DNA of 64,000 nucleotides from Weissella diestrammenae (GTDB lineage: Bacteria; Bacillota; Bacilli; Lactobacillales; Lactobacillaceae), in NCBI RefSeq assembly GCF_014397255.1, contig NZ_CP060724.1, positions 1,178,001 to 1,242,000 on the forward strand. The letters are read 5' to 3'. The notes under the pieces were generated by a model. It did no database searches. It was not told the origin of the DNA and was given only the letters and a program-made list of their open reading frames with translations. A program made the position numbers and the translations under genes. How positions within the stretch are numbered: position 1 is the stretch's first letter; each line of letters opens with the position of its first letter. Of this stretch, positions 1 to 64,000 are shown piece by piece.

Positions 1-893
1 AAAAAGATATGGCATGGTCATGGCAGACAATTTGGGGAAACATCGGAGGCGTTGTTGCTAATTTGTTCCCATTCTTCTTTACCGCAATTGGTGTCGCCAA
101 TGTGGCTGCTGCCGGACAATTACCACCATCAGTTAAATGGGCGTTCTATACTGGTGCCTTCATTCTAGCAATTTCTGCGGCCTTCACAGTTTGGAAGGTG
201 GACGAATATGATCCTAAAACATATGCGCAGTATCATGGACTTGAAGAAAAACAAGAAAAATTAAATTTATTCCAAATTTTAGCGAAGGCGCCAAAAGTAT
301 TTTGGACATTGGGCTTGGTTGAATTCTTCTGTTGGGCTGGATTCCAATATCTTTGGACATACGGTACTGGAACTGTTGCTCAAAATATTTGGCATACGAC
401 TAATGCAGCGTCTGCTGGGTTCCAAGATGCAGGAAATTGGTTTGGTATCTTATCAGCTATCGAAACCGTTGCCGCCATTGTTTGGGGGTTGATTATTACA
501 AAGCTCAATAATAAGATTCGTAAGCCAGCTTACTCAATTGGATTAGTGTTGGGTGCCATTGGATTCTTTATGCTAGCTACCACACATGTTAAGTCACTTT
601 CTGCCGTAGCCTTTATCTTCTTAGGCATTGCGTGGGTCACGATGAATGCTATTCCATTTACGATTTTGACCAATGCGCTTGATGGTAAGCATGACGGGAC
701 TTATATGGGACTCTTTAATTCATGGATTTGCTTACCACAAATTGTGGCCTCAGTTGCTTCATTTGCATTATATCCATTGTTGGGTAACTACATGCCACAT
801 ATGATTACTGTTTCCGGTATTCTCTTCATCCTTGGTGCGCTAGCTGTTTGGGTGATTAAAGAGACATCAGTTGAACATGGCGATTTAGGATAA
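1..893 (+). CDS. MFS maltose/oligosaccharide transporter, 3' part
   Basis: The frame is open from the window edge, so the N-terminal half lies outside and the true start is not visible. What remains is a hydrophobic protein of about 296 residues with roughly six to seven membrane segments. It resembles the C-terminal half of the MFS sugar:cation symporters of the SLC45/MalT type, with a conserved stretch around IPFTILTNAL near residue 217. It lies 27 bp ahead of a GH13 enzyme and in the same direction as maltose phosphorylase, so maltose or maltodextrin uptake is the likely role. Substrate is inferred from context, not from residues. Confidence 0.8.
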   Translation, partial: KDMAWSWQTIWGNIGGVVANLFPFFFTAIGVANVAAAGQLPPSVKWAFYTGAFILAISAAFTVWKVDEYDPKTYAQYHGLEEKQEKLNLFQILAKAPKVFWTLGLVEFFCWAGFQYLWTYGTGTVAQNIWHTTNAASAGFQDAGNWFGILSAIETVAAIVWGLIITKLNNKIRKPAYSIGLVLGAIGFFMLATTHVKSLSAVAFIFLGIAWVTMNAIPFTILTNALDGKHDGTYMGLFNSWICLPQIVASVASFALYPLLGNYMPHMITVSGILFILGALAVWVIKETSVEHGDLG

Positions 894-920
894 ATCATTT
901 CCAATGTAGAAAGGCAAGCT

Positions 921-2687
921 ATGAATTTAAGTGCGATTTATCATCGGCCTGAAAGTGAGATGGCCTATCTGTATGATGCAACAACTATGCATATTCGTTT
1001 GCGAACCGCTAAAGATGACATTGCGTCCGTTCAGTTGATTGCGGGGGATCCTTACACATTATGGGGGAATTTGGAATTTGACAAATTTTATCATGCACCA
1101 CAAGCGATGACGAAAATATTATCAACTTCACTGTATGATTATTGGCAAATCAGTATTTCAGCTGACAAACGTCGGTTGGCCTATGCTTTCATCATTCAAT
1201 CGACTGATGGGGAACAAGTGTTATTAAATGACAAAGGTTTCGGACAAGCAAATCCAGAAACTTTGGACGATATGAATACGTATTTTAGGATGCCTTATTT
1301 CCAAGAAATTGATCGGTTTAAGGCACCGGAATGGGTTAAGCAAACGGTTTGGTATCAAATTTTCCCAGAACGTTTTGCAAACGGGAATCCTCAAAATGAC
1401 CCAGCGGGGACAAAGCCTTGGGATAGTACTGATCATCCTGGCCGTTTTGACTTCTACGGTGGTGATTTACAGGGCGTTTTAGATCATTTGGACCATTTAG
1501 TAGCGCTTGGTGTGAATGGCATTTACTTTAATCCAATTTTTAAAGCACCATCAAATCATAAATACGATACAGAAGATTACTACACAATCGACCCAGAATT
1601 TGGTGATGATCAATTATTTAAAAAATTGGTGCAAGCCGCGCACGAGCGAGGGATTCGCGTGATGTTGGACGCCGTTTTTAATCATGTTGGCGACCAGGCA
1701 TCGCAATGGCGAGATGTACTTGAAAATCAAGCTGATTCAAAATATGCGGACTGGTTCCACATTCACGAATTTCCAGCAACGTACACGCCAACGAATGATT
1801 TCGAATTTGCCGGAGATGCCACGTATGACACATTTGCTTATACGCCCCACATGCCAAAATTAAATACGGCAAATTCAGAGGTTCAGGCGTATTTAATTGA
1901 TATTGCCACTTATTGGATTAAAAAATTTGATATTGATGCTTGGCGATTGGATGTTGCAAATGAAATTGATCATCATTTTTGGAAAGCTTTTCATGCCGCA
2001 ACGACCACGCTTAAGCCTGATTTCTACATTCTAGGTGAAATTTGGCACAATGCACAGGCGTGGCTTAATGGTGACGAATTAACCGGCATTATGAACTATG
2101 CCTATACTGGATCGATTTTAGATTATTTTGTTCATAATCGGATTGACGTGCAGACGTTCATCAATCAATTAAATGATCAGTTGATGCACTATCGTGCTTC
2201 GACTAATCAAATGATGTTTAATGCTCTAGATTCTCACGATACACCACGGCTTAAGACACTTGTGCATGAGAATATGGCTCTTGAAAAACAAGTGCTAACT
2301 TTTACCTTCTTACAACCGGGTGTGCCATCAATTTATTATGGGACAGAGTATGGGATGACAGGTGAAAATGATCCTGATGACCGTAAACCAATGGTCTGGG
2401 ATTCGAAATATCAAGATTTTGAATTTTACCAATTTATCCAAAAATTAATTGCAGTTCGGCGAACTTTTTCAGACGTCCTAAGTGCGGGAACATTGCAATG
2501 GACGCATCAAACTGATGATGTCATTGGTATTCGCCGAATTGGTGAGCAAGAACAGCTACTTGGATTGTTTAATCACGGTCAAAAGAATTTCGATTTAACA
2601 AACTATCAACAACAACCAGTTATTATCAGCCAGTTAGCAGATAATAACGTTTTAAGACCAGATGAATTTGTCGTTTATCAATTTTAG
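921..2687 (+). CDS. GH13 alpha-glucosidase/neopullulanase-type maltodextrin hydrolase
   Basis: This is a 588-residue intracellular GH13 enzyme (no signal peptide) of the neopullulanase/cyclomaltodextrinase/maltogenic amylase size class. Residues 1 to about 120 fit the N-terminal CBM34-like domain and the TIM barrel follows. Conserved GH13 regions are visible: DAVFNH (from D250), WRLDVANE with the nucleophile D344, GEIWH with acid/base E373, and SHDT with D440. MPKLNT before region II is typical of this subfamily. It probably trims maltodextrins to maltose and glucose for the phosphorylase encoded 38 bp downstream. The exact specificity (neopullulanase or alpha-glucosidase) cannot be read from sequence. 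Confidence 0.88.
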   Translation: MNLSAIYHRPESEMAYLYDATTMHIRLRTAKDDIASVQLIAGDPYTLWGNLEFDKFYHAPQAMTKILSTSLYDYWQISISADKRRLAYAFIIQSTDGEQVLLNDKGFGQANPETLDDMNTYFRMPYFQEIDRFKAPEWVKQTVWYQIFPERFANGNPQNDPAGTKPWDSTDHPGRFDFYGGDLQGVLDHLDHLVALGVNGIYFNPIFKAPSNHKYDTEDYYTIDPEFGDDQLFKKLVQAAHERGIRVMLDAVFNHVGDQASQWRDVLENQADSKYADWFHIHEFPATYTPTNDFEFAGDATYDTFAYTPHMPKLNTANSEVQAYLIDIATYWIKKFDIDAWRLDVANEIDHHFWKAFHAATTTLKPDFYILGEIWHNAQAWLNGDELTGIMNYAYTGSILDYFVHNRIDVQTFINQLNDQLMHYRASTNQMMFNALDSHDTPRLKTLVHENMALEKQVLTFTFLQPGVPSIYYGTEYGMTGENDPDDRKPMVWDSKYQDFEFYQFIQKLIAVRRTFSDVLSAGTLQWTHQTDDVIGIRRIGEQEQLLGLFNHGQKNFDLTNYQQQPVIISQLADNNVLRPDEFVVYQF

Positions 2688-2725
2688 TGACAAAACAGTA
2701 AATCAAAGTAAAAGGAGAATAAGCA

Positions 2726-4981
2726 ATGAAGCGAATTTTTGAAGTAAATCCTTGGACAGTCACCTCACATGATTTAAATCCAGAGGATAAACGCATACAA
2801 GAATCGATGACCTCATTAGGTAATGAGTACATGGGTATGCGTGGTATGTTTGAAGAAGTTTATTCTGGCGACACACACCAAGGTATTTATATTGGTGGGG
2901 TATGGTTTCCCGATAAAACCCGCGTTGGTTGGTGGAAAAACGGTTATCCACTTTATTTTGGGAAGGCAATCAATGCCCTTAATTTTGTCAAAGCTGATAT
3001 AACAGTTGATGGTCAACAGGTTGATTTAGCCAAAAATATGGTCAATGATTTTGAAATTTCTCTGGATATGCAAAAGGGCATTTTGATTCGGACATTTACC
3101 GTCTTTGGTGTGAAATTTGTTGTGACTCGTTTGATTTCGGCAGCCACAAAAGAACTCGCTGATTTGCATTATTCATTTTCTTCAGTTGATGGTCAGACGC
3201 ATCAGATTACATTTGATGCCAGTATTGATGCTGACGTTGTGAATGAAGATAGTAATTACGATGAGCAATTCTGGCAAGTTCTGGATGCTGATAATTCAGA
3301 GAATGGCTCGTTTATTGCTACGCAAACAATTTCAAATGACTTTGGCGTACCACAATTTACTGTTGTTGCTCGGCAGGCATTCGTTGGTGGTGAACTGATT
3401 CATCAACAAAAAAATGAGTGGGAGGTTACTGACCGTTATACCATTCAAGTGCCAACTGATGGGACAGTTACTTTTGAAAAACGAGTGATTGTGACCACAT
3501 CACGAGATTATAATAGCCTCATTGAAACAATTGAAGCGGGCGAGCATCTGCTAGACGATGTGATGATCCACAGTTATGGTGACATTTACCAAGCACATAC
3601 GCAAGAATGGGCAAAACGTTGGGAAAAAGCGGACGTCCAAATTAATGGGGATGATGCAGCACAACAAGGAATTCGATTTAACTTGTTCCAATTGTTCTCA
3701 ACGTATTATGGAAATGATCCACGTTTGAATATCGGTCCTAAAGGCTTTACTGGTGAAAAGTATGGTGGTGCAACGTATTGGGATACCGAAGCGTTTGCTA
3801 TCCCAGTTTATTTAGGGGTTGCGGATCCAAAGGTGACGCGGTCGTTGTTGCAATATCGATTTGACCAATTGGATGGTGCTTTCCATAACGCAAAAGAACA
3901 AGGGCTAGCCGGTGCCTTATATCCAATGGTGACCTTTGATGGGATTGAATCACATAATGAGTGGGAAATTACTTTCGAGGAAATCCATCGTAATTCAACA
4001 ATTGCCTATGCGATTTACAATTATACAAACATAACAGGCGATCGTTCATGGCTCGAGGGTGATGGTGCACAAGTGCTATATAATATTGCACGTTTTTGGG
4101 CGGATCGTGTACATTATTCAGCTCGAAAAGGTCAGTATATGATTCATGGTGTTACTGGTCCCAATGAGTATGAAAATAATGTCAATAATAATTTCTATAC
4201 TAATTGGATGGCACAATGGGTCTTGAAGTATGCGCTTGAAAATTATGACCAAATTAATGCAGATGAGAAGGAAAAATTAGCGATTACAACAGACGAGTTG
4301 GCACATTGGCAAGACATTGTCGACAAGATGTATTTGCCACAAGCCGATGTTCAAATCAATGGGGAAACCAAGCATATTTTTGAGGCACATGACACATTTT
4401 TGGACAAAGAATTGATTCCAGTCTCAGAATTGGATCCAGCTGTACGGCCGATTAATCAACATTGGTCATGGGATCATATCTTACGTTCGCCATATATTAA
4501 GCAGTCAGATACCTTGCATGCGATGTTTTATTTCCCAGATGCATTTACGGAGGAAGAAAAGCGGAATAATTTTGAATTCTATGAACCATTAACGGTACAT
4601 GAATCATCACTATCACCGTCAGTTCACTCAATTTTGGCTGCCGAGCTTAAACTAGAGGACAAAGCGGTTGAAATGTATGAACGTGCTGCTCGGTTGGATT
4701 TGGATAATTATAATAATGATACTGCTGATGGCTTGCATATTACGGCCATGACTGGCTCTTGGTTAGCCATTGTTCAAGGCTTTGCAGGTATGCGGGTGCG
4801 CGATGGTAAGCTACATCTGGCACCATTCTTACCTAAGAAATGGACGTCGTATGCCTTCCGCTTGGTATTCCGTGGACATGTGCTTGAAGTGCAAGTGACG
4901 AAAGATATAACAACGGTTGAATTGATTTCTGGTGACCCAATTGTGATTGATTTAGACGGTTCAGATTTAGCATTACAGTAA
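2726..4981 (+). CDS. mapA: maltose phosphorylase (GH65)
   Basis: The 751-residue length and the three-part GH65 organisation (N-terminal beta domain, (alpha/alpha)6 barrel, C-terminal beta domain) match lactobacillar maltose phosphorylase. The general acid is E481 in TGPNEYENNVNNN, equivalent to E487 of the Lactobacillus brevis enzyme. It converts maltose and phosphate to beta-glucose 1-phosphate and glucose in the cytoplasm. A strong AAAGGAG Shine-Dalgarno precedes the ATG. The gene for beta-phosphoglucomutase, the next enzyme of the route, is two genes downstream, which supports maltose over trehalose or kojibiose as substrate. Confidence 0.92.
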   Translation: MKRIFEVNPWTVTSHDLNPEDKRIQESMTSLGNEYMGMRGMFEEVYSGDTHQGIYIGGVWFPDKTRVGWWKNGYPLYFGKAINALNFVKADITVDGQQVDLAKNMVNDFEISLDMQKGILIRTFTVFGVKFVVTRLISAATKELADLHYSFSSVDGQTHQITFDASIDADVVNEDSNYDEQFWQVLDADNSENGSFIATQTISNDFGVPQFTVVARQAFVGGELIHQQKNEWEVTDRYTIQVPTDGTVTFEKRVIVTTSRDYNSLIETIEAGEHLLDDVMIHSYGDIYQAHTQEWAKRWEKADVQINGDDAAQQGIRFNLFQLFSTYYGNDPRLNIGPKGFTGEKYGGATYWDTEAFAIPVYLGVADPKVTRSLLQYRFDQLDGAFHNAKEQGLAGALYPMVTFDGIESHNEWEITFEEIHRNSTIAYAIYNYTNITGDRSWLEGDGAQVLYNIARFWADRVHYSARKGQYMIHGVTGPNEYENNVNNNFYTNWMAQWVLKYALENYDQINADEKEKLAITTDELAHWQDIVDKMYLPQADVQINGETKHIFEAHDTFLDKELIPVSELDPAVRPINQHWSWDHILRSPYIKQSDTLHAMFYFPDAFTEEEKRNNFEFYEPLTVHESSLSPSVHSILAAELKLEDKAVEMYERAARLDLDNYNNDTADGLHITAMTGSWLAIVQGFAGMRVRDGKLHLAPFLPKKWTSYAFRLVFRGHVLEVQVTKDITTVELISGDPIVIDLDGSDLALQ

Positions 4982-4992
4982 ATTTATGCTTT

Positions 4993-5027
4993 GAAAATAG
5001 CGGGGTCATTTTTGACGCCGCTATTTC
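4993..5027 (+). other. intercistronic hairpin between mapA and galM
   Basis: AAATAGCGG and CCGCTATTT form a 9-bp stem around a short loop directly after the mapA stop. No T-run follows and an AAGGAGG ribosome site starts five bases later, so it looks like a transcript-stabilising or partial-termination hairpin within the operon. It also argues against starting galM at 4991, since that would put the start codon in the stem. Confidence 0.5.
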
Positions 5028-5044
5028 TGACAAGGAGGTTAATG

Positions 5045-6073
5045 ATGAAGGGGACGCATAGCGATTTTGGGTCGCTAACAAGTGGTGAAAAAGTGATGGC
5101 ATACACGCTGACGAACACGGCAGGCACATCAATCACCATTTTATCGTACGGGGCAACATGGCAATCATATCGCGCCTTTGGTCAAGAACGGTTGATTCAA
5201 TTCAATGATTTAGCACATTATTTAAACAACCCGTTTCATTTGGGTAATACAATTGGTCGCGTTGGCGGACGACTATCGCAGACCGATTACGAGTTAACAG
5301 TTAATCAGCCATTTCATTTAACGGCTAATGAGGGCAATCATGTTTTGCATTCAGGTGTGAATGGATTTGATCAAGTGAATTGGTCGGCCAAGTTAATTGA
5401 GACGTCATCTGCCGCGTCAGTCGTTTTTACGCATACATTTAGCGATGAATTTCCAGGTGAATTAGAGGCAGAAGTTAAGTACACGTTGGATGAAGATGAT
5501 GATGTGTCCATTAAGTTTACCGGTGAATCAACGGCAACTACATTGTTCAATCCAATGACGCATGTTTATTTTAATTTGGACGGAGCAGGCACGAATGTCT
5601 TGACTCATCAATTGAAAATGGCGTCAGATTTGCATGTGGTGGTCGACGATCAGAAAATACCAACTGGTGAGTTACAAAAAAATATTGGCACACCATTTGA
5701 CTTTAGTACATTTAAAGCGATTGGGACAGACATTGATCATCTCAAATCAGCGCAGTACGATGACGCATTTGTGGTTGCACCAACATTGGACGCTGACCAA
5801 TTGCAGTTGCGAAATGCTGCCGGAACACTTGAACTCGCTGTTCATTCTGACCGTAATGGTCTTGTGCTATTTACTGTGAATCCTGATGCTTTATATCACA
5901 CGCCAGAGTGGGAAAAAACGGCACCAGTCACGGCACTAGCGATTGAAGCACAAACATTGCCGGATGCGATTTCACAGCCTGATTTTGGTGATATCGTTTT
6001 ACCTGCTAAAGTGCGAAAAACATATACCGTCAAATACAAGATAAAAGAGGTAAACAAGCATGACAAAATTTAG
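5045..6073 (+). CDS. galM: aldose 1-epimerase (galactose mutarotase)
   Basis: From this ATG the protein has 342 residues, normal for GalM. The start is chosen because AAGGAGG (5032-5038) sits 6 bases upstream; the longer reading frame from 4991 lacks a ribosome site. Family motifs are N98-H-x-x-H102, H173 in HVYFNLDG and E301 in AIEAQT, the general acid and base residues of mutarotases. It equilibrates alpha and beta anomers of glucose released by maltose phosphorolysis. Its last codons overlap pgmB by 14 bp, so the two are probably translationally coupled. Confidence 0.88.
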   Translation: MKGTHSDFGSLTSGEKVMAYTLTNTAGTSITILSYGATWQSYRAFGQERLIQFNDLAHYLNNPFHLGNTIGRVGGRLSQTDYELTVNQPFHLTANEGNHVLHSGVNGFDQVNWSAKLIETSSAASVVFTHTFSDEFPGELEAEVKYTLDEDDDVSIKFTGESTATTLFNPMTHVYFNLDGAGTNVLTHQLKMASDLHVVVDDQKIPTGELQKNIGTPFDFSTFKAIGTDIDHLKSAQYDDAFVVAPTLDADQLQLRNAAGTLELAVHSDRNGLVLFTVNPDALYHTPEWEKTAPVTALAIEAQTLPDAISQPDFGDIVLPAKVRKTYTVKYKIKEVNKHDKI

Positions 6074-6734
6074 TGACATTAAGGGCTTTGCATTTGATCT
6101 TGATGGGGTGATTGCTGATACCGCACGCTTTCATGGCCAAGCGTGGCATCAAACGGCTGATGAAGTTGGGACACCGTGGACGCCAGAATTAGCAGAAGGC
6201 CTAAAAGGGATTAGCCGAATGGATTCGTTGCAAATGATTTTGGATCATGGGCCTAAAACTAGGACTTATACTGTTGATGAAAAAGAGATGTTAGCGGAGA
6301 AAAAGAATAAAAATTATCAAGCATTAATTGCGACGTTGACGCCAAACGATATTTTGCCGGGGATGGCAGATTTCATTCAATCGGCTGTTGCAAAGGGATA
6401 TCAGCTATCAGTTGCATCAGCATCTAAGAATGCACCAATGATTCTAGAACACTTAGGCTTAACGCGATACTTTGTTGGTATCGTTGATCCGGCAACGTTG
6501 CATGCTGGTAAACCGGATCCAGAAATATTTACCCGTGCAGCTGAAATTTTGCAACTTCAGCCAAGTCAAGTCATTGGATTGGAAGACTCTGCAGCTGGTA
6601 TCCGCTCAATTAATGGGGCTGGTGAAGTGTCATTAGGCATTGGTGAGCAATCAGTGTTGCAAGAAGCAACATTGAATTTTGCTACAACGGTTGAGGTGTC
6701 ATTGACAGCGATTGAACAAGCCATGACAGACTAA
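6060..6734 (+). CDS. pgmB: beta-phosphoglucomutase
   Basis: A 224-residue HAD-superfamily enzyme with the motif FDLDGVIAD: D13 is the phosphorylated nucleophile and D15 the acid/base. The later SVASASKN and GLEDSAAGI stretches fit HAD motifs II and IV. It isomerises beta-glucose 1-phosphate, the product of maltose phosphorylase, to glucose 6-phosphate through a bisphosphate intermediate. The ATG overlaps the end of galM, with AAAGAGG as ribosome site. It is the last gene of the maltose operon. Confidence 0.93.
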   Translation: MTKFSDIKGFAFDLDGVIADTARFHGQAWHQTADEVGTPWTPELAEGLKGISRMDSLQMILDHGPKTRTYTVDEKEMLAEKKNKNYQALIATLTPNDILPGMADFIQSAVAKGYQLSVASASKNAPMILEHLGLTRYFVGIVDPATLHAGKPDPEIFTRAAEILQLQPSQVIGLEDSAAGIRSINGAGEVSLGIGEQSVLQEATLNFATTVEVSLTAIEQAMTD

Positions 6735-6851
6735 ACAATTTAGATAACAAGTTGAGAACTATCAAAGAAAGATTAGGATTAATGCGATTGGCAACACTAG
6801 TCGGTGTTTTGATTTATCGACAACGTCGCAATTAAAAGATAATGGTGGTGG

Positions 6852-6877
6852 AAAAGAATCCAAGGTGATTCTTTTTT
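6852..6877 (+). terminator. terminator of the maltose operon
   Basis: AAAAGAATC and GATTCTTTT form a stem around CAAGGT, running into seven T. It lies about 120 bp after pgmB. The stretch between holds only a poorly supported 17-codon frame. Confidence 0.8.
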
Positions 6878-6994
6878 TATTACGTGAGTAAAATAAACTT
6901 GGTGAAAAAGATTGAGTATCCTGATAACATATACTTTTTGTTAAAAAGCGCTTATAATACGAAGTGATTTCAAGTCGCTAAGACAAGAAATTAA

Positions 6995-7180
6995 ACAGGG
7001 TAGATGTTTATGCGTTAAGTGCCTCAAAAACGGAATGTGAGTTGAGGACGAAAAATAACATTTAAAATCAGTTGACGGCTTGGGAAATGATACTGGGCCG
7101 GAGACTGATGGATAAGGTTGTTTGCGGTATAAATGTCGCATTCACTGTCATAGGTGATAACCCTCCACTATATTGGGAGG
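6995..7180 (+). promoter_or_regulatory. THF (tetrahydrofolate) riboswitch with SD-sequestering platform
   Basis: The leader of folT carries the THF-I aptamer landmarks. These are a GGTAGATG-like 5' junction (6999-7006), GCGTTAAGTG (7012-7021), and a 3' segment GCGGTATAAATGTCGCAT matching the conserved GCGGTGAATCATTGCATCC block. P1 is ACAG (6995-6998) with CTGT (7145-7148). Downstream, CCTCC (7162-7166) can pair with GGAGG (7176-7180), the folT ribosome site. AGGGT (6997-7001), which overlaps P1, can instead pair with ACCCT (7160-7164). That gives two exclusive states: ligand-bound P1 leaves CCTCC free to mask the ribosome site, while the ligand-free state exposes it. The aptamer call is firm; the switching model is inferred without a folding calculation. 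Confidence 0.85.
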
Positions 7181-7190
7181 TGTTTTCAAA

Positions 7191-7745
7191 ATGAAGACAT
7201 TAGCGTTGAAGTTGCCACCGTTGCGGATCCAAGGAATTGCATTATTAGGTATTTTAATGGCATTAGAATTGGTCATCTCGCGTTTTTCGATTGGAAGTGC
7301 TTTTTTAAAAATTAGCTTTACTTTCATCATTATTGGTATGATTGCGAAATGGTTTGGTCCATGGTGGGGCCTCCCAGTTGCGTTTATCATGGATTTTTTG
7401 ACCAACCTGATGAGCGGACAGCCTTATATTTTTCCATTTGCACTCATTGCTTTATTAAATGCATTTATTTTTGGTTGGTCGTATTATAATCGGATACACC
7501 TATCATGGTCACGACTGATAATCACGATTTTTATTCAATTGTTATTGTCAAACGTTATTCTAAATACAACATTATTGAGTTTGTATCATTTTATTCCAAT
7601 TCATTCCTTGACTGAGGCGATCAATTCGCCAATTGTTTGGACAAGAATTGCGAAAAATGCCATTATGTGGCCAATTGAAGTCATAATTAGTTATGCGATT
7701 TTAAACAATAAAAATTTAGAGCAGTTACGACAACGAATTTTTTGA
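7191..7745 (+). CDS. folT: folate ECF transporter S component
   Basis: A 184-residue, very hydrophobic protein with about six membrane segments, in the size and style of ECF S components. The start at 7191 uses GGGAGG (7175-7180); an in-frame TTG at 7173 would put that site inside the gene. FolT binds folate and works with the shared EcfA/A'/T energising module, which is not in this window. The THF riboswitch immediately upstream is the main reason for assigning folate and not another vitamin. Confidence 0.85.
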   Translation: MKTLALKLPPLRIQGIALLGILMALELVISRFSIGSAFLKISFTFIIIGMIAKWFGPWWGLPVAFIMDFLTNLMSGQPYIFPFALIALLNAFIFGWSYYNRIHLSWSRLIITIFIQLLLSNVILNTTLLSLYHFIPIHSLTEAINSPIVWTRIAKNAIMWPIEVIISYAILNNKNLEQLRQRIF

Positions 7746-7774
7746 TTGACGTGTACAAATTCGTTTGATAAGAT
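7746..7774 (+). promoter_or_regulatory. promoter of the tryptophan transporter leader
   Basis: TTGACG (7746-7751), a 17-bp spacer and TAAGAT (7769-7774), beginning right at the folT stop. Transcription would start near 7781, just ahead of the leader peptide ribosome site AGGTAGG. Confidence 0.7.
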
Positions 7775-7808
7775 TTACTTTGTTAAATAGAAAAGGTAGG
7801 AAATTATT

Positions 7809-7853
7809 ATGAGTAATGTGAATACACAATTAAATGGTTGGTGGCGTTTTTAA
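7809..7853 (+). CDS. tryptophan leader peptide (MSNVNTQLNGWWRF)
   Basis: A 14-codon frame with its own ribosome site (AGGTAGG at about 7794-7800) and two adjacent Trp codons (7839-7844) three codons before the stop. It sits between a good promoter and a factor-independent terminator, and the next gene is the binding protein of a TrpXYZ-type ABC importer. This is the arrangement of a ribosome-stalling attenuator that senses charged tRNA-Trp. The peptide is presumably not functional in itself. It is too short to be found by ordinary gene callers. Confidence 0.85.
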   Translation: MSNVNTQLNGWWRF

Positions 7854-7980
7854 CGCGACCGGACTGTTAACGCAGATTCGGACGTGCACTTTTCCGGTGC
7901 AATCGAATCTGTGATGATAATTTTCTGTTAATGGAAAAGTCTACACAGGCAAGAGCACCTGGGTAGGCTTTTTATTTTTA
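7844..7980 (+). promoter_or_regulatory. trp attenuator: antiterminator and terminator hairpins
   Basis: The terminator is AGTCTAC (7938-7944) plus CAGG, paired with CCTG and GTAGGCT (to 7969), then T-rich sequence. A middle hairpin pairs CAGATTCG (7873-7880) with CGAATCTG (7904-7911), extended by TGCAC/GTGCA. A possible antiterminator pairs GACTGTTAAC (7862-7871) with GTTAAT (7927-7932) and AGTC (7938-7941), which would open the terminator. GTTAACGC (7866-7873) can instead pair back to GCG and TTAAC at the leader stop codon (7844-7854). A ribosome stalled on the Trp codons would block that alternative and favour antitermination. The pairings were read by eye. Confidence 0.7.
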
Positions 7981-8013
7981 TGTTAATGCTGTGATGAATT
8001 GAGGAACGGGTAG

Positions 8014-9015
8014 ATGAATAAAAAAATAGTAGGTACGGTAATTGGGCTGGGGGTGATCCTGGCAATTGCGGCAGGTCAATCAGTTATAGAGAAAAAACAG
8101 GCGAATCAAGTGCCAACAGTTGGTGTCATGCAATTTATGGCACACCCAGCATTGAATCAAATCTATCAAGGGATACGAATTGGGTTGGAAGACAATGGCT
8201 ATCGGATTGGGCGCGATGTAAAAATTGATTTTCAAAATGCGCAAGGCGACCAATCAAATCTAAAAACAATGGCATCTCGATTTGAAAGTGAGCATACCGC
8301 AGTTGCTGTGGGGATTGCTACACCAGCCGCTGTTGCCATTGCGAATACGATTCACGATCGACCGGTAGTCTTTTCTGCGTCAACCAATCCCGTGAGTGCA
8401 AAATTGGTAAAAAATTACGCACGACCTGGAAAAAATGTGACGGGTGTCTCGGATCAAGCACCGTTAGAGCAGCAATTAAAAATGATGCGAACACTATTAC
8501 CACAAATGCAGACGATTGGTGTTATCTATACGTCATCAGATGATTCGGCAACCACCGAGGCTACAAAATTTCAACATCTCGCGCAACAAGCAGGACTAAC
8601 GGTTAAGATGTATAGCATTGCGTCATCTAACGATTTGAATCAGACTTCGTTGCAAATGGTAGCTGGTCACAATGTTGATGCGGTTTTTGTGCCAACTGAC
8701 AATACAATTGCTGGCGCAATGTCGACATTGATTAAAAATACCGATGCTGCCAAGGTGCCAGTCTTTCCAACCGTTGATACGATGGTTAAACAAGGTGGGG
8801 TGGCATCAGAATCGATTAATCAAAAAGCAATTGGTATTGCAACTGGGAAAATGGTTGCTAAAATTTTAGATGGGGCAGAACCGGCAACAACACCTGTTGA
8901 TTTCATGAAAACAGGTGATTTGATTATTAATCGCGCGCAGGCTGAAAAGTTAGGAATTACAATTCCAGATACATTGGACCAACGTGCACATTATATAGAA
9001 AGTATTGGTAAATAA
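8014..9015 (+). CDS. trpX: tryptophan ABC transporter substrate-binding protein (TrpX family)
   Basis: 333 residues with an N-terminal hydrophobic segment (about residues 5-24) and no lipobox cysteine, so it is probably anchored by an uncleaved or ordinary signal helix. The rest fits the ABC substrate-binding family PF04392 (Peripla_BP_6-like fold), starting VPTVGVMQFMAHPALNQI. It is first of three genes (binding protein, permease, ATPase). Specificity for tryptophan is inferred from the Trp-Trp leader peptide and attenuator in front of it. Confidence 0.82.
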   Translation: MNKKIVGTVIGLGVILAIAAGQSVIEKKQANQVPTVGVMQFMAHPALNQIYQGIRIGLEDNGYRIGRDVKIDFQNAQGDQSNLKTMASRFESEHTAVAVGIATPAAVAIANTIHDRPVVFSASTNPVSAKLVKNYARPGKNVTGVSDQAPLEQQLKMMRTLLPQMQTIGVIYTSSDDSATTEATKFQHLAQQAGLTVKMYSIASSNDLNQTSLQMVAGHNVDAVFVPTDNTIAGAMSTLIKNTDAAKVPVFPTVDTMVKQGGVASESINQKAIGIATGKMVAKILDGAEPATTPVDFMKTGDLIINRAQAEKLGITIPDTLDQRAHYIESIGK

Positions 9016-9018
9016 ATT

Positions 9019-9924
9019 ATGGAAATTATCGTTTCGGCCATTGGTCAAGGTTTAATCTGGGCGACACTTGGTGTGGGTTTGTTTTTATCATTTCGTATTT
9101 TAAATTTTCCTGATATGACAGTTGAGGGGACTTTTCCACTCGGTGCTGCTGTATCAGTAACCCTGATTACAATGGGAATGAATCCACTGTTGGCTGCGTT
9201 GATTGCTGCTTTTGCAGGTGGCATCGCGGGCTTAGTCACTGGTTTGTTGTATACCAAGGGCAAAATTCCAATTCTTCTCGCTGGAATTTTGACAATGACA
9301 GCAATTTATTCGATCAATTTGCGTATTATGGGTCAAGCTAACAAGTCATTGCTTGGCATGACAACTTTGTTCAATGCCAAGTGGCTAGACTTCTTACCGA
9401 CTAATTTTCCGACGGTCTTAGTTGGATTGATTTTAATTACGCTGATTACTGGTGGTATGGCGTTGTTTTTACAGACTGAGCTTGGACAGGCTTTTATTGC
9501 AACTGGTGATAATCCGGCTATGGCACGTTCAATGGGGATTAACTCCGATGCAATGACCACGATGGGTTTGATTATTTCAAATGCATTAATTGCCTTTGGT
9601 GGCGCACTGGTGGCCCAAAATAACGGATTTGCTGATGTTAATATGGGAATTGGTATCATTGTCGTGGCATTAGCTTCGATTATCATTGGTGAAGTCGCAT
9701 TTAGTGAGCAGATGACGTTAGGCGAACGCTTAATGACAATTGTTATTGGCTCAATCTTATATCGTTTTGTCTTGGTCGCTGTTTTGTATGCTGGATTTAA
9801 TGCCAACGATTTGAATTTGTTTAGTGCTGTAATCCTTGGCCTCGCATTATTGTTGCCACAATTAAAGCAGAAAATTCAATTAAGTAAAGTTTTGAAGAAT
9901 GGGGTGGCACAACATGGTAAATAA
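9019..9924 (+). CDS. trpY: ABC transporter permease (TrpY family)
   Basis: 301 residues with about eight to nine hydrophobic segments, in the branched-chain-type permease family (BPD_transp_2) that pairs with PF04392 binding proteins. It begins 3 bp after trpX and ends 11 bp inside trpZ. It would form the membrane channel for tryptophan import. No soluble domain is seen. Confidence 0.82.
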   Translation: MEIIVSAIGQGLIWATLGVGLFLSFRILNFPDMTVEGTFPLGAAVSVTLITMGMNPLLAALIAAFAGGIAGLVTGLLYTKGKIPILLAGILTMTAIYSINLRIMGQANKSLLGMTTLFNAKWLDFLPTNFPTVLVGLILITLITGGMALFLQTELGQAFIATGDNPAMARSMGINSDAMTTMGLIISNALIAFGGALVAQNNGFADVNMGIGIIVVALASIIIGEVAFSEQMTLGERLMTIVIGSILYRFVLVAVLYAGFNANDLNLFSAVILGLALLLPQLKQKIQLSKVLKNGVAQHGK

Positions 9925-10684
9925 AATTCTAGAATTGATCGAGGCAACGGTTATTGTTAATCCAGGCACATCAGAGGAAAAACAAATATTAGACCATGTG
10001 AATTTTACGCTTGAAGCAGGTGAATTTGTCACGGTTCTAGGATCAAATGGAGCCGGTAAATCAACTTTATTCAATGTGATTGCCGGGTCATTAATGTTAA
10101 CTTCAGGCCAAATTTTGATTGATGGACAAGACGTCACACATTTGAGTGAAACGCAACGCACGGCTATCCTAGCACGTGTTTTCCAAGATCCTAAAGTTGG
10201 GACGGCGCCGCGAATGACCGTGGCAGAGAATCTATTACTGGCTGAACGTCGGGGACAAACTAGACGTTTAAAAAATCGCGGACTAACGCCTGAAAAGAAA
10301 GCGGCATTTGCAAAAGTAGCCGACCAAATGGGGAATGGGTTAGCTACACGCTTAGATGTTGCTACTGGTGATTTATCAGGTGGACAACGGCAGGCTTTGA
10401 GTTTCTTAATGGCTACACGGCGCCGACCAGCATTGATTCTTTTAGACGAACATACGGCAGCCCTCGACCCCAAAACTAGTGCGCAATTGATGGCGGTGAC
10501 CGATAAACAAATTCAGGCTGATCATTTAACAGCATTGATGATTACCCATAATTTAGAAGATGCATTAACTTACGGTAATCGCGTGATTGTGATGAGTGCG
10601 GGACAAATTGATTTAGATATTTCAGGAAGTGATAAATCAAAGCTAATAGTACCAGAGTTGTTGCAGCACTTTAATCGCTATTAA
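9914..10684 (+). CDS. trpZ: ABC transporter ATP-binding protein (TrpZ family)
   Basis: A 256-residue ATPase with Walker A GSNGAGKST (43-51), signature LSGGQRQ (154-160) and Walker B LILLDEHT (174-181). The ATG at 9914 is preferred over 9899 because GGGGTGG at 9901-9907 then acts as its ribosome site. The gene overlaps trpY by 11 bp. It energises the tryptophan importer. No terminator is obvious before the pyk promoter region. Confidence 0.85.
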   Translation: MVNKILELIEATVIVNPGTSEEKQILDHVNFTLEAGEFVTVLGSNGAGKSTLFNVIAGSLMLTSGQILIDGQDVTHLSETQRTAILARVFQDPKVGTAPRMTVAENLLLAERRGQTRRLKNRGLTPEKKAAFAKVADQMGNGLATRLDVATGDLSGGQRQALSFLMATRRRPALILLDEHTAALDPKTSAQLMAVTDKQIQADHLTALMITHNLEDALTYGNRVIVMSAGQIDLDISGSDKSKLIVPELLQHFNRY

Positions 10685-10810
10685 AATTGAGCAATTATCG
10701 GGTTAATAAATGATATTTGACTAATGTTAAGAAATTGGTAATAAAAAAGAGAATTGTATTAAAAACGTGAGTTGCAATACTTTGTGGAATTTGTCACATC
10801 AGATAAAAAT

Positions 10811-10865
10811 TGCAACCGTTTACACGTGAAAAATGTTTTACAATTTTTCTGAAAACAGGTAAAAT
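10811..10865 (+). promoter_or_regulatory. pyk promoter with upstream CcpA cre site
   Basis: TGCAACCGTTTACA (10811-10824) matches the cre consensus TGNAANCGNTNNCA at every fixed position. TTTACA (10837-10842), a 17-bp spacer and TAAAAT (10860-10865) form a good sigma-A promoter. With the cre ending 12 bp upstream of the -35, CcpA would more likely activate than block, as described for glycolytic promoters of lactococci. The rest of the 236-bp gap shows nothing else. Confidence 0.75.
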
Positions 10866-10920
10866 ATAAGGCAGTTAGGGTTATTGAACCTAGACAAGAC
10901 AAAAGGAGATTTTTCTTAAA

Positions 10921-12336
10921 ATGAAGAAGACAAAGATCGTTTCAACACTTGGACCTGCTTCAAGTGACGTCGAGACAATTGCTAAGTTGATTGAGGGTGG
11001 AGCAAACGTTGTTCGTTTCAACTTCTCACACGGAGATCACGAAGAACATTTGGGTCGTATGAACGCTGTTCGTGAAGCTGAAAAGAAGACTGGAATCAAA
11101 GTTGGATTCTTGCTTGACACAAAGGGTGCAGAAATCCGTACCACTGTTCAATCAACTGGTAAGATCGAATTCAACATTGGTGATGTTGTTCGCATCTCTA
11201 TGGACGATTCTCTTGAAGGAACAAAAGAAAAGGTTGCCGTTACTTACCCTGGTCTTTATGACGACGTTAAGGTTGGCGGACACGTTTTGTTCGATGATGG
11301 TAAGCTTGACTTCTTGATTACTGACAAGGATGAAGCTAATCGCGAATTGGTAACTGTTGTTGAAAACCATGGTTTGTTGGGATCACGTAAGGGTGTTAAT
11401 GCGCCTGGTGTCTCAATCAACTTGCCAGGTATCACTGAAAAAGATGCTGATGATATTAACTTTGGTTTGTCACAAAACATTAACTTCATCGCAGCTTCAT
11501 TCGTTCGTAAGCCTGAAGACGTTGAGGATATCCGTGCCCTTTTGAAGGCTGCTGGTAAAGAAGACGTGATGATCTTCCCTAAGATCGAATCACAAGAAGG
11601 TATTGACAACTTCCCAGCAATTTTGGAAGTTTCTGATGGTTTGATGATTGCTCGTGGTGACATGGGTGTTGAAATTCCAGCAGAAAACGTACCTTTGGTT
11701 CAAAAGGACTTAATTCGCATGATGAACGCTGCTGGAAAGCCTGTTATTACGGCTACTGACATGCTTGATTCAATGCAAGAGAACCCACGTCCTACACGTG
11801 CCGAAGCTTCTGACGTTGCTAACGCTGTATTTGACGGAACTGATGCAACAATGCTTTCTGGAGAATCAGCTAATGGTGATTACCCAGTTGAAGCTGTTCA
11901 AACAATGGCTCGTATCAATGAAAAGGCAGAATCTGCTTTGGCATTGAATGGTCGCCACTTGAACCAATTTGATTCAGCTGATACAACTGAATCAATTGCT
12001 GCTGCTGTTGCTGAAGCAACAAGCAAGTTGGACATTAAGGCTATTGTTGCCTCAACTAAGTCAGGATACACAGCAAAGTTGATTTCAAAGTACCGTCCAA
12101 ACGCTGACATCTTGGCTTTGACTTATGACGAACGCGTTGAAAAAGCTTTGAAGATCTATTGGGGTGTTCAACCAGTTATTGCTGACACGCCAGCAAATAC
12201 TGATGAAATTATTGCATCTGCTAAGAAGCTTGCTGTTGAGCAAGGTCTTGCAAAGGCTGGAGATTCAATCATCGTTGTTGCCGGTGTGGCACAAGAAGTT
12301 GGATCAACTAACTTGATGACAATTCAAACAATCTAA
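10921..12336 (+). CDS. pyk: pyruvate kinase
   Basis: 471 residues covering the barrel and B domains and the C-terminal allosteric domain, without the extra PEP-utiliser-like C-terminal domain seen in Bacillus. Typical motifs include NFSHGDHEEH, KGAEIR, KIESQEG and ARGDMGVE. It makes pyruvate and ATP from phosphoenolpyruvate and ADP. Codon use is strikingly narrow (TTG, GGT, GTT, AAG), unlike its neighbours, consistent with very high expression. AAAGGAG precedes the ATG and the cre/promoter block lies 55 bp further up. Confidence 0.97.
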   Translation: MKKTKIVSTLGPASSDVETIAKLIEGGANVVRFNFSHGDHEEHLGRMNAVREAEKKTGIKVGFLLDTKGAEIRTTVQSTGKIEFNIGDVVRISMDDSLEGTKEKVAVTYPGLYDDVKVGGHVLFDDGKLDFLITDKDEANRELVTVVENHGLLGSRKGVNAPGVSINLPGITEKDADDINFGLSQNINFIAASFVRKPEDVEDIRALLKAAGKEDVMIFPKIESQEGIDNFPAILEVSDGLMIARGDMGVEIPAENVPLVQKDLIRMMNAAGKPVITATDMLDSMQENPRPTRAEASDVANAVFDGTDATMLSGESANGDYPVEAVQTMARINEKAESALALNGRHLNQFDSADTTESIAAAVAEATSKLDIKAIVASTKSGYTAKLISKYRPNADILALTYDERVEKALKIYWGVQPVIADTPANTDEIIASAKKLAVEQGLAKAGDSIIVVAGVAQEVGSTNLMTIQTI

Positions 12337-12343
12337 TTTAATT

Positions 12344-12377
12344 AAAAAGATGCTATTGAATAATAGCATCTTTTTTT
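12344..12377 (+). terminator. pyk terminator
   Basis: AAAGATGCTATT and AATAGCATCTTT form a 12-bp stem with a short GAAT loop followed by a T-run. Confidence 0.92.
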
Positions 12378-12550
12378 GATGTATTTTGATAGAAATGACG
12401 CTTGAAAAATCGTGTACTTGATGCTTAATTGATATTTAGCTGATGAGAGAAGATAAGTGTGTCATCAACTGTAAAGCGTGCTAAAATTGAAGTATAGACA
12501 TCACGCTGGGCCAATAACCTAACGCAATTAAAGTCGTGGAGGTAAGGAAG

Positions 12551-12691
12551 ATGTCACAAAAGAATCGATTGAAGAAGTTGCTTGAAAAAAAAGGTATTGA
12601 TAGCATTACAGTCAAAGGGACTGCCATCCCAGTTCAAGCCGCTAAAGAATTAGATTTAATTGAAGCAGCTAAAGAAAATGGTATTATGTAG
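12551..12691 (+). CDS. 46-residue conserved-type small protein, unknown function
   Basis: A short frame (about MSQKNRLKKL at the N-terminus, ending KENGIM) with a perfect GGAGG at 12538-12542. An extended -10 promoter lies upstream (TG at 12479-12480, TAAAAT at 12482-12487) and a terminator follows, so it is an independent unit. The first half is basic (Lys-rich, residues 4-14) and the second half is alanine/glutamate-rich and probably helical. There is no membrane segment or cysteine pair. I do not recognise the family; the control signals argue it is real. Confidence 0.75.
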   Translation: MSQKNRLKKLLEKKGIDSITVKGTAIPVQAAKELDLIEAAKENGIM

Positions 12692-12726
12692 GTAATGCTT
12701 GACCAGACGCTTAAATAAAACCAGTC

Positions 12727-12760
12727 AAAGGATGTCAATTTGAGATTGGCGTCCTTTTTA
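12727..12760 (+). terminator. terminator of the small gene
   Basis: AAAGGATGTCAA (12727-12738) pairs with TTGGCGTCCTTT (12746-12757), with two G-U pairs, and runs into T residues. Confidence 0.85.
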
Positions 12761-12950
12761 TTTGTATTGTTGTGCCGTGTTGTGGATTAAGCTACCTATT
12801 GATCATCGGTGGGGATGGCATTTGGTGTTTTGGATGATGAATGCGATTAGTTGATGTCTAGTTGAAAATATTAATTACAAGTGAAGGCGTAAATTGGTGC
12901 CAAGCAGGTTTGAGGAAATTTCATTTGATAGGTTCATTGATAGAAAATGA

Positions 12951-12979
12951 TTGCAATTATCACTCATAACGTGTATAAT
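12951..12979 (+). promoter_or_regulatory. tRNA-Lys promoter
   Basis: TTGCAA (12951-12956), 17-bp spacer, TATAAT (12974-12979), about 22 bp before the tRNA. The 190 bp between this and the preceding terminator shows no other feature. Confidence 0.8.
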
Positions 12980-13000
12980 TATTTCTGTTGTAATAGACAT

Positions 13001-13073
13001 GGACAGTTAGCTCAGTTGGTAGAGCAACGGACTCTTAATCCGTGGGTCCAGGGTTCGAGCCCCTGACTGTCCA
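13001..13073 (+). tRNA. tRNA-Lys(CTT)
   Basis: The acceptor stem is GGACAGT/ACTGTCC with discriminator A. The D-arm is GCTC/GAGC. The anticodon arm is ACGGA-CTCTTAA-TCCGT, giving anticodon CTT (reads AAG). The T-arm is CAGGG-TTCGAGC-CCCTG. The 3' CCA is not encoded (CTA follows). It is a single tRNA with its own promoter and terminator. Confidence 0.96.
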
Positions 13074-13080
13074 CTACTGG

Positions 13081-13113
13081 AAAGGCATCCGACAATTGTT
13101 GGGTGTCTTTTTA
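13081..13113 (+). terminator. tRNA-Lys terminator
   Basis: AAAGGCATCC (13081-13090) pairs with GGGTGTCTTT (13101-13110) and continues into T residues. Confidence 0.85.
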
Positions 13114-13228
13114 TTTCAAAAATTAAGTTGTACTGTATAAAACTTGAAATAGTATGACATTTATATGGATAATTTTAGATTAACGTGACAATTGGTTGGT
13201 CAATCAAGCGATTCATATTGTTGCGAGA

Positions 13229-13248
13229 TGATATAATAGTATGTACAA
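13229..13248 (+). promoter_or_regulatory. araR extended -10 promoter with AraR-like operator
   Basis: TGATATAAT (13229-13237) is an extended -10. TAGTATGTACAA (13237-13248) matches the core TTGTACGTACAA of the Bacillus AraR operator at 10 of 12 positions and overlaps the expected transcription start, so autorepression is plausible. Confidence 0.55.
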
Positions 13249-13270
13249 AAGCAAATGAAAGAGGACCAGT

Positions 13271-14350
13271 ATGGTTGCAAAATATGAAATGATTCGGAAT
13301 CAGCTAAAGGAAAAAATTGTCACTGGCGATTATTTGGTTGGCGCAAAATTACCAACAGAATCAGAATTAATGGCTCAGTTCTCAGTTTCTCGATTTACTG
13401 TCCGTCGGGCCATTGCTGATCTTGAAAATGATAACTATGTTTATAAAGTTCAAGGTGGCGGTATGTTCGTTGATGATTGGCGGAGTACGCCAATTGCAAC
13501 AACAAGTACAAAATTAGTTGGCATGATTACCACGCACATTGCCCACTATATTTTTCCAAATATTATCAGTGGTGTTGATCGAGCGGTTTCAAAACAGGGT
13601 TATTCACTATTGGTTGCTAATACACACAATCAGCCCAGTCGTGAACGTCAAGCCTTATTATCAATGCTTGATAATAATGTTGCCGGGTTGATTGTTGAGC
13701 CGACACAAAGTGCTACGAATCAAGAAAATATGGATTTGTACGAGCGCTTTGCTGCTTTGAACATTCCAATCGTTTTTATTAATGCCATTTATCCAGGCCT
13801 AGAACATCCAGTTGTGAAGCAAAACGATGAGATTGCTGAAGAACATATGGTAGATTATTTGTTCAAAAAAGGGCATCGAAAAATACTGGGTGTGTTTCAA
13901 GTAGATGATTTGCAAGGTGTCCGTCGGATGAATGGGTTCATCCATGCTTACCAACAGCGCCCAGATTTGGCACTGGATTCAGCGACAATTATGTATCGTT
14001 CATCTGATCCGATTAACCTAGTACAAAAGAAAGTTGAAAAATACTTAGAGGCTAATCCTGAAATTACAGCAATTGTGGCTTATAATGATCAATTGGCCAT
14101 TCAAATTTATGATTTAGTGCGTGAAATGGGGTTAGCGATTCCTGAGGACATTTCTGTGATTGGATTTGATGATTATTTGTTGAGTTCATACATTCAGCCA
14201 CCACTAACAACGATGACACATGAGAAAGAACATATGGGAAGTGATGCAGCTAAGCTATTGTTGCAAGCTATTAATGGTGAAACAGTTGCTTCGTTGAATT
14301 ATGAGCCAAACTTTGTTGCCCGAGAGAGCGTTGCTGATCGAACTGAGTAA
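13271..14350 (+). CDS. araR: arabinose-responsive repressor AraR (GntR-type HTH plus LacI-type sensor)
   Basis: 359 residues in two parts. Residues about 5-70 are a GntR winged helix (VGAKLPTESELMAQFSVSRFTVRRAI). From about 82 on there is a LacI/GalR-like sugar-binding domain. This chimera is characteristic of AraR, which releases DNA when L-arabinose binds. The gene lies directly upstream of the ara operon, reads in the same direction and is separated from it by a terminator and two operator-like boxes. AAGAGGA precedes the ATG. Confidence 0.92.
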   Translation: MVAKYEMIRNQLKEKIVTGDYLVGAKLPTESELMAQFSVSRFTVRRAIADLENDNYVYKVQGGGMFVDDWRSTPIATTSTKLVGMITTHIAHYIFPNIISGVDRAVSKQGYSLLVANTHNQPSRERQALLSMLDNNVAGLIVEPTQSATNQENMDLYERFAALNIPIVFINAIYPGLEHPVVKQNDEIAEEHMVDYLFKKGHRKILGVFQVDDLQGVRRMNGFIHAYQQRPDLALDSATIMYRSSDPINLVQKKVEKYLEANPEITAIVAYNDQLAIQIYDLVREMGLAIPEDISVIGFDDYLLSSYIQPPLTTMTHEKEHMGSDAAKLLLQAINGETVASLNYEPNFVARESVADRTE

Positions 14351-14373
14351 AATAAAAATTAATACGGCATATC

Positions 14374-14404
14374 AGCTGTTAGGCCTAGTCTAACAGCTTT
14401 TTTT
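14374..14404 (+). terminator. araR terminator
   Basis: AGCTGTTA and TAACAGCT form an 8-bp stem around GGCCTAGTC, followed by seven T. It separates araR from the araB promoter. Confidence 0.9.
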
Positions 14405-14429
14405 AGTGCAAATTGTGAGGATTTCATCC

Positions 14430-14508
14430 ATTTATACGTACTAACATCTAAAACAAGTATTGATTTATACGTAACAATATTTTACAATATTCTTTGTAAA
14501 CGGTTTCA
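14430..14508 (+). promoter_or_regulatory. ara operon control region: two AraR boxes, promoter and cre
   Basis: Box 1 ATTTATACGTACTAAC (14430-14445) and box 2 ATTTATACGTAACAAT (14463-14478) each match the AraR consensus ATTTGTACGTACAAAT at 13 of 16 positions. They are 33 bp apart start to start, about three helical turns, which would suit cooperative binding. The promoter is TTGATT (14460-14465), 17 bp, TACAAT (14483-14488), so box 2 sits in the spacer. TGTAAACGGTTTCA (14495-14508) is a perfect cre at the likely transcription start, giving CcpA repression by glucose. Confidence 0.82.
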
Positions 14509-14535
14509 TAATTTTTCGGTAAGGAAGATAGATTG

Positions 14536-16134
14536 ATGGAAAAAACACAAATAAAAGCAGAAATCCAAGCAGGGACGACTGCTTTGGGGATTGAGTTTGG
14601 CTCAACAAATATCAAAGCAGTCCTTGTTGCAAGCGATTATAGCGTCATTGCAACGGGTAGCCATGGTTGGGAGAACCAACTTGAGAATGGTATTTGGACT
14701 TATTCATTAGATGCTATTTGGTCAGGTTTGCAAGATGCTTACAGTAATTTATCTGGACAAATAAAGGACCAGTATGGTCTGACGTTGACTAAGATTGGAT
14801 CATTAGGGATTGCCGCGATGATGCATGGTTATATGCCATTCAAAGCCGATGGTGAATTATTAGTACCTTTTCGGACTTGGCGTAATGCGTTAACCGAAGA
14901 AGCAGCCTTGCAGTTAACACATTTGTTTAATTTTAATATTCCTGAGCGTTGGAGTATTGCACACTTGTACCAAGCTGTTTTGAACCAAGAAAGTCATGTT
15001 AAAGATATTGACTATATCACAACATTATCGGGTTACGTTCATTGGATGTTATCTGGTGAAAAGGTATTGGGTATAGGTGATGCGTCGGGCATGTTCCCAA
15101 TTGATTCTTTGAGTCATGATTATGATCAAGATATGCTTGATAAATTTAATGGCTTGAAATCAGTTCAACAATACCACTGGACGTTACCTGAGATTTTACC
15201 AACCATTAAATTAGCAGGTGAGACTGCCGGCCAATTGACAGCTGCAGGAGCTAAATTATTGGACGTTAGTGGTAATTTGCAGGCCGGAGCAGTGATGGCA
15301 CCGCCTGAAGGTGATGCTGGCACAGGTATGGTTGCTACAAACTCAGTGAAGCAACGTACCGGGAATGTCTCGGCTGGGACATCGGTCTTTGCCATGATTG
15401 TTTTGGAAAAAGCGTTATCAAAACTTCATACCAGTATTGATATGGTGACAACTCCCGATGGTTCTGCTGTTGCGATGGTGCATGCTAATAACTCGAGTTC
15501 TGATATCAATGCATGGGCAGCGTTATTCAATGAGTTTGCTAATAAAATTGGTGTCACATTATCGCCAAATGAATTATATGGCACATTGTTCAATAGTGTG
15601 TTACAAGCTGACCCAGACACATCGGGCCTCCTAGCCTATGGTTATTATTCCGGTGAGAATATCACCGGAATGAGTGAAGGTCGCCCAGTTTTGGCAAGAA
15701 TGCCAAATAGTGAATTTACGATTGGTAATTTGATGCGGACGAACCTTTACTCAGCATTCGGTGCCCTAAAAATTGGGTTGGATATTTTGAAGGCTGAGAA
15801 TGTGGCAACTGATTCGATTGTTGCACAGGGTGGAATTTTCAAAACACCACTTGTTGGGCAAAAAATGTTAGCGGCTGCGATGGAATCACCTGTGACAGTT
15901 ATGAAGACTGCAAGTGAGGGTGGCCCATGGGGAATGGCAATTCTAGCTGAATTTGCTGCTTCAGAATCCGGCTTAACGTTGGCAGATTTCCTAGAGCAAA
16001 AGGTATTTATGGATCAAGAACGTTCAACAGTTGCACCGGATGCACGTGATGTTGCCGGATTTAATAATTTCATGGTGCGTTACAAAGCCGGACTTCCGAT
16101 TGAAGCACATGCTGTCGCTACATTGAAATACTAA
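14536..16134 (+). CDS. araB: L-ribulokinase (FGGY family)
   Basis: 532 residues of a FGGY carbohydrate kinase: IEFGSTNIKAVL near residue 20 is the N-terminal phosphate loop and GGIFKTPLVGQ near 434 belongs to the C-terminal ATP domain. The ATG at 14536 has AAGGAAG 8 bases upstream; the TTG at 14533 is less likely. It phosphorylates L-ribulose made by AraA. FGGY kinases also act on xylulose or gluconate, but adjacency to araD and araA settles ribulokinase. It is first gene of the operon. Confidence 0.9.
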   Translation: MEKTQIKAEIQAGTTALGIEFGSTNIKAVLVASDYSVIATGSHGWENQLENGIWTYSLDAIWSGLQDAYSNLSGQIKDQYGLTLTKIGSLGIAAMMHGYMPFKADGELLVPFRTWRNALTEEAALQLTHLFNFNIPERWSIAHLYQAVLNQESHVKDIDYITTLSGYVHWMLSGEKVLGIGDASGMFPIDSLSHDYDQDMLDKFNGLKSVQQYHWTLPEILPTIKLAGETAGQLTAAGAKLLDVSGNLQAGAVMAPPEGDAGTGMVATNSVKQRTGNVSAGTSVFAMIVLEKALSKLHTSIDMVTTPDGSAVAMVHANNSSSDINAWAALFNEFANKIGVTLSPNELYGTLFNSVLQADPDTSGLLAYGYYSGENITGMSEGRPVLARMPNSEFTIGNLMRTNLYSAFGALKIGLDILKAENVATDSIVAQGGIFKTPLVGQKMLAAAMESPVTVMKTASEGGPWGMAILAEFAASESGLTLADFLEQKVFMDQERSTVAPDARDVAGFNNFMVRYKAGLPIEAHAVATLKY

Positions 16135-16158
16135 TTATTAAGAGAGAAGGAATCAATC

Positions 16159-16860
16159 GTGCTTGAAGAAATGAAGCAACGCGTCTATGACGCCAATATG
16201 CTTTTACCAAAATATGACTTGGTCACATTTACGTGGGGCAATGTCAGCGAAATTGATCGTGAAAAAGGATTATTTGTGATTAAACCATCAGGCGTTGATT
16301 ATGATCAATTACGGCCTGAAGATATGGTCGTCGTTGATTTGAAGGGGAATGTCGTTGAGGGTGATTTGAATCCAAGTAGTGATACACCAACCCACATGTA
16401 TTTATATAACGCATTTCCGGCAATTGGAGGTGTGGTGCATACGCATTCACCTTGGGCCGTTTCATTTGCACAAGCTGGGCTTGATTTACCAGCATTTGGG
16501 ACGACACATGCTGATACATTTTATGGCAACGTACCGGCAGCGTCTGCACTAACAGAAAAAGAGGTCACATCGGCATATGAACTCAATACGGGTGTAGTTA
16601 TTGCCCGTGAGTTTGCTAAACGAGGACTCGACCCAATGGCTGTACCAGCAGTCTTGGTTCGACAACACGGACCATTTACTTGGGGTAAGGACGCACATGA
16701 TGCGGTTCATAATGCCAAAGTATTGGAGGTAGTTGCTGAAATGGATTACCACTCATTACAGTTAAATCCACATGCAAATTTGCAACTACCACAATATTTA
16801 TTAGACAAACATTATTACCGCAAACATGGAGCCAATGCCTATTATGGCCAAGGTAACTAA
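16159..16860 (+). CDS. araD: L-ribulose-5-phosphate 4-epimerase
   Basis: 233 residues of the class II aldolase/epimerase family with a GTG start, set by AGAGAGAAGGA eight bases upstream. The Zn ligands are H94, H96 ([10 protein letters not shown]) and H170 (RQHGPFTWG), almost the E. coli AraD numbering (H95, H97, H171). It converts L-ribulose 5-phosphate to D-xylulose 5-phosphate, which enters the phosphoketolase pathway. It lies between araB and araA, an order seen in lactobacilli. Confidence 0.94.
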
Positions 16861-16898
16861 GTATAAATGACACAATCGTATTAAAAGGGAGAAAGAAT

Positions 16899-18323
16899 AT
16901 GTTAGAAACATCAAATTACAAGTTTTGGTTTGTTACTGGGTCACAATTTTTGTACGGACCTGAGGTTTTAAAGCAAGTTGAAGCTGATTCAAAAAAGTTA
17001 GTGGACGCTCTGAATGCATCTGGTAATTTGCCTTACCCAGTTGAATTTAAGACCGTTGGGGTGACAGCAGAAAATATTACTGAGACCATGAAAGAAGCAA
17101 ATTATCACGATGAGGTTGCTGGTGTCATTACTTGGGCCCACACATTCTCACCTGCTAAAAATTGGATTCGTGGGACACAACTATTAACAAAGCCTTTGCT
17201 ACATTTCGCTACGCAAATGTTGAATAAGATTCCTTATGATTCAATTGACTTTGACTATATGAATTTGAATCAATCTGCCCACGGTGATCGTGAATATGCT
17301 TTCATCAACGCGCGTTTGGGTATTAAAAATAAAATTGTCTTTGGACATTATGAAGACGCAGCGGTTCAAAAACAAATTGGTAAGTGGATGGACGTCGCTG
17401 TTGGTTATAATGAATCATTTAAAATTAAGATTGTTTCATTTGCTGACAAGATGCGTAATGTTGCCGTTACAGACGGGGATAAAGTTGAAGCTCAAATTAA
17501 ATTAGGTTGGACAGTTGATTACTGGGGTGTTGCTGACCTTGTCGCATACGTTAATGCTGTATCTGATGCAGATGTTGATCAATTATATGTTGACTTACAG
17601 AGCAAGTATGATTATGTTCAGGGACAAAATTCAGCTGAAAAGTTTGAGCATAACGTCAAGTATCAATTGCGTGAATATTTGGCAATTAAGCAATTTATGG
17701 ACGATAAGGGTTACACAGGCTTTACAACAAACTTTGAAGATTTGGCCGGATTAGAGCAATTGCCTGGCCTTGCCGCACAAATGTTGATGGCTGATGGTTA
17801 TGGCTTTGCGGGTGAAGGTGACTGGAAGACTGCAGCCTTGACGCGTTTGTTAAAGATTGTGTCTCATAATCAAGGTACCGTCTTTATGGAAGACTATACG
17901 CTTGATCTACGTCCTGGACATGAGGCCATTCTTGGTTCACACATGTTAGAAGTTGACCCAACCATTGCTAGTGATAAGCCACGAGTTGAAGTTCACCCAT
18001 TGGATATTGGTGGTAAAGATGACCCTGCACGACTTGTCTTTACCGGTCAAACTGGTGAAGCAGTTGATGTGACATTAGCAGACTACGGTGATGAATTTAA
18101 GTTGATGAGCTATGATGTTATCGGAAATAAGCCGGAGGCAGAAACACCATTCTTGCCAGTCGCAAAGCAATTATGGACACCAAAGTCTGGTTTGAAGGCG
18201 GGTGCTGAAGGCTGGATGACAGTTGGTGGTGGTCATCATACAACATTGAGTTTTAGTGTTGATGCAGAGCAATTAACAGATTTGAGTCGGATGTTTGACT
18301 TGACATACGTAGACATTAAATAG
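16899..18323 (+). CDS. araA: L-arabinose isomerase
   Basis: 474 residues, the usual length for AraA. It begins [15 protein letters not shown], contains the metal-site region around [19 protein letters not shown] (about residues 331-349) and ends with GGHHTTL. It isomerises L-arabinose to L-ribulose using a divalent metal. AAAAGGGAGAAAG precedes the ATG. Codon choice is more biased than in araB or the transporter, suggesting higher expression. Confidence 0.96.
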
Positions 18324-18332
18324 GAGATAATC

Positions 18333-19712
18333 ATGACTGAGCGGGAAACAAAACGAATCCCAAGTGGGTTCATCTATTTCTTTGGCGCATTTGGTGGTAT
18401 TTTGTTTGGGTATGACATTGGTGTCATGACGGGTGCGTTACCATTCCTACAACACGATTGGGCATTACATGATGCTTCAATTGTCGGTTGGATTACGTCA
18501 TCATTGATGTTGGGGGCAATTGTTGGTGGTGTCTTGGCCGGTCAGTTGTCAGATAAGTGGGGCCGACGGAAAATGATTTTGGCTGCTTCATTTGTCTTTG
18601 CATTAGGCGCAATTATGGCTGGTTTCTCACCCAATAAGGCGGTTGCATGGTTGCTAATTGCTCGAGTGTTACTAGGGTTAGCAGTTGGTGCAGCTTCAGC
18701 ATTAGTACCTTCATATATGTCTGAGATGGCGCCCGCTCGGCTACGTGGTCGCTTGTCTGGCTTAAATCAGTTGATGATTGTTTCAGGTATGTTATTGTCA
18801 TATATTATTGATTTTCTGCTAAAAGGATTACCTCATGGGATCGCATGGCGTTTGATGCTTGGTTTAGCAGCTGTACCAGCGATTATTCTGTTCTTAGGTG
18901 TTTTACGTTTACCAGAATCACCTCGATTCTTGGTGAAGTCAAAACAAATTGATGCTGCACGTCAAGTGTTGTCGTACATCCGATCAACAGATGAAATTGA
19001 GCCTGAATTAGAAGAAATTCAAGCAATGGCAACACAAGAAGCCAATGCACAATCAAACGTGACACTGGCAACCTTATTCTCAAGTAAATATCGTTATTTG
19101 GTCACCGCCGGAATTGGTGTTGCGGCTTTCCAACAGTTTATGGGTGCCAATGCGATTTTCTACTATATTCCATTAATTGTTGAAAAGGCAACCGGTCAAG
19201 CGGCTTCAGACGCATTACTTTGGCCAATTGTGCAAGGTGTTATTCTTGTCCTTGGTGCGATCTTATACATGGTGATTGCAGAAAAGTTCAAGCGTCGAAC
19301 ATTGTTAATGGTTGGTGGAACAGCGATGGCTTTGTCGTTCTTAATGCCAGCGGTATTAAATATGATAGTTGGGGCTAACCATTTCCCACCAATGATGATT
19401 GTTGTATTCTTGTCAATCTTTGTGGCGTTCTACTCATTTACTTGGGCGCCATTGACATGGGTGTTGGTTGGTGAAGTCTTCCCACTCGCAATTCGTGGCC
19501 GCGCTTCCGGATTGGCCTCATCATTTAATTGGATTGGTTCATTCTTGGTTGGTTTATTATTCCCAATCATGACCGCCAGCATGGCACAGGACGCAGTCTT
19601 TGCAATCTTTGGGGTGATTTCAATCATTGCCGTTCTCTTTGTTCGTTTCTGTGTGCCTGAAACACATGGTCGGACATTAGAGGAAATTGAGCAAGAAGGC
19701 GCTAATCGGTAA
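18333..19712 (+). CDS. araE: MFS sugar:proton symporter, probable arabinose importer
   Basis: 459 residues with 12 predicted membrane segments and sugar-porter signatures: GYDIGVMTGALPF in segment 1, DKWGRRK in loop 2-3, PESPRFLVK before the central loop and PETHGRTLEEIE at the C-terminus. It begins 9 bp after araA and closes the operon, so L-arabinose is the expected substrate (AraE/AraT role). D-xylose cannot be excluded from sequence. Confidence 0.87.
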   Translation: MTERETKRIPSGFIYFFGAFGGILFGYDIGVMTGALPFLQHDWALHDASIVGWITSSLMLGAIVGGVLAGQLSDKWGRRKMILAASFVFALGAIMAGFSPNKAVAWLLIARVLLGLAVGAASALVPSYMSEMAPARLRGRLSGLNQLMIVSGMLLSYIIDFLLKGLPHGIAWRLMLGLAAVPAIILFLGVLRLPESPRFLVKSKQIDAARQVLSYIRSTDEIEPELEEIQAMATQEANAQSNVTLATLFSSKYRYLVTAGIGVAAFQQFMGANAIFYYIPLIVEKATGQAASDALLWPIVQGVILVLGAILYMVIAEKFKRRTLLMVGGTAMALSFLMPAVLNMIVGANHFPPMMIVVFLSIFVAFYSFTWAPLTWVLVGEVFPLAIRGRASGLASSFNWIGSFLVGLLFPIMTASMAQDAVFAIFGVISIIAVLFVRFCVPETHGRTLEEIEQEGANR

Positions 19713-19722
19713 AGTTCAAAAT

Positions 19723-19758
19723 AAAAATGACGCATGTTCTGACATGCGTCATTTTTGT
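19723..19758 (+). terminator. ara operon terminator (bidirectional)
   Basis: A perfect 14-15 bp stem, AAAAATGACGCATGT with ACATGCGTCATTTTT, loop TCTG. Confidence 0.93.
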
Positions 19759-19808
19759 GGCATAATAAAATAATACAAAAATATAATTAAGCAGGGGGAA
19801 AAGATAGT

Positions 19809-20657
19809 ATGTTAACAGCTGAAGATTTTTATCAGTTAGCAGATGGTAATCAGATGCCAAAACTTGGACTTGGTATGTATAAAGTAACAGACGAATCAAC
19901 GATTCAAACACTTGTTGCTGGTGCTTACCAGGCTGGCTACCGTTTATTTGATACGGCTCAAATGTATCAAAATGAAGCAATGATGGGACGTGCCTTTCAA
20001 AACGCTGGTTTAGCACGTCAATCAATTTTTGTGACAACAAAAATTGCTGAGGAGAACCAAGGTTATGATGCAACCCTACGTTCATTAGAATCATCGTTAA
20101 AAGCCTTACAGATGGATTATGTGGATTTATTACTTGTTCATTGGCCTTTGCATCAACATTTTTTTGACACTTGGCGCGCATTTGAACGAGCCAAAGCTGA
20201 AGGTATGGTTCGGTCGATTGGGGTCTCGAATTATGGACAAATCCATTTGCAATACTTAGCAACTCAGGCCAATGAAATGCCAGTTGTTAATCAAATTGAA
20301 GTTCATCCATATCTTGGGCAAAAAGCGATTCAAGCATATCATCAAGAAAACCAAATTGTGACGCAGGCATGGGCGCCACTAGGTCGTGGTGGTGAATTAA
20401 ATGATCCTTTGGTTCAACGTTTGGCCACACAATACGGAAAAAGTCCGGCGCAAATTGTGATTCGGTGGCATTTACAAAATGGGACGGCTTTGATTCCAAA
20501 GTCAAGTCAAGTCGAGCGCGTGCAGGCTAATATTGACGTGTTTGATTTTGAATTGGCACCCGAGGATGTCAATGCGCTTTATGGTTTGGAACGTTATACA
20601 CGTATCAGTCAGGAACCAGAGTTGGTTTATGAGCGCGGCGCCCAGTATCCACATTAA
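19809..20657 (+). CDS. aldo/keto reductase
   Basis: 282 residues, an NADPH-dependent AKR of the 2,5-diketo-gluconate reductase/YtbE class. The catalytic tetrad is D48, Y53, K78 and H111 (DTAQMY, TTKIA, LVHWPL). IPKSSQVERVQAN near the C-terminus is the NADP-binding stretch. AGGGGGAAA is the ribosome site. It is flanked by terminators and stands alone; being next to the ara operon does not prove a role in sugar metabolism. The physiological substrate is unknown. Confidence 0.88.
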   Translation: MLTAEDFYQLADGNQMPKLGLGMYKVTDESTIQTLVAGAYQAGYRLFDTAQMYQNEAMMGRAFQNAGLARQSIFVTTKIAEENQGYDATLRSLESSLKALQMDYVDLLLVHWPLHQHFFDTWRAFERAKAEGMVRSIGVSNYGQIHLQYLATQANEMPVVNQIEVHPYLGQKAIQAYHQENQIVTQAWAPLGRGGELNDPLVQRLATQYGKSPAQIVIRWHLQNGTALIPKSSQVERVQANIDVFDFELAPEDVNALYGLERYTRISQEPELVYERGAQYPH

Positions 20658-20673
20658 CAAATAAAACAAATTC

Positions 20674-20713
20674 GCCCTATCAGGTAATGCCACTTGGCCT
20701 GATAGGGCTTTTA
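20674..20713 (+). terminator. terminator shared by the AKR gene and lysC
   Basis: GCCCTATCAGG and CCTGATAGGGC form an 11-bp stem followed by TTTT. On the opposite strand it lies 41 bp beyond the lysC stop, so it may serve both genes. Confidence 0.88.
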
Positions 20714-20753
20714 TGATGTTGATTTGTTTGTCATAGCAAATTAATATGACTTG

Positions 20754-22118
20754 TTATTGACCAAAAAAATGATAATAAATAGTTTGCACTGCGAGCTGTG
20801 CTTGATTTACGGGTAAGCCTAGCATGACTGATATACGAGAGGCACCCTGATTGATCATACTAATTTTGATGTTGTTCTGGCTGAGGGGGGTCAAAATGTC
20901 ATTGATAATATGTGGATTGTTAGCCATACCTTCACCAACAACCATGATGACGGCATAATCGTCATACCATTCAAGAATATCAGGGTGTAGTTCCCGTGCA
21001 ATGTCAGCACGCATTGCGGCAAATTGTGCGGGTGAAGAAAGTTGCTTATCAAAGATAATTGATAAATCATCAATCCCGGTAGGCATATGTTCGTAAGAAA
21101 TATGATGACGATAGAGAATGTTGAGTAGTTTTAAGGTGAAGCCGATTTCTGAATTCAGTAAATAGCGATGAGTGTAGAGTGCGGCGAATCTGGTATCGCT
21201 TGCGATGCCAGTGATGGGAAGAAGTGATAAATCATTGGTTCGTTGAGGCACAATGAGGGTGCCATCGGCATCGGGTGCGTTGGTGTTTTTAATTTGAATG
21301 GGAATACTATCTTGAATCACTGGCACAATGGCTTCATCACTTAAAACCGAAAAACCTGCGTAGGCTAATTCGCGCATTTCCCGATAAGTCAGATGATTGA
21401 TTGGCATTGGGTGTGACACGATTTTTGGACTGGCAATAAAAATTGAGGAGACATCTGTAAAATTTTCGTAAAGGGTTGGTTTTAGTCCGTGGGATAAAAT
21501 GGCACCGGTAATATCAGAACCACCACGTTTAAATGTCGTCATATAGCCTTGATCATCATAAGCAAAAAAACCAGGTACAACGATAATTTCTTGAGGATCA
21601 AGCGTCAACCATGCCATTTGCTGATATGAGCGTGGATCTAAGGTGGCAGCTAAAGGGCTACCGGTTGTTTGTAGCCCCAGTGCTTTTGGAGACATGAAGC
21701 GGGCGTGGCAACCGATATGATTGAGGATTTGAGTGATGACCATTGCGTTTAAATATTCACCATGACCGATGAATGCTGCATATAAATAATCAAAATTAGG
21801 ATAATGTTGCTGTTTGAGAGCGATTAATTTTTTATTGAGTGTTAGTTTCAATTCGGTTGTCTCTATTTTGAAATAATGAGCAATTTCTAAGTAACGGTTG
21901 ACGATTGTTTGAATTATATGAGAATCTTCTGCACCCGCGAGCACAATTTTTGCAAATGAGAGCATTAAATCGGTCACTTTTTGATCATTTGAAAAACGTT
22001 TACCAGGAGCCGACACTACCATGACTTGCCGTGATGAGTCAGCCTGCATAATACGGATTACTTTTTCTAACTGTGCCCCGTTTGCTAAAGAAGTACCGCC
22101 AAATTTCACTACTTTCAT
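20754..22118 (-). CDS. lysC: aspartate kinase
   Basis: 454 residues in the single-chain aspartokinase III (YclM-like) class, starting MKVVKFGGTSLANG, with FKRGGSDITGAIL in the kinase domain and two ACT-type segments at the C-terminus. The ATG (22118) follows GGAGG on the minus strand. It phosphorylates aspartate, the committed step for lysine, threonine, methionine and diaminopimelate. It diverges from the alr-lysA-dap operon, which supplies the rest of the lysine branch. The ACT domains predict feedback inhibition by an amino acid, probably lysine. Confidence 0.92.
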   Translation of the reverse strand: MKVVKFGGTSLANGAQLEKVIRIMQADSSRQVMVVSAPGKRFSNDQKVTDLMLSFAKIVLAGAEDSHIIQTIVNRYLEIAHYFKIETTELKLTLNKKLIALKQQHYPNFDYLYAAFIGHGEYLNAMVITQILNHIGCHARFMSPKALGLQTTGSPLAATLDPRSYQQMAWLTLDPQEIIVVPGFFAYDDQGYMTTFKRGGSDITGAILSHGLKPTLYENFTDVSSIFIASPKIVSHPMPINHLTYREMRELAYAGFSVLSDEAIVPVIQDSIPIQIKNTNAPDADGTLIVPQRTNDLSLLPITGIASDTRFAALYTHRYLLNSEIGFTLKLLNILYRHHISYEHMPTGIDDLSIIFDKQLSSPAQFAAMRADIARELHPDILEWYDDYAVIMVVGEGMANNPHIINDILTPLSQNNIKISMINQGASRISVMLGLPVNQAQLAVQTIYYHFFGQ

Positions 22119-22150
22119 CAATCAATTCCTCCAACCGTCAGTGTGCCTTT

Positions 22151-22210
22151 ATTTAATCGGAAACCGTTGGTCTTGTCAAGGTTGACAATATCTTCAAAAA
22201 CTAACAGAAT
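22151..22210. promoter_or_regulatory. back-to-back divergent promoters of lysC and the alr-lysA-dap operon
   Basis: TTGTCAAGGTTGACAA (22173-22188) is a 7-bp inverted repeat with a 2-bp centre. It contains two consensus -35 elements pointing apart. To the right: TTGACA (22182-22187), 17 bp, CAGAAT (22205-22210). To the left on the minus strand: TTGACA (22179-22174), 17 bp, TTAAAT (22156-22151). RNA polymerase could hardly occupy both at once. No lysine riboswitch fits in this 160-bp gap. Confidence 0.65.
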
Positions 22211-22283
22211 GAAAGACATAAAAAAATTAGAATTATCTGAGATAATAACTCATAGGTTTGAGGATGACATGGGGGAATAAGTG

Positions 22284-23396
22284 ATGGTAGTTGCAAATAC
22301 ACGGCCGACACGCTTGAAAATTTCACAGCAGGCAATTTTGCATAATATACAGGCTGTGCGGAATCAAACGCAAGCCAAACAAATCTTTTTAGCAGTTAAG
22401 GCAAATGCTTATGGCTTGGGTCTGTTAGAGATGGCCAAAGGTGCGGTTGCAAGTGGGATTGATGGGTTGTGTGTAGCCGTATTAGATGAAGCGTTGGCAT
22501 TACGGGCAGCAGGGATTAATGTCCCTATCCTTGTTATGGGGATTGTGCCAGTTCAATATGCCGTTGAAATGGCAAAACAACACATTATGGCCACGGTGAG
22601 TGATGTGAGTTGGCTAGTTGCGGCACAAAAATTATTAAATGGTGATGGGCCATTGTTAGTGAACATTGCAGTTGATACTGGTATGGGTCGGATTGGTTTT
22701 CGTTCAAGAGCTGAATTGATTCAAGCGATTGAATTGATTCATTCAGCACCAGAACAATTGACATATCAGGCAATTATGACTCATTTTTCGGATGCTGACG
22801 TTGCCGATGATCAATATTTCAAACAACAACTACAGGTTTGGCATGCATTGACTGATTCAATTGAAATGCCACCCATGGTCCATTTAGCTAATTCTGGTGC
22901 GGCAATCTATCATACACATGAATTGTCGACTGAAATGGTCCGAGTGGGTTCAGTGATTTATGGGTTAGAGCCCTCACGTGGTGAAATTAAGGCGTACGAT
23001 TATTTGCAACCAGTTTTAACTTTAGAAAGCGAGCTTGTTTTTTGTAAACAAATGCCTGAAGGAGCAGGTATTTCGTATGGTCATCGGTATCTAACAAAGG
23101 CTGGTGATTGGATTGGCACGGTGCCGATTGGGTATGGTGATGGTCTTAATCCTGGCTTAAGTGGTTATTCGGTTTTAGTAAACGGTGTTGAGGCAAAAAT
23201 TGTTGGTCAAATTGCAATGGATCAGTTAATGATTTTATTACCGAAAGATATGCCGATTGGATCGACAGTGACATTTATTGGTAAAAATGGTGATTTGGAA
23301 CGGACGATTGAAGATATGGCCTTGTATACTGACATTGATCCTTGGTACTTAACAACGGCTTTTCAGGCACGCTTAACACGCCAGCTTGTAGAATAG
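22284..23396 (+). CDS. alr: alanine racemase (PLP, alanine-racemase fold)
   Basis: 370 residues with the exact landmarks of Geobacillus alanine racemase: K39 carries PLP (AVKANAYGLG) and Y265 is the second base (GISYGHRY). It would interconvert L- and D-alanine for peptidoglycan. The start at 22284 is taken because GGGGGAATAA fits it best; a GTG three bases up is possible. Unusually, it is first gene of the lysine/DAP operon, 8 bp before lysA. A role on another amino acid is possible but nothing in the active site demands it. Confidence 0.88.
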   Translation: MVVANTRPTRLKISQQAILHNIQAVRNQTQAKQIFLAVKANAYGLGLLEMAKGAVASGIDGLCVAVLDEALALRAAGINVPILVMGIVPVQYAVEMAKQHIMATVSDVSWLVAAQKLLNGDGPLLVNIAVDTGMGRIGFRSRAELIQAIELIHSAPEQLTYQAIMTHFSDADVADDQYFKQQLQVWHALTDSIEMPPMVHLANSGAAIYHTHELSTEMVRVGSVIYGLEPSRGEIKAYDYLQPVLTLESELVFCKQMPEGAGISYGHRYLTKAGDWIGTVPIGYGDGLNPGLSGYSVLVNGVEAKIVGQIAMDQLMILLPKDMPIGSTVTFIGKNGDLERTIEDMALYTDIDPWYLTTAFQARLTRQLVE

Positions 23397-23404
23397 GAGA
23401 CGAT

Positions 23405-24691
23405 ATGCAACAAACTTTTGATGTTGATGATACGGGCGAATTGGTGATTGGTGGGTTACGCGCAACAGACTTAGCAGCACAGTATCAAACGCCATTATAT
23501 GTTTATGATGTGTCAAAGATACGACAAGCCATGCGTGATTTTAAACAAATTTTCATTGAAAAAGATGTTGATGCAGTTGTGAGTTATGCGTCAAAAGCTT
23601 TCGCCACGACGGCCATTTATGAAATTGCGAAATCTGAGGGCATCCACCTTGATGTGGTTTCTGGTGGGGAAATCGTGACTGCACAAAATGCCGGTTTTCC
23701 ATTGGCAAATGTGTCATTTAATGGTAATAATAAATCGCTGGCTGAATTACGCTTGGCCCTTGATGCTGGGGTTGGCACAATTATTGTGGATAATTATCAT
23801 GAACTGGAAATGTTAATGACTGAGTTAACAGCGCGTGAACAAAAACAGAATATTTTGTTGCGAATTACGCCTGGTATTGAAGCTCATACACATGAATATA
23901 TTCAAACGGGTCAAACTGATTCGAAATTTGGATTTGATGTTGATAGTGGTCAAGCGCAAGCTGCTTATCAGGCGGCAAGTCGACATCCCTATATCAATGT
24001 CTTAGGTATTCATGCGCATATTGGTTCACAAATTTTTGAAGTTAATGGCTTTGTTGCACTTGCTACACGTTTGGTTGAGATTACGCAAAGTTGGTCATTT
24101 GTACCTCAGGTGATTAATACTGGTGGTGGTTTTGGCATTCGATATACTGATGAGGATTCGCCACGACCAATGAGCGAAATGTTGTCAGCAATTATTGAAA
24201 CGATTAAAACTACGACGGCCGAGTTGGACATGCCAATGCCACAGATTTGGATTGAACCGGGGCGAGCGATTGTGGGTGAAGCAGGAATAACCTTGTATGA
24301 AGTTGGTGCCAGAAAAGATATTGAAGGGCTACGGTCGTATCTATCTGTCAATGGTGGTATGGGGGACAATATCCGACCGGCATTATATGCGGCAAAATAT
24401 GAAGCGATTTTGGCAAAGCAACCATTGGCACCACTTCAACAAACGGTTCGGATTGCCGGAAAGTACTGTGAGTCAGGTGATATTTTAGTGGCATCTCAAG
24501 TACTTCCTGAAACGCATTCAGGGGATATTATCGCCATGCTTGCCACGGGTGCGTATGGCTATTCAATGGCATCAAATTACAATCGTCAGCCGATACCTGC
24601 TGTAGTCTTTGTCGAGAATGGTCGGGCACAGTTGGTGGTTGAACGACAAGATGCTGCTGATTTACTTCGCTATGATCATCATTATCAATAG
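23405..24691 (+). CDS. lysA: diaminopimelate decarboxylase
   Basis: 428 residues of the fold-III PLP decarboxylase family. K64 (YASKAFAT) binds PLP, GGGFGIRY holds the phosphate and C355 (GKYCESGDIL) is the catalytic cysteine contributed across the dimer. ATG 23405 is chosen because GGAG lies 5 bases upstream; the open frame from 23342 would overlap alr by 55 bp. It makes L-lysine from meso-DAP, the last step of the pathway. Confidence 0.94.
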   Translation: MQQTFDVDDTGELVIGGLRATDLAAQYQTPLYVYDVSKIRQAMRDFKQIFIEKDVDAVVSYASKAFATTAIYEIAKSEGIHLDVVSGGEIVTAQNAGFPLANVSFNGNNKSLAELRLALDAGVGTIIVDNYHELEMLMTELTAREQKQNILLRITPGIEAHTHEYIQTGQTDSKFGFDVDSGQAQAAYQAASRHPYINVLGIHAHIGSQIFEVNGFVALATRLVEITQSWSFVPQVINTGGGFGIRYTDEDSPRPMSEMLSAIIETIKTTTAELDMPMPQIWIEPGRAIVGEAGITLYEVGARKDIEGLRSYLSVNGGMGDNIRPALYAAKYEAILAKQPLAPLQQTVRIAGKYCESGDILVASQVLPETHSGDIIAMLATGAYGYSMASNYNRQPIPAVVFVENGRAQLVVERQDAADLLRYDHHYQ

Positions 24692-24705
24692 CGATTGCGA
24701 GGCTG

Positions 24706-24731
24706 TGCACTAACAATTTAGTGCATTTTTA
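24706..24731 (+). terminator. terminator-like hairpin between lysA and dapH
   Basis: TGCACTAA (24706-24713) pairs with TTAGTGCA (24718-24725) around CAAT and runs into five T. It may cut expression between alr-lysA and the dap genes, or act as an attenuator; no new promoter is obvious after it. Confidence 0.65.
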
Positions 24732-24758
24732 ATACACAAAAGTTTAAGGAGTGGTGAC

Positions 24759-25468
24759 ATGACAGAGATGAATGCTGAAAATATGATTGATTATATTGCA
24801 AATGTAAAAAAAAAGACACCGGTAAAAGTGAATATTGCTGGTGATTTAGCACAATTAGTTATCCCAGACACCATTGAAGCATTTATTGAAACCAAGACCG
24901 GCATCCTTTATGGCGATTATGCCGAAATAAAAGCGTTCGTTGACGCAGAAGATTCGATTGAACGCAGTCACTATGAACTGGTAGCGCGTCATTCCGCTGT
25001 GCCACTGTTAGATTATCGAGATGTCAATGCACGGATTGAACCGGGCGCGATTATCCGGGCACACGTTAAAATCGGGAGTCAATCAGTTATCATGATGGGG
25101 GCAATTATCAATATTGGTGCTGAAATAGGTGAGGGCAGCATGATTGATATGGGGCTGTGTTAGGTGGTCGAGCGATTGTTGGGAAGCGATCACATATTGG
25201 CGCCGGTGCGGTTTTAGCTGGTGTGATTGAGCTAGCTTCTGCAAAGCCAGTGATTGTGGCTGATGATGTTTTAATTGGTGCCAATGCGGTTGTGATTGAA
25301 GGTGTGCAAATTGGGCAGGGGGCTGTCGTAGCAGCAGGTGCGATTGTAACCAAAGACGTTGCGCCATACACAGTCGTTGCGGGGGTGCCAGCGAAAGTCA
25401 TTAAGGCGATTGATGCCAAAACAATGGGAAAAACCGCACTAGTTGCAGCATTACGTCAATTAGATTAA
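24759..25468 (+). pseudogene. dapH: tetrahydrodipicolinate N-acetyltransferase, one-base frameshift
   Basis: The first frame (24759-25163) gives the N-terminal domain and the beginning of a left-handed beta helix, ending [12 protein letters not shown]. The second frame (from about 25157) continues it as [21 protein letters not shown] with hexapeptide repeats to a normal C-terminus. Adding one G to the GGGG at 25151-25154 restores [14 protein letters not shown] and a protein of about 236 residues, the usual DapH length. The enzyme acetylates tetrahydrodipicolinate in the acetylated DAP branch. The lesion may be a sequencing error or a real loss. Confidence 0.88.
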
Positions 25469-25502
25469 AGCTGGTATTTAGTTGAGAAAGAGGGTGTTTG
25501 GA

Positions 25503-26663
25503 ATGGTATATCAAGAAGAAAAATTGATTGAAATAAGGCGTGAATTACACCAAATTCCCGAATTGGGGATGCAAGAATTTAAAACGCATGAGTATTTAAT
25601 GACATGTATTGAACAATTGAATCAACAATGGCTAACTATCAAACAAATTCCGGATGTACCAACCGCAATCATGGTGAGACTACAAGGATATGCGCCGGAT
25701 AAGACTATTGGTTGGCGATCTGATATGGACGGCCTACCAGTTTTAGAAGCAACTCAACTACCATTTGCCTCACAACATATTGGTCAGATGCATGCGTGTG
25801 GTCATGATATGCATATGGCCATTGCAATGGGAATTTTAGCTCATTTTGCTGATAATCAACCACGTGATAATATGGTGTTCTTTTTCCAACCAGCTGAAGA
25901 AACAATTGGTGGTGGCATTAAAGTCTATGAGGCTGGCGTATTTCAAGGTATTTGGCAACCGGATGAATTTTATGCTTTTCACGATCAACCAGCGTTAGCA
26001 ACTGGTGTGTTATCTACTCGTCAAGGCACTTTGTTTGCGGCAGCAGCTGAGGTTCGTTTTACAATAAGCGGGCGAGGATCACATGCAGCTTATCCACAAA
26101 AAGGTTTAGATGCAATTGTTGCTGGAAGTGCACTTGTGACGCAATTACAGACAATCGTTTCAAGAAGTTTGGATCCAGTGCATAACGGGGTCATCACGAT
26201 TGGTACTTTTCAGGCTGGTGAAGCGGGTAATATCATTGCGAATCAAGCTGTTTTGACTGGCACGATTCGGACGTTGAGACAATCTGACATTGAAGTGATG
26301 TTTAAGCGGGTACAAGAAATTGCAAAGGGCGTTGCGACCATGTTTGCAGTTGAAGTCTTAGTCGAAATCGAACAAAGTGGTTATCTTGCAGTTGAAAATG
26401 ATACTGAGTTGGTAAATGATTTTATAAGATTTATGGCGCAAAGTTCGTTTGAATTTGAAGTCGCGGAGCCAGCAATGACTGGTGAAGACTTTGGCTTTCT
26501 AATGTCAAAGTTTAAAGGCATGATGTTTTGGTTGGGTGTAGGTGATATGGCGCATCCATTGCACCATGCGAAAATGACGCCTGATGAATCAGCTTTAAAG
26601 ATTGGCGTTGATGCCAGTGTTGCATTTCTAGCACATCGAATGGAGAGCAAATCGTATGTATGA
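25503..26663 (+). CDS. N-acetyl-diaminopimelate deacetylase (M20 peptidase family)
   Basis: 386 residues of the M20D amidohydrolase family. Metal ligand H101 lies in ACGHDMHMA and FQPAEE follows near residue 137; a dimerisation domain occupies roughly 175-290. The ATG at 25503 is preferred to the TTG at 25482 since AGAGGG then acts as ribosome site. It follows dapH and overlaps dapA by 8 bp, so removal of the acetyl group from N-acetyl-LL-DAP (YkuR-type) is the likely reaction and not hippurate hydrolysis. Confidence 0.88.
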   Translation: MVYQEEKLIEIRRELHQIPELGMQEFKTHEYLMTCIEQLNQQWLTIKQIPDVPTAIMVRLQGYAPDKTIGWRSDMDGLPVLEATQLPFASQHIGQMHACGHDMHMAIAMGILAHFADNQPRDNMVFFFQPAEETIGGGIKVYEAGVFQGIWQPDEFYAFHDQPALATGVLSTRQGTLFAAAAEVRFTISGRGSHAAYPQKGLDAIVAGSALVTQLQTIVSRSLDPVHNGVITIGTFQAGEAGNIIANQAVLTGTIRTLRQSDIEVMFKRVQEIAKGVATMFAVEVLVEIEQSGYLAVENDTELVNDFIRFMAQSSFEFEVAEPAMTGEDFGFLMSKFKGMMFWLGVGDMAHPLHHAKMTPDESALKIGVDASVAFLAHRMESKSYV

Positions 26664-27534
26664 TGACATTGAATTAGTGACAGCGATTATCACACCATTC
26701 ACTACGGACAAAGCCATTGATTATCCAGCGTTAGACCGATTAACCGATCGACTATTGGCGACTGGTACACAGGCCTTCGTGGTTGGTGGTACGACGGGTG
26801 AAGCACCGACGCTTAGTGATGCAGAAAAGATTGCACTATACACTCATTTTGCGACATATGTTGCTAAACGTGGATTAGTGATTGCAAATGTCGGTGACAA
26901 TGACACGAGGCATTCAATGGTATTGGCAAAGGCGGTCAGTCAAATTTCAGGCGTTGATGCATTGTTAGCAGTGACGCCTTATTACAATAAGCCATCACAG
27001 GCTGGTATGATTGCTCATTTTGAAGCCATTGCCGATGCTTCAGCTGTACCTTTGATGTTGTATAACATTCCAGGACGCTCAGCTGTTGGACTAACGAATG
27101 AATCAATTTTGACATTAGCAAAACATTCAAATATCAATGCGGTTAAACAGGTGACGACATTAGATGACATTGCGTTCTTAGTGGCACAGACACCCGATGA
27201 TTTTTATATTTATACCGGAGAAGATGCACAAACATTAGGCGCGCGGGTTGTTGGCGCCAATGGCACAATTTCGGTAGCAAGTCATTTATATGGCTTGGAA
27301 ATGCGCCAATTATTTCAAGCGTTAGATAATGGTGATATTGAAAAAGCTGGTGCGCTTCAGCGGTTGTTGATGCCTAAAATGAATGCTTTATTTGCATGGC
27401 CGTCACCCGCACCAGTTAAAGCCATCTTGGGCTTGCGGGGTGATATCATCAATCAAACACGATTGCCGATTTTACCAATGAACGCAGATGAAACACAACA
27501 ACTTGTGACTTTGTTAGGAGAAACGCATGATTAA
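26656..27534 (+). CDS. dapA: 4-hydroxy-tetrahydrodipicolinate synthase
   Basis: 292 residues, a standard DapA. K164 in AVKQVT forms the Schiff base with pyruvate and Y136 in LYNIPGRS is the catalytic tyrosine; GGTTGEAPTL binds the substrate. It condenses pyruvate and aspartate semialdehyde. The gene overlaps both neighbours by 8 bp (deacetylase before, dapB after), a sign of tight translational coupling. Confidence 0.95.
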   Translation: MYDDIELVTAIITPFTTDKAIDYPALDRLTDRLLATGTQAFVVGGTTGEAPTLSDAEKIALYTHFATYVAKRGLVIANVGDNDTRHSMVLAKAVSQISGVDALLAVTPYYNKPSQAGMIAHFEAIADASAVPLMLYNIPGRSAVGLTNESILTLAKHSNINAVKQVTTLDDIAFLVAQTPDDFYIYTGEDAQTLGARVVGANGTISVASHLYGLEMRQLFQALDNGDIEKAGALQRLLMPKMNALFAWPSPAPVKAILGLRGDIINQTRLPILPMNADETQQLVTLLGETHD

Positions 27535-28272
27535 AGTAATCGTAGCCGGTGGTTTTGGTAAACTTGGCAGTTCAATTGTTGAGGCTTTAGAAAAACGGCC
27601 TGATATCATGCTTGTGGGCATTCTTTCTCAAACTAAACGTGTAACAGAGGTGCCGGTTTTTACAACACTGGAGCAAATTGATGTTAGTGCCGATGTTTGG
27701 CTTGATGTAAGTGTACCAGAGGCTGCGATTGAAAACGCAAAATTTGCTCTGACGCACCAAATGCATGTTGTAGTTGGCACAAGCGGTGTCGATTATGATG
27801 TTTGGCAACAAGCTTTAGCCGATTTAGTTACTGTCCATGAGCGTGCGGTGTTGATTGTGCCGAATTTTTCGTTGTCGGCAGTTTTGTTAATGCAATTTGC
27901 AAAACAAGCTGCTCAGTATTATGCAGATGTCGAAATTATGGAAATTCATGATGTCAATAAAAAGGATGCACCGAGTGGAACAGCTAAAGCGACAGCACAA
28001 ATGATTGCCGACGTTCAAAAGCTAACATACCAAACAAAACCAGTGCAGACATCAGTCGCTCGGGAGAAAATATTGCGGGAATTCCGGTGCATGCTTTGCG
28101 CTTACCAGGATATGTTGCCGAAGAAACAGTGATTTTTAGCAATTCTGGTGAATCCTTGCAACTTAAACAAACGAGCTTTTCGCGCGAATCCTTTGTTCCT
28201 GGTGTTTTGAAAGCCATTCAAGGCGTCAATCAATTAACTGGTATTCAACTAGGACTAGAACACGTGCTGTGA
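27527..28272 (+). pseudogene. dapB: 4-hydroxy-tetrahydrodipicolinate reductase, one-base frameshift
   Basis: The first frame (27527-28132) has the Rossmann start VIVAGGFGKLGSSIVE, VPNFSLSAVLLMQ and the catalytic HDVNKKDAPSGTAK. It then falls into nonsense at about 28062. The second frame continues IPVHALRLPGYVAEETVIF, the conserved C-terminal part. One extra G in the GGG at 28062-28064 gives SVARGENIAGIPVHALRLPG and a protein of about 248 residues. It reduces the DapA product with NAD(P)H. Whether this is base-calling error or decay is open. Confidence 0.88.
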
Positions 28273-28350
28273 TGGCAGGATATCATCAACATTTCAGACT
28301 ATAAATTGTACTGAAAATGTAATATTTCGTTCAGAAAGGGTGGGCTTAAA

Positions 28351-29430
28351 TTGGAGACAAAACGTTATCAAATTGCCATTTTGGGAGCGACTGGGGCAGT
28401 TGGCACACGAATATTGGAACAATTAATGCAGTCAACAATTCCGATTGCAGGTATTAAATTATTAGCATCTAAAAAATCAATTGGTAAAAGAATCACTTAC
28501 CAGTCAAAGCAATATATTGTTGAAGAAGCAACACCTGAGGCATTTGAAAAGGTTGACATCGTTCTTGCTTCAGCGGGGGGTGAAGTCTCAAAAAAAATGG
28601 TGCCCGAGGCGATAAAACGTGGAGCAGTTGTTATTGATAATTCATCATATTGGCGCATGAATGATCAAGTGCCGTTGGTCGTGCCAGAAGTGAATGGGAG
28701 CGTGTTGGCTACGCATCGTGGCTTAATTGCCAATCCGAATTGTTCAACAATTCAGATGACGGTTGCACTGGCGCCAATTCAAAAAGCATACGGTTTGAAG
28801 CAAGTGATTGTTTCAACGTATCAAGCAGCCTCGGGTGCTGGTCAAGCCGCGGTTGATGAATTATTGCAACAAACGACAGCATATTTAAAACACGAAACAA
28901 TGCACGCCGAGCGTTTACCAGTTAAAAATGACCAGCAACATTATCCACTGGCATTTAACCTGTTGCCGCAAATTGACGTGTTTGAATCAGATGACTATAC
29001 ACATGAAGAATATAAAATGATACGGGAAACTAAAAAGATACTTTGTGGTGATTCAACTAGTACTGAAATTAAGGTGACTGGGACAGCGGTTAGAGTACCG
29101 GTTGTCATTGGACATGGAGAAGCAATTTATTTTGAAGTGGTTGACGCGCAGGCTGATCCTCAAAAAATTCGAACGACCTTGTCAACTGCACAAGGGGTAA
29201 GGGTGATAGATGAGCCTAAAAATCAGCGTTATCCGCAACCATTATTAGCAGAAGGCCATCGGGAAACATTCGTAGGACGCATTCGGCGTGATTTGGAGAA
29301 TGCACGCCATTTTCATATGTGGGTGGTGTCAGATAATCTATTAAAAGGGGCCGCTTGGAATACCGTTCAAATTGCAGAACAATTGGTAGCCAAAAATTTG
29401 GTGACAGTACCTGAAAACAGCTTATTTTGA
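28351..29430 (+). CDS. asd: aspartate-semialdehyde dehydrogenase
   Basis: 359 residues with a TTG start, supported by AGAAAGGGTGGG at about 28333 and the lack of a nearby ATG. GATGAVGTRILEQ is the NADP loop and C131 in NPNCSTIQM forms the thioacyl intermediate. It makes aspartate semialdehyde, used by DapA. It follows dapB after 78 bp containing an imperfect hairpin (28289-28321), so it is probably in the same unit. Confidence 0.93.
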   Translation: METKRYQIAILGATGAVGTRILEQLMQSTIPIAGIKLLASKKSIGKRITYQSKQYIVEEATPEAFEKVDIVLASAGGEVSKKMVPEAIKRGAVVIDNSSYWRMNDQVPLVVPEVNGSVLATHRGLIANPNCSTIQMTVALAPIQKAYGLKQVIVSTYQAASGAGQAAVDELLQQTTAYLKHETMHAERLPVKNDQQHYPLAFNLLPQIDVFESDDYTHEEYKMIRETKKILCGDSTSTEIKVTGTAVRVPVVIGHGEAIYFEVVDAQADPQKIRTTLSTAQGVRVIDEPKNQRYPQPLLAEGHRETFVGRIRRDLENARHFHMWVVSDNLLKGAAWNTVQIAEQLVAKNLVTVPENSLF

Positions 29431-29504
29431 TTGTCCTCTAGGCAAAGATGAACTAAATATGGCACAATAAACGTAAGACAGATTGCATTTATATGGGGGG
29501 CATG

Positions 29505-30374
29505 ATGAAAATTGGATTTATTGGCACTGGTGTTATGGGAACAGGGATTATCAATAATTTATTACCTGTTTTTGGGGAAATTATTGTCTTTAATCGGACA
29601 AAATCCCATGCCCAGCTCGTTTTAGACAATGGCGCAGTCCGGGCTGAATCACCAGCCCAAGTAGCTGCTGAGACAGACGTTGTTTTGACAATGGTTGGTT
29701 ATCCTGACGATGTTGAAGAAATTTATTATGGTGACGATGGGTTATTGGCTAATGGGCACGCGGGTCAAATTATGATTGATATGACAACCTCGACACCAAC
29801 CTTAGCGAAAAAATTGGCTCGGGATGGCTTAAGACATGAAATTACTGTATTGGATGCACCTGTCTCAGGCGGGGATGTTGGCGCGAAAAATGGGGCATTA
29901 ACTGTGATGATTGGTGGCGATGAGAAGGCCTATCAACAGTCTCTGCCCATTTTTTCTGCGATTGCAAAGAAGATTCAACGATTCGGGGAAGCTGGATTTG
30001 GACAACACACGAAGATGGCTAATCAAATTATGATTGCCGCCACGATGTTAGGCATGTCTGAAACATTGGTTTATGCAAAACAGGTTGGCTTGGATTTGAA
30101 CAGTGTCTTAACAACTCTAAGTGCGGGTGGCGCACAAAATTGGTCGCTTGATAATTATGGACCTCGTATTTTGGCAAATGATTTTGAACCTGGTTTTTAT
30201 GCGAAGCATTTACTTAAAGATTTACGTATCGCCCTAGATGAAGCACAAAAATTAGAGCTTGTTTTACCTGCGACCGATTTAGCGGAGGCGTTATATACTA
30301 AGTTGGTTAACGATTTGAAAATGGGAGACGCTGGCACACAAGCTTTGATTAAACTATGGCTAGCCTTTAGGTGA
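29505..30374 (+). CDS. NAD(P)-dependent beta-hydroxyacid dehydrogenase
   Basis: About 290 residues of the 3-hydroxyisobutyrate dehydrogenase family. GFIGTGVMGTGI is the dinucleotide loop, DAPVSGGDVGAKNG the substrate-binding signature and GQHTKMANQ holds the catalytic lysine. Starts at 29493, 29502 and 29505 are all possible; a G6 run (29495-29500) acts as ribosome site for 29505. It lies between asd and patA but has no known place in the DAP pathway. Substrate unknown. Confidence 0.82.
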   Translation: MKIGFIGTGVMGTGIINNLLPVFGEIIVFNRTKSHAQLVLDNGAVRAESPAQVAAETDVVLTMVGYPDDVEEIYYGDDGLLANGHAGQIMIDMTTSTPTLAKKLARDGLRHEITVLDAPVSGGDVGAKNGALTVMIGGDEKAYQQSLPIFSAIAKKIQRFGEAGFGQHTKMANQIMIAATMLGMSETLVYAKQVGLDLNSVLTTLSAGGAQNWSLDNYGPRILANDFEPGFYAKHLLKDLRIALDEAQKLELVLPATDLAEALYTKLVNDLKMGDAGTQALIKLWLAFR

Positions 30375-30504
30375 TGAAAAAACGAACATTTGTATTATTT
30401 GAAGCGCAAAAAATAACGTCTATACGATTTTAAATCTTTTTATATCAATTAAAGTTCATGGTTTGTTATAATTGAACCAATATTTAGAAATGAGGATTTT
30501 TGAC

Positions 30505-31689
30505 ATGCCAAAAGTCATTGAAGCGCTTGCAACGATGAAAAATGATCAATTAGCTACTATTTTGCCATCACCCATCCGAGAAATTGATGCCAATTTCTCA
30601 ACAATCCCTGGCATATTAAAATTGACATTGGGAGAACCAGATTTTGCAGTGCCAGATCATATTAAGTCAGCGGCTAAAAAGGCCATCGATGATGATGATT
30701 CACATTATGCACCTGCATGGGGACATTTATCTCTTAGAAATGAAATCGCAGCTTATTTGAAGCGGCGCTTTCAATTATCTTATCAACCTGAAACTGAAGT
30801 TTTAGTGACAGTGGGGGCGTCTGAGGCGATTTATGCAACCATGCACGGCTTATTTAACCCGGGTGATCAGATTATTATTCCTACACCGACTTTTCCAATG
30901 TATGAAGCCATTGCTCAGGCAATGGGTGTTGAAGTAGTTGGTATTAATACGGCGCCAGATTTTATCTTAACGCCAGAAAAATTGAAATATGCCTTACAAA
31001 CCCATCCAAAAGTTAAAGGTGTGATGTTTAATTATCCTAGTAATCCAACCGGAGTAACATATGATTCGCAACAAATCCAAGCGATTGCGACAGTTATTGC
31101 TGAAAATGATTTGCTTGTTATTTCAGATGAAATCTATGCTGAATTAGTCTATGAAGGCGAGCATCAATCAATTGCTGAAATTTTGCCACAGCAAACAATT
31201 TTGATTTCTGGTTTATCAAAATCGCATGCAATGACTGGTTATCGGTTAGGTTATGTTACTGGACCGGCTGCATTAATGAAGCATATTGGTAAAATGCACC
31301 AATTCCTAGTTACCACTGCGCCTGGACCAATGATGGCTGCAGCAGAAGAAGCTTTGAAGCATGGACAAGACGATGCAACTAAAATGCGTGACATTTATCA
31401 ACAACGGCGAGATTTATTGTTAAGTGGTTTACAACAACTAGGGTTTGAAGCAGTTGCGCCTGGTGGTGCTTTTTATATGTTTGTTAAAATTCCAGATTTT
31501 CTCAATCAAGACGATGTTGCTTTTATTTATGACGTCGCTGAAAAAGTAAAACTTGGGATTGTACCTGGTTCGATGTTTGGTGCAGGGGGCGAAGGGTATG
31601 TTCGGCTATCATATGCGGCATCACTCGAAGATTTGCAAGAGGCGGTCAATCGCTTGTCCCAATATATCGCACTGGAGACAACACATTAA
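30505..31689 (+). CDS. patA: class I/II aminotransferase, probable N-acetyl-LL-DAP aminotransferase
   Basis: 394 residues of PLP fold type I. K239 in GLSKSHAMTGYRLGY binds PLP; NYPSNPTGV and SDEIYAELVYEG are the usual aspartate-aminotransferase motifs. ATG 30505 has GAGGA upstream; the longer TTG frame from 30472 is less likely. A TATAAT at about 30463 suggests its own promoter. PatA supplies the missing amino-transfer step between DapH and the deacetylase, which is why this function is favoured over a general aromatic aminotransferase. Confidence 0.8.
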   Translation: MPKVIEALATMKNDQLATILPSPIREIDANFSTIPGILKLTLGEPDFAVPDHIKSAAKKAIDDDDSHYAPAWGHLSLRNEIAAYLKRRFQLSYQPETEVLVTVGASEAIYATMHGLFNPGDQIIIPTPTFPMYEAIAQAMGVEVVGINTAPDFILTPEKLKYALQTHPKVKGVMFNYPSNPTGVTYDSQQIQAIATVIAENDLLVISDEIYAELVYEGEHQSIAEILPQQTILISGLSKSHAMTGYRLGYVTGPAALMKHIGKMHQFLVTTAPGPMMAAAEEALKHGQDDATKMRDIYQQRRDLLLSGLQQLGFEAVAPGGAFYMFVKIPDFLNQDDVAFIYDVAEKVKLGIVPGSMFGAGGEGYVRLSYAASLEDLQEAVNRLSQYIALETTH

Positions 31690-31808
31690 GTTAAGGTCTG
31701 TTTAGGTTCAATTTAATTTTAGATTAAGTGTCAACGGTTATGATTATCTTTGTTGAAAGGGATGGTAAACCATTTGACATTTATTCATAACACACCTACT
31801 TCTTAAAA

Positions 31809-31846
31809 CAAAGAGACTGCTGTTTGTATACGGTGGTCTTTTTGTT
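31809..31846 (+). terminator. patA terminator
   Basis: CAAAGAGACTGCTGT pairs with ACGGTGGTCTTTTTG (about 14 pairs including G-U) and a T-run follows. Confidence 0.85.
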
Positions 31847-31913
31847 TGAGATAGCTTATAATATGTGCAATTGAGGGTGTGATGAAGCCTACTGAAAATA
31901 AAGGAAAAGATCA

Positions 31914-32381
31914 ATGAAACATGTTTTATTTGTGTGCTTGGGAAATATAGCACGTTCAACAATGGCGGAAGCCATCTTTGTCCAAATGATTAGTCAGCGT
32001 CAATTGGCTGATCAAATTGAGGTCGATTCTGCCGGCACGTCAAATGAAGAAACTGGTAAACGGCCACATTTGGGCACGCAAGAAATATTACGTCAACATG
32101 ACATTCCATTTGATTGGATTAGAGCACGCCAGATTACACCAAGTGATTTTGAATGGGCTGACTATATTATTACGATGGATCAGCATAATCTACGGCATTT
32201 AAGACAGATAGCGCCAAATCAATTAGCAAAAGACAAAATTAGTTTAGCATATGATATTTTACCGGATCGGATGGGGACAGAAATTCCTGATCCTTGGTAT
32301 ACCCAACGTTTTGACGATACCTATCAACACTTGATGGCAACGCTACCAAAGTGGTTAGATAAGATTGAAAACGAACTATAG
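31914..32381 (+). CDS. low-molecular-weight protein-tyrosine phosphatase
   Basis: 155 residues beginning MKHVLFVCLGNIARS: C8 and R14 are the CX5R phosphate loop, and the late DPWY supplies the general-acid aspartate. This is a LMW-PTP and not an arsenate reductase, as the DPWY loop is typical of phosphatases. A TATAAT at 31857-31862 and AAAGGAAAAG give it its own start. In Gram-positives such enzymes often counter tyrosine kinases that control polysaccharide export. None of those are next to it here. Confidence 0.9.
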   Translation: MKHVLFVCLGNIARSTMAEAIFVQMISQRQLADQIEVDSAGTSNEETGKRPHLGTQEILRQHDIPFDWIRARQITPSDFEWADYIITMDQHNLRHLRQIAPNQLAKDKISLAYDILPDRMGTEIPDPWYTQRFDDTYQHLMATLPKWLDKIENEL

Positions 32382-32438
32382 ATATAAATAAATTCTGAGT
32401 TGAAATGGTTCTATTAAATTTTAGAAGTAGGTAATGTC

Positions 32439-33158
32439 ATGAAAAAAATGGTGATTAAAATTGTATTGGCTGTGATGTTGATTGGTGTCTTCGTATTCGG
32501 TGGCCTGACGATTATGAATCGACAACAGATTTCAAGTGATTTGAAATCGGCTCATCAAGCGATTGACGGTCAACAATGGTCAGCCGCGAAGCGCAAATAT
32601 ACTAATGTACAGAAAAAAGCGCCTTCTGCAGAGTCAAGAACAGCGTTACAACAACTTAATTTATTGATAGCAGGAGATAAGGCTAGTCAGAAGAAAGATT
32701 ATCAAAGTGCAGTGTCACAATATCAAGCCGCATTGCGTGTTGATGACGGATTAAAACGCATTAATCGTCAAATCAAAAAAGTATTGCCTAAGTTGGAAGC
32801 GCTGCACAAAAAAGCTACGCAGGTCAAAAAAGCATCATCAACAGAAGCAGGTGCAACGGCCAATGATAAAATAAAAGATAGTTCGAAGGCCAGTGTGTCG
32901 AGCGATACACAGTCATCATCGCATTGGAGTGAGGCTAGTTCTTCGAGTGAAGCGATTAATCATGGTGATTTAGCAAATGCTTATCAATTTTCGGCCAGTG
33001 ATGTTGCGGCAGCACGAAGTGAACTGAAGGCGTCATTTAATAATGTTGATCAATATGATGATGAAACAATCAAAAGAGTGATGGCGATGAGTCTATTGAA
33101 TCAAACATCACTTGAGACGGCCTATAGTAATGGTGGATGGGCAGGAACGTCGCATTAA
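32439..33158 (+). CDS. membrane-anchored extracytoplasmic protein with TPR-like region, unknown function
   Basis: 239 residues. Residues 4-26 form an N-terminal hydrophobic helix without a lipobox. Residues about 32-110 are charged and helical, with two imperfect tetratricopeptide-like units (AIDGQQWSAAKRKYTNV and KKDYQSAVSQYQAAL). A serine-rich linker follows (about 135-172), then a C-terminal helical piece. This architecture suggests a surface-exposed scaffold. I do not recognise a specific family. It is monocistronic, with a terminator directly after. Confidence 0.75.
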   Translation: MKKMVIKIVLAVMLIGVFVFGGLTIMNRQQISSDLKSAHQAIDGQQWSAAKRKYTNVQKKAPSAESRTALQQLNLLIAGDKASQKKDYQSAVSQYQAALRVDDGLKRINRQIKKVLPKLEALHKKATQVKKASSTEAGATANDKIKDSSKASVSSDTQSSSHWSEASSSSEAINHGDLANAYQFSASDVAAARSELKASFNNVDQYDDETIKRVMAMSLLNQTSLETAYSNGGWAGTSH

Positions 33159-33179
33159 TCAGATTGACTAACTAATGGT

Positions 33180-33212
33180 AAAAAAAGGTAATCCAATGGG
33201 ATTACCTTTTTT
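33180..33212 (+). terminator. terminator after the TPR-like gene
   Basis: AAAAGGTAATCC and GGATTACCTTTT around a CAATG loop with a T-run. Confidence 0.9.
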
Positions 33213-33367
33213 AATGCATTAATATTTTAATATGAAAAACGATTTCTGATTGTCAATTTACTTCGTTAAAACTAAATAAAATGCTTGAAAAAGCATATCA
33301 GTGATGAAATGCCTAACATTTTAGGTAACACACTGTCACTTTTACTGAATTTGATTTTTAGTCTTTC

Positions 33368-33427
33368 AGGCGATGCGTTAACTGAGATTAAAAGCGACAT
33401 TATCCGGTTAATCGCCTTTAATTTGTT
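33368..33427 (+). promoter_or_regulatory. long imperfect hairpin in the prfC leader
   Basis: In the 300-bp gap before prfC, AGGCGAT plus TAAC (33368-33382, with a 4-base bulge) can pair with GTTAATCGCCT (33417-33427). The intervening loop is about 34 bases, then TTTAATTT. It may be a 5'-UTR structure or weak terminator. The other parts of the gap (33213-33367, 33428-33518) are AT-rich and show no convincing gene or promoter. Confidence 0.4.
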
Positions 33428-33518
33428 ACATAGATGTGATATAAATAAATGAGATATTTGGTAAACTTAACTTAAAGATATTTAAGAATTTATAAACATA
33501 CAAAAAGAAAGCAACATT

Positions 33519-35090
33519 ATGGCAAATTTAAAAGAAGAAATTATGACACGGCGAACATTTGCCATCATTTCGCATCCTGATGCGGGGAAAACAACAATTA
33601 CTGAACAAATGTTGCTCCTTGGTGGTGTTGTTCGGTCAGCAGGAACCGTCAAAGGTCGACAGGGGAATTTTGCAAAATCAGACTGGATGGCAATCGAACA
33701 GAAACGTGGTATTTCGGTTACCTCATCTGTTTTACAATTTGATTTTGATGGAAAACGAATTAATATTCTAGATACACCAGGCCATGAGGACTTCTCTGAA
33801 GACACGTATCGGACTTTGATGGCAGTTGATTCCGTTATCATGGTCGTTGATTCAGCAAAAGGAATTGAACCACAAACAAAAAAACTATTTGAGATTGTAA
33901 AAGAACGCCACATTCCTATTTTTACCTTTTTCAATAAGTTAGATCGCGATGGGCGTCCACCGATGGATTTAGTTGATGAGTTAGAGACAACATTGGGGAT
34001 TAATGCGTACCCGATGAATTGGCCAATTGGTTCAGGACAGATTTTAGCTGGCTTGTTTGACTTATATCATCATCAGGTTGAAGTTTATCGACCAGCAAAT
34101 GAGTCTGAACGTTTCTTGCCGCTAAATGCTGAAGGAACTGATTTAGCTCAAGCTAATGCTTTGCAGCAAACACCTGCTTGGCAAGAGTCGCAAGAAGAAG
34201 TAGAACTATTACAAGATGCAGGAAATGCCTTTAATGAAGAAGCAGTCTTGAAGGGTGAATTAACCCCTGTGTTCTTTGGTTCGGCCTTAGCTGGGTTTGG
34301 ACTAGAAACATTTCTTCGAACTTATCTCAAATTTGCGCCAGCACCTTCGTCAAAACAGACTGTTGATCATCAGATTGTTGAGCCGACAAATCCAGAGTTT
34401 TCTGGCTTTGTCTTCAAAATCCAGGCCAATATGAATCCCAATCACCGTGACCGTATTGCTTTTGTTCGCATTGTATCGGGGGAGTTTGAACGTGGTATGG
34501 ATGTGACATTGCAACGAACAGGTAAGAAATTACGGTTATCAAATGTCACACAATTTATGGCTGATTCACGAGAAAATGTCGAAAATGCCGTCCCCGGTGA
34601 TATTATTGGAGTTTATGATACCGGTAATTTCCAAATTGGTGATACGATTTATGCTGGTAAACCGGCTATCACATTCGAAGAATTACCGACATTTACACCT
34701 GAATTATTTATGCATGTGCGCGCTAAGAATGTGTTGAAGCAAAAGTCATTCCATAAGGGTGTCACACAGCTTGTTCAAGAGGGAACTATTCAAATGTATA
34801 CGGCTTGGGATTCGGGTGATTATATTCTTGGAGCTGTTGGTCAGCTACAATTTGAAGTGTTCCAATTTAGAATGGAAAATGAATATAATAGTGAAGTTGT
34901 TTTGGAGCCAATGGGGCCAAAAATTGCCCGCTGGATTTCATCTGACCAATTAGATCCTAGAATGGCTTCGTCACGAAATCTGTTGGTTCGAGATCGGGCT
35001 GACCAGCCTGTCTTCTTGTTTGAAAACATGTTTGCAGAGCGTTGGTTTGCAGATAAATACCCAGATGTCACATTGGAGGCTAAGTTATAA
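33519..35090 (+). CDS. prfC: peptide chain release factor 3
   Basis: 523 residues, a translational GTPase: G1 [10 protein letters not shown]3 DTPGHEDF and G4 NKLDRDG, then the domains of RF3. It recycles RF1/RF2 from terminated ribosomes. [14 protein letters not shown] following a short basic head is typical; ATG 33519 has AAGAAAG, and an internal ATG at 33543 is possible. It overlaps the next small gene by one base (TAATG). Confidence 0.95.
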
Positions 35091-35311
35091 TGACAAGGTT
35101 TATTGAAAGTATGGTGCAAACTAACTCAGTTGCAATGATTGGGTTTGCCCTGATATTGGTTTTTGGTGTACCAACTGGCGTGTATTTAACAGGTCATACG
35201 ATGCTTCGTTCATTTCCGAAATTATTTAATGCATTGCATTGGTTATTTGGAACATATGTTGCATTTGTTTTTGTCAGTGGTGTAGTTACCCTATTGGGTG
35301 GTAAATTTTAA
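35090..35311 (+). CDS. small two-helix membrane protein, unknown
   Basis: 73 residues with two hydrophobic stretches (about 14-34 and 48-68). The start codon overlaps the prfC stop, so it is translationally coupled and almost certainly expressed. In size and shape it resembles DUF1146 (YwzB-like) proteins, but I cannot show that from residues. No catalytic motif is seen. Confidence 0.7.
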   Translation: MTRFIESMVQTNSVAMIGFALILVFGVPTGVYLTGHTMLRSFPKLFNALHWLFGTYVAFVFVSGVVTLLGGKF

Positions 35312-35317
35312 AAAATT

Positions 35318-35348
35318 AAAGGCTGAGGCAATTTGTCTGAGCCTTTTG
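35318..35348 (+). terminator. terminator of prfC and the small membrane gene
   Basis: AAAGGCTGAGGCAA pairs with TTGTCTGAGCCTTT with one mismatch and ends in TTTT. Confidence 0.85.
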
Positions 35349-35409
35349 TCATACTATGCCTATGAAACAATGGCAGGTTTTAGAAGAAAATATTGAAAGG
35401 TGGGTAGAG

Positions 35410-36695
35410 ATGGCACAACAACCATTAGCATATCGTATGCGACCACGCTCGATTGAAGAAATTGTTGGACAACAACATTTAGTTGGTGAAGGTAAGATTA
35501 TCAATCGGATGGTCAAAGCCAAAATGTTGTCTTCAATGATTCTATATGGGCCCCTGGTACTGGTAAGACAAGTATTGCTAGTGCTATTGCTGGATCAACG
35601 CAATATGCGTTTCGGATGTTAAATGCTGCGACAGACAGTAAAAAAGATTTACAAATTGTTGCGGAAGAGGCTAAGATGTCTGGCACGGTTGTTCTATTGT
35701 TAGATGAAATTCATCGGCTTGACAAAGTTAAACAAGACTTTTTATTGCCGCATTTAGAGAGTGGACAAATTGTACTAATCGGGGCGACAACGGAAAACCC
35801 ATATCTATCGATCAATCCTGCAATTCGTTCAAGAACACAAATTTTTGAAGTCCAACCGTTACAAGAAGAAGATATGCTCACGGCAATCGACCGTGCGCTG
35901 GCTGATTCAGAACGTGGCTTGGGGCTGTATCAGGTTGAATTGGATGATAATGCACGTCAACAATTAGTTTATGCCACTAATGGCGATTTAAGAGCAGCTT
36001 TAAATGGGTTAGAATTGGCTGTTAAATCAACCCCAGCAGATAGTGACCAAGTCATTCATATTGATTTGGCGATTGTTGAAGAGAGTATTCAGCGTCGAGC
36101 ATTAACTGCGGATAAAGATGGTGATGCACATTATGACGTTATCTCGGCATTGCAAAAATCAATTCGAGGCAGTGACGCGGATGCCGCACTTCATTATGTG
36201 GCTCGTTTGATTGAAGCGGGTGACTTACAGATTATTGCACGGCGCTTACGAGTCATTGCTTATGAAGATATTGGTCTTGCGAATCCAGCTGCCGTCGAAC
36301 GAGCTATTTCAGCTATTCAAACCGCTGAACAGTTAGGCTTTCCTGAAGCAAGAATTCCAATTGCTAATGCAGTCATAGAATTGGCATTATCGCCGAAATC
36401 TAATTCTGCATATTTGGCGATTGATGCAGCGTTAGCGGATGTCCGAAAAGGTGGCAATGGTGATATACCGGCTCAATTGAAAGATGCACATTATTCTGGT
36501 GCGGAAAAATTAGGCCATGGTGTGGGGTATCTATATCCACATGATTACCAGGGTGACTGGATTGCTCAACAGTATTTGCCTGATAAGTTGGTTGGTACAG
36601 CATACTGGCAACCAAAAGGAAATTCTAAAATTGAACAAACTTATAAGGCACAGTATGAGAAACTTCAGCATGCACAACGTGATGGATTGAATTGA
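35410..36695 (+). pseudogene. rarA: replication-associated recombination protein A (RarA/MgsA), one-base frameshift
   Basis: The AAA+ ATPase begins MAQQPLAYRMRPRSIEEIVGQ (start set by AAAGGTGGG upstream of 35410) and runs to ILYGP, then the frame shifts. The other frame resumes at AFRMLNAATDSKKDLQIV and contains Walker B LLLDEIHRLDK and the rest to a normal C-terminus. One more C in the CCCC at 35551-35554 restores GPPGTGKTS, the Walker A loop, giving about 428 residues. As it stands the protein loses its ATP site. RarA acts at stalled replication forks. Sequencing error is a strong alternative. Confidence 0.88.
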
Positions 36696-36708
36696 ACGAG
36701 GGAATAAA

Positions 36709-37704
36709 ATGGCAAGAATACAATGGATTGACTACGCTAAAGGGGTCACAATATTTTTTGTTTTTTTCGTTCATGTGATTGAAGGAATTTATAAGACGCA
36801 GTTGTATCCAGAATATTATGGTTTCTTAACCACAATCATGGGCATCGTTTTTACGTTTGTGATGCCAATTTTTTTCGCACTGTCGGGGTATTTGTATCAT
36901 CAAGCCGCCAACTGGGGAGATTGGCGAAGACGTATCAAGAATAAAGCAATAGGGCTACTAGTTCCATATATTATTTTTTCAATTATTTTTGTAGGTCTTC
37001 AACATATCAATCAGGGGCGTGTACACACATTGTATGCTTGGCAAAGTTTATTGGGAATTTTTTGGCAACCGATTGGGTACCTTTGGTTCTTACTCGTTTT
37101 ATTTTATATTTTTGTGCTTGTTAGTTTACTGGATATGTTAAAAGTCCGTGCAGGTTGGCAAATAAGTTTGTATTTGATTGGTTTATGCTTAAGTATGACA
37201 ATTGCGATGCCACTTGTTATCCAACTCGTCTTGATGTGGACACTGCCTTTCTATATTGGACGGTTGTGCTATCAGTATCCGGATTTGTATACAAGCCATA
37301 CTATTTTTCGTTGGGCTTTATTGGGGTTGATGATATGGTTGATTGCACAGGTGTTACTAGTTGCTACTTGGTATAATACGAATATGTTTCATGGGTTTGA
37401 TTTTGGATCGAAATTATTGAGCATCATTGTTGGTTTCCATTTATTTGCCAAGCATCATTCAAATTACATGTATTCAAATTTTTCAAAGTATGGCGTTTGG
37501 TCAATGATTATTTATCTTGTTCATGCGCCTAGCGCATCGATTATTCGAACGATATTGCTTAAGTTTGGGGTTAATAATTTTTGGTTAGTTCTTGGGTTGA
37601 CACTAGTTTTCACATGGTGTTTTTCAGTGTGGATTGCGCGTCAAACCGAAAAATATACGTGGCTTAATTATATTTTTTATCCAAACCGATGGCGTTTGTG
37701 GTAA
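36709..37704 (+). CDS. acyltransferase-3 family membrane protein
   Basis: 331 residues with about ten membrane segments and the family opening IQWIDYAKGVTIFFVFFVHVIEG, where the histidine near residue 21 is the catalytic one in this family. Such proteins O-acetylate cell-wall or exopolysaccharide sugars (fucose 4-O-acetylase-like). GAGGGAATAAA precedes the ATG. It starts 13 bp after rarA and may be co-transcribed with it; function in that context is unclear. Confidence 0.82.
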   Translation: MARIQWIDYAKGVTIFFVFFVHVIEGIYKTQLYPEYYGFLTTIMGIVFTFVMPIFFALSGYLYHQAANWGDWRRRIKNKAIGLLVPYIIFSIIFVGLQHINQGRVHTLYAWQSLLGIFWQPIGYLWFLLVLFYIFVLVSLLDMLKVRAGWQISLYLIGLCLSMTIAMPLVIQLVLMWTLPFYIGRLCYQYPDLYTSHTIFRWALLGLMIWLIAQVLLVATWYNTNMFHGFDFGSKLLSIIVGFHLFAKHHSNYMYSNFSKYGVWSMIIYLVHAPSASIIRTILLKFGVNNFWLVLGLTLVFTWCFSVWIARQTEKYTWLNYIFYPNRWRLW

Positions 37705-37739
37705 TGAGACTGTGCAAGGCATTATTGTTTGAAATTTAA

Positions 37740-37768
37740 CTTACAAAAATGATTTTGTGTTGTATAAT
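37740..37768 (+). promoter_or_regulatory. promoter of the 6S RNA candidate
   Basis: CTTACA (37740-37745), 17 bp, TATAAT (37763-37768). Transcription would begin near 37775, with no ribosome site or long frame after it. Confidence 0.7.
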
Positions 37769-37774
37769 TTGGTT

Positions 37775-38006
37775 AGAGCGAATTCCTCAAACGTACGCGT
37801 GATTCATTTTATCATGATGTTGCTTTACAACTTTCTTAAAAGGGAATAGCGGAAAGCCGGCGGAGCATGCCTTTACATTTGGTAGCTGCAATCGCTGTCT
37901 TAGTACCCACTTTCTTATATTTAGGAGCCAACTATGACGAATCTGCCAACGGCGTTATATGAGTGTTCGCAAGCCTGCCTGGTCTATCTGGGCAGGTTTT
38001 ATTTTT
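37775..38006 (+). ncRNA. ssrS: probable 6S RNA (SsrS) with terminator
   Basis: About 190 bases without an open frame but with dyad symmetry along the whole length. The closing stem is GCGAA/TTCGC plus CTCA/TGAG. Next come GATTC/GAATC and TCAT..GTTG with CAAC..ATGA. A large central asymmetric bubble follows, then GGG..AGCG with CGCT..CCC and an apical hairpin AGCATGCC/GGTAGCT. This rod with an open centre is the 6S hallmark. CCTGCC/GGCAGG plus a T-run (37974-38006) terminates it. Proximity to rarA also fits Firmicute 6S loci. It would bind sigma-A RNA polymerase in stationary phase. Assignment is structural, not by alignment. Confidence 0.7.
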
Positions 38007-38084
38007 GAAAGATAGTGATGATTATCAGCGTTGGTACACAAAACGTGGACAAAAAATGAAAAGCAGTGAAAAGGGGTGAGATGA

Positions 38085-38360
38085 ATGATTATCGCAGTTG
38101 AAATTGTCTTTGCTATTTTAATTTTAGGGCTAGGTATAGGTTTGATTGTTAAACGACGGGACTTGATGGGCTTGAGTGAAAAACAAATTAAAGGCACCGC
38201 AATTGTTTTTGGCGTTTGGTTTATTCTCATGGGACTTGGGATTTTTTGGTCAATTATTGTCTTTGGTGATGCCCCGTGGCCAGTAACCGGCTTTTTGGTT
38301 TCAGCAACCTTAACAACCACTATTTTGGCAATGATTATCAGTCAAAAAATTTTTAAATAA
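38085..38360 (+). CDS. small membrane protein, unknown
   Basis: 91 residues with three hydrophobic segments (about 3-22, 38-59 and 68-87). AAGGGGTGAG precedes the ATG. I do not recognise the family. It lies between the 6S candidate and uspA; the 78 bases after the RNA terminator contain no clear promoter, so low read-through expression is possible. Confidence 0.68.
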   Translation: MIIAVEIVFAILILGLGIGLIVKRRDLMGLSEKQIKGTAIVFGVWFILMGLGIFWSIIVFGDAPWPVTGFLVSATLTTTILAMIISQKIFK

Positions 38361-38450
38361 AAATAATTCAAATATCTTTCATGAAAAGGTTTTCAAATGC
38401 GGTATAATAGACATATAAACAAATTTGTATCAAACATGGAGGGTTAAGTT

Positions 38451-38897
38451 ATGGCAACTGAATTGAATTACAAAAACATTATGGTACCTGTTGATGGTTC
38501 AAAGGAAGCTGAAGCTGCTTTGGGAAAGGCCATTGCTGTGGCGAAACGTAACAATGGATTCTTGCATATTTTGCATGTTATCGATACACGTGCGTTTCAA
38601 AATGTCGCTGATTTTAAAACGTCAATGGTGGAACAAGTTGCAGAAACTGCGAAAAAGACGTTAGATGCATATTTGAAACAGGCAAAAGATGCGGGTGTAG
38701 AGAATGTTGAATACACCATTGAATATGGATCTCCAAAAGATATTATTGGGCATCAAGCAGTTGAAAAACTTAATATTGATTTGATTATGATGGGTGCTAC
38801 TGGGTTGAATGCCATTGAACGGTTATTGATCGGTTCAGTCACTGAATATGTGACGCGTTCAGCTAAGGTGGATACGTTGATTGTTCGAGCAAAGTAA
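38451..38897 (+). CDS. universal stress protein UspA family
   Basis: 148 residues of the Usp fold with the ATP-binding type signature: VPVDGS near residue 13 and GATGLNAIERLLIGSVTEYV near 120 (G-x2-G-x9-G-S). It is a cytoplasmic nucleotide-binding stress protein. A GGTATAATAG promoter element (38400-38409) and GGAGGG ribosome site are close. Lactobacilli hold several paralogues, so the exact role is not assigned. Confidence 0.9.
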   Translation: MATELNYKNIMVPVDGSKEAEAALGKAIAVAKRNNGFLHILHVIDTRAFQNVADFKTSMVEQVAETAKKTLDAYLKQAKDAGVENVEYTIEYGSPKDIIGHQAVEKLNIDLIMMGATGLNAIERLLIGSVTEYVTRSAKVDTLIVRAK

Positions 38898-38928
38898 TTA
38901 AGTTTGCATAAAGAAAGTAAGAGGAAAG

Positions 38929-38957
38929 GTAAGACTTGTCGTCTTACTTTTTTTTTT
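38929..38957 (+). terminator. uspA terminator
   Basis: GTAAGAC (38929-38935) pairs with GTCTTAC (38941-38947), followed by ten T. Confidence 0.9.
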
Positions 38958-39040
38958 GTGCAAAATTGTGCAAATTATCTTATGATAGTAATATATAAAT
39001 ACGGTATAAAGGCGCTTTAGCGCACAAAAGAGGATGTATT

Positions 39041-39964
39041 ATGGAATTACCTTTAACAGCAACAGCATTAAATAAACGTAATGGCGTGACCATTATTGGT
39101 TCAGTTGGCAATCCAGATGCGATTGTGACGATTAACTTGAATGATGATTCGACGATTCAACCAAAGGTTGATGCAAATGGTTCTTTTATTGCGCAATTGG
39201 AACGCAAGAAGGCGTTTGGTGATATTCGTGTCATCGCGGTTTTGCGTGATGACTTGGATAGTCGTTCAGAGATGACATTACATGTGGTCGCACCAAAGGC
39301 GATTGTTACCGCTGTCTTGTCAACACAAGGTATTATGCGTAAACTGACTGGTTCAGTCAATCAACCTGGGTTATTTATTGAGGTGCATACGCCCGAAAAT
39401 GTGCATCCGATTGAAGTTGTTGTCGATGAAAATTTTGAATTCGAATTACAAATGCCAATTGCGTTACGACCAGAAGATATTAAGGTTGTTGCATTAAATC
39501 CACAGACAGGGGAACAAATTGATGTTCCTGTTGAGCTGGGTGTGACGACGAAAACAATGACCATCCCAATTTTAACGGATGACATGATCACAAGTTATGC
39601 AGCAGAAGCAGAACAACGTCGGGCCGCAGAGGAAGCACATGATCAAGCTTTAATGGCCAAAGCTGCGGCCTCTGAGGCTTTTGTGACATCAATTGTGGAG
39701 ACGCTTCAGCCAACGCCAACGGCGATCAATGAAAAGGCAGCCGCCGCTAATAAAGAAACTGAGATTGTAACGGCTGCGACTGATGTATTGAGTAAAGACA
39801 CGGTTATCGTTGAGGTGTTACAACCAACTAAAGAAAAAGTTGAAACAGTGGCAGCAGACACTGAGTCAAATCAAAAAGTTGAATCAGAAGTTAAATCACG
39901 CGCCGCACGTAAACCACGGCGAGGAATTATGCGATTCTTCCATTGGCTTTTCGTTAGGGGATAA
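39041..39964 (+). CDS. protein with two Ig-like repeats, charged stalk and basic aromatic tail, unknown
   Basis: 307 residues. Residues about 5-85 and 87-170 look like two bacterial Ig-like beta domains (ATALNKRNGVTIIGSVGNPDAIV and AVLSTQGIMRKLTGSVNQPGLFI share the pattern V-x-G-S-V-x-x-P-x-x-x). Residues 180-290 are an Ala/Glu/Lys-rich helical stalk with a duplicated IVExLQPT motif. It ends in a basic, aromatic tail (RKPRRGIMRFFHWLFVRG). There is no signal peptide, so despite surface-like domains the export route is unclear; the tail could contact membrane. No family is recognised. AGAGGAT is the ribosome site, next to a GCGCTTTAGCGC hairpin. Confidence 0.72.
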   Translation: MELPLTATALNKRNGVTIIGSVGNPDAIVTINLNDDSTIQPKVDANGSFIAQLERKKAFGDIRVIAVLRDDLDSRSEMTLHVVAPKAIVTAVLSTQGIMRKLTGSVNQPGLFIEVHTPENVHPIEVVVDENFEFELQMPIALRPEDIKVVALNPQTGEQIDVPVELGVTTKTMTIPILTDDMITSYAAEAEQRRAAEEAHDQALMAKAAASEAFVTSIVETLQPTPTAINEKAAAANKETEIVTAATDVLSKDTVIVEVLQPTKEKVETVAADTESNQKVESEVKSRAARKPRRGIMRFFHWLFVRG

Positions 39965-39975
39965 AATTAGTTCGT

Positions 39976-40011
39976 AAAAAGACCGCTAGATATTAATCTG
40001 GCGGTCTTTTT
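39976..40011. terminator. bidirectional terminator
   Basis: AAAAAGACCGCTAGA and TCTGGCGGTCTTTTT form a long stem between two convergent genes, with T-runs on both strands. Confidence 0.92.
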
Positions 40012-40024
40012 ATGTGGAATGATA

Positions 40025-40786
40025 CTATTTGTCTTTTTTAACAATTGAGCTGCTGAGCCAAGTGTTAAAGTCTTGGTTGTCGTCACCATTACCACCGGAA
40101 ATATGGTTCTTATAAGCGTTTTTTTGTTCTTGGTTAAATGAAGACCAGATAGCGCCACCCAATGAATAACGAGTTGCTTTCATTGAAAATTCTGAGGCGG
40201 AAATTTTTGATGCATCTAAATCAGCAGCGCTTTTCAATTGGTCATCTTGCCACAATGAGGCAATTGCAAATTGTGAGCCATTTTGAAGTGCAACTTGGCG
40301 TGCAATTCGAACCGTCTTGACATCTTCTGTATTGTTATGAAGTGCTGCTTGAAGGGCTAAAGTACCAGCTTTAGCATAAGTGTCTAAGTAATTACTTAGG
40401 TCTTTTTGTTTTGTGTCATCTTGAAAGATAATTGTGACTGTTTGATCTTTTAATAAAATCGTTTGAACCTTAATATCTAATTTATTATTGGTCAACATTT
40501 TTTGAACTTGTGCTGAATAGTTACTTTTTTGAACGACCTTTTTATCCGTTGAGGCAGCAACAGAATTTGGATTATCGTTGGCAGCAGACACCTCTGCAGC
40601 AGATGAATCTTTAGCACTGGATGTGCGAGAAGTGGTACTTTGAGCACGTTTATTTTGTTGGTGCTGGGCATTTTGTGTCCGATTTGATGTATGGTGGTCA
40701 ATCACAAAATTAGCACCGATTAAAATCAGAATGACACCGATTGTTGCGATGGCAGTAATAAAAAATCTTTTATAAGTCCGAAACAT
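40025..40786 (-). CDS. membrane-anchored extracytoplasmic protein, unknown
   Basis: 253 residues. Residues about 9-29 are a hydrophobic N-terminal helix, followed by a Gln/Ser/Ala-rich linker (about 35-85), then a soluble domain of about 165 residues. AGGAGG precedes the ATG on the minus strand. The layout matches the gene at 32439 (anchor, low-complexity linker, folded end) but the domains are not clearly alike. I do not recognise the family. It is convergent with the Ig-like gene and has its own terminator. Confidence 0.72.
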   Translation of the reverse strand: MFRTYKRFFITAIATIGVILILIGANFVIDHHTSNRTQNAQHQQNKRAQSTTSRTSSAKDSSAAEVSAANDNPNSVAASTDKKVVQKSNYSAQVQKMLTNNKLDIKVQTILLKDQTVTIIFQDDTKQKDLSNYLDTYAKAGTLALQAALHNNTEDVKTVRIARQVALQNGSQFAIASLWQDDQLKSAADLDASKISASEFSMKATRYSLGGAIWSSFNQEQKNAYKNHISGGNGDDNQDFNTWLSSSIVKKDK

Positions 40787-41121
40787 ATGGTCCTCCTAGA
40801 AATACTTTCCTAATAATTGTAACAAACTTAGTGAAATTCTGATATGAGAATAAATCTGGTATCGTGTGCAATGCTACCAATTTGAACTAAAATCAAACCA
40901 CTAAAAGTTGGTGTAAACTAGGAAAAATAGTCTCTGCTGCGGAAAGAAAATAAATAAAGGCCTAAAATCATTTGCAGGGACCACGTAAATGGTAAATGAT
41001 GGGCTGATTATTTGATACACACACATAATGATGACAACCAAAAGATGAACAATGTGTGAAATAATGGCAATTCTATTTGAATCCGGTTATAATTAGCGCA
41101 AAGTGAATCGGAGGAATTGCC
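40787..41121. other. 335-bp intergenic region
   Basis: Divergent gap between the anchored protein and the HlyIII-like gene. TGGCAA (41065-41070), 17 bp and TATAAT (41088-41093) form the rightward promoter. No gene, tRNA or convincing RNA structure was seen in the remainder. Confidence 0.6.
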
Positions 41122-41778
41122 ATGTTTGAAAATGTTCAGGTTAGTCGGCGTGCACTGATTACATATGAAGTACTTAATAGTGTGACGCATGGTCTTGGGT
41201 TTATTTGGGCTGTTATTGCATCGGTTGTCTTGTTAGTACAGGGCAGCATTCATCATATGAATAGTTTTGAACGGTCAGCCATTGTCATTTACATCATCGG
41301 ATTGACAACGTTCTTATTGGCATCAACATTGTTTCATGCCTTGATTTTCACAAAGGCCGCAAGACTGTTTCAAATTTTCGATCATTCGGGCATCTACCTG
41401 GTCATTCTTGGTACGTATACGCCATTTGTTTGGATTGCCATGCATAATACGACAGGTTATCTTATCTGGACAATTTTAGCGTTACTGACAATTGGTGGTA
41501 TTGTTTATGATGTATTTTTGGTCGGACGTTTCAAATGGCTGTCGACAACCATTTATTTAATTATGGGTTGGATGATGGCGTTTGTCTTTCCAACTTTATG
41601 GCAAGCAATCCCGCACTCAGCATTTTGGCTATTAGTGGTTGGTGGGGTAACCTATTCAGTTGGTGCCTTAGTCTATATGAAAAAACACCCAGCAAGTCAT
41701 TTGATTTGGCACTTCTTTGTTTTGGCAGCTACACTATTAATGTATGCCAGCGTGTATATTACATTGTTCGCTGCATAG
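41122..41778 (+). CDS. hemolysin III family (PAQR-like) membrane protein
   Basis: 218 residues with seven predicted membrane segments and the family motifs EVLNSVTHGLGFIWA (residues 14-28), STLFHAL, FDHSGIYLVILGTYTPF and a C-terminal HLIWHFFVL histidine motif. These histidines and aspartate form a metal-dependent hydrolase-like site in PAQR proteins. Haemolytic activity was reported for the Bacillus cereus member only; the general role is unknown. GGAGGAATTGCC precedes the ATG. Confidence 0.88.
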   Translation: MFENVQVSRRALITYEVLNSVTHGLGFIWAVIASVVLLVQGSIHHMNSFERSAIVIYIIGLTTFLLASTLFHALIFTKAARLFQIFDHSGIYLVILGTYTPFVWIAMHNTTGYLIWTILALLTIGGIVYDVFLVGRFKWLSTTIYLIMGWMMAFVFPTLWQAIPHSAFWLLVVGGVTYSVGALVYMKKHPASHLIWHFFVLAATLLMYASVYITLFAA

Positions 41779-41986
41779 GATGCTGCGTTGTATTGACCAT
41801 TGGGCAGACTTAATTGCATTTGAGTCGGTGTGATTGAAGCAAATAGAAAATTTATCGGTTTTAGTGTGCCATGGCTTAAATGAAGATAGTATCGTGGCAA
41901 GTAAGTGCAAGAAATAAAAAATAAATTGGTGATTTATCAAATCGCAATCATAGATTGATGTTGTAGCTTGTGGCAAATAAAAAAAC

Positions 41987-42015
41987 TTGTGCACATTGCG
42001 ACATACACGTATAAT
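41987..42015 (+). promoter_or_regulatory. valS promoter
   Basis: TTGTGC (41987-41992), 17 bp, TATAAT (42010-42015). The 200 bp between the HlyIII gene and this promoter shows no feature that I can support. Confidence 0.65.
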
Positions 42016-42029
42016 AACAACATGGTTAA

Positions 42030-42254
42030 GCCTTAGAGGAGTAAATTGGATTTTTTGTTTAGCGAGTGTGTGGTTGGTGGAAACACATCAAAATTCCAAT
42101 CGAATGTAGTTAAGGCGCTTAATAGATGAATTTCAGTAGTTTATTACGTATTCCGCGTTAAGGAGGATGAGATGGGATTAAATGATTCCCAAATCAGGTG
42201 GTACCGCGTTGATGACGCCCTGATGAAGACAATAGGTCTTCATTGGGGCTTTTT
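42030..42254 (+). promoter_or_regulatory. T-box leader of valS (Val specifier GTA)
   Basis: AGGTGGTACCGCG (42196-42208) is the T-box bulge sequence. Stem I contains AGTA on its 5' side, the ATTGGA/TCCAAT helix and the GAA-type loop with specifier codon GTA (42106-42108, inside GAATGTAG). The terminator pairs GCCC and GATGAAGAC with GGTCTTCAT and GGGC, followed by T5 (to 42254). Uncharged tRNA-Val would stabilise the antiterminator and turn valS on. Confidence 0.95.
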
Positions 42255-42290
42255 AATTGCTAACGATAAAATAAGAAATGAGGAATGATA

Positions 42291-44948
42291 ATGCGTGAAA
42301 TTGATATGCCTGGAAAATATAACGCTGAGGCAGTTGAAGCTGGTCGGTATGATAAGTGGGTGAACGAAAAACGTTTTACGCCTTCTGGCGATGATAAGGC
42401 TCGGCCATATGCGATTGTGATTCCACCGCCTAATGTGACAGGTAAGTTGCACTTGGGACATGCCTGGGATACAACGTTGCAAGATATGATTATTCGTCAA
42501 AAACGGATGCAAGGGTTTGATACTGTATGGGTGCCAGGAATGGACCATGCGGGGATTGCCACGCAAGCAAAAGTGGAGCAACGTTTAGCTGAACAAGGTA
42601 TTTCGCGTTATGACTTAGGGCGTGAAAAGTTTGTGGATCAGGTTTGGGATTGGAAAAACGAATATGCTGCAACAATTAAAGCTCAGTGGGGTAAGTTAGG
42701 CCTTTCTTTAGATTATGATCGGGAACGATTCACGTTGGATGAGGGACTGTCTGATGCTGTCAAAAAGGTCTTTGTGACTCTTTACAATAAACAATTAATT
42801 TATCGTGGTGAGTATATTATTAATTGGGATCCTAAGGCACGAACGGCTTTGTCAGATATTGAAGTGGTATACAAAGATGTACAAGGTGCTTTCTATCATG
42901 TGAAGTATCCATTTACTGACGAAACAACGTTAGATGGTAAAGATTATATTGAAATTGCAACGACCCGTCCTGAAACAATGTTTGGTGATGTAGCGGTAGC
43001 AGTTAATCCTAAAGATGAACGTTATCAATCTATTATTGGGAAAACAGTGAGGGTACCATTAGTTGATCGTGAAATTCCAGTTATCGCTGATGACTATGTT
43101 GAAATGGATTTTGGAACAGGTATGGTTAAAATTACGCCTGCTCATGATCCAAATGATTTTGAAGTCGGCAATCGCCACCAGTTAGAACGAATTAATACGA
43201 TGAATGAAGACGGTACGATGAATGAACGTGCTGGCCGGTATGTGGGGATGGACCGTGATGAGGCCCGAAAGACAATCGCGACTGACTTACAGACAGATGG
43301 TTGGATGCTTAAGGTAGTGCCTTATACGCACTCAGTTGGTCATTCAGAACGGACTGGTGTGCCAGTCGAAGCACGCTTATCAACGCAATGGTTTGTTAAG
43401 ATGAAACCTTTAGCTGAACAAGCGTTGGCTATGCAACAATCTGATGATCGGGTTGATTTCTATCCACCACGTTTTGAAAATACATTTACATCATGGATGG
43501 AAAACATTCATGATTGGGTGATTTCACGACAATTATGGTGGGGACATCAGATTCCAGCGTGGTATCACAAACAAACGGGCGAATTGTATGTTGGTGAGAA
43601 CGCGCCAACTGATATTGAAAATTGGGAACAAGAAACTGATGTGTTAGACACATGGTTCTCATCAGCACTTTGGCCATTTTCAACGATGGGCTGGCCTGAC
43701 ACGGATGCCCCTGATTTTAAACGCTACTTCCCAACAAACACGTTAGTGACTGGCTATGATATTATCTTCTTCTGGGTGGCTCGGATGATGTTCCAATCAA
43801 AAGAATTTACTGGACGTCGACCATTCCAAAATGTGTTGATTCACGGTTTGATTCGTGATGAAGAAGGACGTAAGATGTCGAAATCATTGGGGAATGGGAT
43901 TGATCCAATGGATGTGATTGAGAAGTATGGCGCTGATGCGTTACGTTGGTTCTTGGCTACTGGGTCAACGCCTGGATTGGACGTACGTTTCTCATACACA
44001 AAAATGGATGCTGCGTGGAATTTCATTAATAAAATCTGGAACGCGTCACGCTATGTCATCATGAACTTAGATGAAACAACCGAAGCTATTTTGCCAGCAC
44101 GTGAAGAGATGGCGTTAGCTGATAAGTGGATTTTGACTCGTTTGAATTCAACGGTTGCATCGGTTACGAAGAATTTCGATAAGTTCGAGTTTGGTGAGGC
44201 AGGCCGTGCGTTGTACAACTTTATCTGGAATGATTTTGCTGATTGGTATATTGAAATGACCAAGGAAACGCTAAATGGCTCTGATGAACAAGCAAAGCGC
44301 CGTGTTCAAGCTGTTTTGGCTTATGTATTAGACCAAACATTACGTCTATTGCATCCAATTATGCCATTCGTAACAGAAGCAATCTGGCTTGAAATGCCAC
44401 ATGAAGGTGATTCTCTAACTAGCGCAGCCTATCCAACGGTTCAAGCTGAATTGGATGACTCGACGGCAGAGTCTGATTTCCAGAGCCTTGTGGACTTGAT
44501 TACTGCAGTTCGAACGATACGTACTGAAGCGAATGCACCGATGTCAACTGAGATTGATGTCTTGATTCAGACAAGCGATCAAAACTTAACACGTATTTTT
44601 GAAAGCAACGTTGATTACATCAATCGGTTTGTTAAGCCTAAGCAATTAACAATTGCACCAGAGGTATCCGTACCACGCTTAGCCATGACACAGGTTATTT
44701 CTGGAGCTGAAATTTTTGTGCCGCTTGCTGAATTAATTAATCTCGAGGATGAAATTAATCGCTTACAAGGTGAAGTTAAAAAATTCCAAGGTGAAGTTAA
44801 GCGGGCTGAGGGTAAACTAGGAAATGAAAAATTTGTTCAATCTGCACCAGAGTCGGTTGTTGCCGCCGAGCGTGAGAAGTTGGCTGATTGGCAGACAAAA
44901 TTAGCTGCAACTCAAACACGACTCACTGAATTAAACGCTGCGAAGTAG
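42291..44948 (+). CDS. valS: valyl-tRNA synthetase
   Basis: 885 residues of a class I synthetase: HLGH (54-57, the HIGH motif), KMSKS (528-532), the editing domain between them and a C-terminal coiled-coil arm of about 65 residues ([17 protein letters not shown] onward). ATG 42291 is preferred to 42285 since GAGG ends at 42283. Transcription depends on the T-box just upstream. In other lactobacilli folC usually follows directly; here a bacteriocin cassette intervenes. Confidence 0.97.
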
Positions 44949-44988
44949 ACGCTTAATTTATGTGACAGATTGATCAGTTTTAATAATA

Positions 44989-45025
44989 AAAATGACTGCG
45001 ACATTAATTTGTTGCAGTCATTTTT
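44989..45025. terminator. bidirectional terminator after valS
   Basis: AATGACTGC (44991-44999) pairs with GCAGTCATT (45014-45022) with flanking A and T runs. On the minus strand it is placed to end the bacteriocin transcript. Confidence 0.9.
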
Positions 45026-45062
45026 TGATGTTCTAGTGGTGTATTGATAAGAATAGACAAAT

Positions 45063-45079
45063 ATCGATGAAAAACTGGA
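45063..45079 (+). repeat. left copy of 17-bp direct repeat flanking the bacteriocin cassette
   Basis: ATCGATGAAAAACTGGA, identical to 49046-49062. Similarity extends imperfectly from TGATAA (45045) to TTTAAT (45096), overlapping the stop codon of the bacteriocin gene. Confidence 0.8.
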
Positions 45080-45087
45080 TAGTCTGA

Positions 45088-45240
45088 TTATTTAATATGT
45101 AGAATTTGCTTGATTTTGTTGATAATCCAATCAATAGCTTGGCCAGCATTTAACCATTTGATGATGGTACCAATATTGTTTTTCCCCCAGTTTAATACCG
45201 TTGACCCAGCAGCAGCTAGTGCGTCTAATATTACAGCCAT
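45088..45240 (-). CDS. leaderless class II bacteriocin, lacticin Q/aureocin A53 type
   Basis: A 50-residue peptide with GAGG 9 bases before the ATG. There is no double-glycine leader or signal peptide. The C-terminal half reads WLNAGQAIDW and NKIKQIL, which matches the C-terminal helix of lacticin Q as I remember it almost residue for residue. The N-terminal half is different from lacticin Q and less basic (one lysine in the first 25 residues). It is cationic (5 Lys, 2 Asp, 1 His) with three tryptophans, as in this membrane-permeabilising family. On the opposite strand lies a PH-domain and ABC transporter operon like the lnq immunity/export genes. It is too short for most gene callers. Confidence 0.87.
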   Translation of the reverse strand: MAVILDALAAAGSTVLNWGKNNIGTIIKWLNAGQAIDWIINKIKQILHIK

Positions 45241-45453
45241 ATAAAATTACCTCGTTTTTTTGTTAATCATGATTACTTTATTAGTGTAACTAGTAGTAGT
45301 CGTTTTGTGTGCACTAAAACACTGACAAATGTCATTGAACTGAGACATTGATTTGATTAGGCCTAATACAAAAATGCACAGAATAGGCATAATTTCTTCA
45401 TTGCGGGGGGGGGGGATAATGAACAAATATTAAATTTTTAGGAGATGTTTTAT
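45241..45453. promoter_or_regulatory. divergent control region of the bacteriocin locus with poly-G tract
   Basis: Contains an 11-G run (45405-45415) joined to a -10-like GATAAT (45415-45420) for the rightward operon, and a perfect 12-bp palindrome ATTAGGCCTAAT (45356-45367). It also has TGACA-AA-TGTCA (45323-45334) and a further dyad AATGTC/GACATT (45328-45349). These are candidate operators for the adjacent XRE regulator. No strong -35 is visible for either direction, so the promoter positions are tentative. Confidence 0.55.
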
Positions 45454-45675
45454 ATGCTGGGTAATCAATTAAAGTGCGCACGAATTATGAAAAATTTTAA
45501 GCAAGAACAGGTGGCTGAACGACTAAATCTATCACGACAAAGTCTCTCTAAATGGGAAAATAACCACTCGCTTCCAGATGTTCACACATTGTATGAATTG
45601 TGCAATTTATACGGCCTTTCAATTGAAAAATTTTTAATTGAGAATGCAAATGAGAATACGGGAGGGTTAAGTTGA
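45454..45675 (+). CDS. XRE-family transcriptional regulator
   Basis: 73 residues, essentially one helix-turn-helix: LKCARIMKNFKQEQVAERLNL and SRQSLSKWEN at about 6-36. AGGAG (45440-45444) fits the ATG at 45454; the ATG at 45445 abuts it and is unlikely. It is first gene of the immunity/export operon and its stop overlaps the next start (TTGA). It probably controls the bacteriocin locus through the palindromes upstream; this is inference. Confidence 0.85.
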   Translation: MLGNQLKCARIMKNFKQEQVAERLNLSRQSLSKWENNHSLPDVHTLYELCNLYGLSIEKFLIENANENTGGLS

Positions 45676-46109
45676 TACAATTATCAGTTAATAAACAAGT
45701 CGTTTACTATGAATTGACCCGATGCATATTTTCAATGTTTTCTGGCTTAATTATCATTAGTTGTGTGGCATATTTTTTTAAATCAATTGCCGTACTCCAC
45801 TTTGGTATATTTGGCATTTTCTGTTTAGATGTTGGCAACGGTGTAAAACGATTATTAATGAGACGTGCTTATCGGATGAGAGTTACTGACTCTCAGATTG
45901 GCATTCAACAAGGTATTTGGATACATAAAGAATTAGTCATTTATCGGGATAAAATATTTGCATTAAATTATAAGCAAAGTATGGTTCAAAAATGGTTTGG
46001 GTTGACGATGATTCAAATTAGGACAACGGGGTTAACATATGCGACGCCAGTGGTTAAATCTGATTCAATGTTGATCGAACAGCTGGGGTTAGTATATGCA
46101 AAAAAATAG
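45672..46109 (+). CDS. bacterial PH-domain (bPH2, YdbS-like) membrane protein
   Basis: 145 residues with a TTG start overlapping the regulator stop and GGGAGG upstream. Two membrane helices (about 19-55) precede a bPH2 domain: YRMRVTDSQIGIQQGIWIHKELVIYRDKIFALNYKQS and RTTGLTYATPV are the domain's usual strand pattern. Proteins of this kind occur in pairs (YdbS/YdbT) in leaderless bacteriocin loci such as lnq and auc, where they provide self-immunity and help export. It overlaps the following PH gene by 14 bp. Confidence 0.78.
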   Translation: MIQLSVNKQVVYYELTRCIFSMFSGLIIISCVAYFFKSIAVLHFGIFGIFCLDVGNGVKRLLMRRAYRMRVTDSQIGIQQGIWIHKELVIYRDKIFALNYKQSMVQKWFGLTMIQIRTTGLTYATPVVKSDSMLIEQLGLVYAKK

Positions 46110-47420
46110 TAAATTAATCGTTATTCAAAAATTTGTTGAAATCTTGACAATATACTTACTGAATACCCAATTTATACGCGAGTTACCAATGGGGACATTA
46201 AAAAATGTTTTACATATATCTTGTATGTTATTTATCCTGTATAAATTGTATGAATTAATAAATTACGGCTTTTTTTTAATTACCAGCTTGAAAATAAAAA
46301 AATAATTGTCAAAAAAGGTATTTTTGACAAAAACCATTTGGAAATGAATGTAAAAAACATTATTGGCTTGAACTGTCGACAATTGTGGTATTTTAAACCC
46401 TTTGGCCTTTGGCAAGCGTCGATTCAGACGGCTGGTTTGGGGGAGAATAGTCAGCTGATGTTACCAATGATATCTCAAAGCCAGGTTAATACTTTGACGG
46501 CGTTTATTGAAAAAGATGCATGTTCTATACAGTCAAAGCAAGACAATGCATCAGAATTTCAGGAAATCAAGCCTCTAAAATTGAAAAATTTGGTTAAAGC
46601 GGCATTATTATCACCAAAATACTTATTTTTCTTTGTTTTGGTTGATCGTATCCAGGCCTTGTTAAATGTCGTTGGGATACAGAAATTACCATCTTTTTTC
46701 TTACATAAGTCTGAATTGAATAAGTTGATTGGAGAGCTTGGATTGGTGATCTTGTTTGTGAGCTCAGCTTTGTTGAAGCAATATCTAGATTATCGGAATT
46801 TCAAATTAAAATTCAATGATGAAATGATTGACATTGCAAATGGTGTCCTTGCTACCAACCAAGGACATTTGAATAAAAAAGATGTCTTAGGATTACATAT
46901 TAGTAAAACTGTTAGCGAACATATTTTGAACTTATCGTCAGTCGAGGTGCTTTCAAAACATAACCTGGGAGATGCAAAAACAAAAATCAATGAGGTGTTG
47001 CCATATACATCAGATGAAGGTGTTGCACAGTTATTAAGCCAGATTCTGGGTGGATGGCCTTGTCCTGATTTGGGGGATAAAAATAAAAGAGCCTTGAAAA
47101 TCGTAGGAGGTCTACTAATACTCCTAGGCGTGGTTAGCCTCATTACATTTTTTGATATAAAGCGCAGTCTGATCAATTTGCTTGTTATTTGTCTACTTTT
47201 GATTTTAGTTATTCTTTTGAGTTATTTTCAGAGGGAACTCGAAATTGATGGTGACTATATAAAATATCATTTCGGTATGTTTGTACATTCTGCGTATATT
47301 GTTAAACGAAAACAAATCGAATGGATTAGACAAGTTGAAATTGGCCCTTTTATTTTGACTGAGGTGGCTATCTATTTAGACCATTTAAGACACTTTAGGG
47401 TGATTACACGAAAGAGGTGA
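46096..47420 (+). pseudogene. second PH-domain membrane protein (YdbT-like), frameshifted in a T8 run
   Basis: Frame one (46096-46305) gives two helices ending INYGFF. After the TTTTTTTT at 46270-46277 the other frame reads NYQLENKKIIVKKGIFDKNH and continues through LWYFKPFGLWQASIQTAG, the bPH2 signature, to 47420. One extra T (or two fewer) joins them into about 441 residues with repeated PH domains and further membrane helices, as in YdbT. As written, the protein is split. It is expected to cooperate with the smaller PH protein in immunity. Confidence 0.78.
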
Positions 47421-47423
47421 ACT

Positions 47424-48104
47424 ATGCCAGTACTTATATGGTGTGAGATTAGAAGAGAGTTGTTGACATTTAAGAGCATCATTGTAGTCGCTTTTATTGT
47501 CAGTTTGTCGGTCTTTATTGGTGAGTTTGGGGCGAATGTAAAAGATGCTTTACCAAATGGTGATTCTTCAATCTATACGAGCTTATTTTCATTATTTGCG
47601 TTATTTGGTTTTATATTTTCGATGATGATTTTTTCAGGCATTGTAGCGTCTGAAATTGAATCTGGTACGATTCGATTGATACTACCATATTTCGACCGAA
47701 AGTTGATTTATATTGCACGGTGGCTAGCAATATTTAGTTATTTTATCTTTCTTATCATCACGTCAATTGTTATTGTTTCTTTTTTAAAAATGCAGTTTCT
47801 CATTCCTTGGGGATTGTTTGGCAAAACAGCCTGCTTTTTTGCATATTGTTCTAGTGTCGTGATGTTTGTGTCGAGTTCATTTTCAAAGGTTAAAACTGCA
47901 AATTTTATTGGTGTGCTAATTGGTATTGGGTCATTAATTGTATACATTGCTGATAGAATTGATGGACATAGTTTTTTTCATTTCCTAGATTATTTGATGC
48001 CATACCAATATATAGATAATCCTAACGGCGGATTAATTTTAGTGACTTTGAGTATAATATTCGGGTTACTGGGATGGTTTGTATTGACGAAAAAGGAAGT
48101 TTAG
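47424..48104 (+). CDS. ABC-2 type transporter permease, bacteriocin immunity/export
   Basis: 226 residues with six predicted membrane helices. ASEIESGTIRLILPYFDRKLIYIARW, after the second helix, is the coupling region typical of ABC-2 permeases. It starts 3 bp after the PH gene and is followed directly by its ATPase. In the lacticin Q and aureocin A53 systems such a transporter removes the peptide from the membrane and secretes it. Codon use is AT-rich like the rest of the cassette. Confidence 0.8.
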   Translation: MPVLIWCEIRRELLTFKSIIVVAFIVSLSVFIGEFGANVKDALPNGDSSIYTSLFSLFALFGFIFSMMIFSGIVASEIESGTIRLILPYFDRKLIYIARWLAIFSYFIFLIITSIVIVSFLKMQFLIPWGLFGKTACFFAYCSSVVMFVSSSFSKVKTANFIGVLIGIGSLIVYIADRIDGHSFFHFLDYLMPYQYIDNPNGGLILVTLSIIFGLLGWFVLTKKEV

Positions 48105-48106
48105 TA

Positions 48107-48964
48107 ATGATAGAGGTCAAAGGATTAGATAAAAGTTTTCATGGAAATCAAATTTTAAATGGTATCAATCTTAAGGTTGATAATGGGAGGATTACCGCAT
48201 TAATTGGGAAAAATGGTGCTGGTAAATCAACATTAATTGGCTGTGTTTGTCATTATTTTGAAATTGATGCGGGTAGTATTTTAAATGCAGATGTATCCGT
48301 TATGCCAGATGTCGATAATCTATATCGTGATATGACGGGACGGCAGTTTTTGAAATATATGACACGTATTAAAAGAAAAGGGACTTTTGATTATTTAAGT
48401 ATGGTGAAGAGATTAGGTATTGTTGAGGAATTGGACAACAAGATCAAATCGTATTCATTTGGGATGAAATAGAAAGTGAATTTTATTCAAGCTTGTTTGG
48501 GTGATTATGACACATTTATTTTTGATGAACCGACATCTGGTGTCGATGTAGAATCCGCTGTAATAATGATGAAAATAATAAAAGAAATTAAGTCCCGAGG
48601 CGCAGCAATTTTGTTGACTTCGCATAACATTGAGGAACTACAGGAAGCTAGTGATTATATTTATTTCATTAATCAAGGTGTGATAGAACAAGCGGGTACG
48701 GTCAAAGAGATTTTAAGTTATTCACGTCATGATGCTACGGTTGAATATGTATTAGTACCTCAATCGATTGAGAAAATGGCTGCATATTTAGACGAAAGCG
48801 CAGAAAATGATTACTATATTCACGAAAATGTCATTGTCATGGCTTTCTCAAATATAAATGCGATGAATTGTTTTTTAAAGTCACTGGTATTCAATAACAT
48901 AATTCTGATTGAGATTTATCAATCCAATAAGAAACTGAAAGATGTTCTTTTTGCAGCAGATTAA
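48107..48964 (+). pseudogene. ABC transporter ATPase with internal amber codon
   Basis: The ATG at 48107 has AAGGAAG upstream. Walker A GKNGAGKST is near residues 34-42. At codon 122 (48470-48472) a TAG interrupts the frame right after the signature-motif equivalent SFGMK. The same frame then continues KVNFIQACLGDYDTFIFDEPTSGVD with Walker B, the switch histidine and a normal C-terminus (285 codons in all). CAG or CAA (Gln), the usual residue in GMKQK, would need a single change; C to T in CAG gives exactly this codon. Without read-through the ATPase is inactive. Confidence 0.88.
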
Positions 48965-49045
48965 GTTGATGTTTTTTGTGAGACCAACGAGTATGTCAAT
49001 ATTAGTGCTTGATAGCGTTTTTTAACTGCTGATAATTGAATAGGC

Positions 49046-49062
49046 ATCGATGAAAAACTGGA
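49046..49062 (+). repeat. right copy of 17-bp direct repeat flanking the bacteriocin cassette
   Basis: ATCGATGAAAAACTGGA, identical to 45063-45079; looser similarity runs from TGATAA (49030) to TTTAAT (49079). It lies between the ATPase gene and folC. Confidence 0.8.
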
Positions 49063-49153
49063 AATGCAGTATCTTTAATTCATTTGGTAGTACTTAACGA
49101 ATGTTATCAATTTTGATATGATAAGAAAAACATTTGAATGAAGGTAGCGAATA

Positions 49154-50464
49154 ATGATTGATGATTATCCAGCGGCAATTGCATTAATTCATGGCCGGCA
49201 TAAATGGCAAAAAACAAATACATTTGCGCGGATTGCAGCCCTGCTCGCACAACTGGGTAACCCACAAAAAGGGCTAAAATACATTCATATTACCGGTACC
49301 AATGGTAAAGGTTCGGTTGCCAAAATGACAGCATCAATGCTACAGGCACATGGGTTAAATGTTGGCCTATTTACGTCACCATTTATCATGCGATTTAATG
49401 AGCGAATTCAAATCAATGGCGAGCCAATTCCAGACGCAACACTAACGCGGATTATGCAACGCATTGAACCGATTTTGCAACAAATGGATGCCACCTTTAC
49501 TGATGGTGGCCCAACTGAGTTTGAAACGTTGACGGCAGCTATGTTTGTGTATTTTTCTGAACAGGATGTGGATGTCGTTGTTTTAGAAGTCGGCATTGGT
49601 GGCACTTGGGACACGACGAATATCATTAAGGATAAACTGGTTTCAGTGATTACAACGATTGGCTTAGATCATCAAAAAATTCTTGGGCAAACAATGCCTG
49701 AAATTGCTGAGCAAAAGGCCGGTATTATTCACAAAAATCGACCTACGATTATTGGAAAATTACCAGAAGCAGCTCAAGCTGTGATTCAGCAAGCGGCGGG
49801 CGAACTATTCGTGTTAGGTCAAGATTTCAGCAGTTCAAATGGTCAAATTCAACGTCCTTGGGGACAAAGTTTTGATTTCTCAGATCGGTATGGTGAGATA
49901 GCCGATATTTTTCTTGATTTAATGGGCGATTATCAACAGGATAATGCAGCAGTTGCAATTGAGACTGTTTGGGTCGTGATGCAAGCATTAGGGCGATCAA
50001 TCAATGTCGCGAACATGCGAGAAGCGTTGACAACGGTTCAATGGCCAGCTAGATTTGAGAAAGTTAGTGTGCAGCCATTAATCGTTTTAGATGGTGCACA
50101 TAACCCAGCGGGGATCGCAGCACTTTCGTCAACTTTACAAACGCATTTTAGCAATCGAACGATTTATTTGATGGTCGGGGTATTAGCTGATAAAAATTAT
50201 CCGTTGATGTTGCACGAGTTAGCGCAAATTTCTGGTGTGAAATTAAGTGTTGTTGGTTTTCAGGCACCAAATCAACGAGAATCAATCGATCCACATCAAA
50301 TTCAAATTGATTTTCCAGAGTTAAAAGTAACGACTTTTGATGATTGGCACATTGGCGTGCAAACAATAATCAGTGAGATGGATTTAGCTCAGGATATGAT
50401 TGTTGTTTCAGGTTCGCTATATTTTGTATCGGAGATTCGAACGTGGTTGATGCAAAAAAAGTGA
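49154..50464 (+). CDS. folC: folylpolyglutamate synthase/dihydrofolate synthase
   Basis: 436 residues of the Mur-ligase-like family. The P-loop is GTNGKGSVAK (48-57); LFTSPFI, EVGIGGTWDTTN and DGAHNPAG are further signatures. It adds glutamate to folates. GAAGGTAG precedes the ATG and a TATGATAAG-like -10 lies about 30 bp further up. valS-folC is a common gene order in lactobacilli, so the 4-kb bacteriocin segment looks like an insertion. Folate supply links it functionally with the folT riboswitch gene at 7.2 kb. Confidence 0.93.
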   Translation: MIDDYPAAIALIHGRHKWQKTNTFARIAALLAQLGNPQKGLKYIHITGTNGKGSVAKMTASMLQAHGLNVGLFTSPFIMRFNERIQINGEPIPDATLTRIMQRIEPILQQMDATFTDGGPTEFETLTAAMFVYFSEQDVDVVVLEVGIGGTWDTTNIIKDKLVSVITTIGLDHQKILGQTMPEIAEQKAGIIHKNRPTIIGKLPEAAQAVIQQAAGELFVLGQDFSSSNGQIQRPWGQSFDFSDRYGEIADIFLDLMGDYQQDNAAVAIETVWVVMQALGRSINVANMREALTTVQWPARFEKVSVQPLIVLDGAHNPAGIAALSSTLQTHFSNRTIYLMVGVLADKNYPLMLHELAQISGVKLSVVGFQAPNQRESIDPHQIQIDFPELKVTTFDDWHIGVQTIISEMDLAQDMIVVSGSLYFVSEIRTWLMQKK

Positions 50465-50564
50465 ATGATTAGTGAAATGTATTCGCTCAAAGTGAGGTTC
50501 AATGGTATGATAGAAAGGTTGCAAATGAGTTGTCGACAATACCATTTGAGGAGAGAAAATTAAT

Positions 50565-51935
50565 ATGGCAAAATTTAAAGCCCCAGTAATCAAAAATCAA
50601 GAATTTGAAGCAGAAGTTGTTGATCTAACGTACCAAGGAATGGGCGTCGTCAAATTCGAAGATTTTCCAGTTTTCGTAGTGGATGCTATTCCTGGCGAAG
50701 TTGTTCGTGTGGGGATTACCAAGGTTCAAACAAATTTCGCATTTGGACGTGTCATCAAACGTTTAAAAGAATCAGATGATCGTAACCATAATGTTGATCA
50801 AGCAACGCTAACAACGGGAATCGCCCCATTAGCAAATTTGACATATGCAGCTCAGTTACGATTTAAACAAAATCAAATCGAGCAATTGTTTAAAAAAATG
50901 CATATTGATGTGCCAGTCAATGAAACCATTGGGATGGAAAATCCAATCGGTTACCGGAATAAGGCTCAAGTCCCAGTTCGAACTGTTCGGGGTGAGCTGA
51001 CAACCGGATTTTACCGGCGTAACTCGCATATCCTAGTACCAATTGAAGATTACTATATTCAAGATCCAGAAATTGATAAGGCAATTGTCGTGATTCGCGA
51101 CCTCATGCGCCGCTATCAGTTGGATGCTTATGATGAAGCGACTCATTCTGGTGAAATTCGAACGGTTATGGTTCGTCGTGGATATTACAGTCATGAAATG
51201 ATGGTTGTCATTGTGACGCGTCGTAATAAACTACCAGTGGCAGAATTGTTAATTGAAGGGATTAAGCAAGCCTTGCCTGAAGTAAAGTCAATCATTCAAA
51301 ATGTTAATTCAGAAAAGACTAACGTTATTTTGGGTAAGACGAATAAAACGTTGTGGGGTGCAGATTATATTTCAGACACGCTCTTTGGTAAAACGTTTGA
51401 AATTGGACCAATGTCATTCTATCAAGTTAATCCACAGACAACAGAAGTGCTATATGGTTTAGCAGTTGAAAAAGCGGCATTGACTGGTGATGAAATGGTG
51501 ATTGACGCTTATTCTGGAATCGGAACCATTTCATTGTCAGTTGCTGATAAGGTTAAAGAAGTTATCGGCGTTGAAATTGTACCGGGTGCCGTTGCGGACG
51601 CAAAACGTAATGCAAAAATTAACGGTATCGATAACGTCAAATTTGAGTTGGGTAAAGCAGAAGAGAAAATGGTTGAATGGCAGGCGGCAGATGTCAAACC
51701 TGATGTCATTTTCGTTGATCCACCACGTAAAGGATTGACGCCTGAATTGATTACCGCTGCGACGGAAATGCAGCCAAAAAAGATTGTTTATATCTCATGT
51801 AATCCTGCTACGCTTGCACGGGATGCGGCGCAATTGATTGAATCTGGTTATCAAATTGATGGTGCCGTTCAACCAATTGATCAGTTCCCACAAACAACGC
51901 ATATTGAATCAGTCACTGTTTTCTTGAAAAAGTAG
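50565..51935 (+). CDS. rlmD: 23S rRNA (uracil-5-)-methyltransferase, RumA/RlmD type
   Basis: 456 residues with an N-terminal TRAM domain (about 5-65) and a SAM methyltransferase domain: YSGIGTISLSVAD (motif I), FVDPPRKG and the catalytic C412 in YISCNPATLARD. It methylates C5 of a uridine in 23S rRNA. The four-cysteine Fe-S cluster of enterobacterial RlmD is absent, as in Gram-positive RlmCD enzymes, so either U747 or U1939 (or both) could be the target. Confidence 0.9.
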   Translation: MAKFKAPVIKNQEFEAEVVDLTYQGMGVVKFEDFPVFVVDAIPGEVVRVGITKVQTNFAFGRVIKRLKESDDRNHNVDQATLTTGIAPLANLTYAAQLRFKQNQIEQLFKKMHIDVPVNETIGMENPIGYRNKAQVPVRTVRGELTTGFYRRNSHILVPIEDYYIQDPEIDKAIVVIRDLMRRYQLDAYDEATHSGEIRTVMVRRGYYSHEMMVVIVTRRNKLPVAELLIEGIKQALPEVKSIIQNVNSEKTNVILGKTNKTLWGADYISDTLFGKTFEIGPMSFYQVNPQTTEVLYGLAVEKAALTGDEMVIDAYSGIGTISLSVADKVKEVIGVEIVPGAVADAKRNAKINGIDNVKFELGKAEEKMVEWQAADVKPDVIFVDPPRKGLTPELITAATEMQPKKIVYISCNPATLARDAAQLIESGYQIDGAVQPIDQFPQTTHIESVTVFLKK

Positions 51936-51967
51936 TCTTGATTTGTTCTAGTAAATAAAATGAATGA

Positions 51968-52030
51968 CGTTATTGAATGTTAATCGGTCATTGTTGTGGC
52001 AAATGATTAGTATTCAATGACGTTTTTTCA
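51968..52030 (+). terminator. terminator after the RlmD gene
   Basis: GACGTTATTGAAT pairs with ATTCAATGACGTT across a large loop and ends in six T. Confidence 0.7.
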
Positions 52031-52183
52031 TGCGTTAAAAGTATAACGGTATTTATTTTTTCGATGAGTGGTAAGGTACATGAATAATATATCTTTCTTT
52101 TGAAAATTGATGCCATAAGAATTCGAATGAATAATCAATGTTATAATTAGGTAACACATTGTAATAACGACTGGAGGATTATC

Positions 52184-53176
52184 ATGGGATTAAAGTTGGG
52201 GATCATTGGGACGAATTGGATTACCAAAATGTTTGTTGAAGCAGCAATGGAAACACAAAAATATCAGTTGCATGCAGTTTATTCACGACATCAAACGACT
52301 GGTGAGGCATTTGCTAACGAATTTTCACATGAAATACCCGTTTTTACGAATTTAGATACCTTTCTCCAAAGTGGCATTGAAGTGGTATACATTGCGTCAC
52401 CCAATCGGCTGCACTTCGAACAAGTTAAAGCAGCGCTGAACGCTGGTATTGAGGTCATCGTTGAAAAATCAGCGTTTGACAATGTACAGCAATATGAAGA
52501 AATTTATTCTTTGTTGCAACAACACCCAAAACAGCATTTATTTGAAGCTGCACGCCATGTTCATCAAGATAATTTCAAAGCAATTGAGGCGCAGGTCGCA
52601 AAAATGCCACATATTTCAGGGGCTACATTGGTCTATGAGAAATATTCTTCACGATTTGATGCCTATTTAGCAGGTGAGGTGCCAAATGTCTTGTCCCCAG
52701 AATTTTCGGCAGGGGCGTTGACAGATTTAGGTATTTATCCACTTTATGCGGCCATTAAATTGTTTGGCTTGCCAAAAGAACAATTCTATTTTGCGACAAT
52801 GTTGACAACTGGTTCTGATGGTCGGGGAACTGTCATCTTAAGATATGATGACTTTGATGTCACATTGATTTTTGGTAAAGGTGCAAATTCATACTTGGCA
52901 TCAGAAATTTTAGGTTATCGTGATACGATTACAATTGATAATATCGCTGAACTAAATGACATTCAGTATAATGATGGACAAGGAGAAATTGTTCAGTTAG
53001 GACAGCATGCACCGGCTAATCCAATGGTTGCTGAAGCTGAAAAATTTGCTGCCATTATGTTGAACCCTGAAGCTAACCAAGTGATTTATGATAAACTAAT
53101 TCTTTTGAGTCAGCGGGTTAACTTGGTATTGACGAAATTACGACAATCAGCGGGGATTCAATTCCCGACTGATTAA
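52184..53176 (+). CDS. Gfo/Idh/MocA-family oxidoreductase
   Basis: 330 residues. KLGIIGTNWITK is the dinucleotide loop (one glycine replaced) and VEKSAFDNVQQYEE takes the place of the usual EKP motif: the proline is serine-alanine here. The C-terminal half is the substrate domain. Substrate unknown; members act on sugars, inositol or biliverdin-like compounds. GGAGGATTATC precedes the ATG. It may be co-transcribed with the helicase 38 bp downstream, but no functional link is evident. Confidence 0.85.
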   Translation: MGLKLGIIGTNWITKMFVEAAMETQKYQLHAVYSRHQTTGEAFANEFSHEIPVFTNLDTFLQSGIEVVYIASPNRLHFEQVKAALNAGIEVIVEKSAFDNVQQYEEIYSLLQQHPKQHLFEAARHVHQDNFKAIEAQVAKMPHISGATLVYEKYSSRFDAYLAGEVPNVLSPEFSAGALTDLGIYPLYAAIKLFGLPKEQFYFATMLTTGSDGRGTVILRYDDFDVTLIFGKGANSYLASEILGYRDTITIDNIAELNDIQYNDGQGEIVQLGQHAPANPMVAEAEKFAAIMLNPEANQVIYDKLILLSQRVNLVLTKLRQSAGIQFPTD

Positions 53177-53214
53177 TAAAGAGACATAAAAAAGAGAGTA
53201 AACGGTGGTTATGA

Positions 53215-54570
53215 ATGGATTCAAGATTTGAAGAACATCTCGAACAAGTTGGCTTTAACACACTAACGCCGATTCAACTAGCTGTCGCAGATGATTTGGT
53301 GACAGGACAGTCGATAGATGCGCTTGCACCAACTGGTACTGGAAAAACATTGGCATTTACGTGGCCAATCCTCCCCAAAATTGTACCGGGTGATGGGGAA
53401 CAATTATTAGTTTTAGCGCCATCACAGGAATTAGCGATGCAAACGACACGTGTAATGCGGGAATGGGCATCAATTTTAGGCTTGAAAGTCTTAGCAGTTA
53501 CCGGTGGTGCCAATGTCAAACGTCAAATTGATAGTTTGAAAAAACATCCCGAGGTACTGGTTGGAACGCCTGGTCGAGTTCATGAATTAGTGGCTAATGG
53601 TAAATTAAAGCTACAACGTTTACGGACGCTAATTGTTGATGAAGCTGATGTCTTATTACGAGAAGAAACGGCTGATCAGATTACGGACATTTGGCAATCA
53701 ATCGCGGATAGTGAGATTCAGGTTGCCTTGTTTGGTGCAACTGAATTAGATGCTGGCAAGGCTGAAACAATTTTTGAACGTGTGTTTAAGCGCATTGACC
53801 AACGAGATGTCACGATACCGGTCACGATTACACATACATTTATGCCAACTGCCAATGATCAAAAAAATAAACGTTTACGACAACTAGCCAGTCGGAAAAA
53901 TTTTCAAGCTATTGTTTTCTTCAATACAACTAAGGCTTTGAAAACGACGGCTAGCTTCTTGGCACATGAACATGTTGCAATGGCTACATTAGTTCGTGGC
54001 GATTCGAGTTCCACCCGGGCAACCGCACTCGCTAATTTTAGGAATGGCAAAGCTAAGTTTCTATTAACAACGGACGTGGCTGCACGTGGTTTGGATATTC
54101 AAGATTTACCAGCGGTACTTAATTTTGATGTGGCTCGAGATGGTGAAACGTATACGCATCGTGCTGGACGAACTGGCCGAATGGGGCATCAAGGTGTGGT
54201 TGTCACTTTTGGAAACGATCACGATTTGCGTGATTTAAAGCGTCAGATTCAGGTTGATATTCAGGTCATAACGCTTTCGGAGTTACTAGGGCAAGTTGGT
54301 CCGGCTGAGCAATCACAAAATGCGTCAAAAGAACGGCATTCAAAGGCGATAAATCAAAAACAAGCTACTGACGTGAAACAAAGCGTTAAATCAGAGAAGA
54401 CGTTATCGCGTCAAAAAACGAGTGTTCATTCTAAACCCACATTAAAAGGACATGTTTCGCCAAAAAAGGATGACGATGAAATTTCGCCACGGCAAGCTCG
54501 TTTAGCAAAGCAAAAAAAGGCAAAACGTAGGCATCAAAAAGATAAAGGTAAGCCACGGCGAAAAGAATAG
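53215..54570 (+). CDS. DEAD-box RNA helicase
   Basis: 451 residues. Motifs are Q (TPIQ, 18-21), I APTGTGKT (38-45), II DEAD (142-145) and VI HRAGRTGRMG. Motif III is GATEL where most family members have SAT. The last 90 residues are lysine/glutamine-rich and basic, an RNA-binding tail. It resembles the CshB/YfmL-like helicases that assist ribosome assembly and cold growth. ATG 53215 has weak spacing; an out-of-frame ATG at 53211 precedes it. Confidence 0.88.
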   Translation: MDSRFEEHLEQVGFNTLTPIQLAVADDLVTGQSIDALAPTGTGKTLAFTWPILPKIVPGDGEQLLVLAPSQELAMQTTRVMREWASILGLKVLAVTGGANVKRQIDSLKKHPEVLVGTPGRVHELVANGKLKLQRLRTLIVDEADVLLREETADQITDIWQSIADSEIQVALFGATELDAGKAETIFERVFKRIDQRDVTIPVTITHTFMPTANDQKNKRLRQLASRKNFQAIVFFNTTKALKTTASFLAHEHVAMATLVRGDSSSTRATALANFRNGKAKFLLTTDVAARGLDIQDLPAVLNFDVARDGETYTHRAGRTGRMGHQGVVVTFGNDHDLRDLKRQIQVDIQVITLSELLGQVGPAEQSQNASKERHSKAINQKQATDVKQSVKSEKTLSRQKTSVHSKPTLKGHVSPKKDDDEISPRQARLAKQKKAKRRHQKDKGKPRRKE

Positions 54571-54581
54571 TACGATGAATT

Positions 54582-54621
54582 AAGCGATATTTTGTGAAAA
54601 ATCATAAAATGTCGTTTTTTT
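54582..54621 (+). terminator. helicase terminator
   Basis: AAGCGATATTTTGTG pairs with CATAAAATGTCGTTT (some G-U) followed by a T-run. Confidence 0.85.
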
Positions 54622-54633
54622 AAGGCTATTTTA

Positions 54634-54663
54634 TGTTAAAATTATGCAATAAGAATGCATAAA
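54634..54663 (+). promoter_or_regulatory. folD operon extended -10 promoter and dyad
   Basis: TGTTAAAAT (54634-54642) is an extended -10. Immediately after it, TTATGCA and TGCATAA (54643-54663) form an inverted repeat at the likely transcription start, a possible operator. Confidence 0.5.
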
Positions 54664-54691
54664 ATTTGATGATGTGTAGCTGGAGGACGAT

Positions 54692-55582
54692 ATGGCAGAA
54701 ATTATTGATGGTAAAGCAATCGCACAGCTTGTTCGACAAAAATTGGCAGAGCAAGTCGAGGTGTTAAAAACAAAAAGTATCGTTCCGGGCTTGACTGTAA
54801 TTATCGTTGGCGATGATCCAGCAAGTCAAATCTATGTACGAAATAAAGAACGTGCAGCGCAAAAAGTCGGGATCGCCCATCAAACAATTCGTTTGGCCGC
54901 AGATGTAACTGAAGCGTCGCTTTTGACAATTATTAAAAAATTAAATCAGGACGATCAAGTAGATGCGATTTTAGTTCAAAGTCCATTACCAAATCATCTC
55001 AATGAGCAGCTTGTTCAAGAGACAATTAGTCCAGAAAAGGATGTTGATGGTTTTAATCCAATTAATATCGGTAAATTGTATGCGAACCGACACGAGTATT
55101 ATCCAGTTGCGAACACACCAAAGGGTGTTATGACTTTATTAATGGCTCATCATGTACCATTACGAGGAAAGTTGGCGGTTGTTGTTGGCCGATCGATTTT
55201 GGTAGGGAAACCAATGCTATCGTTACTTGAAGCCGCTAATGCAAGTGTAGCGCTATTACATCGATATACACCAGACGATTTACGTCGTTCACTTTTGAAG
55301 CAGGCTGATATTGTCATTGTTGGAACCGGTATCCCCGGACTTGTAGTAGGTGACGATTTAAAATCAGGGGCGACAGTGATTGACGTTGGTATTAATCGGT
55401 TATCTGATGGGCAATTGGTTGGTGATGTCGACTTTGCTTCTGCACAAGCGGTTGCTGGTGCAATTACACCGGTTCCTGGGGGCGTTGGCCCCATGACGAT
55501 TGCTACCTTATTACAAACCACGGTTGAGTTAGCTGCACAGCATCATCAAATAGAATTGGCGGACAAATGGCAGATTATTTAA
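54692..55582 (+). CDS. folD: methylenetetrahydrofolate dehydrogenase/cyclohydrolase
   Basis: 296 residues, a standard FolD: YVRNKERAAQKVG with the catalytic lysine, QSPLPNHL, the GRSILVGKP NADP loop and PVPGGVGPMTIA near the end. It interconverts methylene-, methenyl- and formyl-tetrahydrofolate. TGGAGGA is the ribosome site. It is first of seven same-strand genes and overlaps xseA by 16 bp. Confidence 0.96.
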   Translation: MAEIIDGKAIAQLVRQKLAEQVEVLKTKSIVPGLTVIIVGDDPASQIYVRNKERAAQKVGIAHQTIRLAADVTEASLLTIIKKLNQDDQVDAILVQSPLPNHLNEQLVQETISPEKDVDGFNPINIGKLYANRHEYYPVANTPKGVMTLLMAHHVPLRGKLAVVVGRSILVGKPMLSLLEAANASVALLHRYTPDDLRRSLLKQADIVIVGTGIPGLVVGDDLKSGATVIDVGINRLSDGQLVGDVDFASAQAVAGAITPVPGGVGPMTIATLLQTTVELAAQHHQIELADKWQII

Positions 55583-56835
55583 CAGTTACCGCATTAACAA
55601 AATATTTAAAACGAAAATTCACTGCAGATCCGTATTTGCAGCAAGTGTATTTAACAGGCGAAGTTTCAAATTTTAGGCGTCGACCTCGCCACCAATATTT
55701 TTCACTTAAAGATGATAACGCGGTTATCAATGTTACCTTGTTTCAAGGGGTGTTTAATCAACTCCCATTTGAATTAACTGACGGCATGCAAGTCAACATT
55801 ATTGGCCACTTGGATTTATATGCACCTTCGGGAAATTATTCAATTTTAGTCGATAAAATTATGCCAGATGGCGTGGGTGCATTAGCACTTCAATTTGAAC
55901 AATTAAAAAATAAATTACAAACTGAAGGTGTTTTTAATCAGCTACAACGCCCAATACCAAAATTTCCGCAAAAGATTGCAGTAGTGACTTCGCCAAGTGG
56001 TGCAGTCATTCGAGATATTATGACAACGGTCCAAAGGCGTTACCCAATCGCTCAGATCTTTCTATATCCAGCGGTCGTTCAAGGAAAAGGTGCTGTACCC
56101 AGTATTATTAAACAACTTCAAAAAGTTGCTATACAAGACTATGATGTCCTAATTATTGGCCGAGGTGGCGGTTCGATTGAAGACCTATGGGCATTTAATG
56201 ATGAACAACTAGCACGTGAGCTAATTAAAATGCCAATGCCCATCATTAGTTCAGTGGGTCATGAAACTGATACAACGATTACTGACTTTGTTGCTGATCA
56301 ACGCGCGGCGACACCGACCGCAGCGGCAGAATTAGCTACGCCAATGCAACTCATTGATGTTTGGCAAACTAATGTTGATTTGCAAGGCCGTCTAACGACT
56401 TTAATGGCGCATCGCTTACAACAAATGGATGAGCGATTAAAACGTGTTCAAAGTAGTGTTGTATTAACAAGCCCTGCACGTTTATATGAAGGTGTTAGTC
56501 AAAGATTAGATATTGCAAAACATCAGTTAGAACAAAATTTTCAGCAAATTTTAAGTCTTAAACAGCATCAGTTAGCACTAACAAATCAACGCTTGATACC
56601 TAGTGCAACGCAAAAATTAGTTCAAAATCGACAAAAATTTGGTCAATTGGTTAATGCATTAAACTTAGTCAGTCCGTTAGCGGTCTTGGCACGTGGGTAT
56701 AGTGTGGTAACACAAGATGAACAGGTTGTTCGAACGGTTGATGCACTTGAGATAGATACGCAAATTAAGATTCGGGTAGCTGATGGGGATGTGAGCGCGG
56801 TTGTGACAGAAAAGAGAAAAAATAATGAGCAATAA
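55567..56835 (+). CDS. xseA: exodeoxyribonuclease VII large subunit
   Basis: 422 residues: an N-terminal OB fold ([23 protein letters not shown]), the catalytic core with [16 protein letters not shown] and [16 protein letters not shown], then a long coiled coil. With XseB it degrades single-stranded DNA. It overlaps folD (16 bp) and xseB (11 bp). Confidence 0.95.
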
Positions 56836-57043
56836 AAGTTTTGAAGAGAATTTAGCTGAGTTAGAACAAATTGTAAGTCGTCTTGAAAAGGGCGAGGTGC
56901 CATTAGAAGAAGCGATGACTGAGTTTGAGCGGGGAACAAAGCTTTCAAAAGAACTTGCGGCAACACTGCAAAAAGCTGAAAAGAACCTTACCAAAATTGT
57001 TAATGATGACGGAACAGTTGCTGATTTTAAAGCTGAGGACTAG
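56825..57043 (+). CDS. xseB: exodeoxyribonuclease VII small subunit
   Basis: 72 residues, helical, with the family signature [20 protein letters not shown] and [11 protein letters not shown]. It binds the coiled coil of XseA. It overlaps xseA by 11 bp and is followed after 2 bp by ispA. Confidence 0.95.
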
Positions 57044-57045
57044 TT

Positions 57046-57906
57046 GTGGATTTTAAAAATTTTTCAAATAAGTATCACCCTTTGATTGAAATGACCTTAG
57101 AGCATGAGTTATTGAAAGATGTTGTGGCTGGCGATTTACAACGAGCAATGAGCTATGCAGTATTAGCAGGTGGCAAACGCTTACGCCCATTGTTAACATT
57201 GGCTGTTAGCCAGACATTTGGCGTGGCACCGGAAAAGATAGTCAAAGCGGCAAGTGCGGTTGAGTTAATGCATACCTACAGCTTGATTCATGATGATTTA
57301 CCTGCAATGGACGATGATCAGACAAGACGTGGGCAACCGACAACACACATTGCATTTGGTGAGGCGATTGCTATTTTGGCTGGTGATGCTTTACAACCAT
57401 TGGCATTTCAGTGGTTAATTGATCCTAATTTGCGACCAGATCAGCAGGCGGATTTAGTCATGAGCTTGGCAAAAGCCTCTGGCGGTCAAGGTATGGTTGC
57501 TGGTCAAATAGCGGATATGGCGGCAACCAATGGTGACACATTATTATTAGCTGATTTGGAGCAGTTACATCTTAAAAAGACGGGAGCGCTTTTAGCTTAT
57601 TCGATGGTTGCGGGAGGCGTCATGGCTGATGTATCAAGTCGTACGCAAGAACAATTGGTTCATTTTGGACAAGCATTTGGGTTAGCTTTTCAAATTAAAG
57701 ATGATTTACAAGATGGCTACCAGGATGACGATGAGAATAAGCAATCTTATCTGCAGCTCTTAGGTGCAGCAGGCGCAAAGAAGTATCTAACGAAACATGT
57801 TCAATTAGCAAAAGCTGCTTTGGCAGATTTGACAGATGAAACAGGGATTGATGTTAGTTTATTGATGTCAAGTTTGGCATATTTTGATGATATGGTGGAA
57901 AAATAG
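57046..57906 (+). CDS. ispA: short-chain polyprenyl diphosphate synthase (farnesyl/geranylgeranyl)
   Basis: 286 residues with a GTG start and GAGG upstream. The first aspartate motif is DDLPAMDDD (from D83) and the second is DDLQDGYQDD (from D219). It extends dimethylallyl/geranyl diphosphate with isopentenyl diphosphate, feeding undecaprenyl and quinone synthesis. Its stop overlaps the tlyA start region. Confidence 0.92.
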   Translation: MDFKNFSNKYHPLIEMTLEHELLKDVVAGDLQRAMSYAVLAGGKRLRPLLTLAVSQTFGVAPEKIVKAASAVELMHTYSLIHDDLPAMDDDQTRRGQPTTHIAFGEAIAILAGDALQPLAFQWLIDPNLRPDQQADLVMSLAKASGGQGMVAGQIADMAATNGDTLLLADLEQLHLKKTGALLAYSMVAGGVMADVSSRTQEQLVHFGQAFGLAFQIKDDLQDGYQDDDENKQSYLQLLGAAGAKKYLTKHVQLAKAALADLTDETGIDVSLLMSSLAYFDDMVEK

Positions 57907-57908
57907 TG

Positions 57909-58757
57909 ATGGCAGGAATTGAAAAAGAGCGAGTGGATGTTTTGGCAGTGCAACAGGGCTTGTTTACTTCGCGAGAGCAGGCAAAGCGAGCAGTTATGGC
58001 AGGTGAAATATTAGGTGAAAATGAGCAGAGAATGGATAAAGCCGGCGAAAAAATTGCTGTGACAACCGAACTCCATTTGAAAGGTGCCCCAATGCCATAT
58101 GTCTCACGTGGTGGGTTTAAGTTAGAAAAAATGTTGACTGTTTTTGAGATCGACGTTTCAGATAAAACGGTATTAGATATTGGTTCGTCAACAGGTGGGT
58201 TTACTGACGTAGCCTTACAAAATGGGGCTAAGAAAGTTTATGCGCTGGACGTCGGAACAAATCAATTAGTGTGGAAGTTACGTTCAGATGAACGTGTGAT
58301 TGTTATGGAAAACACTAATTTTCGCTATGCAAAACAGGCAGATTTTAAAGATGGTCAACCGGAAGTGGCCACAATTGATGTCTCATTTATTTCATTACGT
58401 TTGATTTTAGAGCCATTATCAAACATTTTAGTTGAAGGTGGTTCGGTGGCAACGTTGATCAAACCACAATTTGAAGCAGGCCGTGAAGCGGTTGGCAAAC
58501 ATGGTATTGTTAAGGATGCAGCAACACACTTAGCAGTGATTAATCAGGTTGCTGACTTCGCACAGTTAGCAGGATTTAGTATTGTTGGATTGGATTTTTC
58601 GCCAATTAAAGGTGGTTCAGGAAATATCGAATTTATTGCGCATTTGGTATTAGATGGGGGCATGAAAACCATTGATGCTAGAACTAGGGAACAAGTTGTT
58701 GAGGCAGCACATATGCAGTTAAATGCACATCAAGGGGAAGAAAATGGCAAGAAATAA
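57909..58757 (+). CDS. tlyA: TlyA-family rRNA methyltransferase (hemolysin A homologue)
   Basis: 282 residues: an S4 RNA-binding domain (about 6-65) and an FtsJ-like methyltransferase domain with the SAM loop LDIGSSTGGFTDVAL and the IDVSFISLRLIL motif. It is the YqxC-type protein found between ispA and argR in Firmicutes. Mycobacterial TlyA methylates rRNA ribose; here the substrate is inferred. GTG 57906 is an alternative start. Confidence 0.9.
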   Translation: MAGIEKERVDVLAVQQGLFTSREQAKRAVMAGEILGENEQRMDKAGEKIAVTTELHLKGAPMPYVSRGGFKLEKMLTVFEIDVSDKTVLDIGSSTGGFTDVALQNGAKKVYALDVGTNQLVWKLRSDERVIVMENTNFRYAKQADFKDGQPEVATIDVSFISLRLILEPLSNILVEGGSVATLIKPQFEAGREAVGKHGIVKDAATHLAVINQVADFAQLAGFSIVGLDFSPIKGGSGNIEFIAHLVLDGGMKTIDARTREQVVEAAHMQLNAHQGEENGKK

Positions 58758-59193
58758 AACTGAACGACAAGCGGATATTAAGCAAATTATCAATGAAGTT
58801 CAAGTACAAACGCAAGAGGAACTCGTTGAATTACTCAATGCCCGTGGTTGGGATGTCACACAAGCGACCGTTTCAAGAGATATTGCAAGTATGCAATTAG
58901 TCAAGGTACCATTGGACGCTGGTGGTTTTGCTTATGGTCTCATGAATGGCGCTGACTATCTATCGCAAATTGGAGCGATTATGGTTGAAAAAAGTACAAC
59001 CTTGCGCGTTCAAGCTAATATGGTCATGATTCGAGTCGTACCAGGAACTGGGCCGGCGATAAAGACAGCCATTGAAGAAGTCAATTTTCCTGAAGTCTTT
59101 GGTATCATTGGTGATGACGCTGGGGTGCTAATCATTACAACCGAGAAAACAACTGGGGCTGAATTTGCAAAAAAATTACGTCAATTAAAATAA
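58744..59193 (+). CDS. argR: arginine repressor ArgR/AhrC
   Basis: 149 residues: an N-terminal winged helix (QADIKQIINEVQVQTQEELVELL, VTQATVSRDIASM) and a C-terminal arginine-binding/hexamer domain with GTGPAIKTAIEE and IIGDDAGVLIITT. ATG 58744 follows AAGGGGAA and overlaps tlyA by 14 bp. It controls arginine metabolism by arginine-dependent DNA binding. Its place before recN is conserved in Firmicutes. Confidence 0.95.
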   Translation: MARNKTERQADIKQIINEVQVQTQEELVELLNARGWDVTQATVSRDIASMQLVKVPLDAGGFAYGLMNGADYLSQIGAIMVEKSTTLRVQANMVMIRVVPGTGPAIKTAIEEVNFPEVFGIIGDDAGVLIITTEKTTGAEFAKKLRQLK

Positions 59194-59208
59194 TTCAGAG
59201 GTGAGCGC

Positions 59209-60891
59209 ATGCTACAAGAACTATCGATTAGAGATTTTGCGATTATATCACAATTGGAGTTGAGCTTTGAGCAAGGAATGACGGTCTTAACTGGTGAAAC
59301 CGGCGCAGGTAAATCGATTATTATTGACGCGGTGAGTTTGTTAGTTGGGGGACGTAGTTCTTCAGATTTTATTCGAGAAGGTGCGAAAAAAGCTGTTTTA
59401 CAAGGTGTTTTCGCATTTGATTCATCACCAGAATTAGAGCAAACGTTGTTATGTTATGGGATCGAATTAACTGATATGCAATTGGTTATCAGTCGTGAAA
59501 TTCATTTAAATGGGCGAAATGTCATTCGAATTAACGGTACATTGATTACAGCAACCATTCTACGTGAGATTGGTCAGCATTTAGTGGATATTCAAGGGCA
59601 AAATGAGCATCAGGAGTTAATGCGTGTTGAACGTCATGGGGAACTACTTGATCAATACGCAGCCAAGGTCATTTTGCCTTTAAGAGCTAAGTATGGTGCG
59701 GCATATCAAGAATATCAGCAATTGCAAAAAACACTCAATAAACGTCAAGCTAATGAACAGGCTTTCGCCCAACGATTAGATATGTTGACGTACCAAGTTA
59801 ATGAATTACAAGATGCGCAACTTATTAGTGGGGAAGAAGAAACTTTAACGGCAGAATTTCAAGAGCTTTCGAATTTTCAAGATGTTTTAGAAGCGCTTTC
59901 GACAGCCCATGAAGCTTTAGCTGGTGAGTGGGATGGCAATGGCTTGGACGTTGTTTCAAAAGCGATGTCTGCTTTAGAAACCATTGAGGAACTTAGTGGC
60001 CGGTATCAAACCCTAGCTCAGAATGTTCGAGATGCCTATTTTGAGTTACAAGAAGCCTCTTCGGACATTCTGTCAGTTCGAGACAGCATGACTTTTGATG
60101 CTGAACGCCTGCAAGAAGTTACCGATCGATTGAATTTAATTCGAACGCTTGAAAATAAGTATGGTGCAACGATTGAAGATGTGTTAGCTTATCAAAACAA
60201 GATTGAAAATGAATTGACAGCAATGGGTGGCGATACCGTGGATCTAGAGACGTTGTCAACACAGGTGGCGTTACTTAAGACAAAAGCGCAGACATTAGCA
60301 GATGAATTGACTAAAAAGCGGCAAGCTGCCGCCGATGAACTGGCAATTGTTATTCATGAACAATTACGTGATCTTTATATGGAGAAAGCTGTTTTCTCGG
60401 TGAAGTTTCAATTACAACCAGCGCTGGTAAGTAGTGGTCAAGAAAGTATTGAATTTTATATTCAAACGAATCCTGGTGAAACAGCAAAACCATTGGCTAA
60501 AATAGCGTCTGGTGGTGAATTAAGTCGGATGATGTTAGCTTTAAAAACGATTTTTGCTAGAAATCAAGGGATCACATCAATTATATTTGATGAAGTTGAT
60601 ACAGGCGTATCTGGACGGGTTGCACAAGCGATGGCCAATAAAATTGCGACAATTGCTGAACAATCTCAAGTACTGACAATCACACATTTACCTCAAGTTG
60701 CAGCAGTAGCAAATCAACATTGGTTAATTGAAAAACATGTGACTGATGGTCGCACAATGACGACCGTTGTACCCTTGAATAATGAGCAGCGCGTTGAAGA
60801 ATTAGCGCGTATGTTGTCAGGCGACAATCTCACTCAAGCTGCACGTCAGAATGCACGGGATTTACTTTCAGCGCAAAAGCATGAAATGTGA
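59209..60891 (+). CDS. recN: DNA repair protein RecN
   Basis: 560 residues of the SMC-like family. Walker A GETGAGKS (29-36), Q-loop region DIQGQNEHQ, two coiled-coil arms, signature ASGGELSRMMLALK and Walker B IIFDEVDTGVSG. It assists double-strand break repair. AGAGGTGAGCG precedes the ATG. It is last gene of the folD operon; the next gene has its own promoter. Confidence 0.96.
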   Translation: MLQELSIRDFAIISQLELSFEQGMTVLTGETGAGKSIIIDAVSLLVGGRSSSDFIREGAKKAVLQGVFAFDSSPELEQTLLCYGIELTDMQLVISREIHLNGRNVIRINGTLITATILREIGQHLVDIQGQNEHQELMRVERHGELLDQYAAKVILPLRAKYGAAYQEYQQLQKTLNKRQANEQAFAQRLDMLTYQVNELQDAQLISGEEETLTAEFQELSNFQDVLEALSTAHEALAGEWDGNGLDVVSKAMSALETIEELSGRYQTLAQNVRDAYFELQEASSDILSVRDSMTFDAERLQEVTDRLNLIRTLENKYGATIEDVLAYQNKIENELTAMGGDTVDLETLSTQVALLKTKAQTLADELTKKRQAAADELAIVIHEQLRDLYMEKAVFSVKFQLQPALVSSGQESIEFYIQTNPGETAKPLAKIASGGELSRMMLALKTIFARNQGITSIIFDEVDTGVSGRVAQAMANKIATIAEQSQVLTITHLPQVAAVANQHWLIEKHVTDGRTMTTVVPLNNEQRVEELARMLSGDNLTQAARQNARDLLSAQKHEM

Positions 60892-60892
60892 G

Positions 60893-60921
60893 TTGAATTT
60901 ACCGCTAAAAACAGGTATGAT
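60893..60921 (+). promoter_or_regulatory. gmk promoter
   Basis: TTGAAT (60893-60898), 17 bp, TATGAT (60916-60921), starting right after the recN stop. GGTAT/ATACC around the -10 forms a small dyad. Confidence 0.65.
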
Positions 60922-60965
60922 TAATACCATTATTAAGATTAATAAAGCTAAAGGAGTGCACGTCC

Positions 60966-61583
60966 ATGAAACGTGGTGTTTTAATTGTGCTGTCCGGCCC
61001 TTCTGGGGTAGGGAAAGGGACTGTGCGCAAAGCGTTATTTGAAGAACCAGACATTGATTTTACGTATTCAATATCAATGACAACACGTTCGCCACGTAGC
61101 GGGGAAATTGATGGAGAAGATTATTTTTTTGTGAGTCGAGAAATATTTGAGCAAAATATTCAAGATGATAATATGCTTGAATATGCCGAATATGTTGGTA
61201 ATTATTATGGCACACCAAAAAGTTTTATTGATCAAACTTTGGCATCAGGCCATGATGTTTTTTTAGAAATCGATGTGCAAGGTGCGTTACAAGTTAAGGA
61301 AAAGATGCCTGAAGGGGCATATATTTTCTTAACACCGCCTGATCTTGAGGCGTTAAAGGCACGTTTGGTCGGCCGTGGGACCGATGCACCAGACGTGATT
61401 GAACGACGGGTTGGTGCTGCAACATCTGAAATCAGAATGATGGCGAATTATGATTATGCCGTTGTTAATGACGAAGTGGCATTAGCCGTCCGACGAATTA
61501 AAGATATCGTTAAAGTTGAACGGTTGCGCGTTAATCGCGTATTACCTGAATATATTGAAATGATAGAGGAGTTAGAAAAATGA
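60966..61583 (+). CDS. gmk: guanylate kinase
   Basis: 205 residues with P-loop GPSGVGKGT (11-19), the GMP-binding [19 protein letters not shown] and the lid region. It phosphorylates GMP to GDP. AAAGGAG precedes the ATG. It overlaps rpoZ by four bases (ATGA), a common gmk-rpoZ pairing. Confidence 0.96.
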
Positions 61584-61792
61584 TTTTATATCCATCTGTA
61601 GACAAACTACTCGAAAAAGTAAACTCACGGTATAAGTTGATCGCATTAGGTGCAAAGCGCGCCCATGAATTGGAAAAGGGTAGCTTACCAACGTTAGCTA
61701 AGTTTGACTCAGTCAAGCCAATCGGACAAGCATTTGAAGAAATCGAAGCTGGTAATGTCATTGTTGATCCAAATGAACGTGAATTTGATTAA
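61580..61792 (+). CDS. rpoZ: RNA polymerase omega subunit
   Basis: 70 residues with [25 protein letters not shown], the conserved N-terminal part of omega. It helps assemble beta'. It is coupled to gmk. In most Firmicutes priA follows; here a terminator and polysaccharide genes follow. Confidence 0.94.
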
Positions 61793-61807
61793 TTTGTGAA
61801 ATGATAG

Positions 61808-61832
61808 AGACGGGCTAAAACCTGTCTTTTTT
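61808..61832 (+). terminator. gmk-rpoZ terminator
   Basis: AGACGGG (61808-61814) and CCTGTCT (61821-61827) with CTAAAA loop and T6. Confidence 0.85.
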
Positions 61833-61885
61833 AGTTGCTGGATAAATTAAGCTCCTGTAATTGGTCGAAAAGTGAAGGGATGAAC

Positions 61886-62665
61886 ATGGAAATTACAATC
61901 TTAGTTGCAGCACATCGGGCATACCCAATGCCAGAAGATAAGATTTATCAACCGATTGAGGTTGGTGCTGATTTACACGAGTCACACATACCGCGGTTTA
62001 CTCTAGATAATACGGGTGAAAATATCTCAGCCGTTAATTCATTTTATAATGAATTAACGGCAACGTATTGGGCAAAACATAACTTACAATCTCAAGATGT
62101 GATTGGTTTGGCACATTATCGTCGTTTTTTAGGGCGCCGAATGGGACATCGTTATCGCGATTTGCTGACTGATAACGACATAACAAAAGCTTTGTCACAA
62201 GTCGATGTTTTGCTGCCAAGGCAGCGTAATTATGTGATTGAGACGCAAGAACAACATTATTTAAATGCACACGCGCGTTTGCCATATGATGTGATGTACC
62301 AAGTCATTCAAGAAAAATATCCGGATTACATACCGGCTTTTGAGACAATACGCCACGCCAAAAAAGCGCATCTATTTAATATGTTCATTATGAAACAAAG
62401 GGCCTTTCAACAGTATACGGACTTTTTATTTGGTGTTTTATTTGAGGTTGAGCAGCGAATCGATTTTTCAGAGTTAACTGGGCAAGATCAACGGGCATTA
62501 GGGTTCTTGGGAGAACGTCTCATGGACGTTTGGCTCTTGAAAAATCAGATGACTTATCAGGAGTTTCCCGTAGTTACAACGGAAAAAACGAATTGGTTAG
62601 TTAAAGGGTGGCATTTTTTAAAACGGCATTTTGGGCAACGACAACAAGCAAAGACACATTTTTAA
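61886..62665 (+). CDS. DUF4422 polysaccharide biosynthesis protein (putative glycosyltransferase)
   Basis: 259 residues resembling DUF4422, a family of capsule/exopolysaccharide loci: ITILVAAHRAYPMPEDKIYQPIEVGA at the start, then LTATYWAKHN and GLAHYRRFL. ATG 61886 is preferred because GAAGGG lies 6 bases before it; 61880 is possible. It is followed after 12 bp by a GT2 enzyme and then UDP-galactopyranose mutase, so it probably transfers a sugar, perhaps galactofuranose, to a surface glycan. Confidence 0.85.
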   Translation: MEITILVAAHRAYPMPEDKIYQPIEVGADLHESHIPRFTLDNTGENISAVNSFYNELTATYWAKHNLQSQDVIGLAHYRRFLGRRMGHRYRDLLTDNDITKALSQVDVLLPRQRNYVIETQEQHYLNAHARLPYDVMYQVIQEKYPDYIPAFETIRHAKKAHLFNMFIMKQRAFQQYTDFLFGVLFEVEQRIDFSELTGQDQRALGFLGERLMDVWLLKNQMTYQEFPVVTTEKTNWLVKGWHFLKRHFGQRQQAKTHF

Positions 62666-62677
62666 AAGGGGAACAAC

Positions 62678-63577
62678 ATGACGACAAGCGCAGTTATTGT
62701 GACATATAATCGCTTACCGATGTTAAAAGAGGCAATTGCCGCATTACAGAATTCGGCTACACCGGTTGAACATATTATCGTGGTTGATAATCATTCCAAT
62801 GCTGATACGCAGGCATATTTGACGAGTTTAGGCGATACGATTGATTATCTTCGTTTGGATGAAAATATTGGTGGTGCAGGTGGCTTTAATCGTGGTATTC
62901 GTTATTTTATGACAAATACAGACGATGATTTTGTATGGTTAATGGACGATGATACAATGCCCCATGCGGATACTTTGACTAATTTATTAGCGTTTGCGCA
63001 ACTAGCGCATGATTTTGGTTTTTTGGCTTCAGATGTTCGTTGGACTGATGGTCATCGTGCAAAAATGAATAATCCTGCGCCTAAAAACCGGATGAAAAAA
63101 ATTCCAGAAGACGCAACTCAGCCAGAAGAATTGATGAATGCAACTTTTGTCAGTCTACTCATGTCTCGTAAAATCGTGGCTGAAATTGGATTGCCAATTT
63201 CGGAATTCTTTATTTGGGGCGATGATATCGAGTATACAGAGCGTGCGGCGCGAGTTGCGCCAGGATATTTTATTCCAGCAGCAAAGGTTACACATAAAAT
63301 GGCAAGTAATGTTGGCTCGAATGTTATGACTGATTCTTTAGATCGTTTGCCTAGATATTTTTATTCGTATCGAAATAAAGTGTATTATGGGGCAAAAAGA
63401 CATTTTGTTGGGCATGTGAAGTCAAATGTGCGTATTTTGTTAGAGGCTTTGCAAGTGATGCTCAAACCAGGGATTGATCATCGTGGTCAACGCCTTAAGG
63501 TTTTATTTGCTGGTGTTAAAGCAGGCTGGCATTTTAAGCCGCTAGTGGAACACATTAATAACGAACAAAAAATATGA
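62678..63577 (+). CDS. family 2 glycosyltransferase, possible galactofuranosyltransferase
   Basis: 299 residues of GT2: VIVTYNRLPMLKEAI at the N-terminus, the metal-binding WLMDDD (D90-D92) and a later FIWGDDIEYTERA near 185. The opening NIGGAGGFNRGI is typical of GlfT2/rhamnosyl-like members. The gene 47 bp downstream makes UDP-galactofuranose, so this enzyme may use it; that is inference from context. No membrane segment is seen, so it probably acts at the inner membrane face. Confidence 0.87.
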   Translation: MTTSAVIVTYNRLPMLKEAIAALQNSATPVEHIIVVDNHSNADTQAYLTSLGDTIDYLRLDENIGGAGGFNRGIRYFMTNTDDDFVWLMDDDTMPHADTLTNLLAFAQLAHDFGFLASDVRWTDGHRAKMNNPAPKNRMKKIPEDATQPEELMNATFVSLLMSRKIVAEIGLPISEFFIWGDDIEYTERAARVAPGYFIPAAKVTHKMASNVGSNVMTDSLDRLPRYFYSYRNKVYYGAKRHFVGHVKSNVRILLEALQVMLKPGIDHRGQRLKVLFAGVKAGWHFKPLVEHINNEQKI

Positions 63578-63624
63578 TAAACTGGTATCAGGTATTTTAG
63601 AACCGATAAGGTGAGGAGAAAATA

Positions 63625-64000
63625 ATGACATTGAACGATAAAAAATATGATTATTTAGTGGTAGGTGCAGGGCCTTATGGTTCAATTTTTGCCTATGAAG
63701 CTGCAAAACGTGGAAAGCGTTCACTGATTATTGAAAAGCGGCCACATATTGGTGGTAACATGTACACACACACTGAACATGGGATTACCGTTCATGATTT
63801 TGGCGCACATATTTTCCATACAGATAATAAAGAGGTCTGGGATTATATTCGTCAGTTCGCTGACTTTAATGGCTACCAAAATCAAGTGGTTGCAAATTAT
63901 AAAGGTACTTTGTACAATTTGCCATTTAATATGAACACTTTTTACGAGATGTGGGGTACAAAAACACCGGCTGAAGCTAAAGCAAAAATTGATGCACAAA
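63625..64000 (+). CDS. glf: UDP-galactopyranose mutase, 5' part
   Basis: The first 125 codons are present and the gene runs past the window end. YDYLVVGAGPYGSIFAYEA is the FAD loop, EKRPHIGGNMYTH and HDFGAHIFHT are Glf signatures. It converts UDP-galactopyranose to UDP-galactofuranose. GAGGAG precedes the ATG. It is third gene of the polysaccharide locus. Confidence 0.93.
   Translation, partial: MTLNDKKYDYLVVGAGPYGSIFAYEAAKRGKRSLIIEKRPHIGGNMYTHTEHGITVHDFGAHIFHTDNKEVWDYIRQFADFNGYQNQVVANYKGTLYNLPFNMNTFYEMWGTKTPAEAKAKIDAQ

Follow-up and report, generated by a model that had tools for sequence, protein, structure and literature searches.

A leaderless aureocin A53-family bacteriocin gene beside an interrupted PH/ABC operon in a probably decaying island of Weissella diestrammenae

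We analyzed a 64,000-nucleotide window of the Weissella diestrammenae genome (contig NZ_CP060724.1), in which an open frame of 50 codons with the product MAVILDALAAAGSTVLNWGKNNIGTIIKWLNAGQAIDWIINKIKQILHIK is located between valS and folC. Divergent to this frame is an operon that encodes an HTH regulator, two bPH_2 proteins, an ABC permease and an ABC ATPase (Table 1). The genes occupy an island of about 4 kb, extending from after valS to before folC, with a GC content of 33.4% compared to 39.9% for the window. Two identical copies of a 17-bp sequence bracket the island in direct orientation, and a G11 tract is found between the bacteriocin gene and the operon. A hairpin downstream of the bacteriocin gene might be a terminator common to valS and the bacteriocin gene; the scan for terminator-like structures returned nothing above its threshold.

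Table 1. Features of the valS-folC island and its left flank, in window coordinates.
Feature	Position	Strand	Basis or remark
Hairpin with 16-bp arms, T runs on both strands	44988..45025		inverted repeat; absent from terminator-scan list
Left 17-bp direct repeat, ATCGATGAAAAACTGGA	45063..45079	+	left bracket of island
Leaderless aureocin A53-family bacteriocin structural gene, 50 aa	45088..45240	-	frame, family models, predicted fold
Shine-Dalgarno GAGGT	45249..45253	-	8 nt before ATG; direct reading of sequence
G11 tract	45405..45415	+	intergenic; touches GATAAT hexamer 45415-45420
XRE-type HTH regulator, 73 aa	45454..45675	+	PF12844, 58.4 bits
Small bPH_2 (YdbS/LnqC-like) membrane protein, 145 aa	45672..46109	+	PF03703
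Large bPH_2 (YdbT/LnqD-like) gene, interrupted	46096..47420	+	1-nt frame break at T8 tract
ABC-2 type permease, 226 aa, full length	47424..48104	+	homologues 226-253 aa
ABC ATPase gene, interrupted	48107..48964	+	in-frame TAG 48470-48472 beside signature motif
Right 17-bp direct repeat, identical to left	49046..49062	+	right bracket of island

Sequence and predicted fold together settle the 50-aa product as a member of the aureocin A53/lacticin Q family, a group of leaderless class IId bacteriocins. The NCBIfam equivalog model NF033881 (aureocin_A53; curated cut-off 27 bits) matched the product with 55.5 bits (E 3e-15), and the Pfam model PF11758 (Aureocin-like; cut-off 25 bits) with 40.4 bits. 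The NF033881 match covered residues 1-47 of 50 and profile positions 1-47 of 48, starting at the initiator Met and thus without a leader. A phmmer search of the PDB recovered lacticin Q (E 4e-12) and epidermicin (1e-6), as well as BacSp222 and aureocin A53. The AlphaFold2 model, computed with five relatives, had a pLDDT of 93 and four helices at residues 2-11, 13-21, 23-31 and 36-47, packed in the compact four-helix saposin-like fold of the family. The six best PDB chains in Foldseek were those of lacticin Q, epidermicin (three chains), BacSp222 and aureocin A53, with probabilities of 0.98-1.00, and the high-probability matches in the PDB were limited to these four bacteriocins. VIA-align of the predicted model with the solved family members gave Z scores of 6.0-8.9. 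The peptide is cationic (net charge +3, pI 9.8) and contains three Trp residues (W18, W29 and W38). An earlier reading of the letters of this DNA (the original prediction) had proposed a leaderless gene of the lacticin Q type with a good ribosome site and no leader peptide, and the profile searches, the predicted fold and the position of GAGGT bear this out. The same reading called the gene ‘unannotatably short’, which did not hold: the NCBI family model names it, and PMC10100829 lists it as KAR27_07735.

The peptide and lacticin Q were 55% identical over 47 residues, with 18 of 23 positions identical in the second half, in agreement with the predicted closeness of the C-terminal part to lacticin Q, and 8 of 24 in the first half. 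The first half has no net charge, whereas the part of lacticin Q that aligns with it has +4, and the second half has +3 against +1, so the proposal of a less cationic N-terminal half and an altered charge distribution was also confirmed. The suggestion that the N-terminal half is novel is correct insofar as this half has diverged; it is not unrelated, since A9, G12 and W18 are common to the peptide and its closest relatives, which argues for a diverged homologous half rather than a new module. The total charge of +3 falls under the family mean of +4.63 reported in a study that predicted 757 core peptides for the family (PMC11580447).

Relatives of the peptide were scarce. A profile built from a narrowed alignment gave five matches among 84,980 species, the best in Curtobacterium (46-56% identity) and Scardovia (43%), and a single-protein scan of genome contigs found no relative. 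Viral contigs yielded none either. NF033881 matched the W. diestrammenae genome once, at the 50-codon gene, and the 397 genomes of the bacterial family and 398 of the phylum yielded a single further match above the cut-off, which belongs to another genus of the family and has an internal stop codon. The locus of that match (genome G678, L010 6700-8515) is decayed, with a TAA inside the aureocin A53-like match and a frameshift in the neighbouring ABC ATPase gene. We rejected a weak match in genome G015 (probably W. uvarum) as a close relative, as it belongs to a different, two-peptide locus of the enterocin L50 type. This genome encodes two adjoining enterocin L50-like leaderless peptides of 39-40 aa (L003 1501-1777 and L011 5585-7467) with PH-domain genes nearby, which agrees with the report of an enterocin L50 area in W. 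uvarum.

The divergent operon had been described in the original prediction as the immunity/export set known for this class. Its divergent layout, which is that of the geobacillin 6 locus, agrees with the original prediction, but a working immunity/export set is not supported, given a frameshift in the large PH gene and a TAG in the ATPase gene. Genes for both bPH_2 proteins (YdbS- and YdbT-like) are present. The small one starts with TTG coupled to the stop codon of the HTH gene, and its product weakly matches geo6B and geo6C; no relative was found in 27 congeners at E 1e-5, among plasmids, or by sequence in the PDB. The large PH gene is spread over two frames, with the first ~58 residues in one and the remainder in another, and the break falls at the T8 tract (46270-46277). 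The downstream frame matches the PH protein of geobacillin 6, beginning at residue 74 of the latter (E 9e-14). The frameshift may be genuine or stem from faulty assembly: a homopolymer break is present in rarA as well, within this window, which makes indel errors possible, and we therefore did not take the lesion as certain. The rarA frameshift falls at a C4 run in the P-loop codons of the gene (35356-36695), which is a pseudogene unless this homopolymer break is an assembly error.

The permease gene is open and the ATPase gene is not, so the island does not hold the intact ABC pair of an lnqBCDEF-type operon. The ATPase reads YSFGMK*KVNFIQ (asterisk, TAG) where four homologues from lactic acid bacteria have YSFGMKKK(I/L)SF(V/I)Q. 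The TAG is less easily an error than the frameshift because it is a substitution and not a homopolymer indel. Three paralogues in the genus, none of which neighbours a bacteriocin gene that was seen, are intact. A related ATPase gene with two frameshifts adjoins a homologous permease gene on Melissococcus plutonius plasmid pMP1 (L009 5558-6520), where no leaderless bacteriocin is annotated near it.

Position, composition and repeats support the conclusion that the bacteriocin gene and the operon arrived together as one foreign, low-GC island of 4 kb. No 17-mer repeat was produced in any of 300 Markov shuffles of the region, and a genome-wide search allowing up to 2 mismatches gave no third copy of the 17-bp repeat. 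In most of the 27 other Weissella species searched, valS and folC lie near each other, with gaps of ~140-260 bp where measured. No integrase or transposase was seen within the island. In the nearest congener by FolC (genome G010, L047 2927-7421) the gap between valS and folC contains other genes, named by eye only as a long secreted-type protein, a membrane protein and a TetR-like regulator, suggesting that the site may take foreign DNA repeatedly. Two ordinary regulatory RNAs were also seen in the window, a T-box leader before valS (42019-42225) and a THF riboswitch (6994-7149) before the gene at 7161.

The G11 tract is the sole G or C run of at least 10 in the whole 1.66-Mb genome, and the GATAAT hexamer that it touches is just 5’ of the ribosome site of the HTH gene. 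Phase variation is known to arise from promoter runs that vary in length, and as a lead only, the tract is a candidate phase-variable regulatory element. We considered a sigma-70 promoter in which G11 would be the spacer, but such a promoter is absent from the output of the promoter scan and we saw no good -35 match beside GATAAT, so this idea stays speculation and was set aside.

The gene has been predicted in print before. The part of PMC10100829 considered here reports, for W. diestrammenae DSM 27940T (assembly of 1.64 Mb and 39.2% GC; PMC9257631), a hemolysin III (KAR27_07725), an aureocin A53 family match (KAR27_07735) and tlyA (KAR27_07810). KAR27_07735 is two locus tags past hemolysin III and 15 ahead of tlyA, an order that agrees with that of the window: hemolysin III (41122), valS, the bacteriocin gene and tlyA (57891). 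The window gene and KAR27_07735 are almost certainly one gene. In that part of the paper it figures as a BAGEL4 match only, and the broken operon, the island ends and the G11 tract are not described there. The two interrupted genes, the 17-bp repeats and the published prediction had all been missed by the original prediction. The published stretch from KAR27_07735 to KAR27_07810 holds 15 loci in a separate short-read assembly, and we counted 14 genes from the bacteriocin gene to tlyA in the window if all are whole, which hints, and only hints, that a gene between the two is split in the published assembly too. According to PMC10100829, culture supernatant of W. diestrammenae did not inhibit Escherichia coli, Bacillus megaterium or Listeria monocytogenes in an assay with one medium and these three indicators, none of them lactococcal.

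The best-studied counterpart is lacticin Q of Lactococcus lactis QU 5 (PDB 2n8p), which shares with the peptide the four-helix fold (here predicted), the leaderless state and PH and ABC partner genes. Lacticin Q has 53 aa and the peptide 50 aa with an uncharged first half; lnqQ/lnqBCDEF is regulated by the TetR-type LnqR, whereas the island has an HTH regulator; and the large PH gene and the ATPase gene, unlike their counterparts in lnqBCDEF, are interrupted. Each of lnqCDEF is required for lacticin Q production (PMC8657885), LnqEF is the minimal immunity unit, and expression of lnqQ alone suppresses growth (PMC4155820). Deletion of either PH protein of the enterocin DD14 system leaves the toxic peptide trapped in the cell, and ABC mutants of the EntDD14 and aureocin A53 producers retain ~25% of export (PMC8657885). 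Among the relatives by sequence, the aureocin A53-like peptides of Curtobacterium sp. VKM Ac-1393 (L053; 56% over 50 aa) and Scardovia wiggsiae (L056; 43%), both Actinomycetota, have Arg/Lys-rich first halves and a GIR end, unlike the peptide here, and the PH and ABC genes of Curtobacterium appear open, unlike those of the island. Geobacillin 6 of Parageobacillus thermoglucosidasius (L006) is 40% identical to the peptide and also of low charge (+2 in total against +3), and its gene is likewise divergent to a PH-PH-ABC set. That locus is plasmid-borne with its annotated genes intact, and the producer strain is active (PMC10311245).

We propose that the locus is a decaying and probably non-secreting island in which the structural gene survives next to an interrupted operon, a reading to which we assign a probability of about 0.72. 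By analogy with the family, the peptide would be leaderless and four-helical, active as translated, and would insert into and permeabilise Gram-positive membranes. An island with the HTH regulator, the two PH proteins and the ABC exporter/immunity pair would have been gained as one unit, and the ATPase gene, probably the large PH gene too, would have been interrupted after arrival. Export and ABC-type immunity are predicted to be lost with these interruptions, since lacticin Q needs lnqCDEF and LnqEF for these functions. Leaderless peptides poison cells that do not export them, so the gene would most likely be silent or weakly expressed, or else the peptide (+3, with its uncharged N-terminal half) would be too weak against its host. 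The intact frame says nothing about selection, because at the lesion density seen, chance alone would leave a 150-bp frame open with a probability of ~92-96%, and we rejected it as evidence of selection. Several points count against the decay reading: the break at T8 may be an indel error of the assembly, slippage at T8 could give some full-length PH protein, the TAG could be read through or be followed by re-initiation at GTG 48476, ABC mutants of other producers retain ~25% of export, and the negative assay was limited to one medium and three indicators, none of them lactococcal.

The explanation that the frame is a chance ORF and no gene can be dismissed in practice. Its length of 50 codons is all that speaks for it, and both family models were passed by large margins, a ribosome site is in place, the predicted fold matches and the neighbourhood is typical of the family; the analysis had already refuted this reading. 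A fully working locus, with both interruptions being assembly errors and the peptide made, exported and tolerated by means of the PH/ABC operon, is unlikely. No lesion affects the bacteriocin, HTH, small PH or permease gene, and homopolymer indel errors are plausible for a 1-nt lesion at T8 when rarA shows a similar break at C4. That explanation does not extend to the TAG, and the 15 published loci against the 14 intact genes counted, with their hint of a split gene in DSM 27940T, and the inactive supernatant in the published assay (PMC10100829) are further points against it. The preference for a decaying island over a working locus follows if the TAG is real and the intact frame is uninformative.

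The gene might instead have been kept without dedicated immunity, as a low-charge, weak or altered peptide with another export route or an intracellular role, under the control of the HTH regulator and possibly of G11. The N-terminal charge of 0 against +4 in lacticin Q, the placement of the genome's only long G/C run in the divergent promoter region, and partial export in cells lacking ABC transporters (PMC8657885) would fit such a role. A frame so likely to be open by chance gives no sign of selection, no -35 match accompanies GATAAT, and there is no close homologue with which to gauge selection; we consider this retention very improbable. A related proposal, that the peptide has been altered through its uncharged N-terminal half and is harmless to its maker, so that the gene persists with exporter and immunity lost and G11 may switch the promoter, is a long shot that we rate only slightly higher.

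Under the favoured reading of a decaying island, the locus encodes a real but uncharacterised addition to a family whose predicted members number in the hundreds; it had been predicted in silico before, and its working state is doubtful. Its value lies in the pairing of an intact gene, supposedly toxic to its own host, with immunity and export genes that are broken, which serves as a warning that BAGEL-type matches may sit in dead clusters. The broken operon offers an explanation, open to testing, of why the antimicrobial assay of the species was negative, and W. diestrammenae is a natural strain in which to study the tolerance of a leaderless bacteriocin by a cell without the matching ABC system. 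If the peptide indeed no longer harms its maker, the locus would provide a natural test of the residues behind self-toxicity in this family.

What the first reader, a model, noticed from the sequence alone, without database searches (positions are those of the whole stretch)
48470..48472. Amber codon just after the signature motif of the bacteriocin ABC ATPase
The frame reads SFGMK-stop-KVNFIQACLG, where the family has GMKQK. A single C to T change from CAG explains it, so this is not a homopolymer artefact. Walker B and the rest remain intact in frame, suggesting a recent event. Loss of the ATPase should remove immunity/export, raising the question of how the peptide gene is tolerated.
Basis: partly seen in the sequence, partly recalled or inferred. 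Interest (0 to 1): 0.7.

Follow-up and report, generated by a model that had tools for sequence, protein, structure and literature searches.

The report
Decaying bacteriocin island with amber-split ATPase
A stop codon does cut in two the ATPase of a small bacteriocin gene island in a lactic acid bacterium, and a second broken gene in the same island, plus similar breaks in relatives, suggest an ordinary cassette that is losing its function rather than a new mechanism.

Summary
Observation confirmed: an in-frame TAG at 48470-48472 splits an ABC ATPase (48107-48964, +) right after its signature motif; Walker B and the C-terminus stay open. The "GMKQK / C-to-T" origin is not supported: 9 of 9 intact relatives carry lysine there.

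The ATPase closes a 4-kb AT-rich island between valS and folC, flanked by exact 17-bp direct repeats: an aureocin A53-family leaderless peptide (-), an HTH gene, YdbS-like and YdbT-like PH-domain genes, an ABC-2-fold permease and the ATPase. In studied systems (papers, not tested here) both components serve export, so this is most likely a decaying, non-producing cassette. The intact 153-bp peptide gene is about 4% of the coding target, so its survival needs no special explanation.

Breakage recurs: the ATPase is broken at 4 of 14 related loci, while valS is open in 28 of 28 genus genomes. One of four peptide-bearing loci is wholly intact.

Ordinary pseudogenisation in a known kind of system. 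Side finds: the genome's only G-run of nine or more lies inside the island; M. plutonius plasmids show the same ATPase loss within one species.

The parts
45063..45079 (.). left 17-bp direct repeat bounding the island
   Evidence: Exact copy at 49046-49062; only these two copies in the genome at up to 2 mismatches
45088..45240 (-). aureocin A53-family leaderless bacteriocin gene, 50 aa, intact
   Evidence: Pfam Bacteriocin_IIi 40.4 bits, cut-off 25; NCBIfam NF033881 55.5 bits, cut-off 27; ribosome-site-like GAGGT upstream
45405..45415 (.). G11 tract in the divergent intergenic region
   Evidence: Only G9+ run on either strand of the genome; extent
45445..45675 (+). Cro/C1-type HTH gene, probable regulator
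   Evidence: Pfam HTH_19 58.3 bits, HTH_3 56.1 bits
45672..46109 (+). small membrane PH-domain protein, YdbS/DdE/LnqC-like, open
   Evidence: Pfam bPH_2 36 bits; weak similarity to the equivalent gene of G489 (17% identity, pairwise E 3e-4)
46096..47420 (+). large PH-domain protein, YdbT/DdF/LnqD-like, frameshifted at the T8 run 46270-46277
   Evidence: bPH_2 profile match starts at 46272 in the frame of 46338-47420, where no start codon lies upstream after the previous stop; 23.6% identity over 394 aa to the intact 450-aa G489 protein from its residue 64 on; the preceding 58 codons are open in another frame from 46096. By similarity alone the N-terminal piece is not above shuffles
47424..48104 (+). 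ABC-2-like permease, 226 aa, intact
   Evidence: No Pfam hit; AlphaFold2 model pLDDT 79.4, pTM 0.78; best PDB fold matches NosY and ABCG1, best E 1.1e-3, TM by query 0.65-0.77 for the first ten; homologue annotated ABC transporter permease
48107..48964 (+). ABC ATPase split by TAG at 48470-48472 into 121 aa and a 162-aa open frame (possible GTG start at 48476)
49046..49062 (.). right 17-bp direct repeat bounding the island
   Evidence: G+C 0.33-0.36 over 45000-49000 against 0.38-0.44 in the flanks

Best explanation
An acquired aureocin A53/lacticin Q-type leaderless bacteriocin cassette, inserted between valS and folC, that is decaying in place. In working relatives the PH-domain pair and the ABC-2 permease/ATPase would move the finished, leaderless peptide out of the cell and away from its own membrane. 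Here the ATPase ends at the signature motif, so it lacks Walker B and cannot hydrolyse ATP, and the YdbT-like PH protein is frameshifted, so both export components are lost. Shown: the stop, the frame break, the peptide's family membership, the island borders, no second permease copy. Inferred: loss of export, non-production, little or no peptide expression, recency, horizontal origin. The peptide gene survives because it is small (153 of about 3,690 coding bases; two random hits miss it with probability about 0.92, my arithmetic), not because something protects the cell.
For: In-frame TAG; TAG is an ordinary terminator here, ending 13 of 50 window ORFs of 150 aa or more. Second lesion in the YdbT-like gene. 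Peptide above both curated cut-offs. Island borders: 17-bp repeats and G+C; folC lies within 1.5 kb of valS in 23 of 27 other genus genomes. Recurrent loss: ATPase broken at 4 of 14 species-level loci (window, M. plutonius, G224, G340) against valS open in 28 of 28, Fisher p 0.009. Of four peptide-bearing loci, G224 has TAA and G137 TGA in the peptide, the window has two lesions in export genes, and G489 alone is open throughout. Passages of PMC8657885 report that loss of DdE or DdF traps EntDD14 inside and that lnqCDEF are each needed for lacticin Q production. The probable source species Weissella diestrammenae (size, G+C, its one predicted bacteriocin area being aureocin A53-family) showed no inhibition in a well assay (passages of PMC10100829 and PMC9257631).
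Against: The part after the stop looks constrained: 24 of 27 invariant residues are kept and identity to relatives falls no more than between most intact pairs, so restart, leaky read-through or a very recent mutation stay open. T8 could be a sequencing error or be rescued by slippage. There are no reads, expression data or phenotype for this genome; the species name is inference. The assay negatives in PMC10100829 also covered strains with other clusters, so they are weak evidence. In EntDD14 the ATPase deletion only reduced export. The 4-of-14 tally is post hoc, uses another gene as control and leaves out four weak permease matches (G116 twice, G141, G197).
Confidence: 0.75

Rival explanations
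1. The ATPase is still made as two chains: ribosomes stop at TAG and restart at the GTG at 48476, one codon later, and the halves associate into a weakly active ATPase.
For: Open 162-aa frame from GTG 48476; a GGGA stretch at 48461-48464, 11 bases before it; constrained downstream part.
Against: 9 of 9 intact relatives are single-chain; the break lies inside the nucleotide-binding core; the partner PH gene is broken too; no unusual RNA structure at the stop (z 0.92).
Confidence: 0.08
2. Sequencing or assembly error at the codon (and perhaps at T8); the cassette is intact in the living strain.
For: Read support unknown; T8 and G11 are error-prone kinds of run; residues downstream of the stop are conserved.
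Against: The stop is a substitution outside any long run; two independent errors would be needed within 3.7 kb, while neighbouring valS is open.
Confidence: 0.1
3. Amber read-through by a suppressor tRNA or a leaky context yields some full-length ATPase.
For: Downstream frame intact.
Against: TAG ends 13 of 50 window ORFs, so general suppression would lengthen many proteins; no structure at the site. The genome's tRNA anticodons were not surveyed.
Confidence: 0.04

Closest known systems
Lacticin Q cluster (lnqQBCDEF) and aureocin A53 cluster (Orf7/Orf8 and ABC genes)
   Same: Leaderless aureocin-family peptide, YdbS/YdbT-like PH-domain pair, ABC export genes (passages of PMC8657885)
   Different: Peptide divergent with an HTH gene; ATPase and YdbT-like gene broken; chromosomal island between valS and folC. 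No direct sequence comparison with lnq or auc genes was made
Locus on a 5.1-kb contig of unnamed Lactobacillales genome G489 (L109)
   Same: Same gene set: peptide (45% identical), permease, ATPase, both PH genes
   Different: All genes open, ATPase a single chain; different gene order
Pneumococcal blpAB loss
   Same: Bacteriocin peptides kept while the dedicated ABC exporter is disrupted; intact and broken forms coexist (passages of PMC12150690)
   Different: Frameshift rather than amber; the paralogous exporter ComAB substitutes there, whereas no second permease copy was found here
Staphylococcal Pmt exporter ATPase PmtC
   Same: ATPase profile aligns over positions 3-283 with chain 6xjh_C, E 3.6e-31; NF047568 matches residues 3-282. 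That 6xjh is a Pmt structure is recalled, not from a call
   Different: 79.8 bits against a PmtC cut-off of 375: not a member

Membership tests
Aureocin A53-family leaderless bacteriocin (peptide) | Score above curated family cut-offs | tested here: met
   NF033881 55.5 against 27 bits; PF11758 40.4 against 25 bits
Aureocin A53-family leaderless bacteriocin (peptide) | No leader peptide: the ORF begins at the mature N-terminus | tested here: met
   Profile match covers residues 1-47 of 50 from profile position 1
Aureocin A53-family leaderless bacteriocin (peptide) | Secreted and membrane-active against Gram-positive bacteria | not testable with these tools
   No phenotype for this genome; the probable source species gave no inhibition in one assay (PMC10100829 passages)
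Working lacticin Q-type production cluster | Intact YdbS-like and YdbT-like PH-domain genes | tested here: not met
   Both bPH_2 genes present, the YdbT-like one frameshifted at T8
Working lacticin Q-type production cluster | Intact ABC permease and ATPase | tested here: not met
   Permease open and ABC-2-like; ATPase cut by TAG
PmtC (phenol-soluble modulin exporter ATPase) | NCBIfam equivalog cut-off | tested here: not met
   79.8 bits against 375

The most novel reading that the evidence does not exclude
The exporter ATPase of this cassette type is a preferred target of loss while its permease stays open (open in the window, G224, G340 and all four M. plutonius plasmids, seven copies of which six have a broken ATPase), so the permease may have an ATPase-independent use, for example immunity together with the PH proteins; the unique G11 tract and the T8 run may make the island switchable.
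Probability: 0.1. Interest if true: 0.55.

Novelty: new member of a known kind. Interest (0 to 1): 0.28.

Why it matters
It is a natural case of a leaderless, active-on-translation bacteriocin gene kept intact while both parts of its predicted export route are broken, with the same exporter ATPase failing in several relatives. It also warns that genome-mining calls of aureocin-type clusters based on a peptide hit alone may count dead clusters. If the permease-only reading held, it would bear on the open question of how cells survive leaderless bacteriocins.

Tried and rejected
Glutamine ancestor (GMKQK): rejected, lysine in 9 of 9 intact relatives. Amber as a sense codon: rejected, TAG ends 13 of 50 window ORFs. 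Recoding signal at the stop: nothing structured, no Rfam match in 44000-50000. Second cassette in the genome: none (one permease match; two bPH_2 matches, both here). Sigma-70-like promoters: 23 found against 21.4 expected, uninformative. Phage origin: no match. DNA-level plasmid relatives: only M. plutonius ATPase stretches at about 66% and one short Mesomycoplasma match. The named-genome scan with the ATPase profile returned 80 generic ABC loci that were not used further, so other strains of the species could not be compared. Similarity of the YdbT N-terminal piece alone: not above shuffles. Low net charge as a reason for tolerance: dropped, the intact G489 peptide is +2 against +3 here. Permease profile against solved-structure sequences: no match. 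Dropped before the 14-locus count: four weak permease matches, G116 twice, G141 and G197, whose ATPases were not examined.

Full report
What was claimed and what is there. The frame 48107-48964 (+) carries TAG at 48470-48472 directly after SFGMK, as reported. The piece before it matches Pfam ABC_tran (46.9 bits); the frame continues open through Walker B and the H-loop to a TAA ending at 48964. Among 53 PF00005 matches in the 1,659,381-base single-contig genome this is the only one with a stop inside. The stop is a substitution in a non-repetitive place. In 9 of 9 intact homologues the aligned residue is lysine, so the proposed glutamine ancestor and C-to-T change do not hold.

Is it an active recoding site? 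TAG ends 13 of 50 window ORFs of at least 150 aa. The RNA around the stop folds no better than shuffles (z 0.92) and no Rfam family matches 44000-50000. None of the 9 intact homologues has a stop there. A GTG at 48476 could restart translation, so a two-chain product cannot be excluded by sequence.

How old is it? Columns invariant in nine intact homologues are kept in 33 of 34 cases before the stop and 24 of 27 after it. Identity to homologues is 45-53% before and 32-43% after, much the same gradient as between most intact pairs compared (for example G489 with G026, 55 and 37). So the downstream part has not visibly decayed.

The cassette. From 45063 to 49062 lies an island with G+C 0.33-0.36 against 0.38-0.44 outside, bounded by exact 17-bp direct repeats that occur nowhere else in the genome at up to two mismatches. 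It sits between valS and folC, which lie within 1.5 kb of each other in 23 of 27 other genus genomes. In two of the four others folC lies about 4 to 5 kb away (G022, G016) and in two it was not found in the 10-kb stretch taken (G021, G020), so the site seems to take inserts repeatedly. Genes: a 50-aa aureocin A53-family peptide on the minus strand (NF033881 55.5 bits, cut-off 27), then on the plus strand an HTH gene, two bPH_2 genes, a permease without Pfam match but with an ABC-2-like predicted fold (NosY and ABCG1 as nearest solved structures; best E 1.1e-3, none at or below 0.001), and the ATPase.

A second lesion. The bPH_2 profile match of the larger PH gene begins at 46272, but in that frame no ATG, GTG or TTG lies upstream after the previous stop; the first is at 46338, inside the domain. 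The intact equivalent in G489 (450 aa) aligns from its residue 64 on (23.6% over 394 aa). The preceding 58 codons are open in another frame from an ATG at 46096 that overlaps the smaller PH gene, and the frames meet at the T8 run 46270-46277. The N-terminal piece is not similar to G489 above shuffles, so its membership rests on position, length and hydrophobicity.

What the parts do elsewhere (passages read, not whole papers). PMC8657885: DdE and DdF, YdbS/YdbT-like PH proteins, are needed to export EntDD14, which otherwise accumulates and harms the cell; deletion of any of lnqCDEF abolishes lacticin Q production; deleting the EntDD14 ATPase cut export by about 75% and that transporter is not known to give immunity. 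PMC6249370: lactolisterin BU needs its ABC genes and has a separate immunity gene. PMC11580447: PH-domain and ABC genes commonly accompany aureocin-type peptides. So loss of the ATPase plus the YdbT-like protein predicts no production, and trapped peptide would be harmful if made; the simplest reconciliation is little or no expression. This is inference.

Relatives. Permease searches matched 4 of 28 genus genomes, 10 of 397 family genomes, 6 of 395 order genomes with a profile, and 2 of 26 and 2 of 15 genomes in two further genera; these sets overlap and include this genome. I examined the ATPase at 14 species-level loci: window, M. plutonius, G026, G027, G015, G224, G137, G340, G617, G488, G513 (two), G489, G554; four weak permease matches were not examined. 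Broken: window (TAG), G224 and G340 (frameshifts; the G224 one falls at an A9 run), and M. plutonius (S1, DAT1033 and DAT585 frameshifted, DAT585 with a second lesion). Intact M. plutonius DAT561 has the H-loop His where S1 and DAT585 have Asn; DAT1033 is identical to S1 in this gene. The M. plutonius permease is open in 4 of 4 plasmids; on DAT561 the YdbT-like gene is a 102-aa remnant (48% over 96 aa to G489), and no aureocin-type peptide was found on the two plasmids searched, DAT561 and S1. valS, as a control for assembly quality, is open in 28 of 28 genus genomes; 4 of 14 against 0 of 28 gives p 0.009, post hoc and with a different gene.

Peptide-bearing loci. PF11758 rings in 2 of 397 family genomes and, among 13 handles, clearly in G224 and G489 and weakly in G137. 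G224 has TAA and G137 TGA inside the peptide; G489 is open throughout. With the window, one of four is wholly intact.

Source organism. Size, G+C and a genus of 28 held species in a family that fits Lactobacillaceae suggest Weissella. W. diestrammenae DSM 27940 has a 1,639,510-bp draft with G+C 39.22% (PMC9257631 passages) and a single predicted bacteriocin area, of the aureocin A53 family, with no inhibition of E. coli, B. megaterium or L. monocytogenes (PMC10100829 passages). The window's G+C is 39.9%. This naming is inference (about 0.7). If right, the cluster itself was already listed in that paper; in the passages I read its lesions are not mentioned.

Verdict. A true nonsense mutation in an otherwise ordinary, probably acquired and probably dead leaderless-bacteriocin cassette. 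Searches for prior reports: (open-access library only; listings seen). Interest is modest; the recurrent ATPase loss and the G11 tract are the parts worth a follow-up.

Noticed in passing
window 45405-45415: G11 run between the divergent peptide and HTH genes; the only run of nine or more G on either strand of the 1.66-Mb genome. Possible slippage-prone promoter spacer or assembly-sensitive site.
   Followed up: partly
window 46270-46277: T8 run where the YdbT-like PH-domain gene changes frame; true frameshift, slippage site or sequencing error.
   Followed up: partly
window 45063-45079 and 49046-49062: Exact 17-bp direct repeats bounding the AT-rich island between valS and folC, unique in the genome.
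   Followed up: yes
L152 and L154 (G022, G016): The valS-folC interval is 4 to 5 kb in further species of the genus, an apparent insertion hotspot.
   Followed up: partly
L012, L013, L159, L160: Melissococcus plutonius plasmids: homologous ATPase intact in DAT561, frameshifted in S1, DAT1033 and DAT585, permease open in all four; YdbT-like remnant beside it in DAT561.
   Followed up: yes
L017 6704-6853 and L018 5513-5629: Aureocin-like peptide genes of G224 and G137 carry in-frame stops (TAA, TGA) next to the same permease/ATPase pair.
   Followed up: partly
window 44988-45025: 16-bp inverted repeat with a 6-base loop just after valS, perhaps its terminator.
   Followed up: no
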